From Nymphaea colorata (lineage: Eukaryota; Streptophyta; Magnoliopsida; Nymphaeales; Nymphaeaceae): a stretch of 64,000 bases of DNA. Location of the stretch: contig NW_022204890.1 of assembly GCF_008831285.2 (NCBI RefSeq), forward strand, positions 1-64,000. Direction: 5' to 3'. The notes beneath the pieces were generated by a model that ran no database searches, was not told where the DNA came from, and saw nothing but the letters and a program-made list of their open reading frames with translations. The stretch's first letter is position 1. Every line of letters begins with the position of its first letter. This document shows, in pieces, positions 1 to 64,000 of this stretch. The position numbers were made by a program, and so were the translations under genes.

Positions 1-75
1 CCCAACCCCAACCCCAACCCCAACCCCAACCCCAACCCCAACCCCAACCCCAACCCCAACCCCAACCCCAACCCC
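1..75 (+). repeat. Telomere, C4A2 repeats
   Basis: Uninterrupted CCCCAA (C4A2) repeats fill the first 75 bases, then change abruptly to AT-rich unique sequence. C4A2/G4T2 is the telomere of oligohymenophorean ciliates such as Tetrahymena; spirotrichs use C4A4. The C-rich strand runs 5'-3' into the sequence, as expected for a left chromosome end, so the contig starts at a true macronuclear end. No subtelomeric repeat family follows: about 145 bp of AT-rich leader separates the telomere from the first ATG. Confidence 0.97.
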
Positions 76-220
76 TATATTTCTATTCAAATACTAATCA
101 TAATCCCAAATCTATTCAAACAACCAACACTTTATGCATGAAAACAAATGAGCATGTTAATTTAAGAATCCCGTTGGATATGTTGAGATAAATGAGGCGT
201 GTTAGATTTATAATATTGGA

Positions 221-1960
221 ATGATAATTAAAAAGCACGTATTTATCTACATTTTCATCCTTGCTGCTCTCCTGAGCAGCTCATCAGCTCGCGATTTTTC
301 CCTCAGCCTCTGGAAGAACTACCATCTCAACCAGCCACTCCTAGTCCTGTCGCACTCCAACAGTCCCGCCTTCATCACCTTCCACCATCGGTTGCAAAAG
401 GAGTGGAATGCAGATTACCACATCGCCGACGAAATTACTTACATGAAGTTCAATAAAAATGAAGAATCGCTGGAGGTAGTTGGCAGTGGAGACAGTTTGT
501 ATGTGAAGGGACTTCGAGAGGGATAATTGCTTTCTCTTTCGCTCGTAGATCCCTAAAAGTATGAAATTATCATCAAAAAAGCTGGAACAATTGTCTATAG
601 AAGCATCAGTTTTGCCTCAGATGTTGCTGTGAATGGATTTGATGAACTTGTATATCGTCTCAAGGGATCGGATTTCGGCTCAAGCTTCCAACAATAAAAA
701 GAAAAAGCTTTGCTTTCGAGTGAAAAATAGCTTCAGGAGCTGTTTACCGTTTATAAGATCAATGAAAGCTATAGTTCCTTTGGTAGATCGATGCTTTCCA
801 AGACATTCTCTCAACTCTGTGTATAATAACACAACTAACTTACTTTCATCGGCATATGTTACAATATTCATGAGGGAAAACGCCACTCGCCTTACTTTAA
901 GATCGATATTCGCTATTCCGCCCTCATCATCGATCGTCTCTTCCCAGTATACCCGAAAACTGCTCTATTTTTGTTTGAGGAGTTGGTGGGCTTGCTGTAG
1001 GACCAAATCTTCTATTCTGATGTTGCCTTTGTTGAAATTCCAGAGCATATATCGATTATCAGAGGCTTCGTGGCAGCCTTGAAGGGAGGAAGCTACCCAG
1101 AGACCTAACTGGCGGGAAGAGTAAAGCAACTGCTGAACGGACTGATGAACCAGATGCTTCTTTCTGAGGTGAACACCCTCGAGGAAGAAATCAACTACAG
1201 GTAAAACAAGAAGATGCATCCCACTCTGATCAAGATGGTGAGTCTCAAATGGCAATCCCATAGTCGCAAAAATGCCCTCTCTTCCATCTACGAGGAATCC
1301 TTCACTCCTGATTACTTCTACAACCACGCCAACCAACATATAGACAGCTGCGTGTCCAAAGTAGCTTGGCTGACTGCAGCCACTGCTGAGTTCGTTTTAC
1401 TCATCAAAACAACAGGGAACCAGGATGACTTCGATGCTCTTTAGCAATCCACCTCCCTCTTTAAGATACTGCAGCAAGTCTCAGGAGGAGACAACCATGC
1501 CAAACAGGGAAGATATTACTCCATCAATTCCGCAGAAGGAGTCAGAGTCTACGCATAGCAGATCGGTTATGAATCGTTCCTGCCCTACATTTATGAGCTG
1601 ACCAATATTTTCCCTTAATAATTTTTGAAGAATGTGACTACTTCTTTCGGACTTTCCTCTCTCAACCTAAACCACGATAAATTTTCCTCTAAGTTCTAAT
1701 ACAGGGGCAACGTTCACCTCTACTTCAATTACAAGATTCTCTTTTAGTCTAGGCGTAGACTATAATCCTCCAAAAACCAAAGAGCTCTCGCAAATATCCA
1801 AGATCTCATCTTAAAAGTCCGTTAAAAAATAACCTCTTTTTGGTCGGCAGGCAAGCTCTTCACATCATGGAAGATCACAGGTGAAGGGATCCGTTAGCGT
1901 GAGGGCTTTCCTTGCTGGCTCTGCTATTAATGGGTGAGAAAAGATGATATATATGTATGA
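221..1960 (+). CDS. Secreted orphan protein next to the telomere
   Basis: A single frame of 579 codons ends in TGA and uses many internal TAA/TAG as Glu. The N-terminus (MIIKKHVFIYIF.. to about residue 23) is a clear signal peptide, so the product enters the secretory pathway. The rest is a mixed alpha/beta-looking globular sequence with scattered basic and acidic stretches; I recognise no family. An ATAATATT box lies just before the ATG. The last ~30 codons are uncertain: a 23-nt GT-AG segment near 1882 would instead give a short hydrophobic tail. It is transcribed away from the telomere and converges with the next gene, overlapping its reading frame at the 3' end. Confidence 0.7.
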
Positions 1961-2614
1961 TATCTATGGATGTATGAAGGAAAGTGCAAAAACATCAGTC
2001 CTAAATGACGGCCATATGAACAACCGTTTTTTCTGGTTCATTTGTCTAGTCCAGCAATTTGACCTAGGCTAGGGGACAATGGGTGCCATGTCTCTTATCA
2101 TCTTGAGTTTTTGTTCGGTTTAGAGAATGAATTTGCTGAACTTGTTGGCGCGAAGCTACCGTCTATGGCTGATATCCTCGATATGCTACATAAAAAAAAA
2201 TTACCTGCAAGTAGTCCTCGTAATCGACGCGACAGACAGAGCAATAGTTTTTCTTGCGGCCGTGCTTGGCTACCATCTGAGTTACTTTGAAAAAAAGTTA
2301 GAATCATTTTTATCAAATGATGAAAGGAGTGTTACGATGGTGTTGGTGCCTTCGGATTCCAATTTGTGTCGATGCGTGCTGAGAAGTTTGCGATCATTTT
2401 CCGTATAGTAATACTTGATTAAAACTTGCATACCTGTTCTTCCTGGAGTATGAAGCAAGGTGTGTAATGCTTGTGATCGTTGTTCACCATGGGCATGGCT
2501 TTTTGAAAGGTGTTGTATAGGCTGAGTGAGAGAGATGAACGTGTTGTGCTTGGGACAGAACCTAAGCTTGATCTTCTTGCGGTAGTGGCAGTCCGCATTC
2601 TTCATCGGTTCCAT
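1865..2614 (-). CDS. DBF4-type zinc-finger protein
   Basis: Two GT-AG introns (about 59 nt, and 19 nt at 2186-2204) join three exons. Across the 19-nt intron the protein reads YCSVCRVDYEDYL then HIEDISHRR, a CCHH DBF4-type zinc finger (C-x2-C, then H-x5-H) followed by a typical basic tail. This finger is the C-terminal module of Dbf4, the regulatory subunit of Cdc7 kinase, and of some other proteins, so a role in replication initiation is an inference. The N-terminal part contains a Cys/His-rich stretch with no recognised domain. The only TGA in frame lies inside the end of the upstream gene, so the 3' end may really be nearer 2000 with another intron or an indel. Confidence 0.55.
2186..2204 (-). 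other. 19-nt intron in the DBF4-type gene
   Basis: On the minus strand this is GTAA..TGTAG with a T9 run. Removing it rejoins the two halves of the CCHH zinc finger; leaving it in shifts the frame. Confidence 0.8.
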
Positions 2615-2817
2615 CTAAAGAATGTGGTTTAGGCACCAGCCAGAGGTGCACAGCTAGCTTTTTAGCTTCTTTCCCATCTAATTATATGAATTATAACCAC
2701 CCTTCACTTTTTTGCTCCCACCACATTATACATTATACTCCAACACTCCCATTCACGACAATATCAACCCCACAAAAAAAGATAGAGACTCACATCGCAT
2801 CCATCAAGAGAGCAGGA

Positions 2818-3037
2818 ATGGCCCAACAAGATCCGAAGCTACAGGATGGAATGGGGGTATGGCTTCAACGATTCATTTGGAGCTGAAATTTCCTAGGTTT
2901 GATCGGGAAGGATGATCTTGGAGTAAATGTTGGCAATATTGAGGTTTTAGCGTGGTGCTCTTGGAGAAGGATTTGGATTTGCTGAGGGGATAATCGAAAC
3001 GATGTCGTTGGGATATATTGTGTGGCAGAGATATTGA
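2818..3037 (+). CDS. Small Gly-rich protein, partly resolved
   Basis: Three short stretches in different plus-strand frames read like one small protein: MAQQDPKLQDG, then YGFNDSFGAEIS, then IGKDDLGVNVGNIE, and finally EGFGFAEGIIETMSLGYIV ending in QRY and TGA. The glycine-rich, moderately hydrophobic ending could be a membrane helix. I could not settle the exon joins; a G5 run near 2854 and possible micro-introns both lie at the frame changes. The 250 bp after the TGA look intergenic. I recognise no family. Confidence 0.35.
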
Positions 3038-3289
3038 TCTTTAAACAATTTGAATTAACCGATGCAAAAACGGCAGATATTCTTTAATGGAGCCATTTAT
3101 AAGAAAAAAACCGAGACAATTGTCTAAGCTAGCTTTATTCAGATCGTAACAGTGGGATTGGGTTACTTTTAGAAACACTCATAAAGAATCTGGTGTATTG
3201 GCACATTTTTATTTGATATTAACAGCATGTAAATTCTGACTAATTACTTTCTATTATCTATCGCTAATATTACTAAAAATAAAAATCAG

Positions 3290-6200
3290 TCACTGTGGGT
3301 GCAGCGAACGTTCAATCGTATTGTATAAGGAAGCTGCACTGTAGCTCAATTTTCCCTTTGTCATGCCACTCAGCTCGTACAGACTCACCAGCGCCTATTA
3401 TAACTCTTACAATGAGAGACACCGAGAGAGCAAGCCGAGCTATTGGGCCTCACCCAGCACGCCCACAGTAAGCACGTCGATGAAGCGGTGAGAGTAGATC
3501 TAGAGGAACTTGCTCCACAGGTGTTGCACGGTGGCGGCAGTCAGCTTTTTCAGAGGACATTTGCTCATCAGCATGAGGCGTAACAGATAGATGGGATCGT
3601 CTATGTCAGCGAAAATATACCCAGGCTGAGAGCAGCTTCAAATGCGTCGTTGATGTTTCCCTCTTACACCAAGGTGAGGATCTTAAGCCATTCCTTGCCC
3701 AAATCTACGTCTTCGGTTTAAATGGCGCATTATACTAGCTAGTGTCTTTTTCACTACGGGACTTAACGCTCTCTACGATCTTCCGTGGTGGGTTTTTAAT
3801 CAATTGCTGGTATTATATCTCCGTCTATGGTGCAGGCTGCCGCGCCGGTCTGGTTTCCCTCACCTCTTTGACCGTTGGCAATTTGTGACCCTTAGGAAGT
3901 GATTCCTCGTATTCACTCATCACGATTTACTATTATATTTATTTTTCGTCCGACTTGTTAGGACGGAGAGAACTAAACCTGTCCTTGTCCTTGGGATTGA
4001 GGGTGAACTGGATTTACTACCTCGATTTATTGCGACTTAGCAGGCTTTCAGTGAAATTGAGGGAATTGGTGACCGGTTCCGGGTGGACTGCTGGTGAAGG
4101 GACAGGAGGAGGTGGTGATTGATGAGTTGGTGGCTCGATGTGGAGAATGGATTCGGTATTTCTTGTGCGCTTGGCTACTTTTTGAAGAATTTTTCCATGA
4201 TGCTCTGCCTCGTCTTCTTCTCCGCTAGCTTGTCCCTTATCTACTGGATGTCAGTTCTGCCATTGTCGATAGATTGGTTGGGAGTTGTTTCCTCGATCAT
4301 GTGCAAGTCGCTTTAGTTTAGCACTCCGTTAGGTTTTAGCTCACCTGCGAAAGGTTATACTCCTCCACAAGGTCTCCTATTTCTTCCTGAGAAATAATCT
4401 TGCTCTTTTTGGCCTATGGGACTGGCTCAGGTTGGGGCGGAGGAGGTGGTGGGGGCGACTTTTTGACAGGTTATACGACTTTGTTGGGAGCTAGGGGCAT
4501 TTGAAGCTCTTCTTTCGTTGGCCTTTGCTTGATTGGCGGATTCATCTATAAGCTGTCCTTATCGCTGTCATTCTTGGAACCCTTTCTGGAAGGCTTTGAT
4601 TGACTTTTTTCAGTGTAGTAGTTGATTTTCATTCCTTTTTCTTCATCCATAAGGTTTCTTCATGCTTCATCAGCTCGTTTGCCTCTTCTTCGCTGATTCC
4701 CACATCGAGCAAGTTCCCAGTGTTCCTCCTCTTCACCTAAGGCTTAGCTGCCTCCTCGGCTGCTCCATCACCATCTGGTCGCCTCGTCCACTTACATCTG
4801 AAACTCATCCATCTCAGCTTCAGCTGACTTTTTCCGCTTTGCCTAACGCACCTATAGAGGAGGGGATTTGCTCCGGGATTTCTTCTAAAGATTGGGAATA
4901 GAGAATCTGTCGATATTTTTATTCTCTTCAGCGCCCTTTTTTATGTATTCTCTCAGCTATTAGAATGCTCCTTATGGGATTTTCCAGGACTGCGACTGGG
5001 TGGCGATAGCTAATTTTTGCCATGAGAGCCTCCGCCGACTCCTGACCCTCTCTTCACATAGTTTTTGGCTCGATTATTGGCTCCCCATCCTCCTTTGACC
5101 AGTTTCTCTAGATCTTCCTTCATGAAGGTCAGCTATTTTTCTAGCTTGTTCTGCTCATCTTTGGACCTTGATCTTTACTTGATCTTGCTGTTTCTCTTCT
5201 CTTCCAGCGACTATGTAAGCAACTCATTACAGCTAGCCCGTTTTTGGGTGGAGAAAGCACTTACTATCCTTTCCATGCCCTTAGAGCCCTTGAAGCGGCA
5301 AGCTGAACTTGAATGATGCGGTTTCGTGAAGCTGGACCAAGGCATCTTGTACGTTCAAGTCGATCAGCTTATCCTTCTCTGCAGAAGGAAGCAAACTCCC
5401 AATCTTTCTATTATCTTGCAGACATGGACTTTGCACTGTATCGTGAAATTTTTACCATATAGCTGTTTAAATTGCCTGAATTTGGCATCTCTCGAGTCCC
5501 ATTGATCACAGACATGATCTTGGCCAAGAAAGTGACTACTTTACCATCCAAAAAAGCGAGTCCTTTCACTTCGAGCATGCTGCTTACAGCTTGAAATAAT
5601 TCATGATATTCGCAGTTGATTTTGAGAATCACAACTAAGAGTTAAGGAGCAAGACGGGTCAGCATCTATTGGTTGCTGATGCGTCTGCAATTGTTGATAA
5701 GTTCGTTGAGACAAGCAGCTGCAGTAGCTTGAGACCCTTATCCACGCCTGACTTAAGAATAGCTAAGTTATCAAAGCTTACATATCAAAGGAGATATATG
5801 ATTGAGTAGATTGATTCTGTATCCTGGTTTCCCAAGCAGTAGGTAGAAAGGTCCAGCAATGCTCTCGCACATGCTTGCTGGACTGTTGCGCTCCTGTCGG
5901 CGAAATACCCATGCAGGACCTCTACCATTCTGAATACTGTCTTGAGGATGGAAGGCGGTTTATCGAGAGGGTCTATGAGTTGCGTTTTGAAGATGTTGGC
6001 GAGGATGGAGATGACCAAGATTTCGTGTTCCTTGGTGGCGCTGTTGGGACTGGGCTTCAGCGTCTTCAAGATGGCGATGTAGTTGCGCAGGTGGTCAGGT
6101 TCTCGGTAGTTATCCACTAATTTTCTCAGCTATGCTATGCCCTTCGTGATGGATGCTTTACGATTTATCTGGTCTCTGCGGATTGGAGTTTCTGAAGAGC

Positions 6201-6292
6201 GATGACGAATTTTTGTTTGACTTGTGCGAGGAGGGAGCGTTGCTGGAGATGTGGAGGGCGCTGAGGTTGTCCAGACTGTCCTCGATGTTCAT
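3290..6292 (-). CDS. HEAT/TOG-repeat protein, TORTIFOLIA1-like
   Basis: Several micro-introns (20 nt at 6142-6161, 5436-5455 and 3601-3620; 23 nt at 5374-5396) must be removed. The protein then begins with an alpha-solenoid: a short N-terminal helix pair (KFVIALQKLQSAETR, IGIAELRKLVDNY), then HEAT-like helices through about residue 330. A charged coiled-coil linker with proline-rich parts follows. The C-terminus contains EEGNINDAFEAALS then DDPIYLLRLMLM, the conserved region seen at the end of plant TORTIFOLIA1/SPIRAL2 microtubule proteins. Those proteins bind the microtubule lattice and minus ends, so I infer a cortical or ciliary microtubule role. Start and the first intron (about 34 or 56 nt) are less certain. 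Total length is about 950 aa. Confidence 0.7.
3601..3620 (-). other. 20-nt intron in the TOG-repeat gene
   Basis: GTATAT..CATAG on the minus strand. Its removal joins AALSL to DDPIYLLRL in the conserved C-terminal domain. Confidence 0.8.
5374..5396 (-). other. 23-nt intron in the TOG-repeat gene
   Basis: GTTTGC..AGAAG on the minus strand. Removal joins CKIIERLG to DKLIDLNVQDALV in a HEAT helix. Confidence 0.7.
5436..5455 (-). other. 20-nt intron in the TOG-repeat gene
   Basis: GTAAAA..TACAG on the minus strand, 62 bp upstream of the 23-nt intron. Both must be removed to keep the HEAT region in frame. Confidence 0.75.
6142..6161 (-). other. 20-nt intron in the TOG-repeat gene
   Basis: GTAAAG..CGAAG on the minus strand. 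Removal joins QSAETREI to GIAELRKLVDN. Confidence 0.8.
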
Positions 6293-6519
6293 TATAGTTT
6301 GTTTTTGAAATATAATTGCAACTTAATCATCAAAATTACGATCATTTTGATGGTTTGATTTATTGGGGATGAAGGTAAACAGCAAAGAAAACTTATGTGA
6401 TTTATATACATTCAATTCTTCTGTTAACTTGGCCTTTCTAACTTTTTTGATAAAGTTACTAAAATTATCTCGAATTAATAGTTTTTTGACAAACATGCTT
6501 GAATAATAAAAAATTATTC

Positions 6520-7199
6520 TCATATCTACAATATATAAAACATATTCAGGCGCCCACCTTTGCCCATTTCTATTGGCGTTTGCGTCCCTGCCTTCCATTC
6601 CCATTTTTATCTTCTATTTTCTTTGTTATGTCTCGCCCCCCGCTTGGCCTATACGGTTGTGGAGCTTTCGAATGTTTTCTCAGAGCCAAAGGACCGTAAG
6701 GAGTTACTTTCCTTTAGAAGTTCAATCGTGTTTCGTTTTTATGGGTTTTTCCTTGTGGCGTCGTTGATGGATTTCATCTTGGCCCATGATGTTGTTGCTG
6801 GAGTTTGCGTTATCTCTGGGGAAAAGTTCAGTCTCTTTTTTTCGTCTTTGACAACTCTAAAAAAAAGACCTTTTGGTTGGTGTTTTGGACTAAATCGAGC
6901 CAATGTCTGTCGTAGATCTGGTGAGTTGGATGCTCTTATTTTTTCTTACCTGTTTTCTTGTTGCAAATTGGCGACCTGAGCCAGGCATTCTTAATTTCAT
7001 TCTGATGTTCATTATATGCGAGTCTGAGGGCTGCCAATTGCGCATTAAGTTCATTTTGCTTTCTATTTTTGGAAAGGAGTTGTTCCTTAAGTGCCTTTAG
7101 TTTCACGTTAAAGGTCCAATTGGCGTTGCAGTACTCCGTCTAGAGCGCCGCCAGCTTCATCTATGCCATTTTAATGCGGATCTCCTCAGCTGTTTCCAT
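6520..7199 (-). CDS. Coiled-coil protein with basic tail
   Basis: It starts with METAEEIRIKMAEMKLA and runs about 80 residues as a likely coiled coil rich in Leu, Lys, Glu and Gln. After a frame change near 6960 (micro-intron or indel not pinned down) it continues as a long basic, Ser/Thr-rich tail containing SWAKMKSINDATRKNPQKRN and ending with TGA at 6520. No known domain is visible. An ATAATATAA box sits about 10 nt upstream of the ATG. The coiled coil plus disordered basic tail suggests a cytoskeletal or scaffold protein, but this is only a guess. Confidence 0.55.
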
Positions 7200-7434
7200 C
7201 TTTTAGTTATATTATTCTAAGTAAAAGTGCTGATCTACGGGTTCAAATCAAACATTCTAACCGTTTACTATATCACACCACAGAAGTGAAGCATGGACCG
7301 GAATTGGTAACTTAAAGAAGGTTTGGACTTGTTGATTATTTTCAGACCAGCGACGTAACTTTTCAAATGTGTAATATGATATGATAATTTTGGAAAAAAA
7401 GAATTTCACAGGTGTAATTAGCGCCATAAAAATA

Positions 7435-8506
7435 TCATTTTGCGAATTTGGTCTCGTTCTCAGCGATGGGATGCACGCCCAATTTTGGCTGCCATTTCGC
7501 ACCCTCAGCTCCCAAATGCCAATCATTACCCAAACCGTAAGCTACCATGTCTCCCTTGGACTCACCTTGGCTGTGCAAATAGGGATGCCTCCGTAGTTGA
7601 GAGATTTGATCTTGTTCTTTGCCTCGTAGTCCCAGAAGTGCATGCCACCGTCAGAGCCTGCAGTCATGAACCACCTATCGTTGATTGGATTGAAACTGAC
7701 TGAGTTTATAGGGTAAAGGATCGTGTTTCCGCCCTATTCCTGCTTGTTGCTCTTGAATGTTATGACCGATTTCTATATAGGGAGAGGAATTACGGGTGCG
7801 AATATACCATTCACGTTTTTGTTGATATTCGAAAGATTGCCTTCCGTCGAAACTGCAATCCAAACATCGTGCACTTCTGGTTGATGGCTACCGATTGGAT
7901 CTGCGAGAACTTCCCGAGGTCTGTAGACTCGACGACCGACCTTGTATTGGCATTGTTGATATCGACTATCAAGATCCTTTCGTTGGCAGTTCCGGCGACC
8001 AGCATGGGGAATTGGAAGTCGCTTGTAAATACCTTGTTCTATGCGTTGAAGGTCATGACTGGGTTTGGATTTCCCAACTGCCAGAACTGGATGTTGTTTT
8101 CGTAGCCACTGGAGACGATGGTGTTCATGCCAGGCACGAAGTGAAGTGAGCTGATGGCGGCGCTATGCCTGCCGACGTCTGCAGCTTGGGAACTGCCGAT
8201 GTCGAAGACCTTGATGCTGCCATCCATGAGACCGACGTAGATCTGCGTGCTTTGGTCGTTCCATGCGCACTTGAGGGCGGGCTGCTGGAAGCTGTAGCTC
8301 ATCTTCTGGATGATAGCGCTACCGTAGCCGGTATTAGCCACTTCAAATATGCGTAATTCTCCATTCCAGGCAGTGGAGGCGAAGACTTGCGGGATGGTGG
8401 GCGCCCACGAGATGTTGGAGAATGAATCACTGAAGGCGGCGACGGAGGCATCGGGCTTGATGTCGCTTTTGTAGTCGTCGTTGACTGAGGTGCCTACTCC
8501 AAGCAT
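7435..8506 (-). CDS. RAE1: RAE1/Gle2 mRNA export factor (WD40)
   Basis: The product is a WD40 beta-propeller that aligns along its length with RAE1/Gle2, a nuclear-pore mRNA export and spindle factor. Visible signatures are FSNISWAPTIPQVFASTAW (blade 1), YVGLMDGSIKVFDI, GYENNIQFW, LVAGTANERILIVDI, SVSFNPINDRWFMTAGSDGG and FWDYEAKNK, and the family ending AYGLGNDWHLGAEG. A TAG falls in TFNA-E-NKVF, where RAE1 proteins have Glu. The frame breaks twice: near 7871 (GGATTGCAG) and near 7545 (CCAAGGGAG). At each point adding one G restores the alignment with no gap, so I read these as missing bases rather than introns. An ATTATATTAT box is at 8511-8520. Length is about 357 aa, normal for RAE1. Confidence 0.85.
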
Positions 8507-8510
8507 TTTG

Positions 8511-8520
8511 ATTATATTAT
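8511..8520 (-). promoter_or_regulatory. ATAATATAAT start-site box of RAE1
   Basis: A palindromic-looking A/T box 5-15 nt before the RAE1 ATG, matching boxes at many other starts in the window. The position implies a very short 5' UTR. Confidence 0.5.
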
Positions 8521-8705
8521 GAGCGAGGTAATTCTCAAATATATCTTAAATACCAGATTATCGATAGATTTGATTAGTCAATAAACGCCTAAAATATGAA
8601 CTATTTATACCCACATTCGCATGAGAAGGTAGAAATGTTGGTGATGGGTATACCTATCGTGCCTTGAGACTGTTGGGATAGATTTGGTTTGATTAATATA
8701 TTTTA

Positions 8706-9979
8706 ATGAAAATCTACATCATCTGTGCCCTCCTGCTCATCGTTGCCTCGCCAGTTAAGATCTTTCTCTTCGGTAGCGTCCTCCTGAATGACAACAATCC
8801 GGCCTACAAGAAGCTAATCTAAGTTGTGGGAAAGCCAGTCAGGCAGAATTGCAATCAAAATTGGGATAGCACTGATTGCCCTAAAGTGGCAGTTATTACC
8901 TCTGCTTGCCCTGACTCTGAGTGTGGAGAAGAGGAGTATAATATCGGCGACGGTGAGGATGAAGCTGCTACTGGTCCCTTCTTTGAATCCTGGGATGGCA
9001 CCCAAGCATATCAAGGTCCACGTCGATAACTACCAAACATCAACTGATCCACTCACCTACATCGGAGGAAACACTACGGTATATTGGGGCAGCTGACATT
9101 ATCTATTTCAATGGAGGTGACCAATCCCGCCACGCCAGGTGCTGGTTCAACGATAACGGAACCCCCAATCCCATCCTCGCACTCATAAGACGACGGGTTC
9201 TCAACAACTAAGTGGTGATTATTGGCGTGTCAGCTGGCACGCATCCAATCAGTGATAACCTATGGAGGGGTTCATCCACGGTATTCTCTATTCAGCAACT
9301 CAGTTGGACTGGCTCCAAACACAGTAGTTGATGGAAACGGTCTTGACGACGTTAGAAACGGCACTGATTGCCTCCAGTACAGCGAAAATGGGCTAAATTA
9401 CAAGGTTCGGCTTTGTGGATACGTTCCAAATTGATACGCATTTCGATAGAAGAGGAAGATTGGGAAGACTAGTGCCAGTTATGATGAGCTTAGAGTGGCC
9501 ATCGGTGTAGGAATCGACGAAGAAGCCACTTTCTACTATGAGAACGACATGGGGACTGTTTATGGAAAAAATGGAGTATTCATTGCCGACATCTCCACAG
9601 CTTTGAAAATGCCAACCAAGTACTTCAGCATGAAGGGTGTAAAGGTCCACTACCTTACAGAAGGCGACCAATTCAGTTTCAAGACAAAGACTTTGAAGAC
9701 CAACAAAGCTCCCATCACTCCCACGAAAAGCGGTTTCTAAGATAGTTCCAGCATCCTTAGTCGTTACGAATGCACTCGTCTAATCACTCGTCTCGTCGAC
9801 CAAAAAGGAGTCTTTAACGAGGGCAGGACCAAGGTCCCGAAGACGAAGACTATCCCGATACCACTCCTCCCTTCAGCTTCAGTTTCTACAAGGGTGATGG
9901 GACCAAAGGATACCGATCAGGAGATAAAATCACGGCCGAAAATGTGTTATTGGACATTTCAGCGGAGACCAGACAGTGA
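8706..9979 (+). pseudogene. Secreted cyanophycinase-like (peptidase S51) gene, frame-broken
   Basis: A signal peptide (MKIYIICALLLIVASP) leads into a sequence that resembles the cyanophycinase family, serine exopeptidases of clan PC(S). Family features appear in order: CPKVAVITSACP, DIIYFNGGDQSRHARCW, VVIIGVSAGT (nucleophile elbow G-x-S-A-G), DTHFDRRGRLGRL, VGIDEEATFYY and, near the end, FYKGDGTKGYRSGDKI. The conserved order means it is recognisable throughout, yet at least six frame changes are needed between 8990 and 9850. None is a convincing GT-AG intron. It could be a decayed gene or a good gene with missing or extra bases. Ciliates do carry secreted S51 homologues; substrate here is unknown. 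Confidence 0.6.
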
Positions 9980-10002
9980 TTGTTAATTTAATTAAGGCGA
10001 TA

Positions 10003-13000
10003 ATGATAGAAACATAATCAAATGCCGATTCTAATAGCAAGGAGCCGCATCAACCAGTCAAATCAGACTCACCCACCCCAAATTGCAAGGCCAGGTCTTT
10101 ACTTTTTCCCGAATGATGCCCTTCCAACTCGTACAGAAAGAACTCAAACGGGATAACATGCTATCCCTCTTCAGCAACTTTCACTTCGAGGTCGAAGATG
10201 CTCCGCTTCGGAATGAAAAGGACTACGCTACGCTGGTGAAGAGCAAGCAGAAGGATTGCTTTGATGTTGAGATTGTCTTCTAGCACTATAAGTACGCTAC
10301 AGCCATGCACCACTTTAAAACTGTTTGCCAACTCTTGCAAAATCCCAATAAATTAGCCATCATTTTTCGCAATAACCAAAAAAATGACCCAAAGACATCC
10401 AACGACCTCGATATTTAGCAACTGACTGCTGAACTTTTGCCTTAGTCCTTTCGCGGACATAAATGGGACATGATGAAGTTATTGCGCCTAATTATCGAGG
10501 AGACCTGCACCAAGGCAAGGATTAAAAAATATAATTCGTTCAATTCTTTGAACTTTCAGGATTTAACCCACCACCTCCACAGGCTCAATTTGCGGAGATT
10601 TCTTTTATCTTCACCTAAAAACACTGGAAAATATGGATCTGCACATCACAGCTTGTCCGAATGGCTTTTATGTAAACCAAAGCAAGATCAATTGTTACAA
10701 TCCAACCATACAAAATGGAAAATCTACATATATTCATTGCTTGACTTGCTTGTTGCCTCCAGTGAAAAGTTTTCCTCATTGTTGAATAAAGTAATCGACG
10801 CGAATCCTTCGTCTCTGCTTTAAAAAATATGGCGAAAAAGCTCCAGTATCGTTGCCAACCATACTATACAGCAAACAAAGTGGCTGGATAATTATTAGAA
10901 CGATCATCATTGGAACTCCAGAAAAGACGTATCATACAGGATCTTGAAACCGAGCCAAATGACCATAGAGACTGGAATCAGAATTTGTCTAGCTTTCAAG
11001 GATGAGTGAAAAATTAAATGAAATAGGAGAGGATGGGGATAAATGGTCAGCTCAGGCATATCGATAGCTATACGCGGAGTTACAGCTGCAGCCACTGACG
11101 CAGCCAGACGCATCATTTAAGGAAAAGTGAAGGCCATCAACCACATGGATGAGAGAAAAGACATATCTACATCTACAACAAAATATTCATGTCTGCCACT
11201 ACAGAAACCCCATATGATCATAAAGTTTCAAAGGAATAAGAAGTTTTGCCTTCCAGCACTTCTGTCAGCGCTGACATATTGAATTTATAGAGACTAAGTG
11301 CACTCAAGCCAAGGGCTTAGGCTCTTGCAAACTCTTCTGATAAGCTATAGAGGATGGCGAATGCTCGTGCAAACCATAATACCAGGTTTGTTGACATCAT
11401 AACTCAACTCAATTACTCTTTACGGTGCTCTTGACGATTCTAAATGCATCCAAGCTGATGAAAAGTTCCGTGAATTGCTTCTTCCCTTGTGCAAATAGCT
11501 CCATCTTTAAGAAAACGTGTAGGCAATCGACAAATTTAGGCTATCGTCACAATAGCAGTGAGTCCATAGATAAAAGGCATTAAATCGACCAGTGGGGAAT
11601 ACTTTCTTTGTGATCTTCAAAAATTTTCACCCAGGGATCTCAATTACATCGGAATATAGCATGAGGGTGTGTATTAAGGCATAAACTAATCAATCAGTAT
11701 ATTGAAGATAATCACATTGATTTTAATTCAGTCCCAGCTATCAATCCCAACATAGGAACAGATATCAAGTTTGTCCCTGGCCTAGGCATTAATAGCAATT
11801 ATCATTTTTACAGAATGCAGCAAGTATTGAAAGAAACAGCATTCCGAAATTGATCAATGCCTTGAAATCGAAAAACCCCGGTGATTTTTTAACTGATTCT
11901 GCTGGAATATCATCAGTTTTTCATGATTTTGGAGTCAATATGAGGTATTTAGGCTTCGTGGAGCGCCATTAGAATGTCAAATAAAGCATATAGGTGAGGA
12001 TTTGCCTACTAGGGTTATTTTGGTGCGTTGCCTCAACATCTCTTTCGGATGATTCTCAGGAGCTCAGGTCTCTTCATATATCATCAGTGGCCAGCCATGT
12101 ATTGAATTGCATCTTCGGCAGAAAAAGCACTCTCAATCAGCTGTCAACGGTATAGGAAGTGGCATAATAGAGAGTATAGGTGAATGAGTCAAAGCGTAAG
12201 AAGAAAAAAAAGAATAGAGAGGAGGAAAAGTAGGTGAAAGTTGTCATCAATGATGAGAGCCGTACCATAAAGACTTAAACTTGTCGCTTCTTAACCATGA
12301 ACCTCAAGAGATATGGGAATAGGTAAATAAGCTTGCTAAAGCCAGGTTTGACTATTCATTTGAACCCACCATCATGAGTTTCCATGAAAAGGGGATTTTC
12401 CGATTGACTTATCAAAAATATGCCACCCTCAGAGATCTTTGTCTTTGCATAGGCTTGTACTTTAGAGAAAGATTACAATCTCTCAGAAGGAGATCTTCGG
12501 ATAGTCCTCCCTTCACTCCAAAAAACATACTGTATTTCAATACAATATCAAAAACTATCACGCTTAGTCCCTCTCCACAGCTCATCGCTCTAAAAGATGA
12601 AGCTGACCGCCTTTCTCGCTCAGTTCTTTCAAATAATCACTTGCAGCCTATTCGAACATTGTGAAACTTATCCGAGACAGAAAGGAGGGATAATCTTTGC
12701 TGAGCTATTGCCTTGGCCAAATATCAAGAATTTAATATATGTCTGGCAATCTTAGATAAGCAATTGCCACATAGACGTAAAATTTGGTCTTCAGCCAGCG
12801 TACAGGCAGGTAGGATTGTCTCTAAGTGACCAGATGCTATTCCAGATTGGGCTTATACTGCATGAGTTTTGCCAAGGAGCTTTCTCTTTGGCTTTTTACA
12901 AGGGACTTCATCTGATGTTGATGTCATTCGGAGAGGCCTATCCTGACATTCTCATCAATTTCGCCAACATCGCAAGAGTCCACCAGCAAAATCGATAAAT

Positions 13001-13330
13001 TTCCCTTGCTGTTAGTTGCTTCCTGAAGGCTATTGATCTATTGACCCAGGTCTATGGTGGCAAGAACCACGTCAATACTTCTTTCTGCTATTCCTCGCTA
13101 GCCAGCATCCACTATGAACTCGGATAGTACAAGAAATCGGCTGATTATCAGGGCGAAGCTGTAGCCATCTTGCAAAAGGTAGCCTTAGAATAATGTAGGT
13201 TTTGTCTGCTGATGATAGCAGGTATATCGATGCAGTCAAAATCCATAGACTATATCGCGATTATTTTAACAGTAAGAGTGGTATGGGCTCAAGACCGACT
13301 GACCATAACACCAGGGATAGAAAAAAATGA
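10003..13330 (+). CDS. CLU/clustered mitochondria protein
   Basis: Starting at MIETESNADSNSKE, pieces in sequence match CLU proteins, which bind mRNAs for mitochondrial proteins and set mitochondrial distribution. Seen in order: RDWNQNLSSF; GVTAAATDAARRIIEGKV with AINHMDERKDI and YNKIFMSA; EYFLCDLQKFSPRDLNYIG; LRHKLINQYIEDN; VFHDFGVNMRYLGFVE; SVASHVLNCIFGRKS; a basic coil; LRDLCLCIGLYF; then TPR helices from 12816 (GKNHVNTSFCYSSLASIHYE) and DDSRYIDAVKIHRLY at the end. A 19-nt intron is clear at 11558-11576. Several further one-base frame changes remain, for example near 11162, 11425, 11669 and 13196. Total would be about 1,100 aa. Confidence 0.7.
11558..11576 (+). other. 19-nt intron in CLU gene
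   Basis: GTGAGT..AAAAG; removal joins LSSQEQ to IKSTSGEYFLCDL, restoring the conserved CLU segment. Confidence 0.7.
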
Positions 13331-13388
13331 TATATTGATGATTAATTGTATTCGTCCTAAGGTTGAGTTTCTTTAAATTTAAATGTAA

Positions 13389-13734
13389 TCATGATGGCCA
13401 GTCCCACTCTTGACAATTTCTACATCCATCTTGTGATCTTAGATGGGGGTATAGTTTTCAATGTATGTGTTTGCTTGCAGACTCATCAATTTAAAGGCGC
13501 AGTAAATTTCATAGGGACTTATTTTCCCGTCTCCATTTTGGTCAATATCCCTTATGGCCTGCTGCGCTTGCGGAAGCGTGATGACCACATTATATCCAAT
13601 GGACTTATAGAGTTCAGTGAAGAAGTTTGCCAGTTCTGGAGCTTATAGATTTCCATCTCCATTCGTATCAAACCTCTGGAAGATCTGCAAGATGAATTGC
13701 TTTAGCTGGTCGTCGGTAAGGCTGCCAGATTCAT
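13389..13734 (-). CDS. Small EF-hand calcium-binding protein (possible spasmin family)
   Basis: Two EF-hand loops are plain: FDTNGDGNLEAPEL (loop 1, Asp-Asn-Asp ligands and a final Glu) and IDQNGDGKISPYEI (loop 2). They are separated by a helix pair with FFTELYKSIGYNVVITL. The two-hand layout and spacing resemble the small EF-hand proteins common in ciliates, among them spasmins, which form the contractile stalk thread of peritrichs. Identification as spasmin is an inference from style and organism. The start is unclear: the ATG at 13734 is one base out of frame with the EF-hand part, and the 3' end depends on another small shift. An AT-rich start box lies upstream near 13768-13780. Confidence 0.6.
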
Positions 13735-13876
13735 CTGATTAGCTAATCCGAATAATTACAAAGATCAATATAATAACTCTTTATTTATTGTGAAAAGGGA
13801 AAAAATAAAGATGGAGAACATTTTGGTCATTTTTTTCGCGAAACAATAAAGGGGATGGGTAAGTAACTGAAGATTT

Positions 13877-14586
13877 TCAAAATTTGAGAAAGTAAATAAT
13901 ATCAAGATCATTAATCGATAGATTTTTTGCTTAGATAAGCAAGAATTTCCCTGGATCTAGGAGATGCTGCTGGACTGTAGTCCTATCCAGTTTCGAGCTT
14001 GTCAGGATGGCCGGAACGATCATCTTCTTGAGGAAATAGCGAACGGTCACCCTGAGAGCCCGCCGAAGTTCACTGATCTTGAAGGCCATTTTGCACCTAA
14101 GCTTTTTGTAGAGGATGTAGACGGGGTGGTCATCTTCTAGAAGAAGCAAATTTTATAAAACCGTTCTACCCATATATTTGGTCTGTTTCTTCCTCCCTTG
14201 CTTCATGAGCTAGTAGAAGATATCGATCTTCTCCTCAGAGTCCAAAAGTTGTGAGACGACTTGGAGGCTCTTGGCTCTGGTGGTCAGGAAGGAATAGCAT
14301 TGATTTACCACGTTAGACTCCACGTTTTTCTTTGGGTACCTGAAGCGAGAGCATGGCTTTTTTGGAGCCTAGCTCTCGGTTTGGAACTCAGTTCTTCCTG
14401 TTTGATTGAAGCTTCGTGATTTGAGGCAACATCACTGGCCATCTCCTGAGAGGGTGGATTTGTTTCCAGGGGCGAGATCTAAGCGTAGGAGTAAAGAGAG
14501 CAAGGATAGGGCTGCATGGGAGGAAGGGTCTAGAAGGTAGGCAGCGTGATGCTGACTGGGAAGAAGACACAGTAGGAGCTATACAT
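13877..14586 (-). CDS. Uncharacterised helical protein
   Basis: The N-terminal third (MYSSYCVFFP..) is Pro/Ser-rich and probably disordered. After a frame change near 14390 a helical, basic domain follows with SLQVVSQLLDSEEKIDIFY, KKQTKYMGRTVLENLLLLED and ISELRRALRVTVRYFLKK, ending at TGA 13877. I recognise no family. TAA and TAG read as Glu within helices. It lies tail-to-head behind the EF-hand gene on the same strand. Confidence 0.5.
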
Positions 14587-15526
14587 ACTTTTTCAATTAT
14601 AACTCGATGCAATTAACCTAGTTTTGAACTGGCAAAGTCCATATAAACTACCTTCCACAAGATCGTTCTAATAGATGTTCTAATTTGCATTCAAAAATGC
14701 ACTTTTCAGGCACTAAACAATATGCAATTAATAAATAAAGGTTTGAAAACTTTGAAAGAGAGGGGATAAGTAATTTCGATTTATTATGAAGTGATTTATA
14801 ATTTTTTTTCCTGCCACAATATTTTTCTTCTTCGGCAATAATCTTAATTACCTTGCAGAAAGGGCCTAGAATGCTTAACTAGGGGAAAAAGTTCTGACTC
14901 CTCTTCGAAAGATGATTTTAAGATGCGTTTGATAGAGTTTTCCTCATAAATTAAAAAGAAAAAAGTAGAAAAAATATATAGATGGAGGGATAGGGGGCTA
15001 AAGATGTTGGATTTGGGTCTACATCCATGCACAAGTAAATAATAATGATAACTATTGTTATTTTAGGAATGCCTTCGTAATCATGCGTAGACATTTGGCA
15101 AAATAGGCCAATTTTTTTATTGTGGCTAGCGCTAAAGTAGATGATCATCACCAAACATCAATATCAGCATAGGAGCTCAGCTTCTAGCTAAGATTAGGGA
15201 AAACAAAAACGATCAGATATGAAAAGTATAAAAAATTGAATCAAAAAGATTGATGCGATGGCTTAGATTGATTGATTATGACGTAAAAAATTTATCCTGG
15301 ACCTTTGGAATTTGCATTTAGATATTTACTATGCTACCTGTACTTAATTTCCATATTGTATATGGAATAGCAAAATAAACCATACCTGGCAAATTGACTA
15401 AAAACTAAATCAAAAGCAAAGTTTTATTTTAAGGATTATTCATTTATATGAAAATTATTCAACGCTAAGCCATTTGAATGCCTTTTTGTATATGACTGAT
15501 AGCAATAAAACTCATTCTAATAGCTA
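14587..15526. other. Longest gene-poor stretch
   Basis: About 940 bp of AT-rich sequence with several poly-T and poly-A runs. Because only TGA stops translation, frames stay open by chance, for instance on the minus strand between about 14700 and 15030, but their composition looks like non-coding sequence. I see no tRNA, repeat array or convincing gene here. Confidence 0.5.
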
Positions 15527-15838
15527 TCATTCCTAATTCTTTAATTACTTCTTAGCAGCCTAGCATTCCGTCTCCAACAGCTCCAGCTACGCCCTGATTT
15601 TTACCTTTTGTCTTTGATGCTCTTGCGCAAGAGAGGCAAGGCGAGCCAAATTTCCTTCTCCTGTTCTGATCTCTTCGGCAAGCTATATCTTCTGTGCGCG
15701 TAAGGATGACAGTTGAGCATATTCTTGCTGGAAGTTAAGTTGCAAGACTTCTAGCAATTGGCCATATGCGATGTCATCGAGGGACTCGACCAGTTCATCA
15801 GTTATTTAGACGTTAAAAAATCCTCCTTCCTAACTCAT
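15527..15838 (-). CDS. 103-aa coiled-coil protein
   Basis: A clean frame of 103 codons begins MSEEGGFFNVEITDEL and is almost wholly a predicted coiled coil: LLEVLQLNFQQEYAQL, KIELAEEIRTGEGNLARL, then a Lys/Glu-rich end and TGA. Six reassigned codons fall where heptad coils favour Glu. Size and character fit a small structural or complex subunit such as a tubulin cofactor or prefoldin-like protein, but no family motif is certain. It is divergently arranged with the MFS transporter: only 14 bp separate the two ATGs. Confidence 0.65.
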
Positions 15839-15852
15839 TTAAAATTATCTAA

Positions 15853-17086
15853 ATGCTGCTAGCTTGGTGTTTGATCTTCTCGGTCACCCTGGTCTCAGTG
15901 ACCATGCTAATGATCATCGGCGCCTTCCTGGCAATCCTCCCGCAAGCTCAGGAGTACTACCAGACCAACCAGACGATGGTGCTTCTCTTGTCGAACTCCT
16001 TCAACATCTTCTACATACTCATCAGCCCCTCTTCTTCGATTCCTTCAGTCGCCACTACCTAAGATACGTTGCCATATCGACAGTGGCAGCCGGAATCGCA
16101 GCGTTTGGTCGGTATTTAGCTGGGACCAATTATACCCTTGCCCTGCTGATGACTTCAGTCATTGCCATCGCCCACATTCCCATCATTACCGCTCCTTACG
16201 GATTACTCAAGCTGTTCCCCAACCACCAAAAGGGCTACGCTGCATCCATTCCTCTCTTCCTGCCTGTTTTGGGCATTAATTTTTGCATCCTCTACGGCAT
16301 GACTTATATAACCAGCGGAGAAGGAGTGGCTTTGAGCATCGCATAGGTTCACGAGAAGATAAACGATCTCAACTTCATCATCGCATGCGTTGGATTAGTC
16401 TCACCGTCCTTACTCTTTACTTCTGTATAAGCTCAAGGACAGGATGAGGCACCTGAGGAATCAACGGGCAATTAGTGTCCAAATCGGAAGAGGGATTCAT
16501 GGCGAAAGTGATATCAACATCACAGAAAAATAAACTGACCATCATCACCTTGGTATGCTGGGGAAGCATCGTGGGAATCAACTGGACTTATGGATCATTG
16601 TTCCGCGTTATCTTTTAGGGCAAGGACTAACTGAGAAATAAATTGCCCTGCTTGGATTGGCTGCTAACTTATCCACTGCCTTTTTCAGCAATCTTGGAAC
16701 ATTCATCAAGAACAGATTTTAAGTTTCGAATACAAAAGTCATTGGGATTTGAATCTTTGTGGTTTTTGGCTGCTATATTGCTTGAAGCTTCCAAGACCAT
16801 TGTCTTTCTTCAAAACATATACCTGATGATCGGTTTGATCATCGTCCTTCGTGCAGGATTCAGTTCATTCGTCTCCTTGGCCTTCATCCAAATGGAACTT
16901 TCAGGCATTTCGTCAGTTATCATAAGCGGTATGTTCTTCTGGGTCGCCAACGTAGTCAATCTTGCTTCTACCGAAGTGGTTGATCTCATCGAAGGAGAGC
17001 TAAGTATAAGCCTCATCACCCTTACTGTGGCTCTATGCATTCACTTTGCATCTGAGTCCTACATAAAGAACAGCATTGATTAATGA
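15853..17086 (+). CDS. MFS-type membrane transporter
   Basis: The start MLLAWCLIFSVTLVSVTMLM leads into about twelve hydrophobic helices, as in the major facilitator superfamily: helices 1-6 up to about 16340 (AHIPIITAPYGLLKLF, YAASIPLFLPVLGINF), a charged cytoplasmic loop (EAPEESTGN), then helices 7-12 from 16560 (KLTIITLVCWGSIVGIN to FASESYIKNS). The FLVCR/DIRC2-like branch is possible because of the PYGLLKLFP segment, but substrate cannot be told. Frame slips occur at 16022-16032 (CCCC run), near 16480 and near 16640; each is repaired by one base. TGA is at 17084-17086. Confidence 0.65.
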
Positions 17087-17165
17087 AAAATTGAATTAAT
17101 ATTTATTCATTGATATTGATTGCTTTTGTTGATAGATTCTTGCGATAATCAAAAGAAACCATTGA

Positions 17166-19000
17166 TCATGAGGGCCTTTCGCTATGGTATTTCAGCCAAT
17201 TGTTTATATCCTGGTGATTCTTATATATCCATTTTTTCTTCGACCGCCATTTCCTCGAGGTGCCTGCAGATTGTTTTAAGCTTGTGCGTAGAAGAGCCAA
17301 GTGGAAGGGTGTGATCCTCTTTGGCTGGTCCTTCAAAAGAGCTGGTAATTGCATGTATTCTTGGACGATAGCGTCTAGAGGCTTTCCTTCAGAATAAAGC
17401 TAAAGGATTTAGAAGTGGAGCAGAAGATAGTCCAAAATTACTCCAATCCTGTTCGTTTATCCTTCGTCTGTTGTCATGAGTCTGTTTTCACACTCATTCG
17501 CCACTTCCAACGTAAAGGCACAGTAAAACTCAGATGATTTTGGCTCAACGAATGGAATGTTAGAAAGCTCTTGCAGGCGAATAGCGGTAGAGGAAAACTG
17601 GTTGGAAGTCTGCTGAACTTCCTTTTGCAGGTATGCATCGTCGAATCTCCCCTTCAGAAAGTGGAATTCCTTCAAAGGCTCGAAATTAGCTCGATCGAGA
17701 TGGTCTTCTTGCGCGATTCTTTAGCCTGCTGTTCCAAGAAGTTTCTGTGTCTGAAAAGGACTAATCTCATCATGCTTCCTCTCTACAGATTGACTTCTCC
17801 AATAGAATTAAGGAGCTGTAGAGGAAAAGCAGCGTTTCTGTTACGCTTTTTATGCGGTTCAGTCTTTGAGGAGGCTACTCTTACCTGGAAAACCGACGCT
17901 CCATAAACTTCACTGGCGATGGCTCAACATTCCTGCCGCCCTATTCGCGAGCCATGATGCCGTTGAATCTCGCCTTGAGAGGGGACGGCCCTCTAAAGGC
18001 AGCCTCGCCTTGGTCATGCGTGGGGATAGAGGAAGCCACCATGTGACGATTATTGCCTGCCCTTACAGGGGTGATCTAAGCGAGTGGATGCATAGAATTG
18101 CTTGAAACGAGTCTCGGTTGGTTGCCTTGCTGTCCTGTCTGTGGTCGAATCCCTCTTAGCCCTCCTTCAAGACGCAAGATTTCATTGTTGATCATATCAA
18201 GCAATTGGTGAGTTGAGACTCTTTCTTTCAAGTCCCTCTTGAAGCAAAGGCTGAGCATATGGCGGATCTCATCATTCGGTCCTGAAGCAATCCTTCCTGC
18301 CATGAGATTGCTACTCATTTCAGAATAGGTCAAATTTTTGTCAGGAGTTTCTCCGATCAGCATCTAGTAGAGGATGATGCCGATGCTCCAAATGTCGCTC
18401 TTGGCGCTGTAGATGTTCTCCCGGTAACTTTAAGGACTCATGTATGCTGGAGATCCCACGTTGTAGAAGAGCTGCGGCTTTTTGGTCTCATTCAAAAACT
18501 CACAAAAACCGAAATCTGCAATCCGTGCACCAGTAGAAGTCAAAAAGATGTTGGCGGTCTTGAGATCCCTGTGCACGATCAATTTTTCTTCAATAGCCAG
18601 ATACCCATCGGTGATATCCCTGGCAAGATGTAAGCCTCTAGCTACGTGAGTCTTCCCTGTTTCTTCACATGTTGCTGTAGGTCCCCGCCATCACAAAACT
18701 CAGTCATGATGTATACGTTGTTTTTGGTCATGAGTATTTAAACGGTTCTGAGTACATGTGGATGCGTGAGTGCTCTGAGTGCGTTGATTTAATTATTGAG
18801 CAGATACTTTTCGACCTATGACTGGATCTTGCTGAGTTCTAGCACTTTGATGGCGATGGTTTATTGGGTGAGCTCGTTGACGCCCTTGAAAACCTTGGAA
18901 CTGAAACCGCTTCCAACCACCTATAACGGGTCGTAGATGTAGTGCTTGATCTTTTGACCATCTTTTGCTACTCTTCGCGCACGATGCGCTAACCGATCAT
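17166..19000 (-). CDS. Ser/Thr protein kinase, ULK/CAMK-like, with C-terminal extension
   Basis: The kinase domain has all catalytic motifs: glycine loop GSGFSSKVFKG, IAIKV with the ATP lysine, alpha-C Glu (TAA at 18789-18791), VYIMTEFCDGGDL hinge, HRDLKTANIFL catalytic loop, DFG, GSPAYMSPE (TAA at 18430-18432) and SDIWSIGIILYEML (Glu = TAG). Three invariant or near-invariant glutamates are thus encoded by TAA/TAG. The hinge and P+1 style resemble ULK/ATG1 and CAMK kinases of ciliates. A helical C-terminal region (KEFHFLKGRFDDAYLQKEV and onward to 17166) is unassigned; it could be an ATG1-like C-terminal domain. One-base slips occur near 18960 (AAAA) and 18645 (one C). An ATAATATAA box lies at 19011-19019. 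Confidence 0.8.
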
Positions 19001-19010
19001 CTTTAGAAAC

Positions 19011-19019
19011 TTATATTAT
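19011..19019 (-). promoter_or_regulatory. Start-site A/T box of the kinase gene
   Basis: ATAATATAA on the minus strand about 11 nt before the chosen ATG at 19000. Confidence 0.45.
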
Positions 19020-19200
19020 GAAGGAAAAATATAGGAGCTTAGATTTTAAAAATGGACCTGGAGCAGGGTATTATTTAAATGGCTATTTGCATAATTATAA
19101 GATTGATTCAACCATGATATTTATTATGAAAAATCAAAAGAAGTAAGACACAACAGTTAAAAGAGCCAACATCGATGCTCCTCCCGCCGCATAACGATCC

Positions 19201-19904
19201 ATGCCCCGCACGCACCAAAATGGCTCCTCTAAAAACCCCTCGAAAAACTCCCAAAACGGAAAGACGACCAGCGTCTTACCTCACTCACCCTCTGCCTCCA
19301 AACTGAACTCACAACATCATCGACAACGTCCCGAATAACACGCTGGAGACAGCTCCAAATCGCATTCGAATATGAACATGAGTCGGGGAAGACAATCAGA
19401 CTCCTTTATGATGGTGGATCGGGTGGTACAACTTCACGAACGCCTTAAAAACATCCACCACTTTTATAAGTCACGGATCGAGGACGAAAAGGCAAGAGTG
19501 AACCAACGCAATGAAGTCTTTATGGGCATCGTTGAGGAGATGCAGCGCTCCCACAACGATAAAGTAGCCAGCTTGAGGAAGATGGTCGAAGAGGCATAAG
19601 GTGAGAAGAAAGATGTGGGACTAGTAGATGAACGCATGAACGAAATTAAGGGCAGTATCGATGAGATATTGAAACAGAGTGCTGACCTAAAGGCAAAGAA
19701 TGAACGGCTTTAGCGACAAATCAACGAGAAAGCTCATTCTCTCCGCGAAAAAGAAGAGGAATTGGGAAAGCTGAAGAAGAATTGATGGAGGCAAGGAACG
19801 AACTGGAAGGATTCGAGCGATTGAACCTACGTTAAAACAAGCGCAATAAGGAAATCACAGCGATGATCGACAAGGCAACCGACACCATCGCTTCCAAAGG
19901 CTGA
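19201..19904 (+). CDS. Coiled-coil protein, SF-assemblin-like in character
   Basis: A Ser/Asn/Lys-rich head (MPRTHQNGSSKNPSKNS.., about 60 residues) is followed by a continuous coiled coil from DRVVQLHERLKNIHHF to LEGFERLNLRENK and TGA at 19902-19904. One base appears to be missing near 19782, where GCTGAAGAAG should read one A longer. The head-plus-single-rod plan resembles SF-assemblin/striated-rootlet proteins that bind basal bodies, but I see no diagnostic motif. It converges with the minus-strand gene that follows. Confidence 0.6.
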
Positions 19905-19959
19905 TATTAATATTTTAGCATAGATCTCCAACCAACAATATAAAGCAGTAAAAAGCATA

Positions 19960-20272
19960 TCACTCATCAGCATATCTCGTTCTATGATGATTGTTCGGTA
20001 ACTGCAGTCAACGCCTCCATTATTGGATGAAATGGGCACATGCTTTGTTATTAAACAAGTACTGATATACGGTTTAAGAGGGGTGCCATGCTCGAGTAAG
20101 ATCTTATTCAGCCAATCTTCAGTGATGCGACTATCAATCACTTTATATTTTTCTATATACTGGCGAAGTTTGTAAGCAATGCGTATTTGCTAATCTCTCC
20201 GATTCCCGCGCGATCGTATAGTTGGAAAAGGGAGGTGGCTTCAGCAACATGCGTAGAACTTTGGCCTTCCAT
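19960..20272 (-). CDS. Small uncharacterised protein
   Basis: It begins MEGQSSTHVAEATSLFQLYDR and, after a frame change near 20155, continues RQYIEKYKVIDSRITEDW, KPYISTCLITKHVP and CSYRTIIIERD. An ATAATATAA-type box sits at 20277-20287, just upstream of the ATG. The exact 3' end is not settled: the nearest usable stop is at 19960-19962 and needs one more frame adjustment. I do not recognise the family. Confidence 0.45.
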
Positions 20273-20276
20273 TTAA

Positions 20277-20287
20277 ATAATATAATA
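20277..20287 (-). promoter_or_regulatory. Start-site A/T box
   Basis: TATTATATTATT on the minus strand, 5 nt before the ATG at 20272. It matches the box at other genes. Confidence 0.45.
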
Positions 20288-20325
20288 GAAAGTAGGTATA
20301 ATTAATTCACTAGAAACTTAGTGGA

Positions 20326-21039
20326 TCATCTGGGCTTTCCGAAGATGTAACTGTAGGTGCGCTGGGGAATGGCAAAGCCTAGCAGGTTTGGATTGACCTG
20401 GAAATCATTGACCAGCATGTTTCCGATGACTATATCGATCATATGGTACGTGAACGGTCGAAGTTGTGGAACTTCATGTTAAATGAATCGATTATTTCAG
20501 GTGAGCGTGATCTTGACTTGCTCTCCCTTACTTTTCTCTGCGGACTTGGCTTCTTTTTCTTCAGACTGCGAGACCGCTCACGTGGCCTATCCTTCTTTTC
20601 AATCTTGCGAGAGCTGTCAATCGCCTTCTATGTTTATGCATTTACTTATCTTGCCTGGGGGTGATACTCGGGGTCTTATCCTTTGCTGATGAAGTCCTCC
20701 TTAGAGCATCCCAGGCACCCACAGTTCCTGCAGCCGTCTCCGAGATCTGCTCTGCGCTGGGAAAGTGGGACGACGCAAACACATGCCTTTTTGGACTTGT
20801 CGGGGTGTTTGCAAATCTTGCAGCACTGCTTTAGCGATTAGATACGTATTTATATCGAACGAGGCGTTTATCTTTATCTTCGCCCTCACCTTCCTCCATT
20901 TCCGAACTGGAGCCGGATGATGAGCCAGAGGAAGAGGACCTATCTCGTCGGTTCCTTCTTTTTAATCTGAGTGAGAGGAGGAGGGTGATTAGCTGGGTTT
21001 TTCCACCTCCTTGGGCGGCTATTCCTGGTTCTCATTCAT
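20326..21039 (-). CDS. Cys-rich (Zn-binding?) basic protein
   Basis: The acidic/Ser-rich head (MNENQEEPPKEVEKP..) leads to a compact cluster of ten cysteines: CCKICKHPDKSKKACVCVVP, then RRADLGDGCRNCGCLGCSKE. The C-x2-C, C-x-C and C-x2-C-x-C-x2-C spacing suggests zinc binding. A basic Arg/Ser-rich stretch (RPRERSRSLKKKK) follows, then a compact end (NPNLLGFAIPQRTYSYIFG). Cys cluster plus RS-like tail points to RNA binding, as inference only. Frames change near 20840 and near 20440. The ATG has an AATATT box just upstream. Confidence 0.55.
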
Positions 21040-21164
21040 TTTATTAAAATATTACAAATCGTGAAAGTTGGTGCAAAAAGTAATTTCCCCTCCACTCTCA
21101 TTTAAAAATGAGAAGCATCACTTTTATCCCTGTCTAAATTTATAATCAGTTTATATCCACGTAG

Positions 21165-21544
21165 ATGTAGGCATAGCCATAGCAGGAAACCACGCAAAAC
21201 GTTACCTCCAAATCGAAAAAAACACACGTTCTTGCTCGCAGTTGGCAGGAGTTTACCGATAGGGCCATGGATTTGCTCATCGAAAACCCCACCCAAGCCA
21301 AATACGTTCTGAAGTATGTGCCAAAGCTTCATAAGTTTGTCCTCAAGGTCACCGATGGCACCAGAATCGTCATGAGGAAATGCAAAGGAGAGGTATATGA
21401 TCGTTGATTTAGGAACTAGAAGAAGTCGAAAAATTCACCATGTTTGCTGGAAGAGCCCTCACCAATGAAGGCAACAAAAAACAGGAGGAAAAAATTGTCA
21501 CCGAAGACAAGGATAAGAAGAAAAAGAATAAAAAGAAAAGATGA
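21165..21544 (+). CDS. SRP9: Signal recognition particle 9-kDa subunit
   Basis: After splicing a 20-nt intron the protein is 119 aa: MEAEPEQETTQN, then RSWQEFTDRAMDLLIENP, KYVLKYVPKLHKFVLKVTDG and KFTMFAGRALTN, which match SRP9 (the Alu-domain subunit that with SRP14 arrests elongation). The family layout of a first helix, a three-stranded sheet and a last helix is kept. Three TAG codons near the start give the expected acidic MEAEPE, support for TAG=Glu. A Lys-rich tail of about 30 residues extends past the usual SRP9 end. The start was chosen at 21165 because upstream ATGs are out of frame. Confidence 0.85.
21393..21412 (+). other. 20-nt intron in SRP9
   Basis: GTATATGATCGTTGATTTAG, flanked by KCKGE and ELEEVEKF. 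It contains an in-frame TGA, so it must be removed for the conserved last helix to be made. Confidence 0.85.
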
Positions 21545-21687
21545 TGTCCATATCACTCATTTAATTGTCTTGCCATTGTATAAATCACATGAAGTGATGC
21601 CTTGCCATTTGATGATAAATGTGAAAAAATATAAAGAGAGGAATGAATAGATTAATAAGCGATTCTCAACATTGGTAATAGGCATTA

Positions 21688-22731
21688 TCATTCATCAAAT
21701 GAGCTGAACAAGTTTCCAATTTCCTTCAGACTGCTCTTGGTAAACTTTTCATCAGTTTCGATCACCTCCACAGGGTTTTCTGGCTCGCTCTGCTTTGAAT
21801 ATTCCATTTCTCTTTGCTCCCAGTGCATCTGCAGTCCCTCCTCCAAGGCCTTGCAAGCTGCTTCAGGGTCTCTAAAGTCTAGTCTGCGCATGTGGATGGG
21901 CTCGGCTGGCGTCTTGCTGGCAAGTCCCCTGTAATCTCGCATGTTTGTCTGGTAGTTGTCCATGATTGGCCTGAACTGTTCTTCTCTGGACTCGTTGAGG
22001 ATGATGTTCATGGACTCCACGATGTCCTCCTTCATGCGCTTGGAATCAGTAAGAGCAGAGTCGATTTTACTGATGTTTTCATTGCTGCTCTTGACAGCAG
22101 ATTAGTATTAATCCTTGAGTTCCTCCAACACACGTCTTTTGTGCTAATCGATGATTTCATAGAAATGGCCATAGTATTCCTCCACTTTTGCCTCTTCTTC
22201 CTGAAGAGATTGCATGGCCAAGCTAACATGGCAGTTGATGGCTTGTGATTTTTTGCTGAGCGAAGTCATTGTGCTCTAAAGGTCATTCAGAAATGCATCC
22301 ACTTCCTCTTTCCTTGGGTTTATCTCTATGGAGGACTCAGTTCCATTGATTTTCATGACTGTAAAGCCTTGGCTTGCCAACAGAATAGCGCATTTTTCAC
22401 AATAATACAATGACTCCTCTTCGCTGTATGCCAAGTATTTTGCCACCTTATGAGGATCGTTGATGCACATAAAATCTCTTTTACGACTAAAGTTGGATCT
22501 TCCCATTAAGCTAGATTCTGTGCGTCTTGACCTGAGAGGTGAAAGGGAAGCCTTAGTTCCAATACGATTGGGAGTGTTTCCAATGTTCATCTTGTCTTGA
22601 ATAAAAAAGCAATTACTTTCCCTATCCCTAAGGGGACTCTTGGTGTATGTGTTGATCATGGGCTGCTTCTTGCGAGGCTCGCACTAGCTCTAGATGAGCG
22701 CGATTTGGTTAAGATAGGTCCTGTTTATCAT
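21688..22731 (-). CDS. B-box-like zinc-finger coiled-coil protein
   Basis: One unbroken frame of 347 codons. Residues about 90-125 carry a Cys/His cluster (C-x4-H, then YYCEKCAILL), a B-box-like zinc site. A coiled coil follows (STMTSLSKKSQAINCHV, EEEAKVEEYYGHFYEI, RRVLEELKDEYESAV), then a C-terminal part with GLASKTPAEPIHMRRLDF and an acidic end. B-box plus coiled coil is the TRIM-like arrangement, here without a RING. Ciliates have many such proteins of unknown role. TAG/TAA fall at coil positions as Glu. Confidence 0.7.
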
Positions 22732-22867
22732 AACGTATATTTTTCAAATTATATAGAAAGATAATAAGGGATGAAGATGACTAGTTTTGGAGATGTAGAG
22801 AATAAATTATTAAAATCAACTTTGGGTGCTACTGGCAGCCATTATCTTTAGCTACGGGTGGTAATGA

Positions 22868-23723
22868 TCAGGAGAATATGCAATTGAACAATCGCAATAT
22901 CTTTGCATCCATTTGTTGAGAAATTTTAACTAAGGTTGTATCTCCTATGGCTTGAATTAAGGCTGCCCTGTGATGCTTTTAGTAAAGATGGGAAATAGCG
23001 GATCAGGTTAGAATCGTATTCCAAAATCATGGAGTATAATAAAGAAATGCATAGCTTCTTTTGGATTACAGACTTTTCGAAGTAACTGATCTACATAATT
23101 ACCCCCTAGATGATCCAAAGAGACCTATCCTTATAGATATTCCACTTTTAGCTGATTTTCTCTTTGAAATAACTTTAGAAAGCCTTTAAGAGGATGCACA
23201 TTTCAGTCCACAAGGTGACTGGCCTTAGCTTGAACTCTAATGCCTTCATTATATGTTCCTCAAGGGAAATAAACTCTGTATCTGGTATTTAGAGTTTCAA
23301 AAGTTAAGATGCTTGTGAAGGGGTCAATATTCTTCGACTTTACAGCTTTTGAGCAATCATGAGGCAGCATAGTCCGTAGACCTGGAATTCTCTCTTTGTA
23401 ATGTTCAGTTTCATTAGCAATTGATCGAGGTAATGAATGGCGTTATGTAGAGCCTATTTGCTAAGCTCAAGGTCAAACAAGACCTGCACGAGCCAATCGA
23501 TAAGAATTATTCTCATGATTGGAGTGACTGTATTTGGTCCCTTTTCTTTGATCTTGAGAGAAAAGTTATTATTCAAGTTTTCGCTGATCTTAGCCTTGAT
23601 TGCAGTTTTAATTTTCCCTTCATCTTTTCCAAACAAGTTACCTTTTTTCCTTATTGTATTATCTTCTGGATTATACCTATGAGGTAGGCTATATTTTTTC
23701 TTTTTAGTTTCGATGATATCCAT
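22868..23723 (-). CDS. Cyclin
   Basis: The cyclin box is recognisable: MRIILIDWLVQVLFDLELSK, then EALHNAIHYLDQLLM (Glu = TAG at the ETL-type position), QVYGLCCLMIAQKLE (Glu = TAA at the conserved IAsKxE site), and TPSQASELLKLEIPDTEFI followed by EEHIMKALEFKLRPVT, the linker into the second cyclin fold. About 80 basic residues precede the box; no destruction box is obvious. It most resembles A/B-type mitotic cyclins, which activate CDK1. One base is probably missing near 22985 (ending DAKILRLFNCIFS then TGA). It is in tandem with the B-box gene. Confidence 0.8.
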
Positions 23724-24034
23724 TTTGGCGCATAGTGATCGGTTGATCTGTTCTTCCCTCGAGCGTTTTTATTTATGATTGGTTTTGTTATTGTCTTCAG
23801 CTACTATGGAGAGGTCGTTTTCAGTAGTAGAGGCATTGAGGTTAGATTATTATTTGAATCTTTTGCCCTTAAACATTATAATCTATATGAAACATCAATG
23901 CCCCACTTTGAATTACATATTGATTATCATAAAAGATATTGAAAAATTATCCGAAATAATTATTATTGATTGGGGTGGTGAATATCTCTTATTTATTCTT
24001 TTATTATTTTATTCGAGAAAAAAGTATAAATAAG
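23724..24034. other. Intergenic, divergent promoter region
   Basis: 311 bp of very AT-rich sequence between the cyclin and the first protease-ART gene. Short open frames occur but look compositional. It should hold both promoters. Confidence 0.5.
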
Positions 24035-26131
24035 ATGGAGGAGGAAGATGACTATATTGATGAGATGTGCATCAAGAGTGAAAAGTTAAAATATGTCAAA
24101 AAATAGCTGCTCAAAAATGAGTTGCTTCATTCATCTATTGGCGCATTGAAATTCAAAGACCATCGGAATAATCCTGGCTCTGGAACAGCCACGATCATCT
24201 CTCCAAATTGTATCCTGACAGTTGCTCATAATATCTATAACAAATGGGATAAAAAAACATATAGAGATTTCAAGTTTTATCTGGCTGCCCATGGAAAAAG
24301 TGAGACCTATTATTAGGTTTAATCCATAAAATATCCTTCTTAGTTTGAGACCTGCACGACCAAATAAAAATTAAAATATGATTTTGCACTTATGAAGCTA
24401 AAAAAACCAATAAATTTCCCCTATTTTCTCAAATTGGAAGTTCTCTGTAAGGAGTGTATCAAAGATAGAGAATAATAGCTAGAATTGGCAATCTATGGCT
24501 ATCCCTAAGGAGCAAAACCATAGACTAAATAGCTCTTGTAGGATCTATAAGGAGTGCAAATCTCCGAATACTTCAAAAACGAAGAATAGGAAGAGAAATA
24601 TCAGTTTGGACTCAAAAAGAAAGATAGCATAACTGAGATAGATTATAACTAGTTTATCAAGTATAGAATATCTACAGAAAGTGGACAGAGTGGCTGTCCA
24701 ATCGTCATGAACAATAGCATAATCGGCATACACACTAGTGGCACCAAAGAATTCAATGTCGGAAGATTAATAACCCAAGATTTGGTGGATACCCTAACCA
24801 CATGGGCATAAGAAATGGATGCTTAGCTTTTTACCATGCATGATCATGAGATTTTTGTCAGGCACGAAGGGTCAAAGTAGATCTGTGCAGCATTGAAATA
24901 CTAAGCATGGAAAGAAGCCAAAATATCCCATATTCTTATGCATAATCTGAAGCAATCCAAATAGTATTATTGCCTGATGTACAAATCTACAGTTTTATTT
25001 CCTTAGGATCGGCTAGAAAAGATAGAAGAATAGCCTCTTTTCTCAGCATAGCATATCTAACTAATCATACTTAAGGACAGCGCCAGGCTTTTCTTCTATC
25101 GTATCATCGTGAACTGGCATCAAAACATGAATCTCAGCAACTTCAGATAAAGAGAAGACATTCCCAATTAGTTCAAAGAGAAAAATGCATATCTGAAAAA
25201 AGTCTTCACAATTTATTCCAGGCATTACTACTATTAAATGAACCAATGTCTAAGAGCTAAGGACTTTACCACGAAGCCGTAGCCAATTCATATGGCGGTT
25301 GAGCTTTTGAATGCTTCTCGCTACCTTCCAATATAGAGATGCCAGACTGCCTTTAGGGGAGTTTCCAAAGCTTTTAAAAATACTTTAAAAAAAGGATAGA
25401 TCGTATAGTTTCCTGAATTCTTTTCTGGATCCACTGATATTGAAGAAGCTTACAAGCATACCCTGAAGACATAAAAAGGAACAATATTCTACATCCCCTC
25501 CTCTACGTATCGATATCTGGGTAATGATTATGCTGATGGAAAGATGGTGGTCCTCTTCATGCCATTCTAAAAATTCTATGTCGAAGAAAATCATTTTAAT
25601 AATGAAATTTACGAGACTGATCTTCGTCAGATACCAGGGCCAGTCACTTACTTGAAGCGGATTATTATTTGGATATGCGAAAATCCATAAAAATACAAAA
25701 GATAATATTAAAAATGGATGTAGGGGTAAAATGTATAAATTATACATTTATCTTCTGTGGAATTTTTCAATTAGAAATGGTTTTAGGCCTATGGATGGAT
25801 CTTGAAGTGGAAGGAAATAGAGGTAAGAATAGTTATATTTTAAAAAATGTAAGAAAAAAGTGGAATAGAAACTTTCTTTAGACTTTCAAGAAGCAAGATA
25901 GAATAGACTCCTAATGTAGACTTTATTTCTTTGCTGTCTCATCTTCAAAAGCACAATAACTCTACATTTGTATTATTATTTACAAAGCATCTCAAAGAAA
26001 GAGGAGAACTTGCAATCAAATAGGGGGTTTTTCAGTATCTCAGGACAACATAATAGCTTGAATACGTCTAGTTATTCGTATAATTTTGCGATATCTAATC
26101 CTCAGAATCCAATGAGTCGGACAAAGAATGA
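24035..26131 (+). CDS. Trypsin-like protease fused to a degenerate ART-fold domain (copy 1)
   Basis: A single exon of 698 codons with no frame break. Residues ~30-240 form a trypsin-like serine protease: TVAHNIY (His65), YDFALMKL (Asp116) and SGQSGCPI (Ser219), all triad residues present. No signal peptide; the N-terminus is acidic. A middle helical region (about 250-430) links to a C-terminal domain with FRGV (Arg441) and FFSGSTD (S-x-S at 464/466) and a LFMPFEKFYVEEN strand, the layout of arginine ADP-ribosyltransferases. The family's catalytic E-x-E, expected just before LFMPF, is absent (ADGKMVV instead), so the ART part is probably inactive. About 120 further acidic residues follow. It is the upstream member of a tandem paralogous pair. 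Confidence 0.75.
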
Positions 26132-26436
26132 TATTTTATTTAATATCCCAAATTATCTCTAATATTTTTCATAATTTTAATAAATAATCTTAATTTTCAG
26201 TATTTGATGTTTACTTTGAAATTCGGATTAGTTATCTTATAACAATCTCAACTTTTATATAATATTTTTTATAGTGAGAAGAATATATGATATATTTGAT
26301 TGCCAACCAAGAGATATTTTGATTTTTTCCTTATAAATAATCGTCATCTTCAAAGCAAATGCTGAAAAATATTTTGTTGATATGCATAATCTCTTCATTT
26401 ATTTCCTTTGATATTTTCACGTAATAAGTATTAATA
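26132..26436. other. Spacer between the protease-ART paralogues
   Basis: 305 bp, strongly AT-rich, no coding signal. It ends with an ATTAATA tract directly before the copy 2 ATG. Confidence 0.5.
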
Positions 26437-28608
26437 ATGTAGGAGGACTATCGGGATTAAAAGCAAGTCAACAACGATATCCTGTTTGAAGTCACTGAAG
26501 AATACATTGCAAATCTAATGCACCGATCCATCGGCGCCCTCACCTTCAGAGACCGCTGGAATAGACTTGGCAAAGGCACAGCCACCCTCATTTCCAAAGA
26601 TATCATCCTCACGGTTGCCCACAACATCTATGATAAAGAATACGGATACGAGTATAAATAGTTTAGGTTCTATCTGGCGCCGTGCAAAATCGGACAGGAG
26701 TTCTATGAAATCTAAAGCTGGAGATACATGCCAGAGTTTAAAAATTGCATAAGGAAGGATAGGATTCAGTATGACTTCGCTATCATGAAACTCAAAATCA
26801 CAAAATAACGACCAATCAGCCAAACATAGTTCTTATCCCTAGAAACTATTTGCTCAAAATGCATAAAATAAGACTTAACTTTATCCATTTTCGGCTATCC
26901 ATCTGAACAGCCTTCGTATCCTCCCAACTACTTGCCTCTTGATCCTGAATTTAAGAAATTCAGAATAAACCAGTATGGTCTGACCTGCGAAAGGAGAGTA
27001 ATGTCCATCGATTTTTCCTTGTCTAGAATCACATACTCAATGAACACCTATCCTGGACAAAGCGGTAGTGCCATCATTTGCAATAACAGGATCATCGCAG
27101 TCCATAATGCAGCTGGAAATAACAATTAACCTTTCAACATAGGAAGAATCATGACCAAAGATTTAATATAAAAGCTTACGAGTTGGTGTTAATAAATTAA
27201 AGGTTCCCTTTTCGAAGTATATGACCACCCTCATTCCAAGCTTTCCCGAGACCTAACGATAAAAGTTAGGCATGGGTAAAATAAATACAGCATATAATAC
27301 AATCTCATCAAAAAATGCACCGTTTAGGAGGTTCTAAACGACATCTTGCCGGACCCCAGGTTTTACTACTGCCTAATGGCTCAAGGAATCATCCTCAAGC
27401 CTGAAGACTTGTTTGAAACAATTGAATCCCTAGAGCTAGATACCGATTATTAAAATGTGTTATAATTCTAAATTCTGAAGGACAGCGCTAGGTTTTATCT
27501 ATTCACCACTATCTACAACCAATACAAAGACCTTCCATTAGAAATATTTTGCGGTTTAGCCGGTATTCCAGACCCATCAAATATTTAGTAATACAAGAAA
27601 TTTGTGATAAAAAATATCTGGACTTCGAATCATCAGTTCTACATGCAGATCAATAAATTTCTAAGATAAGGCATTCATTCAAAGAGAAACGATATTACAG
27701 ATGCTGATAGCATCGGGTATCTCAAGATGATTGTGTAGATCATAAAAGTATGCAATTACATTGAGAAAAATCCATACTTTTAAGTATATCGAGGAACCGG
27801 CAATTTTTTCTTTTCAAGTTTTGCCAAATAAGGAGATAACAACTAATTCCGGGCTTTCACGACTACTTCACTCCTCAAGTAAATGGCCCACAAAATGATT
27901 CGAAAAATGGGAAGTATCATGACTATAAAACATTTCACAGGAAAATTAATAAGTAGCTATGCTTCATTTCCATCAGAAAAGGAAACTTTGATCATGCCTT
28001 TCACTAAGTTCTATGTCGATTCTATAAAAAAAGATTCGAATTAGTTTGAAACAATATAACTGGTAGAATTATCGGGACCAATTAAATACTCCAACAAAAT
28101 ATTGATATGGATCGAAGATTACGAAACCTAGTTTTCTAAATAGATAGAATTCATTAAAGACAGCTATGGCTTTGAAGTGCTTTACATTCCTTCGTTTTTT
28201 ATCTTCACCAAGTGGATTGAAGAGTACGGCTGGCTCCTGAAATGGAGGGATACCCAGGTGAAAATAGTGCTAAACATCAGCATAGTCACAAAAAGAGTAA
28301 AGAGTTTTTTATAAAAAACTTTTAAAGGTTTATTTGGAAAATAAGAGTCTCTTATCTTTAATTAACTTTAGAAAAATGGAGTAAAAAAAGAGATAATCTC
28401 TGACGAAACTGAGCTCAAATTCTTAAAATGGTTTTATATGGACTGCAAATACACAAACTAAACGTTAGTCTACTGTTAAAAGCCGTAAAGATACTCACAA
28501 AAGGCAAAGGAACAGAATATTAAAGGCAATTTTACTCTCTCAACTTCGATGAAATAAATTTAGTCTTTCATTCAATTCAACGGATCAGTACTGCAAGTCA
28601 TATAGTGA
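26437..28608 (+). CDS. Trypsin-like protease fused to mono-ADP-ribosyltransferase domain (copy 2)
   Basis: A single exon of 723 codons, unbroken. Protease half: TVAHNIYD (His62), YDFAIMKL (Asp113), GQSGSAII (Ser209). Like copy 1 it lacks a signal peptide. ART half: VYRGTGN (Arg452), FRAFTTTSLL (T-x-S around 476-478) and SEKETLIMPFTKFYV, with the full E-x-E at Glu514/Glu516; this R-S-E set is the hallmark of arginine-specific mono-ADP-ribosyltransferases (ARTC-like). About 190 residues follow, helical and Lys/Glu-rich. The two halves sit on one polypeptide separated by about 230 helical residues. Role unknown: host protein modification, secretion-independent defence or stress control are all possible. 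It overlaps the convergent RPA1 gene's end by a few tens of bases. Confidence 0.8.
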
Positions 28609-30982
28609 AAATGATACCTAATTTATCTATATTTAAGGATCTTTTGAATATACAGATAAAAATCATTTTTGAGTATATTTTGCTTGATAACGTTCAATAG
28701 GTTGCAGAGTCCTTCTTGAGTGTTTAAAACTCTCATCTTAACAATCGTAATTGTGTTGTTATTTGATCTTTCCACCCAAACAGAAATAGGCCTTAACAGC
28801 CACTCCTTCTTCATCACCCAAAATCCATTCATCATCAAGGTCTCAGCCATTGAATTCGACCATATCACGCTTATCGTTGCCGAAATATCTCCGATTTCTC
28901 CCCTTAGGAACAGTCTATCCTCAATTTCACCAGTCTTTCTAGGCCCGCATGTCCTGCATCGGTTGTCTTCCACCTTTTGAAGCACACAACACACGCACGG
29001 TATATATATTTGTCTTTGAATTCTATAATTTCCACATTTTTAATGAAAAAATTGCTTCCACTTTCTTCTTAGACGTCCTTAAGCTCATTTATCTAAGTGT
29101 ATCCGATGAGTTCAGTTTCAAGATGGGCAACTGAGTTACACTATTTCATCCAACTCATAACTTATCGAGCTTATTTGGTCAGTGGCAGCCATTAATGCTT
29201 GACAATTGTGAATGGTTTTCTGACCAAATTGGCCTTAGTCTTGTATGAGCTTGTCATGGCTCCATATATGGTGATTGGCTTATCAATGAGGCCTCGGAGG
29301 CTCTATATGTTCAATCGAGATTAGAACTGAACATAGGCGATGCTCCAACGAGTTAATGGATCCACAATTTATAAGTGGATAGTGCTGCCATTTTTTCCTT
29401 TAAATGATTTGATATCTTTCAAGATCCCGTAGCAGCTAATGACCAAACCTTCTTACAATTGATAAATCTTCTCTATCGGGGTATAGTTGTGTGAAGGTTA
29501 GATTGAATCTGTTGCTATTTATTCTCTTTCTTATATTATGCAACTCCTGCAGTCAAACTAAACTTCATAATTGCTGTAGTTCAACTTTGGAGCCAGTGAT
29601 TATCTGATGATGCCTTTTCCCAATTTGTACATTCTATTTTCTTCTAAAGTAAAAGAAAGCTCGTCTAGATTGACAAAAACAGCAAAGATGAGGTATTGAT
29701 GATTTTTATCACAGATAATCGCTTGAATAAGGTTGTTTTCCTCGTGAAGGCATTTAATCACAGCTTCGACTTACCATACAGATGTTTTTTTAACATAACC
29801 GTGATATAAATTTTCAAGCGAAGTCATATCATTGCTGGTGATTGCAGTTTTAGCAACTTATAGGGATTTACTCTTCTAAAACTTTCTTGTGTCTTAAGTT
29901 GACACCTATTTAGTTTCGTCTGCCTGACTTAAGCAGCCCTTTTATTGAGATTTTTTCTTGTTTACCCAATCCAAAAAATCCCAATCTTCATTATCATCCT
30001 AGCCATCGTCAAGCTTTTGTATTGTTATTGTCCTTTAATCTTGAACATTTTGCCCTTTTGCCTCCTGTTATGCATCTTCTGAATCATTATCACTGAGACA
30101 GTTGAAGATAAATTGCAAATCCTTTTTCCTTTAAAGCATTTTTTTCTTATTTGTTGACATTTTCTTTTATGATTGCTTTCTTTGAGGCAATTAGAATGAT
30201 TACTCATGCTCGTCATCATCAGAGTTATCAGTTACCAAAAGTTCTAAGATATTTTGGAAACGTTATTCTTTGCTTTGAACTATAGGCGTGATTACTTTTT
30301 ATGCATCATCTATCTAATTAATTTCTATTTAATTAATTGTTTGTGTCTATGTCTCGCAAACCTTTTCATTTATAATGGACTTCGTATCTTCCTATTCATT
30401 TGATTGCTTAGGTTTCATCTCAGATGCAAAAAGGCTATTCACCAATTCTCCTTTTTCTGCAGATGTTAGTTTTTTAAATTCATTTTGCTATTTTGATTTC
30501 CTTTTTGAACTAGCCTAAATTCCATAATCAAACATGATCTGAGAGACTCCATTTTCATGCAATTTTGCTATTTTTTGCGTACTCCACACGACCAAGTTAG
30601 ACCCCTTGCTGTTCACATTCTCCTTTTTGAGGCGCCAAGGCACAGAGTGACCGACATCCTTATCATACTCCCAATACTTAAGTGGGTCTTTGACAATAAT
30701 CACGCCCTCGCCATGATTGCGAATATTTCCGTGAAGCAAATAGAAAGGCTTGATGAGGCCTTGGTCGAACTGGTCTGCAGCCTCGTTGACAACCATCACC
30801 TTCAATATGAAGTATCCATCGCTGAGTTTAGTGGAGTAGACTCGTGGCCTCTTGTGGTTGAACGACAGGATCTGGAATATCCCTGTGCGCTTTGATTCTG
30901 TGGTCATGAGGGAGGCGAACAGGTCGAGAGTGAGAGAGGTAGGACGATCATCGTCCTATTATTAGCTTAGTCTCAATTTCAT
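28572..30982 (-). CDS. RPA1: Replication protein A large subunit
   Basis: It starts MKLRLSEEEDDDRPTSLTL, with three consecutive reassigned codons (TAA TAA TAG) giving EEE. The N-terminal OB part has GIFQILSFNHKRPRVYSTKL. A long charged linker follows (about 30050-30500), then OB-fold strands (AIICDKNHQYLIFAVF, VISCYGILKDIKSFKGKNG). The C-terminal DBD-C keeps a zinc ribbon (CC..., then CRTCG) and GEIGDISATISVIWSNSMAE as in RPA70, ending with RVLNTQEGLCNLLNVIK. RPA1 is the main subunit of the ssDNA-binding RPA trimer. About 800 codons, longer than usual because of the linker. Some frame slips occur near 29000 and 29500. The predicted stop overlaps copy 2 of the protease-ART gene. Confidence 0.7.
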
Positions 30983-31108
30983 TATAAAACCCGCATTAAT
31001 CCTCACTCCATGTCCACATTATCCCTGCCCATCAAAATCAACAATCAACACATATACCATACCAGCGTTGCCATTCAAATATTGATCAAACCATAAGGAA
31101 AAATCATA

Positions 31109-31951
31109 TCATTTTCTCAGTCTTCGAGAAAGACCCTACATCAAGTTTTTTTTATACTCTCCATTTGTTTATTATTCAAGGTGGTATGTGCCAGCATCCG
31201 CCAGCATGTTTTCGGACTCTTCGCTAAATTTATCGAATTTATGCTATAAAAATTACGAAACTTTGTCAATCCTGTGGATCAGGGTTTACGATTTGTGGTG
31301 AAGAGCGTTTCCCTCTTTGTAGATTTCCTTTATCTTGTTGATGAAAGTGGTAAATTTTTAAGGATGACGAGTGGGGGTCTTTGATTGCCTGATAGAATAA
31401 AGGTCCTGAATCCGCATCTAAAGCTCAATTTTGCTGTGATTGGAATGCCCTCGGAAATTGAGAGCAGGCAAGTTCAGTATTTTCCTTCTTCTCTCCTCTG
31501 AGATCTAACTTATTTTGTTATGCCGTTCCTCGTTGTTTTTCTTTTAGCCATATTGCAAGCTAAAACTACTGTTAATCGGTTGGTATTTCTTCATTTTGGA
31601 GATGATCTTTTCGGGACTGATCTCCTCCATATCACCTGTAGCTTTTAACTCTCCTCCTTCAGCAGCCTCATTCCCCATGATGTTGGCTATCTGCATCTTG
31701 ATGACTTTTTTCCTTCTCACCGCATCAGAATCTTCGTTATTCTCCATCCAAGGCTCCGCAATCACTCCTTCCCCCTCCTCCCTCTCCTCATCACTATGCG
31801 AGATCTTCGAGAGTTGTAACGGATTGACCAAAAAGGCATTAGCTTGTTCCAATTTGTTATTAATTTTAGGCAATTAGAGATTTAGCATGGACCTCTCAGT
31901 CATTTTCTGTCTGCGACTTCCTATCTTCTGGCGTGGGGCTGCCTGTGTCAT
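31109..31951 (-). CDS. Acidic/charged coiled-coil protein
   Basis: One unbroken frame of 280 codons starts MTEAAPRQKIGSRRQKMTE or close to it. It contains very acidic patches (SDEEREEGEGVIAEP), a KKVIKMQIANIMGNEA helix, KIISKMKKYQPINSS, and a long C-terminal helix region with KSETLIHRIDKVSEF and EEETNGEYKKNLME. No domain is recognised. A box TATATTA at 31960-31967 precedes the ATG. It is divergent from the giant surface protein gene; the two starts are 51 bp apart. Confidence 0.6.
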
Positions 31952-31959
31952 TTTTAATG

Positions 31960-31967
31960 ATTATATT
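31960..31967 (-). promoter_or_regulatory. Start-site A/T box between two divergent genes
   Basis: AATATAAT on the minus strand about 10 nt before the ATG at 31951. The plus-strand gene at 32003 has its own AT-rich leader (ATTTATTTATAATT). Confidence 0.4.
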
Positions 31968-32002
31968 GCGAGTGATATTTATTTATAATTCAAACTAATC
32001 TA

Positions 32003-35000
32003 ATGAAACTTATAAGCCTCTTTCACGTGTGGATATGCCTCTGCGGACTCCTCATCCTCTCGAACACACAGGTGAGCTTCACCGTCACTTCCTCCAGTGT
32101 TAGTCCCAACGCAGCCAGATCCACTTCCTCGCAATACAACATCCAGCTTAACGCCATCACAACCTTCAGCATTAATTTTGATGTATCGGTCACCTTTCCC
32201 GCCGCATTCACCATAACCACACTCACTGGATGCCAACTTTCAGTCAATGGAGCCGTGAGACCAGGAGCTGCATGCACCCTCACCACAGCATCCAATCTTG
32301 TAAGCTTCTCCTCCTTAGGTATCAATGCCACTGTGAACAATTTAACCTTAGTCTTTCGCACAAACACGGCACTGTATGCAGGATCATTCGTTGCAGCAAT
32401 CAGCTACTATCTGCCTGGCTCTCCCTCAACAACTTACGGGTCCAATTCCGCCCCTCTCACCATCACTAGCGCAACCATGGCCTGTTCCTTCTCGTCCAGC
32501 AACTCAACTGTTGGGGCTACTGCTAATTTTCAATTATCCTACTCTCCTTCGTCATTTGTTTCTGCCGGTTCCATTTTGCAGGTGCAATTTTCACCATGGA
32601 GTGCATACAATTTGACCAATTTTCCAGGCTTCACCTCATCGTCCGTCTGCAGCGGCTCTTGCACCATTCGATCACCCAATCAAGCCCAAGGCTTCTTTAA
32701 CTAGATTCTAACCTATAACTCTCTATATCCCGCAATATCAACCTCCAACATGACTTTATCAATAAACAACGGAAGGAATCCTGCCTCCACTCAACCAGTA
32801 ACCATCACTGCATCATTGCTTTTCTTCGTTTCCTCCTCCTCGCAACCGTCATATATGACCTGCTCGACATCCTTTGCCGCCACAACGCCAAACCAATTTA
32901 CCGGAGTATCTTTCTAGCCGCTCACAAGAACTATTTCAGACTCCAATCCAATTTCTCTAGTCCTCAACCTCACCAATCCCATTTCCTCCATCTCACTTCT
33001 AACCATTACCCACCCCAGCGATTTGTTTATCAGTTTCACTTATATAGTTACCAACCAGGCAACAGCTCCCAAGTCACACCCATTAGTCGGAATTAATGGA
33101 ATAAAGTTGGAAAGCCTCACCAACTCTACTTCGGCCTTCTACACTCTCTTTATGGTGCAGTTTGAATTCACCAATCCCCCCTATGGCAATTTCCCTATAT
33201 CTGTCGTGTTTCAAACGCTCAACCAGCCTGCTAACTCAAATTCTTCCTTCCTGATTGACACTGCAACGCTCACTTACACGTTCACACCTTCATCGATTGA
33301 TGGTGGAGTTGTCACAGCAGTGAATTCTTCGATTGGAGTCACCACCAACGTTACTCTTTCCTTTGTCACTACTAATACTCTCATTTCAGGCTCTAAGATC
33401 ATCGTTAATTTGCCTGTTGAGTTCTCCTCCACTGGATTGAGCTCCTGCAGTTGTCTAAACCTCTCCTCTACTTGCACGCTCTTCAATACAACTTCGTTCT
33501 TCATCAACGTCAACGCTGCAGTGGTGCTTAAGGGAACAACCATCAATGTGGCAATGAACAATATCGTGAATCCAGCTACCACCACACCCACTTCTTCATT
33601 CACCCTCACCACTTTCTACTACAACACATCCACTCCCACCGATGTGATGTCCGGCGGTGCCACGTTTACTGCTACTCCAGTCAATCTTTTTTCAGGATCA
33701 ACATCCCCAGCATCTTTCACAGTTGCCGCCAGCACTACCTACACAATCAACTTCCAAAATACCAATCCACTGCCAGCTGGATCTTCAGTCGTAGTCACCT
33801 TTCCAAGTGAATTTGCAAACGCTGTTAGCCCAAATTTGCTCTCTTTTCGGATTGGCAATGTGTCGCAAAGCGGATGCACCATGAATATTTTATCAACCAT
33901 GAAGTTTTAATTCACTTCTTGCATTACCTCCAGGGCTAATGCTCAGAGCAGCTTCTCCATAAGCTTGGCAAACATCATAAATCCTACATCAACAAAACCT
34001 ACAAGCTCATTAACTGTCTAAACTTATTTCAATACCTTTTTAATGGAGTCAATGGCTGCTGGGCTAGGAGTCACCATGACAACTCAAACTGACTTACTCG
34101 GCTCAGCTATTGCAGTTAACAATTCTAACGTTAACGCTCTGACCACTTATACGTTTTCATTGAATTTTTCACAAAGCTACTCCTTTGGCTCAAGGATCAT
34201 TGTCACCTTCCCCGATCTAATTACCTTTAATAATGGTGTTTCTTGTTCAAGTGGAACTTCAGGAGTCGTTACTTTCTGCACAAAATCAACAAACACTGTT
34301 CTTTTGGTGATACTTAATGCTGGCAGTGGAGCCGGTAGCTCTTTGCCATCCTCTGTTACTTGGACCATAAACAATATCCAAAACGCATGGTACGCGCTCA
34401 CCTCCACGTTCACCTTCGATACCACCACAAACGATACAACATACTACTACATGGAGAGAGGAAGCGCAACGGTCACCATGCAGCCCATCAGCCTTAACAT
34501 GGCGTACACGCCTGACAACCAGCTAGTCCTGCTCTCACCATCGGTTCTTAATATCAATGTAGCAAATACTTTCCCGGTGAGTGCTACTAACTCCTCCTTA
34601 TTAAGACTGGTCATCACTGTTCCTAGCGAACTCACTCTCGCCAATACTTCATGCACAACGTCTGTTTCTGGTGCTATATGTACGCCAGGAAGCGGAAACA
34701 GAATAACAATCACATAGATGGGAAGTTTTAGCAGCAGTATCAACGTGACCTTCAGTGCAACAGCAAGCTACTTTACTACCAGTTCAGCCTTCAATACCGT
34801 TCTTTCTTACGACAGTATCAGCATTGCTTCCAATTCAGTATTTACTGTGAATAGCTATTGCCAAAATCCCTGCAAAGGTTGCAATAACAACATAACACAG
34901 TGCACCTCTTGCCTGCCTATTCAGTATACATCCTTAATCAACTATTTTTCATTTAATAATAGTTGCTTAGCTTCATGCCCAGCAACATATTTTGTAGCAA

Positions 35001-38000
35001 CTAATAGCAGTGTCTGCCAGCAGTGCAATTCTTCAGCTTGTCTAAATTGCATCACAACTGCGAATACATGCACTTCATGCTCTGATCCCCTCTTTCTATC
35101 AGGAAATACATGCGTCGTTACATGCCCTAACACATTCTATGGAACCAATAACACATGCGTAGCGTGTATAAACCAATGCTTTAACTGCACCACTGCCACT
35201 CATTGCATATCATGTGTATCACCATTCAGTCTCAACCCGAATAACACTTGCTTAATGACATGCCCATCAGGATTTGCTTCCGTGGCTGCTGTATGCACTT
35301 TGTGCACAAACAATTGCCTAACTTGCTCGATGGCCACAAGTAATTGCACATCTTGCGTGAACAACTATTTCCTATCGAATTCAACTTGCGTCCTCACCTG
35401 TCCCAATACCTTCTTCGGAAATAATAGCTTGTGCATAACCTGCATCAACCAGTGTTTCAATTGCACCAATGCCACATACTGTCTCTCTTGCATCTCTTCA
35501 TACTCTCTAAACCCCGACCAGACCTGCCAAACCACATGTCCTACTGGTTATGTATCAGTAGCAGGGGTTTGCACTCTCTGCACATCAAACTGCAAGACCT
35601 GCGTTAATTCTCCCAGCAATTGCACATCGTGTGTTAGTCCTTTCTATCTTTCCGGATCTAGTTGCGTTCAGACATGCCCAGATACCTTCTTCGGGAATAA
35701 CAGTTTGTGCATAAATTGCATCAACCAGTGCCGCAATTGTACAAATTCAACGTATTGTCTTTCCTGCATTAATGCTTACTCTCTCAATCCTGACAATACC
35801 TGTGGTCTTACTTGTCCCACCGGATACGTATCTGTATCTTCAATTTGCACTCTTTGTACGTCTAATTGTCGAACTTGTTCAATTTCCACAAGTAATTGCA
35901 CTTCCTGTGTGGCATCCTATTTCCTCTCTGGGTCAAGCTGCGTCCAGACATGCCCAAACACCTTCTTCGGAAACAACAGTCTATGCATCACTTGCATCAA
36001 TCAATGCTTTAACTGCACGAATGCGACCTACTGTCTCTCCTGCATTAGTTCTTATTCGCTCAATCCTGACCGCACCTGCCAATCCACATGTCCTGCTGGG
36101 TACGTTTCTGTCGACTCGGTATGCACACTTTGCACATCAAATTGCCTAACTTGTACTGGAACTCCAAGCGGATGCACTTCATGTGCGAGTCCCTACTTCC
36201 TATCAGGATCGACTTGCACCCAAACATGTCCAAATACTTACTTTGGAAATAACACTATATGCGTTGTTTGCATCAACCAGTGCTATAATTGCACAAGCGC
36301 CACTTATTGCCTCTCTTGCATAAGCTCTTTTTCCTTGAACCCAGATCAAACATGCAAATCCACTTGCCCTCCGGGATATGTTTCAGTTAATTCGGTCTGC
36401 TCCACATGCACATCCAATTGTTTCACCTGCAACAGCGTTCCAAGCAATTGCACTTCATGTTCTAGTCCTTACTTCTTAACTGCGAATACATGCGTCCAGA
36501 CATGTCCGAATACTTATTACGGTAACAATACCTTGTGTGTGGTCTGCATAAACCAATGCTACAACTGCACCAGTTCCACTTATTGCTTATCCTGCATTTC
36601 GCCTTATACTTTGAATCCTGACCATACATGCCAGATCAATTGTCCATCTGGGTATGTTTCAGTCTCGCTTGTCTGTACTTTATGCACGTCTCGTTGCCTT
36701 ACCTGCAGCGGAACACCTTCCAATTGCACCAGTTGTGGAGTTGGATACATATTCTACAATAATACCTGCATCCTTGCATGTCCTGATGGTCAATATCAGG
36801 ACACTATCAATAAGCAATGCTTAAACTGTGTTCCTCCTTGCAAATATTGCCTCACATCCACTCAATGCTCATCATGCGTTGCCAACTTTTCCCTATATAA
36901 TGGCACTCGATGCCTATCAACTTGCCCTGCAGGCACTTATACTTACGTTTCCACATGCTAAAGTTGCAGCATTTAGTGCCAGACTTGCTACAATACTGCA
37001 ACCAATTGCACTTCTTGCTTCGCTAGCACTTACTTTATCTGAATGCTTGCTATTCCACCTGTCCGGAGCTGACCTATCCGTACCAGGGAAAATGCACCAC
37101 TTGTGTAGAGCCTTGTGCAACTTGTCTCAACAGTGCCTATCTGTGCTCCAGCTGTATTAACGGAACACTATTACTGAATGCCAGCTGTGTGGTATCATGC
37201 CCCCCTAGTGGCTATGTGTAGTTAAACGGAACCTGTCTAGGCTGTCCAACTAATTGCATTAGTTGTAAATCGCCAATCGCATGCAATACCTGCAGCAGTG
37301 GATACTATCTCTACCAGGGAGGATGCGTGGCCACCTGTCCAAGCACCAGTCCCATCATTGTGAGCCAGACATGCAATAGCTGCAACTCTCAATGCGCCAC
37401 CTGCTAGGGTAGTCCTGACAGCTGCATAACTTGCACTTTATACTACTTCAAATACTCATACACTTGCGTCAACTCTTGCCCTATAAGCTACTACTCTAAT
37501 ATCATGACATATACATGCGAGAGTGGCCTATCTACCAAGATCGTCTTCTTCCCAGTGTTGATCACTTACATTATCATTATCTCCGTTGTGATAATCTTTA
37601 AGGTGTTTGCAAGGAGCACCTCTTTCCCTACTGTGGTTACTTCCCTTTCAGGATGGATGTAGATTGTAATCTCTGCATACTTGCTGTCCCTGCTCTCCCA
37701 GACATACCTTGAAGTTGGACTGAACTATGCTCTTCCTCAAGCTTTGATTGCAATTTCCTTTGTATTTACTATGGTCATCAACATTGTCCACTTTAGAGTC
37801 AACTACCAGAGACTTGCCGAGGATGAATACGTGAAGAAATGGCAGAATATCAATGTGAACTATACATATTTCGTCATCTTTAGATATTTATCACTATTTA
37901 CTCACTCCAAAATATTCAGGATGATCTACAGTAAGCTTCTAGACTCCATACATTTATCTTTGATTGCTCACAAGTTCAGAAACGTCTTCACTATTTCGAC

Positions 38001-39158
38001 TGTGATTACTGTTGCATTCCTCTTCCTATCTTAAGTTCCTCTACTAATCGCGGCTTTCTACCTTTCCTATAACAAGCTATTGAAAGACCAAGTGTTCTAT
38101 ACATCCATTTAGTGCCTCTTGGTTGTCATCTTCTCCATTATCATTTCGCTAATCGATATCCATAAGGCTGAGGATTACTTCGAAGATACACAGTTCATGA
38201 TGACTAAGCGATACCTCGAGAAAGTCAACAACGATTCTTTGAACAAGCTGGAGGATTAGTATAGGGCAGGGATGAAGGATCTTTGGATGGAGAGAAATTC
38301 GTTGGAACCAGTGGCGGCAAGTTTATCTTCTCAAGAAGAGACCCCCACTCTATGAATGAAATTATGCTGGAAGAGGGAAGCGCCGCCACCGATGCCTTTG
38401 ATACTATGGCCAAACCCCCAGGCAAGCTTCTATTTTAAGAGTAGAAGTCAAACAGTGAAGATCCTTTCAAATCTGAGCTTTCTCCACGCTCGCCTCGCTC
38501 CATCAAGTCAAAAGCCTAATCCTCCCGAAGATAGAAAGCTCCCAAGAGCCAAATCAACATCTTCGAACCCATCCAATAGTAAGAAGCAGAGTATTATGAA
38601 CTTCTAAAGTACGATGAGTAAGACTTCAAGACTGCTGTCAAGATATAAAAGTAAAACGCTGAGAATGAATCAGAATAGTAGGGACAGTTGGAGATAGAAA
38701 GGAAGTAATATTTTGGAGCAAACTAAAATGCAGTTGACAATAGCGATAACCAGTCAATGCTATAGTATAGATAGAGAAGATAACAGTGGAATCAAATAAT
38801 CTAGCACCGCCAAAAATTGGCAAACCAGATATTCAACACCATCGATACTAAATAACTCTACAAGGAACTTTAGAAGATCGAAGAACCGATCAATGAGGAT
38901 GAGTATGATGAGCAATAATATGATAAAAACGCACAGTTCAAACAGAGAAGAATAGGGGCAACAAGTCGAGCAAGAGATCTTCCCATAGAAGAAGCCAACG
39001 TTGAGAGATAGAAAGAGAAAAGACGGAGAAGAAGAAAAGGAGGAAAGCGAGGCAACAAGTAGCTCTAGGAGATATATCTTCAAAGGTTGGCTGAGAAGGT
39101 AGACCCCAAGAAGAAGAACATCTACGCATCATCAAAATCATTCAAATATGAATTTTGA
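32003..39158 (+). CDS. Giant Cys-repeat surface membrane protein
   Basis: Signal peptide MKLISLFHVWICLCGLLIL. Residues ~25-950 are Ser/Thr/Asn-rich beta-type repeats full of N-x-S/T sequons, with repeated motifs such as IIVNLPVEF, VVVTFPSEF and IIVTFPDLI, suggesting tandem Ig-like folds. Residues ~950-1750 are Cys-rich furin/growth-factor-receptor-like repeats (C-x2-C patterns, CPxGY, CTSC), six of them in an exact 276-nt period. From about 37540 come several transmembrane helices (VFFPVLITYIIIISVVII; RNVFTISTVITVAFLFLS), then a charged Lys/Glu cytoplasmic tail to TGA at 39156. Two one-base losses are inferred, at 37040 (ATCTGAATG) and near 38303 (TTGGAACC). The product would be about 2,385 aa. 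Ciliates have large families of such surface proteins; ligand unknown. Confidence 0.75.
35165..36820 (+). repeat. Six exact 276-nt coding tandem repeats
   Basis: The CINQCxNCT motif recurs at 35165, 35441, 35717, 35993, 36269 and 36545, each exactly 276 nt apart (92 aa). Each unit carries about 16 cysteines (INQC, LSC, NPD-TC, CPTGYVS, TLCTSNC, NCTSC, CPNTFFGNN). The copies differ at many third positions but never in length. Partial, more diverged units flank the array on both sides. Confidence 0.9.
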
Positions 39159-39239
39159 TGTTGATTTATTAATAGTTCGTGAATCTGAAATCCTTATCTA
39201 ATATAAGCCAATAAAACTAATAAAAACTACCTGTTTACC

Positions 39240-40243
39240 ATGGCAACGCGAAATCATAATTACCGACCTAAGGAAAATGACAAAAACAAAATGAATGGAA
39301 GCAGGAAATCGATAAATCCTGAAGAAATGACTCCCAAGAAGAGACCCAAGAGTGCCAAGTATGATGATATGGAATCAGTCAAGAGCATGTTTTACTCCAC
39401 CTTCTAGCAGCATCCTGATGAATGCCTTTGCAAGGAGTGCATTTGCGGAAGACATCTGTGCAAGTTCAACTCACCGTCGCCAGGCTTCTCATTCGCGACA
39501 ACTTATCGCAGACACTATCCGCCAAGAAATCCCTCAAGGTATCACCAAGGCCCTCACCGTCCACTCTCTGCAGCCATCGTCGAAAGTCCACTCCTCACCT
39601 TCAGTTCTACCTACAAGGACAGCTTCTACGAACTGAATGGCGATGGTCTCGAAAGACCAAAACCGAATGACCTCCTTAAGTGCAAAGGTGGTCCTTCACC
39701 GTAACTAACAAGCTATAGCAAATAGTACCCCGGACATAAGGGCAAAAATCAATATGTTCCTATGAATCCTGAGCCTTCCAGGGGAGGACTATAATTCAAT
39801 GCAAGCACAACCTACTCTAAAGAGTACACAAGGCCAGCTGGTAAATCAGCGCCACAAGCGAGGCCGCCTGACCAGTTCAGCATGACTGGTTCTTGGCTCG
39901 GAGGAAGCAGCTATCGGGACCAATACCAAAACCCGCAAAATCACGTAAGCGCAAGTAAAAAGGCAAGAAACGACTCGAGCAGAAGCATGGTGAGCAGCAG
40001 TGGCTCGTTAAATGGCGATATCAGTCCTCAAAAAAATGCATCAACCCACTTCCGTATCTTTTTCCTAACATAGAAACAACCTACAAAAACGATTTTATCA
40101 AGAATAGTCCCGCAGTTTGCCCTGCTGCTAAGGCTCTGCTTGACCAGTCCACTCTCGAGAAAAGTCGATTCAAAGAAAATACCCACTTCAAAGGAATGGA
40201 CAGCCGATACGAATCCCTCGCCAAGCATAGTTCCTACAAGTGA
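39240..40243 (+). CDS. SAXO-type stabiliser of axonemal microtubules
   Basis: The N-terminal third holds a Cys motif (CLCKECICGRHLCKF) like the conserved N-terminus of SAXO/FAM154 proteins. After it come repeated Mn-type motifs: FATTYRRHYPPR, SSTYKDSFYEL, LTSYSKEYPGHK, ASTTYSKEYTRP, GSSYRDQY and ETTYKNDF. These bind and stabilise ciliary and cortical microtubules. The last exon part (PYLFPNIE to SLAKHSSYK) is reached by adding one base in an A7 run near 40032. The stop TGA is at 40241; the convergent coiled-coil gene ends 31 bp away. Length is about 334 aa. Confidence 0.8.
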
Positions 40244-40274
40244 TCTAAAAAATTATCGATTATATAAACCTTCA

Positions 40275-43200
40275 TCAATAGTTAATTCCCTCACTCAAGC
40301 GAACCACTTACGTCAACAGACTCTCATACCCTCTGAACAAGTTCATCAGCTTCACCTTTTACTGGCCTCCCTTGCCTTCGCTTTTCAGTATTTGCACCTT
40401 CAATCTTTGGAACTACTTCGATAGACCTCTTGACTTCTCCAAGATGATTCCTCCCTTTAGCTCATCGTGGGAGAGCAGGCTTTATATCAACTAGATAAGC
40501 TTTTGGCTGTCTTGGTATTTTCTCCTCTAGTCGATGATCTCCTTGAGGGATTTGTAAGTTGTAGCCAGGTTTGGAATTTGCTTGGAGTTGTTGTTTCCCA
40601 CTGTTAGACTTTTCTTCAGGTTTTCGTTGCTGTTGTGAGAGTCGTTTTTGGTGTTTTTTAATTGCTGGTCAAGCAGTGCAATCATATGTTCCTCCTCTTT
40701 CAGCTCAATTTCCTCTTGCATCTTTTTCTTGGTCTGCTCCAGCTCATAAACCTTCTTCTTCACCTGCTAGAATTCCTTCAGCTGACCTTTCAATAGCGTG
40801 ATTTCGGCTTTATAGGCGGTGTCACTCCTCGAGGAACCGCCTTGTGGAGCTTGGCTCAGCATTTATAGTAGAGTCTTTTCCAGCTATCCATTCCTTTCTC
40901 CGATGATGGTAATTTAATCCATTAATTTCTTGTTTTCGTCTCTGGCCTACTCCAGCAGTAGTGCTCTTTCATTTGATTGGGACTCAATATTGAATTTTTA
41001 TTCTTAGATAAGCTCTAGCTCTGTCGCTAAGGCCTAACTCTTCTCTCTCAGCATTTATAGTTCGGCCTAAGCAGCTAAAAAGTGCTATCTTTCTGCAGTC
41101 AAAGCTGATATCTCTTAGTCCTTTAGACGCAGAAGCTCATTCCCTTCGTATCCGTCGTTTTTGCCTTTAAATTTGAGAGAGTTTAATTCGATGTTCCTTA
41201 TTTTTAAGGCACGCTAGAGATTCGGCACTTTAGCAGCTTCTGTTGAGGCAGATTTTAGATCTGTTTATAATTTCTTGATCTCTTCATTCTTCTGCTTTAG
41301 TTCGCTTCTTAAAGTGGCGATCGCAAGGGTAGTATTGTCCTTTTAAATCGCATCAAGACTATCCTTGAGGTCTTTAATGTGTTGCTCATACTGTGATACA
41401 CTTTCGTTGTATTATTTTTCTTTGGCGGATGCAATGGTTTATAGCTCTTGATACCTGCTGGTAATATCAAGGTAGCGTTCCTCTGCTTCTTGAACTTGTC
41501 TTTAATGGTTGAGTTCTACCTCTTTGAGCTGTTCACACATCTTTTAGAATTATGAAGTATGTCTTTCTATTGCTGAGTGATATTGGACCACTTCATTTTG
41601 TTTGGATGAAAGCTAGCCTTACAGTGATTACACTTTTGACGATCTTTCTGCAAGAGCACCCTCCAGCTCAACGATATACGCCTCTAGATCTGCTTTATGT
41701 TTCTTTAGTTATTATATTATCTGTTGGCTGCTTGTGGTTGCTTGCTTTGTTTGAGCTTGGAATTGGACAAGCTTTTCTTCTATTTCCTTTATTCTGGCAG
41801 TTTTTGTCTCTATGGTGAGCTTATGTTGGCTGATCTATGCTGTCTTATTCTCGACTTATTTGGTTAGAGTGGCTATCTTTGCACTAGAGCTACTCTCGTT
41901 TGCTTTTGTTAGCTACTCTAAGCCCTTACCGTATTGTACGCTCTCTTGCAAACTTAAAAGAAGTTCCGAATTGGCTTTTTGTAGCTGTCGCATTTTCTCT
42001 TAATTCTCTATTTCGCTTGCTTCCTGCTCGACAAGTAGTTCTGCAACTTTCTTGGATTAGAGTTCAAGCAGAATCACAGTTTCCTTCATCCTTTCCTCTT
42101 TTTAGAGGAAATGCATGACTCTGTTGTTGAGTTGCTCGCTTCTTTCTACCTGTGTCCTTAGTCCCTCTTGAAGACGCATGATCAAGTTTTCTCTGCCTTT
42201 AAGTTCATCCTCCACTACATTCACTCTTTCTGCATTTGCCTGTACCAGTTCTTATAGTTGTTGATTATTTCCCTCTAGTTCGGCTATCCTGATGACATAA
42301 TCTCTCTATTTATTAGTGTTTTCCTACCGTTATTTATCTCTTAGCTAGTTTATATTGATAACTAGTTCCTACAATTAGTGATTTTTGAGAGCTACTTCTG
42401 ATAAATTAGTCTACAGCTGCAAGATATTTTATGTCTGGAAATCGTTGCCGCTCTTTAGTTAGTCGCATTCTAGCTGCAATCTTGAAGTCAATTAATGCAG
42501 GCCGGTTATTTATCCTTAAGAGCTTGGTTTTGGTCCTTTAACTGCTGGACTGTCTGCTCATACCTTCTAATCTCTTCTTGGCTGGTTTCCCCATGTATCT
42601 CCTTCTAAGATTTAATCTTCAGATAATCTTCTCTATTCTTCCGGCAATTCTAAGTCAGTAATTCATTTTCTCCTTCCAGCCACCTTACTCGTTCATCTAA
42701 TGCGATCTAATTTTCCTCTAGCTCTTTGAGCCTTGCATTTTTGCGTTAATTTTAATCGTTGTGGAGTCCTTCAGTGATTTCCCAGGAGTGCCTTGCCTAC
42801 TCGAACTCGCTAGCCACGCTCATCAGTCGTTCTATTTCTTCATTTAGCTGCTAGACTTGCAACTGAAGCTCCATTTTTTACTTGGTTTCCTACTTGAGGT
42901 GCTCCTTAAGCACACGCATTTCAGTCTCAAAGGATCCTTTGTTTTCGGAAAGAGCCTACTCGTGCTATGTGCACTTGGAGAGAGCCTCTTGATGCATTTG
43001 GTCAAGGTTGTTGAGAGTTGACTTCAAATCCTCCTTCTCAAGCTAGAGCTGCTAGCATCGTGATTGGTAATCGGCAACCTCACCCTGGAGCGAATTATTT
43101 TGAGCTTGAAGCTATTCATTCTAGAGGACTAAAGATTGTAGCTTTTCGTTCACTCCTTACAGCTTGGCAAGCTAGCGTTCATTTATTGACAGCTGGACTA

Positions 43201-44428
43201 AGCTTTTATTGTGTGCTTCTCTCAGCTATGCCAATTTGAGCGTAAGTGAAACTGATTCCTATCTACTTTTCAAGAGATCTTCCCTCAGTTTAGCAGTTTC
43301 GGATTTGAGGGTATTGGTATCACTTGCACTTTGTTCAGCGTTTGACTTCTTTTGCCTCAGTTCCATCTTTGCCAGCTCATAATCCTGTTTCGCTTTTTCA
43401 AGCTGCAACCTGTACATCTCTGACTATTGTCTGTATCTTTCAGTTTCCATCCTCAACCGGTCATTTTAAAGCTTCTGCTTGGAGATGTCTTCGCTCAATC
43501 TGGCGCTTTCGTTGATCTTCCCTTCCTCTGAGCTGATAGAGCCAAGTTTTTTGAATGATGATTTTTTGGACTAATCCTTTGCATCGGTGATCTGCTGGCT
43601 CAGATCCTAAGTGACTTCACTTTTCTTGGTCATAATGCTTTCCTTTATGGAAGCTATATTCTTAAAACTGCGAGTTACTGGCTTTTGCTCCACTTTCTCA
43701 GTTTGCGTTTGCGTGATTTCTTTCACAAGAGGGAAGGAATCTTTTTTGGAAGGCACTTACTGGTGATTGGATGTTTAATGAGTCTGAGAGAGTGGAGATG
43801 AGACCGTTTATCGTTTGAAGAGTATCTGGCTTTCAACCTTATTTTTACTGACCGGTGCAACTTCAGGCACTACCTAAGCGGACTCTCTTTGCTTTTCCTT
43901 TATGCTCGATGAGGCATTGGCTAATTTTAGCACAGAACTTAACGACATCCCTTCTCCACATGATACCTCTAGCTCTGAAAGGGATATATCACATTCCGTT
44001 TTCTCCAGCACCTTGAACGACATCACCAGAGATCCATTAACCGAGCAAAATTGAAGTGGAAACTAGGTTGGCTATGCATATAATCCTTCATTGAGGATAC
44101 TTGCCAAGTCGATGGTCACTCTTCCCACTAATTTCGACTGATCCGGTCTGCTCTTGGAGATGAGGTTGAGCTGGACTTGCGTTTCCTTCTTCAGGAAGAT
44201 TCGCTTGGCCCTATCAAAGGCAACCTGAGTTCGCATCACTAGATCTTAATTGAAGTCTGTCTTGCCTCCCTGGGGACTGTACTTTGCGGTCTCGATGCTA
44301 ACTTTTTGGTTATTGGTATGCCACTGGACGGAAAAGAGGCAAGGGAAACGGATGGCAGTGGCGGAGGAACGGACTGCGCATTGGATGGCCACCGAAAAGC
44401 CTGATTTATCGTGGTTGGCTAAATTCAT
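40275..44428 (-). CDS. NT-C2 domain long coiled-coil protein
   Basis: The first ~170 residues look like an NT-C2 domain (N-terminal C2 of EEIG1/EHBP1 and plant PMI-type proteins): IRFPCLFSVQWHTNN, FNEDLVMRTQVAF, LNLISKSRPDQSKLVGRVTI and LQFCSVNGSLVMSF. After a Ser-rich hinge, about 1,150 residues are continuous coiled coil (EELVQANAERVNVVE, KEIEEKLVQFQAQ, EKIEKKLxxDL-type heptads). TAA/TAG codons are very frequent and fall at Glu-like positions. One base is missing near 42500 (CGGCC). NT-C2 proteins tether actin or membranes to long coils; here a cortical or vesicle-tethering function is inferred. Total about 1,384 aa. Confidence 0.75.
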
Positions 44429-44554
44429 CCTTTATTTAGGTGCTCGAAAAGATATTATAGCCATTGACAAGGATTCATCCCCAAGACACCTTCTGGAAAT
44501 TGGGATGGACCGTAGAGCTCGGATCGAGAGACTTCATAATAGTGTAATAATATC

Positions 44555-45281
44555 ATGAAGGGGAAGGACTTCAAAAAATAGGACTATGTGCTGCTGGCAA
44601 AATTGGCTCAGCAGACCTAGCGATACGAGGAAATGCTGACCTTTGCTGATGAAATACTCCTCTCTGAGGAGGAACTCACCCCTGCTGAACGCAATCTCTG
44701 CGCCTCAGCATATAAAAACGTTGTATCATCTCGCAGGGCAGAATTGAAAGTTGTGCAAGCCATGGCTGCAAAAGCCAAAGAGGAAGACAGCCTAAGGGAA
44801 AGTCTAGGCAAGTATGAGGCGGAAATTGAGAAAGAACTTACTAAGGTTTGCCACAATTTGATCAAACTGGTCGAAGAGGAAGTCATTCCCAACAAGCATC
44901 ACATCAAGGGCGCAGAAGCCATAGTATTCTTCAGGAAAATGCTGGCCGACTTCAATCGTTACCTCTGTGAATATCCCTAAGACGAAAAGTCGAGAAAGGT
45001 TTATCGTGAGCAGGCGAACATCCACTACACTGAAGCGTAGCAAATAGCAAGATCAAACCTTCCGCAAACTAACCCTGTGAGGCTATCTTGCATTTAAACA
45101 TGTCAGTTTTTTTGTGGGAGGTAAGGGATGAACGCGAGAGGCCTTAGAGGTGGCAAACAGAGCATTCGAAGAAGCTATCGCCAACATCGATACCGTAAAT
45201 GAAGAGAACTATAAGGAGTGCACGATGATCCTGCAACTGATGAGAGATAACATCACCCTTTGGAGTGGAGAGGAACAGTGA
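44555..45281 (+). CDS. 14-3-3 phosphopeptide-binding protein
   Basis: A canonical 14-3-3: [76 protein letters not shown] and [17 protein letters not shown]. These bind phosphoserine/threonine motifs on client proteins. Two TAG codons (44579-44581 and 44618-44620) stand at the Glu of EDYV and of ERYEEM, both essentially invariant in the family; this is the cleanest proof that TAG is Glu here. Two one-base losses (T run near 45093, GG near 45142) break the frame in helices 7-8. TAATAATAT precedes the ATG. Confidence 0.92.
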
Positions 45282-45778
45282 TAATGTGTATGAAATATTT
45301 ATCAAATGAAAATAGAAATCTGAATAAGGGAAAAAGATAATTTCAAAGGAAAGACAAAGATTTGAGGCCAAAAGATAAGTCCTGAAATTCAATATGAAGG
45401 TTAAATTATGTTTTGATGGAAAAGAAAGCTTTATGAACCAACACATAGATTACTTGATATTGAAGAAAATCTACTAAATTTGTGCTAAAAAAGCTAGAAT
45501 ATCCTAGCTTTTGATTTCTTTTAATAAGTCTTATTACCTTTCTATATCATAAAATTGCATTTCACATTAAAAGCTGTTCTCAAGCCTCGATTAATCCTTC
45601 ATAGATTTATCTATCTTTATCTTATCATTCATAATGTAGAAATCCTATAATCCTTCTCAACTTAGTCCCGACATTCCATAAAATATCATTCCATTCATAT
45701 TTCCCTCTTCTGATAGCCTTATCTATAGCTCATTCATATCCTATTGAGAGCTATTTAATAATATTATAGAGTGGTTCC
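45282..45778. other. Intergenic AT-rich stretch
   Basis: About 500 bp without a convincing gene. It ends in the AATAATATTATA box used by the next gene. Confidence 0.5.
45756..45768 (+). promoter_or_regulatory. Start-site A/T box of the 7TM-pseudokinase gene
   Basis: TAATAATATTATA about 11 nt before the ATG at 45779, same type as at other genes. Confidence 0.5.
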
Positions 45779-47586
45779 ATGGCTGATGCTGACGACATGG
45801 CGGGCACCTCCCTTCAAGGCGCCCTAAACACAGACACAGTGCTCATCCTCTTCGTTGAGATCGTCATCTTGATAATCTATCTCGTCAGTCTGCTCCTAGT
45901 GGTCGTACGCAGGGCCAGAAGACTACTCGAGTTACACAATCGAAAGTATTACTTTGTTGTCGTCTTCTACATCGCATCGAAACTGGTCCTATGCGCCATT
46001 CTCATCGTACAAGTCATCGTTGGCATGGCTAATAACTGGTAAAATATAGAACCTGGTCAAGTTGAGCTTCTCGTCAAGACTGCTCTCGTACTTGCTGATT
46101 TTTCAATGATAGAACTTTTTTTAGTTGCACTAGAGACCTATCTTTCGCATTGCTTGTCAGCTGTGGCCGATGGTTTTTCAAGGGTAAACATACGATAATT
46201 TAGAAACGATCAAGAATGCTGAGCATTGGCTTAAAATCATTGCAGATAGGTGTAGGTTTGATCCTTTTAATTCCGATGATAATATTCGATGTGGATGAGT
46301 TAGGATTTGAAGTGGTAAATGCAATCAACATTGGTCTCAACCTTTTGATCATAATATCCTTTTTGTTCACCTTCTTCTACCTCAACTTCAAGATGACTGG
46401 CATCATGATGGACAATCGTCTCAATGGAGTGATCAAACGCATCTACAAAGTGCATCTTATCATTCTCATTAGCAGAGTAACCGCCATTACTTTTGAGATA
46501 ATGATTGCTATTTATGTGCTACCTAAGACGTTTCAACAGCAGTTAGACGAAATCGTGGCTCAAGGATTGAGTCATGAGGTAATGCTTGGCCTAGTTTTCG
46601 TAGGAACTGTGTTATTCGTGCTCATAACTGAAGGACTGCCAGTTATGTATAGCCTTAGAAACGTTGTGGTGCAAGCTCTCAACCATAAATCGGAGTTTCT
46701 GTAGTATAAACAGCATATGTTCACCGACCATACTTCTGCAATTTAGGAATCACTGGTTAGGAGAGAAGCCTAAGAAGGAGGCACTACAGACATTCACAAC
46801 AATTTACGCTTGAAAAACTTCAAAAACTTAAAGGATGTCAATACGGATAAAGAAGATTCCATTTGGATCAGCAAGAAGGGTTTCTTCGAAGGTCGCTTCT
46901 ATCTTGTCCGTATCTCTAAACACGAGATATCCAGCTACATATTTGAAGATATATAAAACGAAATAGTATTGTGGGGGCAGTTGAACTTGAAAAGCCTTTC
47001 AAAGGTGAATTACTTCTGTGAGGGGGAAATAATCCATCTCGTTGAGAGATTTTACGAGACAAAATTAGATGACAAAGTAGAGTCGCTTCCAAGCTAAATC
47101 TAATGCCTTAAATTAGCTCTGCAATTAGCACAAAGCATCCGCGAATTGCATCAACATGACATCGCACATGGCTGTCTTTCGCCCAGCCACATCTTTATCG
47201 AGGAAGGACAGGTGATCCTCAACGGACTAGGCATGCAGAGCTTTAAAAAATACCTTTCTCTTATCACTGGATACACCAACAAGACCCTATATACTGCAGT
47301 GGAGCACCTAAGGGATAAAAACAACGTCATCCTGAAGCCAAACAAAGCTGCAGACATCTATTCCTTCGGGGTCATCCTCTTTTAAATGGTCACCATGAAC
47401 CGCCAATACAGACAACTTTCTCTTCGCGATGTCCAGACCAAGTTCGCATAATAAAATTTCCGACCAAAGCTGCCAGACCACACCAAGCACGAGGTGAAGC
47501 ATCTAATTCGCCGATGCTGGCACTAGGTAGCCGAGCGCAGGCCTGCAATCGAGTAGATAATCGAAGTATTAAAGAAGCTCACCTGA
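45779..47586 (+). CDS. Seven-transmembrane receptor fused to pseudokinase domain
   Basis: Two exons joined across a 20-nt intron give 595 aa. Seven hydrophobic helices occupy residues ~20-310: TVLILFVEIVILIIYLV, YFVVVFYIASKLVLCAIL, the segment at LLVKTALVLADFSMIELF, IGVGLILLIPMIIF, INIGLNLLIIISFLFTFF, IILISRVTAITFEIMI and MLGLVFVGTVLFVLIT. A kinase-like domain follows (residues ~330-595): its catalytic loop reads HGCLSPSHIF, not HRDLKPxN, and the metal motif reads NGLG, not DFG, so catalysis is unlikely. Later lobes are kept: ADIYSFGVILFEM (Glu = TAA), CWHEVAERRP. Seven-TM fold resembles the THH1/TOM or GPCR type. A receptor-linked signalling scaffold is inferred. Confidence 0.75.
46184..46203 (+). 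other. 20-nt intron in 7TM-pseudokinase gene
   Basis: GTAAACATACGATAATTTAG lies exactly between codons after GFSR, before KRSRMLSIG. Removal keeps the fourth TM helix in frame with helix 3. Confidence 0.9.
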
Positions 47587-47628
47587 TTACATTCTTTTTG
47601 AGTTATTATCTTTATTTGATTATTGCTA

Positions 47629-48747
47629 ATGGAGCGGCTTGAGGAGCGCGGACAGGGACCTTGCTCATTGCAGCTGATCGTGCAGGAGCAGGAACACGCG
47701 AGCCAAGAGGGCATCAAACGAGGAAGAAAAAGCTCAGGAATAGGCTCTGTCAACAACTTCATCCAGAAGACCTTTGATATCCTGCAGGAGAAGAAGTTCG
47801 AAAGCATAGTTGGGTGGTCATAGGGGGAATCACGGGGAGGATGCACATTCAAAATTCATAACGTAAAGGCCTTCGAGGAACTTGTCCTTCCTCAATATTT
47901 CAAGCACTCCAACATGTCATCCTTCGTCAGACAAGTAATTCTCTCTAATTCAGCTCAACATGTACAGCTTCCACAAGGTTCGAGGAGATAAAAACGAGTT
48001 TGAATTTGAGCATTAGCGCTTCGTGAAGAATAGACCTGATTTATTACCTGAAATAAAACGTAAACAGATAGACTCCACTGTCAGCATCCCATCCATAGCC
48101 CTCATCGCTCAACCTGAAGCTCATACTGATCATTAACAACGACAAAACAAAGATGTAGAAATGCAAGTGGATCAAAAGCAGATATTAGGAGTGGATGACA
48201 GGGAAAGAGAGAAAGACAAGGAGAGAGAAAGAGAACGGTAGCGGGAAAGGGAAAGAGAAAGATAAAGATAAAGATAAAGGGAGCGTGTAAAGCAGGAATA
48301 AGCTAAGGTGGATTTTAGTCAAATGAACATTAACGTGTCAATAGCAGAAATCGAGTCTCCTCAAAAGGAGCAATCATTGGCTCGTCCCTCAAGCAATGAC
48401 CACGAACTAACATCCAGACTGATAGAGTTGCAGGAGATAAACCGAAGTCTTAAAAAGACTAAGCAAGTAAAGTCAAACAGCTTGAAGCAGTTGGCTCTGA
48501 ACAACAGAATGAACATGGGAAGCAAGTTCAACAAAGTAGTCATGGCTATCATTTCTTCCAAATTGCAGCAGGACCTTACTCAGAATCCCACCAGTGAAGG
48601 CGAACCCAAGTATAACCTCAATAATTTGCATGGAGTTGTCGATCATATTATGGACTCATCGCAATTCAAAAGTTTAAGGAGTATCTAGCAATGGTATACC
48701 CATTATTCGATCCAAATGATATTAAAAATGACCCCATCTTCAAGTGA
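47629..48747 (+). CDS. Heat shock transcription factor
   Basis: The HSF DNA-binding domain is explicit: NNFIQKTFDILQEKK, GWSEGESRGGCTFKI (Glu = TAG), FEELVLPQYFKHSNMSSFVRQ split by a 19-nt intron from LNMYSFHKVRG, then ERFVKNRPDLLPEIKRK. HSF recognises nGAAn heat-shock elements. An acidic/basic RERERE tract (about 48200-48290) uses both GAA and TAG/TAA at its Glu positions. A coiled-coil trimerisation region follows, and a C-terminal helix (KEYLAMVYPLFDPNDI) is reached after one base is added in the AAAA run near 48670. The start was taken at 47629, the first ATG after the previous gene's TGA. Confidence 0.88.
47935..47953 (+). other. 19-nt intron in HSF
   Basis: GTAATTCTCTCTAATTCAG sits between SSFVRQ and LNMYSFHK, in the most conserved part of the HSF domain. 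Confidence 0.92.
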
Positions 48748-48867
48748 TTGCACTTATAGTATATTTACTACAACAAATATCAAGCAAATGGCTAATATAT
48801 TAGGAAGGGATTGCCCTTTGTAGGAAAATAATCAATAAAAAATAAGTAAGTTTCTATTCAATATCAC

Positions 48868-49723
48868 TCATAACTCACGATGGACAAGGTCAAATATTTT
48901 TTGTTTGACTTTGGGGTTTAATAAAAATTTAAAAAGCTCATCTTTCGTATTTTCCTTCTCGGCGTTTCGCTGGGGAATCTTCGGATAGTTGATATTGAGA
49001 GTCTTTGTCTTGGCTTTCGGGTGTTTGGTTGTCTTTGAGGAGTGATTGAAAGTATCCGAGACCTTTAAATCAGGGGTCAGGACATCTCTATTGAGGGAAT
49101 ACTTATTACTGAAGAAGACAGTATGGGACTAGTTTAGTTTTTTCATCTTTTATGAATATATGGTTTAGTTCAAGTCGACAGTCTTCTCCCTCTTGTATGG
49201 AGAACGGTAATTTTCATGTGTTTCTGTCATGAATTTCACTTGTTTTTCATCTTGTATATTTTGAACTTTTTCCTGCAATTTAGCGTAAACTGCCTCGAAT
49301 TATGTGATTTTCTATTGCAGCTTCTTCGCATCGAAGAGATTCTCCTTATGCTAATTCACCAACCTCTTTTGCTCCTCCTGCAAGTTCTTATACGATTAGT
49401 TACATTACCTCCATCTACTCTCAAGCCCCTGCCGTTCCTTTTATTTCTCACGACGACGTTCCGAGATAAGCCGGTCGATATTTTCCTGGCTGAGCATTTT
49501 CTTAAAGACTGCCAATTCCTTCTTCTTCTCTCTGACCTATTCAAAAAGTTCTTGGATAAGTTTCTGCTCCCGTTTTATGTAATTTGAATTGAGAACTGAC
49601 TCGTACTGACTGATGGTGTCGTCGATGACCGCTTGGATGTCCTGGCCTAACTATAATTTAGAGTTTGTGATCATTCTTCTATACCTTATAATCTTCCAAT
49701 ATACAGAGATAAGGCTCGTTCAT
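48868..49723 (-). CDS. Coiled-coil protein with disordered C-terminus
   Basis: Two exons, with a 34-nt intron after MNEPYLCILEDYK. The 273-aa product is a long helix: LGQDIQAVIDDTISQYESVL, KREQKLIQELFEEVREKKK, RLISERRREKEKERQG, and LQEEQKRLVNEHKENLFD, ending in a Lys/Ser-rich tail (KTTKHPKAKTKTL) and KQKIFDLVHREL. Basal-body or ciliary coiled-coil proteins often look like this, but no family is assigned. It is convergent with the HSF gene; the two stops are 120 bp apart. Confidence 0.65.
49651..49684 (-). other. 34-nt intron in coiled-coil gene
   Basis: GTATAG..ATTATAG on the minus strand, the longest well-supported intron in the window. Removal joins EDYK to LGQDIQAVID. Confidence 0.8.
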
Positions 49724-49748
49724 TATAAACAATTCAACTTATGCTAAA

Positions 49749-50419
49749 TCAGGCTTCTTTCTTGACTGCTTACTCCTGCTTGACCTGCGGCTGAGGAGCA
49801 TCAGCGACTTAGAATCCAGTTTTTCCACATAATTCAACAAGACCGAGCACGTTCAAGAAAGGCCCCGTTGACCTGACGAAGCTAAACCATCTGGCGAGGT
49901 TGGGAACCTTCTTTCTAATGTCTTCAGTGATGACGCGTCTACTTTATTTCATTTTTACTTGAAGGCAGTTTCCAAGTGAGTGGCAAGGCTGATATCGACC
50001 ACAGTTAATGCGTCTCCAACGAAGAAGGTCCTGATTTTAAGGTGGTTGTTGAAGATGTCAAGCACTCTGCAAAGCTCCTTCAAAGAGTAGTCATATCTTT
50101 CTTTGTTGGCGGGTCTTTCCTTTGATATTTGCTCATTGATTTCCTTGAGCAGAGGATGAAGCTCCAAATTGAAGAATTAGAACCATTCAAAGACTCTACT
50201 CTTCTCTTCCTCATTCTGGCCTTTCAGCTGGTCTCCTGCGAGGTAAAGCAAGATGGAGTTTGGCTGATTGAGAGATCCATGAGGAGTGAGCAGAACGAGA
50301 GGATCATATTTTTTGTTGATTTGCTCGGTGTTAATCTTCAAGTTGAGGAAGGCAATAGCCACCTGAGCTTGGAGAAAGTTGGGATCGTTTGGTCTTGTGA
50401 AATAGAGTCCTTCAGCCAT
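49749..50419 (-). CDS. GST-fold protein like the N-terminus of eEF1-gamma
   Basis: A 20-nt intron splits the gene; the product is 216 aa. It has a thioredoxin-like N-terminal part (MAEGLYFTRPNDPNFLQAQ) and a GST C-terminal helical part (KELCRVLDIFNNHL, FFVGDALTVVDISLATHLE, KKVPNLARWFSFVRST, FLNVLGLVELCGKTGF). The VVDIS and PNLARWF motifs are those of eEF1B-gamma, which anchors the nucleotide-exchange complex. The protein stops after a short EVADAPQPQVKQEEAVKKEA tail, so the usual C-terminal EF1G domain is missing. Either the gamma subunit is truncated in this ciliate, or this is a paralogue. The start (MAEG) is preceded by ATTATAATTG. Confidence 0.8.
49939..49958 (-). other. 20-nt intron in the eEF1-gamma-like gene
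   Basis: GTAAAAATGAAATAAAGTAG on the minus strand. Removal joins ETAFK to RVITEDIRKKVPN and avoids an in-frame TGA. Confidence 0.85.
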
Positions 50420-50599
50420 CAATTATAATCTTATTAATATTGAATTTTCTTTTATATTTAATCCTCAAGCTAGCCAGCCCCGACCATATATTCATGCCAA
50501 ATTTCTATAGACTTTATTGGCGGGATGTGTCTGTTGATTAAGTGGGGAATATAAGTTTATTTTTTGTTGGAAGGACTGTTATTTTTTATTAAGATACAT

Positions 50600-53500
50600 A
50601 TGAGAAGGATCATAGTTGTCCTTGCGGCAATCGCCACCATCGCCCTACTTGGGTTTTTCCATTACGAATCGTGTACAGCTGACTCCAAATCGCAAAATAT
50701 CAATCTTTTCCTCTCGCAAACCAGGACCTGCCAACTTCCAGGACTCATCTATGAGCTGATCGAAGCCCCATCCGATGGATCCAAGAAAAATAGGTAAAAA
50801 ATGTGTTATTTAGACCCAGCATCAAAGAAGGTGAGGAAAAGGGTACCCCGGAATCGAAAGCAAAAGGAAAAAAGATAGTGATGGCAAGAAGGAGGAGAAA
50901 GTTAGTACAAACAAGGTTTCGCATGAAAAAACAGAAGTGAATGATAAAAAGGAGGCAAACGTGAAGTAATCAAAGACTAAATCATAAAAATCAGTCTAAA
51001 AATAAACCAAGGTTAATGCTGATAAAGATATTAAGAAAAAGACTATTGCAAAGGAAGACAAAGCTGATGAAAAGAAAGATAAAAAACTTTGGCTAAGGAT
51101 TAGAAGAAAAAGGAAGAGAAAGATAAAAAGACGGAGAAGAAATTAGAGAAAAAAGAAGATAAGAAATAAACTAAAATCAAATCTGTTGAAAAGAGTAAGG
51201 ACAAAGGTGCTGATAAAAAAGATGAAAAGAAATAGAGTAAAGTTGACAAAAAAGATTAAAAGAAAGTTACTAAAAAAGATTAGAAAAAGAATGTGAAGAT
51301 AGATTAAAAGAAATCAGCCAAAAAAGATTAGAAAACATCTTCGAAGAAGGATGATAGCAAAACTGTCAAGAAAGATTAGAAGAAAACCACTAAAAAAGAT
51401 GAAAAGAAAGCCGTGAAGAAAGACTAGAAGAAAGATGAGAAGAAAGCAGTTAAAAAAGACTAAAAGAAAGTCTTAAAAAAGTCTGCCAAGAAAGATGATA
51501 AAGTTGATAAAAAAGACGATAAGAAAACTACGAAAAAAGACTAGAAGAAAACCTTGAAGAAGGATTAGAAAAAAGCCACTAAGAAAGATTAGAAGAAAGT
51601 TGTGAAGAAAGATGAAAAGAAGCCTACTAAGAAAGATGAGAAAAAAGTAACCTTGAAAAAATCTGAAAAACCAGTCAAAGCTACTAGTAAAAAGGACGAC
51701 AAAAAAGATGTAAAACCAGTAAAGAAGCCTATTGTCAAAGTTGACCAGAATAAAGACAAGAAAGATAATGACAAAAAGTAGGTCAAGAAGTCTGTGGACA
51801 ATTCAAAGGATAAGGAATAGATAAAAAAACTAAATATTAAATAAGGAAAGAAAAAATTAGCAACAAAGAAATCACAGAAGAAGATAGCTGAAACATTGAA
51901 GACCATCAAGGCTAAGGAAGAAAAGGACAATAAAAAGAATCAAAAGTAGATAAGAAGAAATCAGATGCTGCCTCCAACAAGAAATCTCCAGCTAAAGTTG
52001 ATAAAAAGTAGACTAAAGGCGTGAAGGTTATCAAACAAGTAAAAGTTGATGCAAAAAAGAGCGGCAAGAATGAATCAAAACTTATCAAGAGTCAAAATGC
52101 TACAAATATTGCAGGAAAGTCAAAGCCTCAAAAGAAGCAAATTGAAGTCAAAAAGTCAAAATCAGTTCCTAAATTAAGCAACAATACCAAATCGGTCACA
52201 AAGAAATAAATCAAGAAATAAGTCAAAAAAGTTAATGGAACATCAACAAAAAGTTTAAACGGAACCTCAACCAAAAACTTTAATAAAGCAGCCAAAAGTT
52301 TAAATACAACATCGGCCAAAAGTTTAAACAGAACTTCAACCAAAAGCCTAAATAAATCAGCAAAAAGCTTAAACAAGACATCAACAAAAAGTTTAAACAA
52401 AACCTCAGCTAAGACTATTAATAAAGCAGCAAAAAGTTTAAACAAGACATCAACTAAAATTTCCAGTCGAACATCAGTAAAAGTTTAAATGGAACATCAT
52501 CTAAAACTTTAAATGGAACATTAGCTAAAAAGTAAATGGAACATCCTTTAAAAGCCTAAATAAAACGTCAACCAAGAATGTAAACGGAACATCCCTCAAA
52601 AGCCTAAATAGAACATCCACACCAAAATCAACCAAGAATAGCACTTCTGTTAAGAAATAATCAAGCAAGTCTGAGAAAAAGAATCAACCAAGTCAAAGCT
52701 AGAGGCGAAAAAGAATGTGTCTAAAAATTAGACCAAAAAATAAGTGAAAGTTGCAAAAAAGCCAGTGAAAGTCTCAGCAAAGGTGGCTAATAAAACTTCT
52801 ACTAAGGGAGGATCCAAGTTGCAAAAATCAAAAGTTTAAACAAAAAAGACAAACAAATCCAAATCAGATGATAAAAAGGTGAAAAATTCAACTTCATCAT
52901 TGACCAAAAAATAGAAGAAATAGGCAGTTAAGGTTCAGGATAAGAAAAAAGTCGGCAATAGCACCCTTAAAGCAAAAACGGAGCAAGCCAAGCCAAAGAC
53001 CAAAGTTCAAAATAAGACAGCTAAGACTAACGAAAAAAGAGTAAAAATCGACTGTTTCTTTGGTAAGTAAAGAAAAGAAACAAAAGGTGAAAGTTGAAGC
53101 CAAGAACAAAACTAGGAACAGTACTAAGGCCAATAGTGAAAAGAGCAAGACAAAGGCTAAAGCTCAAAACAAGACCACCAAGACTAATGAAAAAGCTAAG
53201 AAACTGAAAGTTGTCAAATCTGATGGCAAGAAGGAAGTGAAGAAGAATGAAACATCGAAAAATGCAACTAAGAAAGCCTAGAAACAGATCAAAAAGGTTG
53301 AAAAGAAGGATGTTAAGAAAGTCTTAAAGGATGATAAGAAAGCAAACAAGACCAATCTCAATGCTTCATCTTCAAAGAAGGTCACTAAAGATAAAAAAAG
53401 TGGTAAAACTGAAAAGGTGAGCATTAAGAAGGATGATAAGAGTAAAAAGCAAGTTGAGCAATCAAACAATAAGACAATTAATTCCCCAATCAAGAATGAA

Positions 53501-53749
53501 AAAGCTGCTGAAACCAAAAAATAAACCGTTGTTGCATAGAAAGTCTAAGCTAAGACTGAAGCCAAAAAGGATGTGAAGGTTGAGCCTAAGGTCGAATCAA
53601 CTAAAAAATAGCCAACTAAAGACGAGAAGAAAGAGGTCTCCAACAATCAGACTAAAGTTTAGAGTGTAAAATAGAATGCCAAGGAAGAGCCAAAGAAGGT
53701 CTAAAAGGTTGAAGACAAGAAGGATTTAAATAAGTAAGCCACGAAATGA
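50600..53749 (+). CDS. Secreted Lys-rich low-complexity repeat protein
   Basis: A signal peptide (MRRIIVVLAAIATIALLGFF) and a short Cys-bearing head (RTCQLPGLIYELIEAP) precede about 950 residues of lysine-rich repeat sequence. A KKDEKK-type hexad repeats from 51040 to 51660; where E is expected, the codons GAA, GAG, TAA and TAG interchange. From 52230 a TSTKSLN-like 10-11-aa unit repeats and carries N-x-S/T sequons. The tail is again Lys/Val-rich and ends at TGA 53747. Highly basic secreted repeats suggest an extracellular matrix, lorica or stalk component or a poly-anion binder; this is speculation. A few frame slips occur in A-runs (near 50838 and 51088). Confidence 0.65.
51040..51660 (+). 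repeat. KKDE coding repeat tract
   Basis: An imperfect 18-30-nt repeat coding K-K-D-[E]-K-K. The fourth position is GAA or GAG in some units and TAA or TAG in others, with a few GAT. Confidence 0.8.
52230..52640 (+). repeat. TSTKSLN coding repeat tract
   Basis: Repeats of about 30-33 nt coding SLN-x-TSTK with x mostly K, G, R or T. Nearly each copy contains an N-x-T glycosylation site. Confidence 0.75.
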
Positions 53750-53780
53750 TGAATAATTATTTTATTAAATGGCATCATCT

Positions 53781-54646
53781 TCATTTCTTCTTGAAATTTT
53801 TAATCCTGGATTGACTGTTTGATTTTTATCTTGACAGCTATGCCTTTGAGCTTGATTTTCTTTTCTTTTGCTATCTGTTTGCACATTTTTCTTCGTTTTT
53901 ACCTATTTTATGATCTCTTATTTTTTAGAATTGCTGATAGGACTATTGTGAAAAGAATTCGGCTGAGAAAATGGATGCACAACTTCATTTTCGACCACTT
54001 CTTCCCGGTTCTCTCGAACTGTATTGATGCACGATATCGGCTCACTCATTTAAACGTTGCCAATATTCAAAAGCCGTCTCTTGATTTTAGATAACGTATC
54101 AACTTGTTTTTCAGAATCTCTCCTAGAATCAATTGGACGTTATTCATTAGCCCTCGTGATCATCGCATTCGAAAGCTAAGTCTTTAAGGTCTACTTTAGC
54201 TAAAAATACCTATATTTTTTTATTATACTCAACCGTCAGGAACTCAACTTGATTCTGATATTGCTTTTTAGATTTTTTTTAATTTTTCAGCTACTCTTCC
54301 AAAAACTCACAATAAAGTTTCATCTAGCAATGGTTCTAATTCACATCTTATATACTTTCGCATGCTTTCGTTGCCGATCTTCCAGCTTCTGCAATTGCGC
54401 CTCATAGCTTTTCTCTCCATCACTCACCCGCTTGATGAGCATCCTAACGAACGATTCAGTCTATATGCTTATTTGGTAGAGTGGAGAATATCCATTCTGC
54501 AAAAATGCATCTTTTTCTGTCTATTTTTTCGAGAAGAATACTGCTAAAGGTGGATTCGCTGATATCCAGAAATGAAGCTATCTGACGATTGACCCTGACC
54601 AGCACGGCTGCGGTTTGCTAGATGGCCGAGGGGATTAAGTAGACAT
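53781..54646 (-). CDS. Coiled-coil protein, two micro-introns
   Basis: It starts MSTESPRPSSKPQPC and, after two short introns (20 nt at 54336-54355 and 19 nt at 54191-54209), reads KSYEAQLQKLEDRQRK, LYCEFLEEELKNEKKS, QNQVEFLTVEYNKKIE, then TLKTELSNAMITRANEE and a Ser/Asn-rich tail. The C-terminus is basic (KKRKSSSKAELSRE) and stops at 53781 if one more frame change is allowed near 53930. No domain is recognised. It is convergent with the Lys-rich gene; the stops are about 30 bp apart. Confidence 0.6.
54191..54209 (-). other. 19-nt intron
   Basis: GTATTTTTAGCTAAAGTAG on the minus strand, between YNKKIE and TLKTELSN. Confidence 0.65.
54336..54355 (-). other. 20-nt intron
   Basis: GTATATAAGATGTGAATTAG on the minus strand; it contains an in-frame TGA and its removal joins QRKHAK to NHCEMKLYCEF. 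Confidence 0.8.
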
Positions 54647-54900
54647 GTCAATATATTCAAATTGATGTAAATAAAGTTAATCAATAAATCATTTATATTG
54701 TTAAATCTGCCATAATATCAAAGCCTCATCTCATCAGGTTAGGTATTATACAAAGTTAAAAGCTATATTATGCGGAATCGGCTCAATGATAATGGTTATA
54801 ACGCTTTTATTGTTTCTAATTTTTGATGAGAGATTCATGTATGATAACTGTCGGTCCAATCTGTCATTTTTCTGATAGTGTTCATAGATAATTTATCAAA

Positions 54901-54910
54901 ATTATATTAG
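54901..54910 (+). promoter_or_regulatory. Start-site A/T box of F-BAR-like gene
   Basis: ATTATATTAG 5 nt before the ATG at 54915. Confidence 0.45.
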
Positions 54911-54914
54911 CAGC

Positions 54915-56654
54915 ATGAGCAACCAGGAGCAATTCAACTATTCCATAGTAACGCATTTCTTATCAAGACGACTCTTCCGCTAATCCAGCAGGACATCGAC
55001 AGGCGAAATTACTACTTTAAAAAGACTTACGCATTGCTTGATAAAAAGGCAGACATGGATCTCAATTACTCGTACCTGTTAGAATCCACCATCCAAAAAG
55101 AGTATCAAAAAGTTGTCAACGAATCCGTTCCGACGCAACACCTTTACGCCAGGATAGTCGAGTATTGCCTTGAGGATTGCAAAAGAATAAAAAAGTTTGG
55201 AGAAAGATTGAAGCACCAATCATCCATCATGCAGAGCCTATACGAAAAGGAAATCCCGAAGAGAAAAAGTGCCTTATACTTGGCCAGTCCCTCAGCAAAT
55301 AAATCACAAGCCAAAGAGAAAAGATTGAAAAAATCTACTCCAAATTCGAAAAGAAGAATAGAGACTTATAACAAGCCAAAATTGAATATCTCTGTGCCTA
55401 CCTCAGTAGCGAGCAATTGCAAAAAAAGAATGAACTCTACCTTGAAGTCAATAACTTATAATAATCTACCAAACCGCTGAGATAGGAGTACACTAGCCTG
55501 AGTCGCAGGTATAATGATATGGTTTCGGTGAATACTGACCATCTGAGAAGCCTATTGACCAAGATATAGGCAATTGAAGCAAAAAAGATAAACCTGATGA
55601 AGGATGCAGTTCGGTCATACCTATAGATTCAAAAGTAATCCTTAGATGAAACGTTGAGAAACAATCCCTTCAGAAGAGCCAGCATCGACTCTCTCAATGA
55701 AGCCAAAGACATGAACCCTCACACTGAAGAGATAATCGATTTAGAAAAATCATCATATCTTTTTCCAAGCACAAGTGAGTATTAATTCATTGACTATATT
55801 TACTCAAGAATCTAACTGAAGAAGAATTTGGACCAAATCATCCTCTACGGGGTATAAGTTGCCATATATAGCAATCGAAGTAGCACAAAAAGCAACTAAG
55901 CTCTCTCATCTCCCATGAAGAAGGAGAAATTGAGTTTAAGCTAAGCGAAAAGACAAAATCGATGATAGAGATATTCAAAAATGCATTTGAAGGTGAACCG
56001 AATGAATAGATGTTTTAGTAGCTTAGAAACCTATTGAAAAATGACGAAAACATAAGAAAAGATTTCACTTTGTGTCTTCAGAAATACCGAATCAATAGCG
56101 AATTCTAGCTAAAATTATAGAACAAAGAAAGCATTCTAAAGTGCCTCAACGTCTTTTTAGATGTGGTAATATGACTCATAACGCAGTGCAATTTATAATT
56201 CGATACCTACAATTCCAAAATGCTCATGGTCTTATCGCTAACCTACCACTTTAATGAGGCTGACAAAAAACGGGAATTGCAGGAATTGATAAGCGGACAC
56301 CCAATATGGCACAGGATCGGATGGTGGAAAGCAGCCCTACTCTAGAGCATCTTCTAGGAAACAAGAGTGAAACTCAAAAAGGAAGAAGTGCCAATCACCA
56401 TCTGGGATATCAAAGCTGGAGGAGTGAGTCGGAAGGGATAAGGGGAGGAATTAACGCATCAGCATATCTGCTTCAATCAGGTTCTCTATTACGTGAGAAA
56501 CATGACTCTTTTTCACATCCCGCAAGCCCAAATCATCCAATTTGCCAAGCAAAACATAACCATGCTGAAATTTACTTAAAAATTCGCAAAGGATATAATC
56601 GATCTGTGTCAAAACCCCTCCAGCATTCATGAAAGCGTTATGATTGATGCGTGA
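54915..56654 (+). CDS. F-BAR-like helical protein with C-terminal SBF2-like region
   Basis: The N-terminal 330 residues form long helices with F-BAR character: IQQDIDRRNYYFKKTYALL, YQKVVNESVPTQHLYARI, KSLSKEITSQREKIEKIYSK, then DLEQAKIEYLCAYLSSEQL and LREEYTSLSRRYNDMV. F-BAR dimers bend membranes. A Ser-rich linker follows; the C-terminal part contains MLMVLSLTYHFNE with ELISGHPIWHRIGWWKAAL, similar in style to the HPIW region of SBF2/KIAA0513-type domains, and VPITIWDIKAGG. Several one-base slips occur (near 54970, 55270, 55930, 56180 and 56370). Identification is from overall pattern only. Confidence 0.5.
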
Positions 56655-56807
56655 TCTGTTCAATTTATAAGGTTTTTAATGCTTCAACATTCAAAATTCG
56701 CCAAAGATGCATGGAGACTGTATGATAATAGTAACTATGGATTTAATAATAATTTGAATTGTGTAGGCTTGAAAAAGTTTAATCCCTTTGGAATAATAAT
56801 GTTAATA

Positions 56808-59800
56808 ATGGCAAAAGCAAGTGTTGCTCTCATATTCTTACTCCTAATTATTCTCAAGCTTGCCGATGGCCAAATAACCCACCACAACAAGATCTTTTTG
56901 GCTTACCATGAGTCATATTTATTCTTCCCGCACCGCCATTTTCAGTTTGTTTCCACATACAGCTCGACATGCTCCGCAAGACCAACCTAACTGGTCACCT
57001 TGCATCAAGCCATGGCAACGGTGGCACAGTTTCAATTCAATAATACGAATCTAGGCATAAACATCCTCTCATAAAACTAGGCAACATCTACTATCTTCTA
57101 CTATGCGAAGATCAACGTCAATGGCATTTGCAGCGTCTATGAAGTAGATTAATAACACATCAACATTCTCTATTAATACAACTTTGCAGGAGAGTTCACG
57201 CATGTTGTCCTGCTTGATAAGTTTCATGCCTTTCTCTGGAATTGTCAGTCCTTCGTGAAACTTGAATATTCCTTATTCAATAATCGGGTTTCTGTTCATC
57301 GCGGAAGCTTCGAGAAAGAGAATGCCAGAACCTGTTAGAAGTATAAGGAAGAGACTATGCTCTGCTGGGGAGAACGGGAGCTTAGCTTAGTCCTCATGGA
57401 AGAGTCATCTATTCGGGTGGAAAGCTATGAGCTGGATAATGATTAGATGATCCGCTTAATCTTGCCACTGGACAAGGCATAAGACATCTTTTTCATTTGC
57501 TCATTCACACAATGCAACATCACCGAGCTAAGATCCGACCACACATCCAATGTAATCGAAAATTTTTACTTTGTTTTAAGAATCTTGGGAGGAGATTTCA
57601 ATGCTCAAACTAATCAAATCGTTATCATTCATCCTGCCACAGCAGTCATTTTCAACTACAATCCAAGACTATACACCATCACGATTGAAGAATCACTGGA
57701 CTTTTATTCTGATCTTGAATGCGTTTTTATTGAAAACGTACGCTTTGTAAATGAGTAGATATTGGTAAACTGTAACAATTTTATGGGAGAAGCTTAGCAC
57801 TTGGTTCTAATCAAAGACAAGGAGCTTAACCACTTCTTTTCCTATCAACCATTGCGTAGTAGTGAAGCCAATAATCCCTGTCTTTTCGATGGAAATCAAA
57901 AGTATATCTTCGCTGTTTGCAAATACGAAATCATCACAATGATGAACAATTTCGCATATTTTTAGATCAATGAGACAGCTGATGGACAATCTATCAGTAT
58001 TGAATGCTTGGATGTCGACGATTAAGCAATCAAAATACCTTAAAAGTTCTCACTTTTTGTTATAGCTGCAGAGTATGGACTTGCTTATGCCAATTAACCT
58101 ATGATGATAGACAATAAATCAATAAATTTTGACGATATTATGACCTTCAAGCTTCGAGATAAGTTCACAGCAAGCGCAATAGACTATTACACAGTTTAAA
58201 GTCCAGATTGCCCATATCTGAAGTAAATAACTTACGATAACATTGACCCACAATACTTTGTATCATTATACATAAAGGAAAAGTGTGTACAGATAGCAGC
58301 TGCTGATAATCGTAACTTCTACCGAGTTCTGCAAATAAACGACACCATCTATTACCTAGAGTTATGCACAATGGTCAAGATAGGATTCGCATGTGAACTT
58401 TATTAGATCATTGATAATGTGGTTTCTCTCAGATTGCTCAACTTCAATCTCAGACTCTTCAAGCTTTATATCCAAGAGGGCAATCTGATCATACAAGAGG
58501 GAGCTTATGCCGATGTGATCTTCTGGGATGTTAGTTATTATGAAATTAGAGATCAGGTCATTAGAGTACGGTCGAAAAACATGTATTTTAGTAATTCTGT
58601 CAGCAATGTGGTCAATAATTGTGGAGCTTGGATCGAAGAGGAAGCTAATTCCACTTATTTTTATGGACAGCAAGATATATTCAAGGTTGATCTCGATGGA
58701 AAAATTACCCAATATCGCAGAACACAAAAAAATATACTGAATCTCAATTTTCCCATTAATTTATTGGGAAAAAATCATCCTTTCACATTACCTTATTTTC
58801 TCAGCAAAGGCTACTATCTATTCGTGATCAACTAAACCCACATTACTAAGCTTTACGAAAAGGAGACAAGCATAGTGATTTATGAATTGCCATACAATGA
58901 ACGAGGATTGCAAATAGAATCGGTGCGAAGCGTTGACAACTACATTGTCATTCAGTATGTGATAGGTTTTTTCTAAATCTACGACACCCAGCGTGAATCA
59001 ATTGCTGCGTTGATTGCAGTAGAGCAAGAGGAAGTATTAAGTGATATCGTTTTCATGGATCGAGATGTCATCTTGGTCCCTCTACGTAATCAAAACTATG
59101 TACTGAGGATCCAAACTGATCCTTCACTCATTTTTGGTCCTCTTCCACCCTTCTACAACCTCTTTAATTAACGCTGTACTTTTACCATCTCACCGCATCT
59201 CAGCAATGGTAGTTGCCCTGGATTGCCTTAGCCTCCAGTCAGCCAAACCATCACCCTCAACATAAGATTCAATATACAAAAAATTGAGCTCCAAACTCAA
59301 ACACTCATACTCAGTCAACCACGTCAATGCTCTAACTGTATCTTCTAAATAAGCGAAGACCCTTTTTTAGGGCCGATATTCACTTACGAGTTCAATGATG
59401 ACGACTATGGTACTTTTTAGCTTATAAGTCACCTCAACATGAACAACTGTGAATAAACTTAGGAACAGCATCTGTTGCGGATGGTTTAGGTTCATACTGC
59501 TGATGAAAGCACCCGCAATTAATTGCTTATGATGAACAATACTCATCTCCTTCTTCTAGACTAAAGCCTGAAGTAAATCTACAACGCTAGTCTATAGTCC
59601 AATAATCTATGCGTGAGCTATACGGTTGTATAGACAGAATACTTACTCTTGTGTTAGCATTCTTTCCTACTCTTCAACAAAACATCATAATTAACCTCAA
59701 TCCCTCATAACCTGAGCATAATATCAACTCCAAGCATACAATATGAGGTGAAATCTGAGTTTGTTCGTGAAGGAATATTCTATATTTATATCAAGGAAGA

Positions 59801-60854
59801 GCTGGTGATGCACATAGCCATTGTATGCACACATACTCGAGCTATCTAATACATCTCTGTGCAGGAACTCACAGCTCAGGTCCTTGATTTCGCTGTGGTG
59901 AAGGATAATATAGTCACTTTGGGGGATGGACGCATTTGCATATCAAAAAGTGAGGTTTGGAAGGGAAATTGCTTTTAACTGCAATCTATAATTCCAAACT
60001 CATACGCTCACGACTATAATTATGAGGAATTTCTTACCTATTACGTCACTGAGAGCTGCTTGCGCACGCTGCTCATATCTAAGACGAGCTAAAATTTACA
60101 TATTGACCTGGAAATTAACTTGTAAGAATTGCCTATCAAGTTTACCTTACTGAATGCATATGCTGGCTATATTGGATATTCGCTTAAAGGCATCATATCA
60201 ATAAACGCCTTAAATGACGGTAGCTACACTAACTTCATCTTAAATTATGAAGACTCCAAGGATCCAGGTGGCTCTTCCTTCATTGCCTATTATCAATTCA
60301 ACGATATATACAAATACAACGGAGTAATTGGACAGATAAGGTCGGCTATCTTCCTCAACAGTTACTTCCAAGCAGGCAGCAAGTTCTCCTTCCTTTCCTT
60401 TCCGCATCGACTTTACATCACCAACTTGTCTCACCCAGCATTAACGGAAAAGAAATATAAGAAATGCATATCTGTGCGTGTGGAGGATAGGCTCCAGGTG
60501 ATATCTAACTATAAATAGCCGTCCTTGCTGAAGTTTCTCATCTTAAAGACTAAAAACATCAACGATTTGCAGAACTACTACATAAAAGTCAATTACGAGC
60601 CTTAGGAAGGACTTATCACCCACACTTTTATTGGGATTGCAAGCACCATCTTCTTCTTTACCATCCTAGCTATCGGCACAAACCGCTGCAAAGATGGAGG
60701 GTCATAGCTAACCATTCACTTCATGAGCGAATAGATATAAAAATAATTCAGCGAGGAGGCTGCTCAATCAGACCTATTGCATTCCCAGACATCCGGTATC
60801 TTCTCCAGTTCTCCCACTTTGAGTCCCACTCACAGTCAGGAATAGCTGGATTGA
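56808..60854 (+). CDS. 1,348-aa type I membrane orphan
   Basis: A single unbroken frame of 1,348 codons. Signal peptide MAKASVALIFLLLIILKLADG; one transmembrane helix near the end (FIGIASTIFFFTILAIG) followed by a short cytoplasmic tail rich in Ser and Glu. The 1,250-residue outer part is beta-rich with irregular repeats of about 50-60 residues, aromatic strands (YVIQYVIGFF, YYLFVIN) and few cysteines, which may form a propeller-type ectodomain. I recognise no family; ciliates encode many such 'transmembrane protein, putative' sequences. TAA and TAG occur about every 15-20 codons, always tolerated. It shows how accurate this part of the sequence is: 4 kb with no frame break. Confidence 0.75.
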
Positions 60855-60969
60855 TTTGATAAGTTTTATTGTATTTAGCTGGTAGGCAACAGTATAATAA
60901 TAATCAATGCAGGGAGGAAAGTCAAATTATGAAACATAGGACGCGTGGGTTTCCGATCTCGATCCCATC

Positions 60970-61584
60970 ATGGACGGCAAGTTCAAAGTGGCCTTCTTCT
61001 AGCCCTACTTTCCACTCTAGGTGCGTCGGAACATCAGCAACAACTAGGTGGAAAGCGTTAAGGAAATCATGCAGATCCGCATCATGACCGAAAACGCTTC
61101 AGAGCTAGCCAGCGATATCAAGATTTAGCTTCGCTCTGAGGAGGATTTATACAGTGTGTTTCTATCGGAGATCGATGAACGTCGTTTTGAAAAAATAAAG
61201 AAAAACCAACAGTTAAATTTCGGTTATTCGTCATTCCTGCCCATGTTGATAAAGCAACTGCGGCTGTGTCAAAAGTAGATGAACCAATATAGTTGCGTGC
61301 TGTTTCAAAACAAGATCAGCTAACATCGGTTGGAAATAATCGAGAACTTGTAATATAAACGCATCATTTTGCTGTCCTTGGATTTTCATGAGCTTGATGA
61401 GGAGCTACTGAAAAATTATGTGATCTATCGATTCACGAAAATCAAGATGAACAAACAGATCATCAATAAAAAATTAAAGGATGTCTTCTCGTTGCTGAAG
61501 ATTAAAAATCCACAGATCCTGATGGAAATAGATAAAAAAGAAAAATTGAAGGATAATTCAAAGGCAACCGCTAAAAATTATTGA
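60970..61584 (+). CDS. SAS-6-like protein, head domain only
   Basis: The 204-aa product resembles the SAS-6 N-terminal head, which builds the nine-fold centriole cartwheel: IELRSEEDLYSVFLSEIDE, RRFEKIKKNQQLNFGYSSFL and MLIKQLRLCQK, then LEIIENLEYKRIILLSLDF. The order (Leu-rich strand, acidic-Asp turn, FxxLKxEQxL helix, FxxFP-like turn, final strand) fits. It ends after a Lys-rich helix, with no room for the long SAS-6 coiled coil. SAS6-like proteins lacking the coil exist in some protists. TAG codons lie at EPYF, LEVR, NNEVE and IELR. Alternatives include an XRCC4/CCDC61-fold relative. Confidence 0.55.
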
Positions 61585-62105
61585 TCTCCATCACCATCTT
61601 AACCAAAAAGATAAAATACTCCATCATATTACTATCAATCCAATACAATATTCCTTTATTTTCTCTTTTAAATTGTATCTGAATAGATTGCATTGATTCA
61701 TTTTCCCTTATAATCATATAGAGAATTGAATCACCCAATCAAACATAATTCATATTGGCATTTCTATCTCCATCTATCAAATCATGATCGCCGGCGTTAG
61801 ATATAATACAATTCAGAACAATATATGATATCTCTTATGAATCTTGCCCCCATAATCCAACCTCACGATGAGGCCAAGTCCATTTTCAAAAAAATATTTA
61901 ACGTCTCAAAAAGGCGGGCAAGTGCACGCCGTTGGCTCTTTTCTGGTTTTTTGAATCCAAAATTTGATTTTGGATGTGTATTTTATACGAATTAGATAAA
62001 AGTTAATGATAATAATAACTAAGGTTATGTTAGTCAGTACGAAGGCGCTCAGCAATGGCTCTAATCTGTCCTTTTTAAATTATAGCCACATATAATAAAT
62101 TAATT
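61585..62105. other. AT-rich intergenic region
   Basis: About 520 bp with no gene. It includes a small inverted repeat at 61955-61975. Confidence 0.5.
61955..61975. repeat. Short inverted repeat
   Basis: ATCCAAAAT, three bases, ATTTTGGAT: nine-base arms around a TTG loop. Could be chance or a weak transcript-end hairpin. Confidence 0.35.
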
Positions 62106-63197
62106 GTATTAAGATTAGCAGTATTTAATAATAGGAAACCGAACACTCACTGCCCCTCAAACCTCGCAAAGATACACTCTCCACCCATGAAACACGATAT
62201 AAATATCTACGCTTCTACCAACCCTACCGCAAGTTTGTCAATAGACACAAGATCATACATAAGATTAGAAGCAAAACCAAACCTTTCAAACCAATATAAC
62301 GCAATAATACCACCAGGACTGTCATTAGAAGGGTCATCAATGTTCCCATGAAAAACACACATGAGATGCCAAGAGTAAAGAGCAAATATTGCTTGGAGTT
62401 TCGACTGGATGATGGAAGTGGCTTCACTTATGAAAATCACTAAAAATGCATATTATAGGGCCATCATCATCCTCAAGAGAGCGGCTGAGAGCGACGGAGG
62501 CTGGTAACCTGCAAGAAAATCAACTAGATAGCCTGTGCTGCTTTAGTCATGGGATGTAAATTTGAATGCTCTCAACGTAATTATATGGAAGAAGTAAGCT
62601 TGGTCAACTGCCGAAGAATCACAAAATGGAAATTAGCCATGCAGAACACTGCATCCTCAGGGTAGAATCGTCATAATATAGGCTTTGGACTGGAAGATAC
62701 CCGTTCATGTGAAATTTAGGAGACTCTTGCGTTGGTTTTAGGGCATTGGGGGTAATTCCTGCGAGATTATGGTGGAAAATTCTAGCGAGGACTATACGGT
62801 AAATGCTTTCATGCAGGCTAGGGACGTTATTGGGCAAATTTTACATATAGGTTGTATATGTTATAGACTTTTTAATAATCCGAAGATGCACGTAATGGCT
62901 AAAGGAGGGCGCCTTTACATAACCGATACTGGTTCTCTCTACCTGTTGTCCAGTATCAGCGCGGGGGATGTTCACCTTGATCAGTATACCTCTGGCCGCT
63001 CTTCCTCAAATTTGTCGATTATTATCGCATATTCCAAAGCAAATGATAGACAACATCAAAATGGAGATCGGAAGATGTTGTTCGGAATATAACATCATTT
63101 AGATCCTGGGATAGATGCCGCATTAGATAAACTTCGAGAGATAATAAAGAAAAAACACGAGCAGTTCTACATTCCGAAAGTTGAATGCATAATATGA
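62106..63197 (+). CDS. Uncharacterised basic protein
   Basis: From about 62106 a frame reads SIEEEETEHSLPLKPRK, then a strongly basic stretch YKYLRFYQPYRKFVNRHKI and RNNTTRTVIRRVINVP, then YCLEFRLDDGSG. A one-base slip in an A5 run near 62443 leads on to KNAYYRAIIILKRAAES and a long open frame ending HHLDPGIDAALDKL, REIIKKKHEQFYIPK and TGA at 63195. The middle (62550-62950) looks less protein-like and may hide further slips or introns. The ATG is uncertain; candidates lie near 62055 in another frame. No family recognised. Confidence 0.4.
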
Positions 63198-63230
63198 TTG
63201 TATTCGTCTCAATGAGTGTGATTATAAGTA

Positions 63231-64000
63231 TCATATATCATAGACTGTCTTTCTCAGGAAAAGGATGTAAACCACAGTCATTATGTAAATCGAAAGAGAA
63301 CTGTACCAGAAGAGCTGCTCCCAAACTCCACCATAAGGTCACGCGTCACCAGTCCGTATTTTGGATGTTAGCTTGAAGACTGTTTGATTATAGGGTCTTA
63401 GGAATGCTCTCGATAATTCCACTCAAAAAGAATTTTTACTCCAGTTTGTTGGGTGCTGTTTTCAAAGGACATTTGTATAGATTTTCCAGGATAGTGAGCT
63501 GGTCAGTGTAGATAGGGCATTCAATGTCTCCATTTAATTCTCTTGAGGCAAGAGGCCAGTCACTATGTCTTATCAGCAGCTAAGTATTTCCAGTTGACGA
63601 TGAGGAGGAAAATTAGCAAAGGGATGAGAATCCTTATCATGTACTGGAAGAAGTGATACCAGATATAGTAGATATATGGGACATCTTCTTCCTTAGCTAT
63701 TCTCGTTTTCAGCTTCTTCTGTCTGGTAAAAATCAAGCACATACCGATATGCAAACGAACCATTGAATTATATGGCGTTGCTCATAGTCGCGCAAATCAC
63801 ATAGATGCATATGCCTAGGCATGCAGCTTGGATCAAGAATACGAGATTCTCATCTAAAAAGCTATTGATGTAGCGATGTGAGAAGAACTGAAGAGCAAGC
63901 ATGAACGCAAGGTATGTATTAAGCTTGTTGATTATCTTTTTTGATTATTCTTTCAATCTCTTTTCCTGGTCCTTTATGTCTCGTTATTATGCTCCTTCAC
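63231..64000 (-). CDS. Multi-transmembrane protein, cut by window edge
   Basis: The N-terminus lies beyond 64000. Visible helices on the minus strand: LNTYLAFMLALQFF, LVFLIQAACLGICIYVICATM, then after a hydrophilic loop (DFYQTEEAENENS) YIWYHFFQYMIRILIPLLIFLLIV, a Cys-bearing loop (GDIECPIYTDQLTIL, LYKCPLKTAPNKLEEKFF) and a last helix SIYIMTVVYILFL with RKTVYD before TGA at 63231. Frame slips near 63680, 63565 and 63330 were bridged. Four or more helices with soluble loops; no family recognised. It converges with the preceding gene, leaving a 33-bp gap. Confidence 0.5.

Follow-up and report, generated by a model that had tools for sequence, protein, structure and literature searches.

Two adjacent genes, here called copy 1 and copy 2, lie on the forward strand of the window (the whole 64,000-nucleotide stretch of contig NW_022204890.1 that was analysed), and their features are collected in Table 1. 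The earlier note took them for single-frame paralogues of 698 and 723 amino acids, and this description holds; both frames, each of about 700 codons, are open under code 6 and contain no TGA, and their products are identical at 207 of 636 positions (33%, E 5e-93). The protease is the best-conserved part between the two copies, with 101 of 227 residues identical (44.5%), compared with 48 of 186 (25.8%) in the ADP-ribosyltransferase (ART) domain and 36 of 155 in the tail.

Table 1. Positions in the window of the two genes and their parts
Feature	Positions	Strand	Residues and basis
Copy 1	24035..26131	+	698 aa, one open frame under code 6
Copy 1 V8/S1-type serine protease domain	24131..24847	+	H65, D116, S219, pocket-type H233; Pfam PF00089 41.2 bits, above cut-off; alignment of six proteases
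Copy 1 middle domain, possibly ubiquitin-like (beta-grasp)	24848..25069	+	alignment; weak hhalign match to pre-Hint pieces of C717/C366; no Pfam match
Copy 1 ART domain	25070..25648	+	E-x-E lost (M-V-V); Pfam PF01129 19.8 bits, below cut-off; ART alignment
Copy 1 receiver-like tail	25649..26128	+	acidic residues lost; Response_reg E 0.1, far below cut-off; tail alignments
Hydrophobic 26-codon in-frame extension of copy 2, probably spacer	26359..26436	+	78% A+T; hydropathy control 2/23
Copy 2	26437..28608	+	723 aa, code 6 (749 aa if the upstream in-frame ATG at 26359 is used)
Copy 2 V8/S1-type serine protease domain	26515..27228	+	H62, D113, S209, pocket-type H223; Pfam just below cut-offs; alignment of six proteases; PDB 1p3c profile match
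Copy 2 middle domain, possibly ubiquitin-like	27229..27474	+	alignment; weak hhalign match; no Pfam match
Copy 2 ART domain	27475..28089	+	R452, T476-T-S478, E514-K-E516; Pfam PF01129 3.8e-13, 49.7 bits; ART alignment
Copy 2 receiver-like tail, degenerate	28090..28605	+	hhalign match to relatives' tails

Domains of the two proteins

Pfam and alignments place a trypsin-like protease ahead of an ART domain in each protein, as had been claimed. That two-part architecture is borne out for these two domains but is incomplete, since each protein also has a small middle domain and a receiver-like tail. The Pfam Trypsin model (PF00089, cut-off 20.6 bits) is passed by copy 1 and just missed by copy 2 (20.3 bits), which also falls below the cut-off of Trypsin_2 (PF13365; 24.4 bits, cut-off 27.6). 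An ordered His-Asp-Ser triad (H65/D116/S219 in copy 1, H62/D113/S209 in copy 2) and a G-x-S-G motif are present in both copies in the alignment, in agreement with the complete triad previously read in each. When a profile of both copies was compared with the PDB, it matched 1p3c at 3e-5 over the whole sequence and at 0.0086 in the best stretch, and the VHN of copy 1 and IHT of copy 2 align with GVHNAG of 1p3c. The S1-pocket His (His213 in glutamyl endopeptidases) is aligned in five of the six rows of the six-protease alignment, and in C368 it lies two columns off. By these features the window protease is V8/glutamyl-endopeptidase-like, and that of copy 1 looks intact. The likeness to V8-like S1 peptidases such as 1p3c comprises the G-x-S-G, the H-D-S triad and a VH(N/T) motif on the S1-pocket side; the window proteases differ in being joined to other domains and probably not secreted, and their specificity for Glu is a prediction.

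The ART domain of copy 2 lies above the Pfam cut-off of 22.3 bits (PF01129) and that of copy 1 below it. The residues reported earlier were found again in both: R452, T-x-S at 476-478 (T476-T-S478) and E514-x-E516 (E514-K-E516) in copy 2, and the Arg (R441) and S-x-S (S464-G-S) in copy 1, which has M-V-V at the place of the lost E-x-E. In the PDB comparison the profile of both copies also matched ecto-ADP-ribosyltransferase 2 (1gxy), at 0.006. Copy 2 resembles the ARTC proteins (PF01129), of which 1gxy is an example, in its Pfam score and in its order of R, S/T-x-S and E-x-E; it differs in having Thr for the first Ser of S-T-S, copy 1 differs in the absence of E-x-E, and both are fused to a protease and a tail. 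An NCBIfam scan matched copy 2 to XopAI at 18.6 bits, far below the cut-off of 300, and a PADLOC scan of the window proteins gave no match. The AF2 model of the whole protein, built from the two-row alignment, had a mean pLDDT of 32, with no usable fold for the S1 and ART domains.

The middle domain is possibly ubiquitin-like (UBL), on weak sequence similarity. By hhalign the middle domains of the window pair match the pieces that precede the Hint domain in two related genes, C717 and C366 (described below), at a probability of 1.5 over 32 columns, with a score that none of 60 shuffles reached. They match these pieces only; the post-Hint and the first UBL-like pieces are at chance, as is a pooled UBL comparison (48 of 100 shuffles reach its score). 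The UBL-like pieces of C717 and C366, which were labelled by eye, are also at chance against each other (29/60 and 38/60 shuffles reach the score), and no UBL-family Pfam match within E 10 was found in the window copies, C717 or C366.

Both window tails align by hhalign with those of the related genes C717, C571 and C294 and of the database protein P0004 (probability 97.5, E 6e-12, 115 columns). Their reading as receiver-like comes from an hhalign comparison of these four relatives' tails with eight receiver domains of E. coli K-12 (probability 54, P 1.3e-4, score reached by 0 of 100 column shuffles). This match drops when the window tails are added (probability 4.9) or taken alone (1.2), and single receivers give at most 5.4. 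Eight negative controls made of single sequences, unequal in depth to the tail alignment, were left out of this reading. Pfam gave no receiver match on the isolated tails of C717, C571, C294 and copy 2, and only Response_reg at E 0.1 on that of copy 1. Of the acidic pair and phospho-Asp of receivers, DD and an SDM are present in the tails of C717, C571 and C294; copy 2 has E-D without the Asp at the SDM place, and copy 1 has neither.

Related genes on other ciliate contigs

A search of genome contigs with copy 2 as the query found six further protease genes on other ciliate contigs, with LRR, SPRY-like or UBL-like/MYND pieces behind the protease, some of them in neighbouring frames. A weak protease-range match was seen at C327, and LRR-range matches at C178 and C637. 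Five ART genes were found besides the window pair: C717, C571, C294, C305 and C366. A receiver-like tail follows the ART in all five, aligned in C717, C571, C294 and C305 (first part only) and seen by eye in C366. C717 carries a Hint domain upstream of its ART (Pfam 25.5 bits, 1.3e-5, below the cut-off of 35.8), and a PDB search with C717 reached an intein at E 0.79 only; the Hint domain of C366 matches the PDB intein 7cfv at 3.7e-5.

C366 starts with a degenerate relative of the protease, followed by Hint, ART and tail, in two frames that would have to be joined. The protease part was recognised by hhalign (P 6.6e-5; score 38.3, against 24.6 for the best of 100 shuffles); a Pfam scan of C366 gave no protease, and C366 is not among the matches listed in the genome search with copy 2. 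Its ART and tail match the window pair at probability 92 (E 6.5e-7). The degenerate protease of C366 led us to reject the window pair as the sole joining of protease and ART. Protease homology is seen in only three of the seven ART genes, in one of them in degenerate form.

Outside these contigs, searches of protein databases with copy 2 alone and with both copies found no relative at E <= 0.001, and viral-contig scans and one further genome-contig scan found none. A database search with five ART domains drew 759 candidates, six of which (P0004-P0009) reached E <= 0.01; one of the six is a bacterial 'ADP-ribosyltransferase' and the others are fragments or unnamed.

The partners of the protease bring to mind an immune-type sensor, a system of recognition inside the cell, in which the C-terminal part would sense a target and the protease would be the output, the window ART then being a sensor or decoy rather than an enzyme. 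Between the copies the protease has indeed diverged less than the C-terminal half; LRRs follow it at C130 and C515 and a SPRY-like piece at C519; diverged tandem copies occur at C386 and C515; and the ART active site has suffered losses in copy 1, C366 and C571. This explanation is nevertheless unlikely, as the E-x-E kept in copy 2, C305 and C294 would be needless for a pure decoy and the SPRY match at C519 is below the Pfam cut-off.

Start sites and cellular location

An ATG at 26359, which the earlier note does not mention, is in frame with copy 2 and would add 26 hydrophobic residues. Together with the resemblance of the protease to secreted bacterial glutamyl endopeptidases, it could suggest that the protease is simply secreted for digestion or defence and that the ART is a passenger; a signal peptide would then begin copy 2 at 26359, and the two enzymes would act extracellularly or in food vacuoles. 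We consider this quite unlikely. The extension is 78% A+T, like two measured spacers (78% and 80%), as against 54% in the 164 bases from the inner start at 26437, and of 23 reading-frame stretches from three spacer regions 2 equal or exceed its hydrophobicity; for these two reasons it is probably spacer and a signal peptide on copy 2 is unlikely. In the pairwise alignment the inner start of copy 2 coincides with the beginning of copy 1, for which no upstream in-frame ATG was found. That neither protein has a signal peptide, as had been proposed, is therefore probable.

The relatives C130 and C519 have starts of the MGN type (MGNC and MGNS), not the signal type, and C294 begins MGQSSSS; in C366 an MGNQCC lies at an inner Met, with earlier in-frame Mets before it. 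Under the myristoylation rule these four would fit a lipid-anchored intracellular protein. Both window copies, C515, C368 and C717 have no MG start.

A third explanation, that these are decaying tandem duplicates whose fusion is a neutral by-product of duplication and which are both heading to loss, is very unlikely, for although copy 1 has lost its E-x-E, both tails their acidic residues, and identity is low, the two long frames lack TGA, both triads are intact and protease identity is 44.5%.

A protease ahead of an ART cassette, compared with known systems

The interpretation that we favour, tentatively and at slightly under an even chance, assigns this tandem pair to a modular gene family of ciliates in which a protease controls or releases an ART when triggered. 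The domain order, the residues, the paralogy and the relatives with other partners are direct observations. Two kits would have been combined, with an intracellular V8-like serine protease as the module at the N-terminus and, at the C-terminus, a (UBL-like)-ART-(receiver-like) cassette. Upon a trigger the protease, presumably in the cytosol, would cleave its own chain or a partner after acidic residues, and the ART would thereby be controlled or released, perhaps with regulation by the tail. Copy 2 would combine proteolysis with ADP-ribosylation (or NAD hydrolysis) in one enzyme. Copy 1 would act as a protease whose dead ART is retained as a binding or regulatory part, and it could process copy 2 or shared substrates. 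It might be the non-catalytic partner or decoy suggested in the earlier note; its protease looks intact.

A bolder extension, which is doubtful, is an NLR-like, mix-and-match intracellular protease-receptor system in ciliates. The V8-like protease would be its constant signalling part, with a membrane-anchor-type start in some members, while sensing or output would fall to parts that vary: LRR, SPRY-like, UBL-like/MYND or UBL-like-(Hint)-ART-receiver. In the window pair a regulated protease would have replaced the self-splicing Hint as the switch of a ubiquitin-like cassette for ADP-ribosylation, with an active copy beside an ART-dead partner.

If the favoured interpretation is correct, it would link the intein-like UBL/ADP-ribosylation loci of ciliates with protease-based intracellular switching, now separate threads, and the processing device ahead of the ART cassette, Hint or V8 protease, would be exchangeable. 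The role of a ciliate protease-LRR/SPRY/ART family, be it in immunity, self-recognition, cell death or turnover, would be open to genetic testing, and an ART-dead copy beside one with complete ART residues offers a natural test of enzyme versus pseudoenzyme.

Among known systems, prokaryotic conflict systems bring trypsin-like peptidases, ARTs and receiver domains together in one network (PMC8195603), similar in kind to the protease, ART and receiver-like tail of the window proteins. As described there they are built on Death-like/EAD adaptors and NTPases, none of which was seen in Pfam, NCBIfam and PADLOC scans of the window proteins. FAM111A and FAM111B are trypsin-2 proteases, with UBLs in vertebrate FAM111A (PMC9798293); they resemble the window proteins in a trypsin-like protease, intracellular in FAM111 and presumably so in the window copies, and in UBL domains, which are only possible in the window copies. 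In the account cited the FAM111 UBLs precede the protease and no ART is named, whereas the window protease is N-terminal.

The closest parallel lies in Tetrahymena, and the earlier statement that no described family has this domain order is only half right, as the UBL-BIL-UBL locus BUBL1 is a described neighbour. BUBL1 combines UBLs with an intein-like domain (PMC8616854; PMC9200820), and a title cited in the former names the ubiquitin-like domain of a Tetrahymena polyubiquitin locus 'ADP-ribosylation associated'. The window copies differ in having a V8-like serine protease first, and a Pfam search of both found no Hint/BIL domain; the receiver-like tail after their ART may be a further difference. 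The likeness, within ciliates, is carried by C717 and C366, where a Hint/intein-like domain stands ahead of the ART cassette, flanked by pieces judged UBL-like by eye, as it stands with UBLs in BUBL1. The reading that suits the window proteins best is a BUBL-like cassette in which a V8-type protease occupies the place of the relatives' self-processing Hint and may be its functional counterpart.

The tandem protease-ART pair

Under the ciliate code (TAA and TAG read as Gln), both genes are open reading frames (see table), and 207 of 636 positions are identical between them (BLASTP E = 5e-93), which bears out the earlier note's claim of two adjacent paralogs of these lengths. Its second claim, a trypsin-like protease joined to an ADP-ribosyltransferase (ART) domain, also holds: copy 1 matches PF00089 (41.2 bits; cut-off 20.6), copy 2 matches PF01129 (49.7 bits; cut-off 22.3), and triads are present in both (H65/D116/S219 in copy 1 and H62/D113/S209 in copy 2). 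The complementary matches lie under the Pfam cut-offs (copy 1 ART, 19.8 bits; copy 2 Trypsin, 20.3 bits, and Trypsin_2, 24.4 versus 27.6). The ART residues that had been named (Arg452, the T-x-S at 476-478 and Glu514-x-Glu516 of copy 2; the Arg and S-x-S of copy 1) are in place. The observation is real, but its description was incomplete: division by conserved blocks gives a protease, a middle piece of ∼80 aa, an ART domain and a tail of ∼170 aa in both copies (44.5, 33.3, 25.8 and 23.2% identical between them, respectively), and the middle piece and tail had been missed.

By profile, the solved structure nearest to the protease is that of the glutamyl endopeptidase 1p3c (best stretch 0.0086, whole sequence 3e-5); the alignment spans G-x-S-G and the V-x-V-H motif after it. 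In V8-type enzymes the His of this motif binds the P1 Glu. This His occupies the same column in five of six aligned protease rows (alignment A6); that of contig C368 is two columns off.

A secreted enzyme is one of the main rival explanations, and a longer copy 2 frame from ATG 26359 does add 26 hydrophobic residues. The A+T content of this extension (78%) resembles that of two measured spacers (78 and 80%) and differs from that of the 164 bases from 26437 (54%), and equal or greater hydrophobicity occurs in 2 of 23 stretches drawn from three spacer regions. Spacer-like composition and this hydropathy control thus favor the inner ATG (26437) and a putatively intracellular protein; the absence of a signal peptide claimed in the earlier note is probable.

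Features of the window contig and of contigs with relatives (L numbers are stretches of the contigs; positions are within the window or stretch)
Feature	Location	Position	Strand	Remarks
Contig C386	window at its start			71,399 bases; CCCCAA repeats at one end, GGGGTT at the other
(CCCCAA)n telomere	window start	1-75
Copy 1	window	24035-26131	+	open frame, 698 aa
Copy 2	window	26437-28608	+	open frame, 723 aa
UBL-like pieces (by eye), Hint, another such piece, ART, tail	C717:4000-13000 (L023)	1975-4662	+	896-aa frame
Two overlapping frames	C366:15500-23500 (L032)	954-4519	+	degenerate protease frame (954-2795), then Hint-ART frame (2759-4519)
Protease and leucine-rich repeats (LRR)	C130:11500-17150 (L018)	2702-4486	+	one frame; MGNC start; LRR_4 9.1e-10
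Three tandem protease genes, LRR in neighboring frames	C515:11000-20900 (L019)	about 2445-8656	-
Protease, coiled-coil-like stretch (by eye), SPRY-like end	C519:3000-12500 (L020)	3403-4998	+	one frame; MGNS start
Protease frame, then frame with UBL-like piece and MYND	C368:24000-30337 (L022)	3120-4706	-

Relatives and their contigs

Protease homology is present in three of the seven ART genes found (both window copies and, in degenerate form, C366), and an intein-like Hint domain in two (C717 and C366). C305, C294 and C571 carry an ART followed by the tail. With the window proteins as tblastn queries (E ≤ 0.01), the surrounding 7-9 kb of each of these three, and of C717, yielded no protease. 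The C717 Hint matches Intein_splicing at 1.3e-5 (25.5 bits, under the cut-off of 35.8; PDB intein 0.79) and its ART scores 29.8 bits. In the first C366 frame, MGNQCC starts at an inner Met that other in-frame Mets precede, and the degenerate protease has lost the triad His and Asp and carries Cys instead of Ser. Pfam does not detect this protease; its hhalign score is 38.3 (P = 6.6e-5; probability 64), compared with 24.6 for the highest of 100 shuffles. The second frame has a Hint (PDB intein 7cfv 3.7e-5; Pfam 0.014), a UBL-like piece (by eye), an ART (33.5 bits) that lacks E-x-E and, by eye, a tail; its ART-tail aligns with the window pair over 115 columns (probability 92; E = 6.5e-7). C366 was not among the copy 2 genome-search matches, so that search could have missed further degenerate proteases, C717 included.

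Read from the alignments, copy 2, C305 and C294 keep E-x-E, C717 and C571 keep only its last E, and copy 1 and C366 have neither E; the YRG-type block of C571 has apparently lost its Arg. Since losses are spread across copy 1, C366, C717 and C571, they seem to have occurred more than once. Decaying duplicates are a further main rival. Among the proteins found, only copy 2 combines an intact protease triad with both R and E-x-E. The C294 ART gene has close matches in the database fragments P0004-P0006, so this subfamily exists in other samples too. The database protein P0007 is similar to the ART of C717.

Genome searches for protease relatives gave at least 13 matches to copy 2 and at least 20 to the C130 protein. 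One C515 gene was scanned (LRR_8 6.6e-9) and the other two were seen by tblastn only; frames there are broken (introns or decay). The C519 SPRY-like end (Pfam 0.0075) and the C368 UBL-like piece (best Pfam 0.042) are under cut-off, and the C368 MYND finger (3.3e-5) is over it. Neither C515 nor C368 begins with MG. LRR-range matches to the C130 protein also occur at C637:45553-46569 (-) and C178:9794-10291 (-), and a weak protease-range match at C327:28558-28833 (+).

With telomere repeats at both ends, the window contig has the appearance of an entire macronuclear-type chromosome of a ciliate. Of nine further contigs examined at their ends, seven have telomere-type repeats at one or both (C130, which ends in such a repeat, C294, C305, C366, C368, C515 and C571); C717 shows just a short CCCAACCC start, and the C519 ends have no terminal repeats. 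In this 407.8-Mb, 783-contig assembly, all 18 reported receiver (PF00072) matches come from seven large contigs numbered between C2 and C12, with coordinates as high as 33 Mb. The ciliate contigs therefore seem to accompany or contaminate the assembly of another organism. Cysteine-rich frames at window 31976-38352 (+), with Pfam matches to Giardia VSP and furin-like repeats, are possibly surface proteins.

Middle piece and tail

The middle piece may be a ubiquitin-like (UBL) domain; this reading is suggestive and is favored by its place immediately ahead of the ART, where C717 and C366 have a UBL-like piece (by eye). Compared with the second (pre-Hint) pieces of those proteins, it scores 15.5 over 32 columns (probability 1.5), which none of 60 shuffles reached; against their other pieces it is at chance level. 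The C717 and C366 UBL-like pieces are not above chance against each other, and in a pooled comparison the score was reached by 48 of 100 shuffles.

The block that opens the tail, (I/L)-x-W-(I/V)-(D/E)-D in type, occurs in C717, C571, C294 and C305 too; copy 1 has I-W-I-C-E there. Profiles of both window tails match those of C717, C571, C294 and P0004 over 115 columns (probability 97.5; E = 6e-12). The latter four align with eight E. coli K-12 receiver domains over 99 columns (probability 54; P = 1.3e-4), with the acidic pair and phospho-Asp in register, a score that none of 100 column-shuffled receiver alignments reached. Against this, single receivers give a probability of at most about 5.3, adding the window tails to the four lowers the match with the eight receivers to a probability of 4.9 (1.2 for the window tails alone), and Pfam reports no receiver in the C717, C571 and C294 tails (copy 1 tail, E = 0.1). 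We therefore call the tail receiver-like, and degenerate in the window copies.

Possible mechanism and known systems

Most likely, the N-terminal V8-like protease would occupy the place of Hint in the relatives. On a signal it would cut in cis or between both tandem products, which would free the middle/ART/tail part or cleave its target; the tail would act in regulation, as a degenerate platform of the receiver type. Copy 1 would combine a protease with a binding part shaped like an ART. An immune-type sensor with the ART as bait is the remaining main rival.

Judged by title and opening of the abstract, no paper listed in the literature searches describes a protease-ART fusion in ciliates; some lists gave the best part of the matches (15 of 2,402, 12 of 94, 20 of 36 and 10 of 11), and few subscription papers were covered. 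A swapped processing module and a protease family with changing partners, as these sequences suggest, would be unexpected to ciliate or ADP-ribosylation specialists. The comparison with known systems also covered PMC2362128, PMC3482391, PMC8195603 and PMC9798293. PMC9200820 agrees with PMC8616854 on the BUBL1 locus (UBL-BIL-UBL) of Tetrahymena. Of the relatives, C717 and C366 look like loci of this type; the window pair is kept apart from them because it has no Hint.
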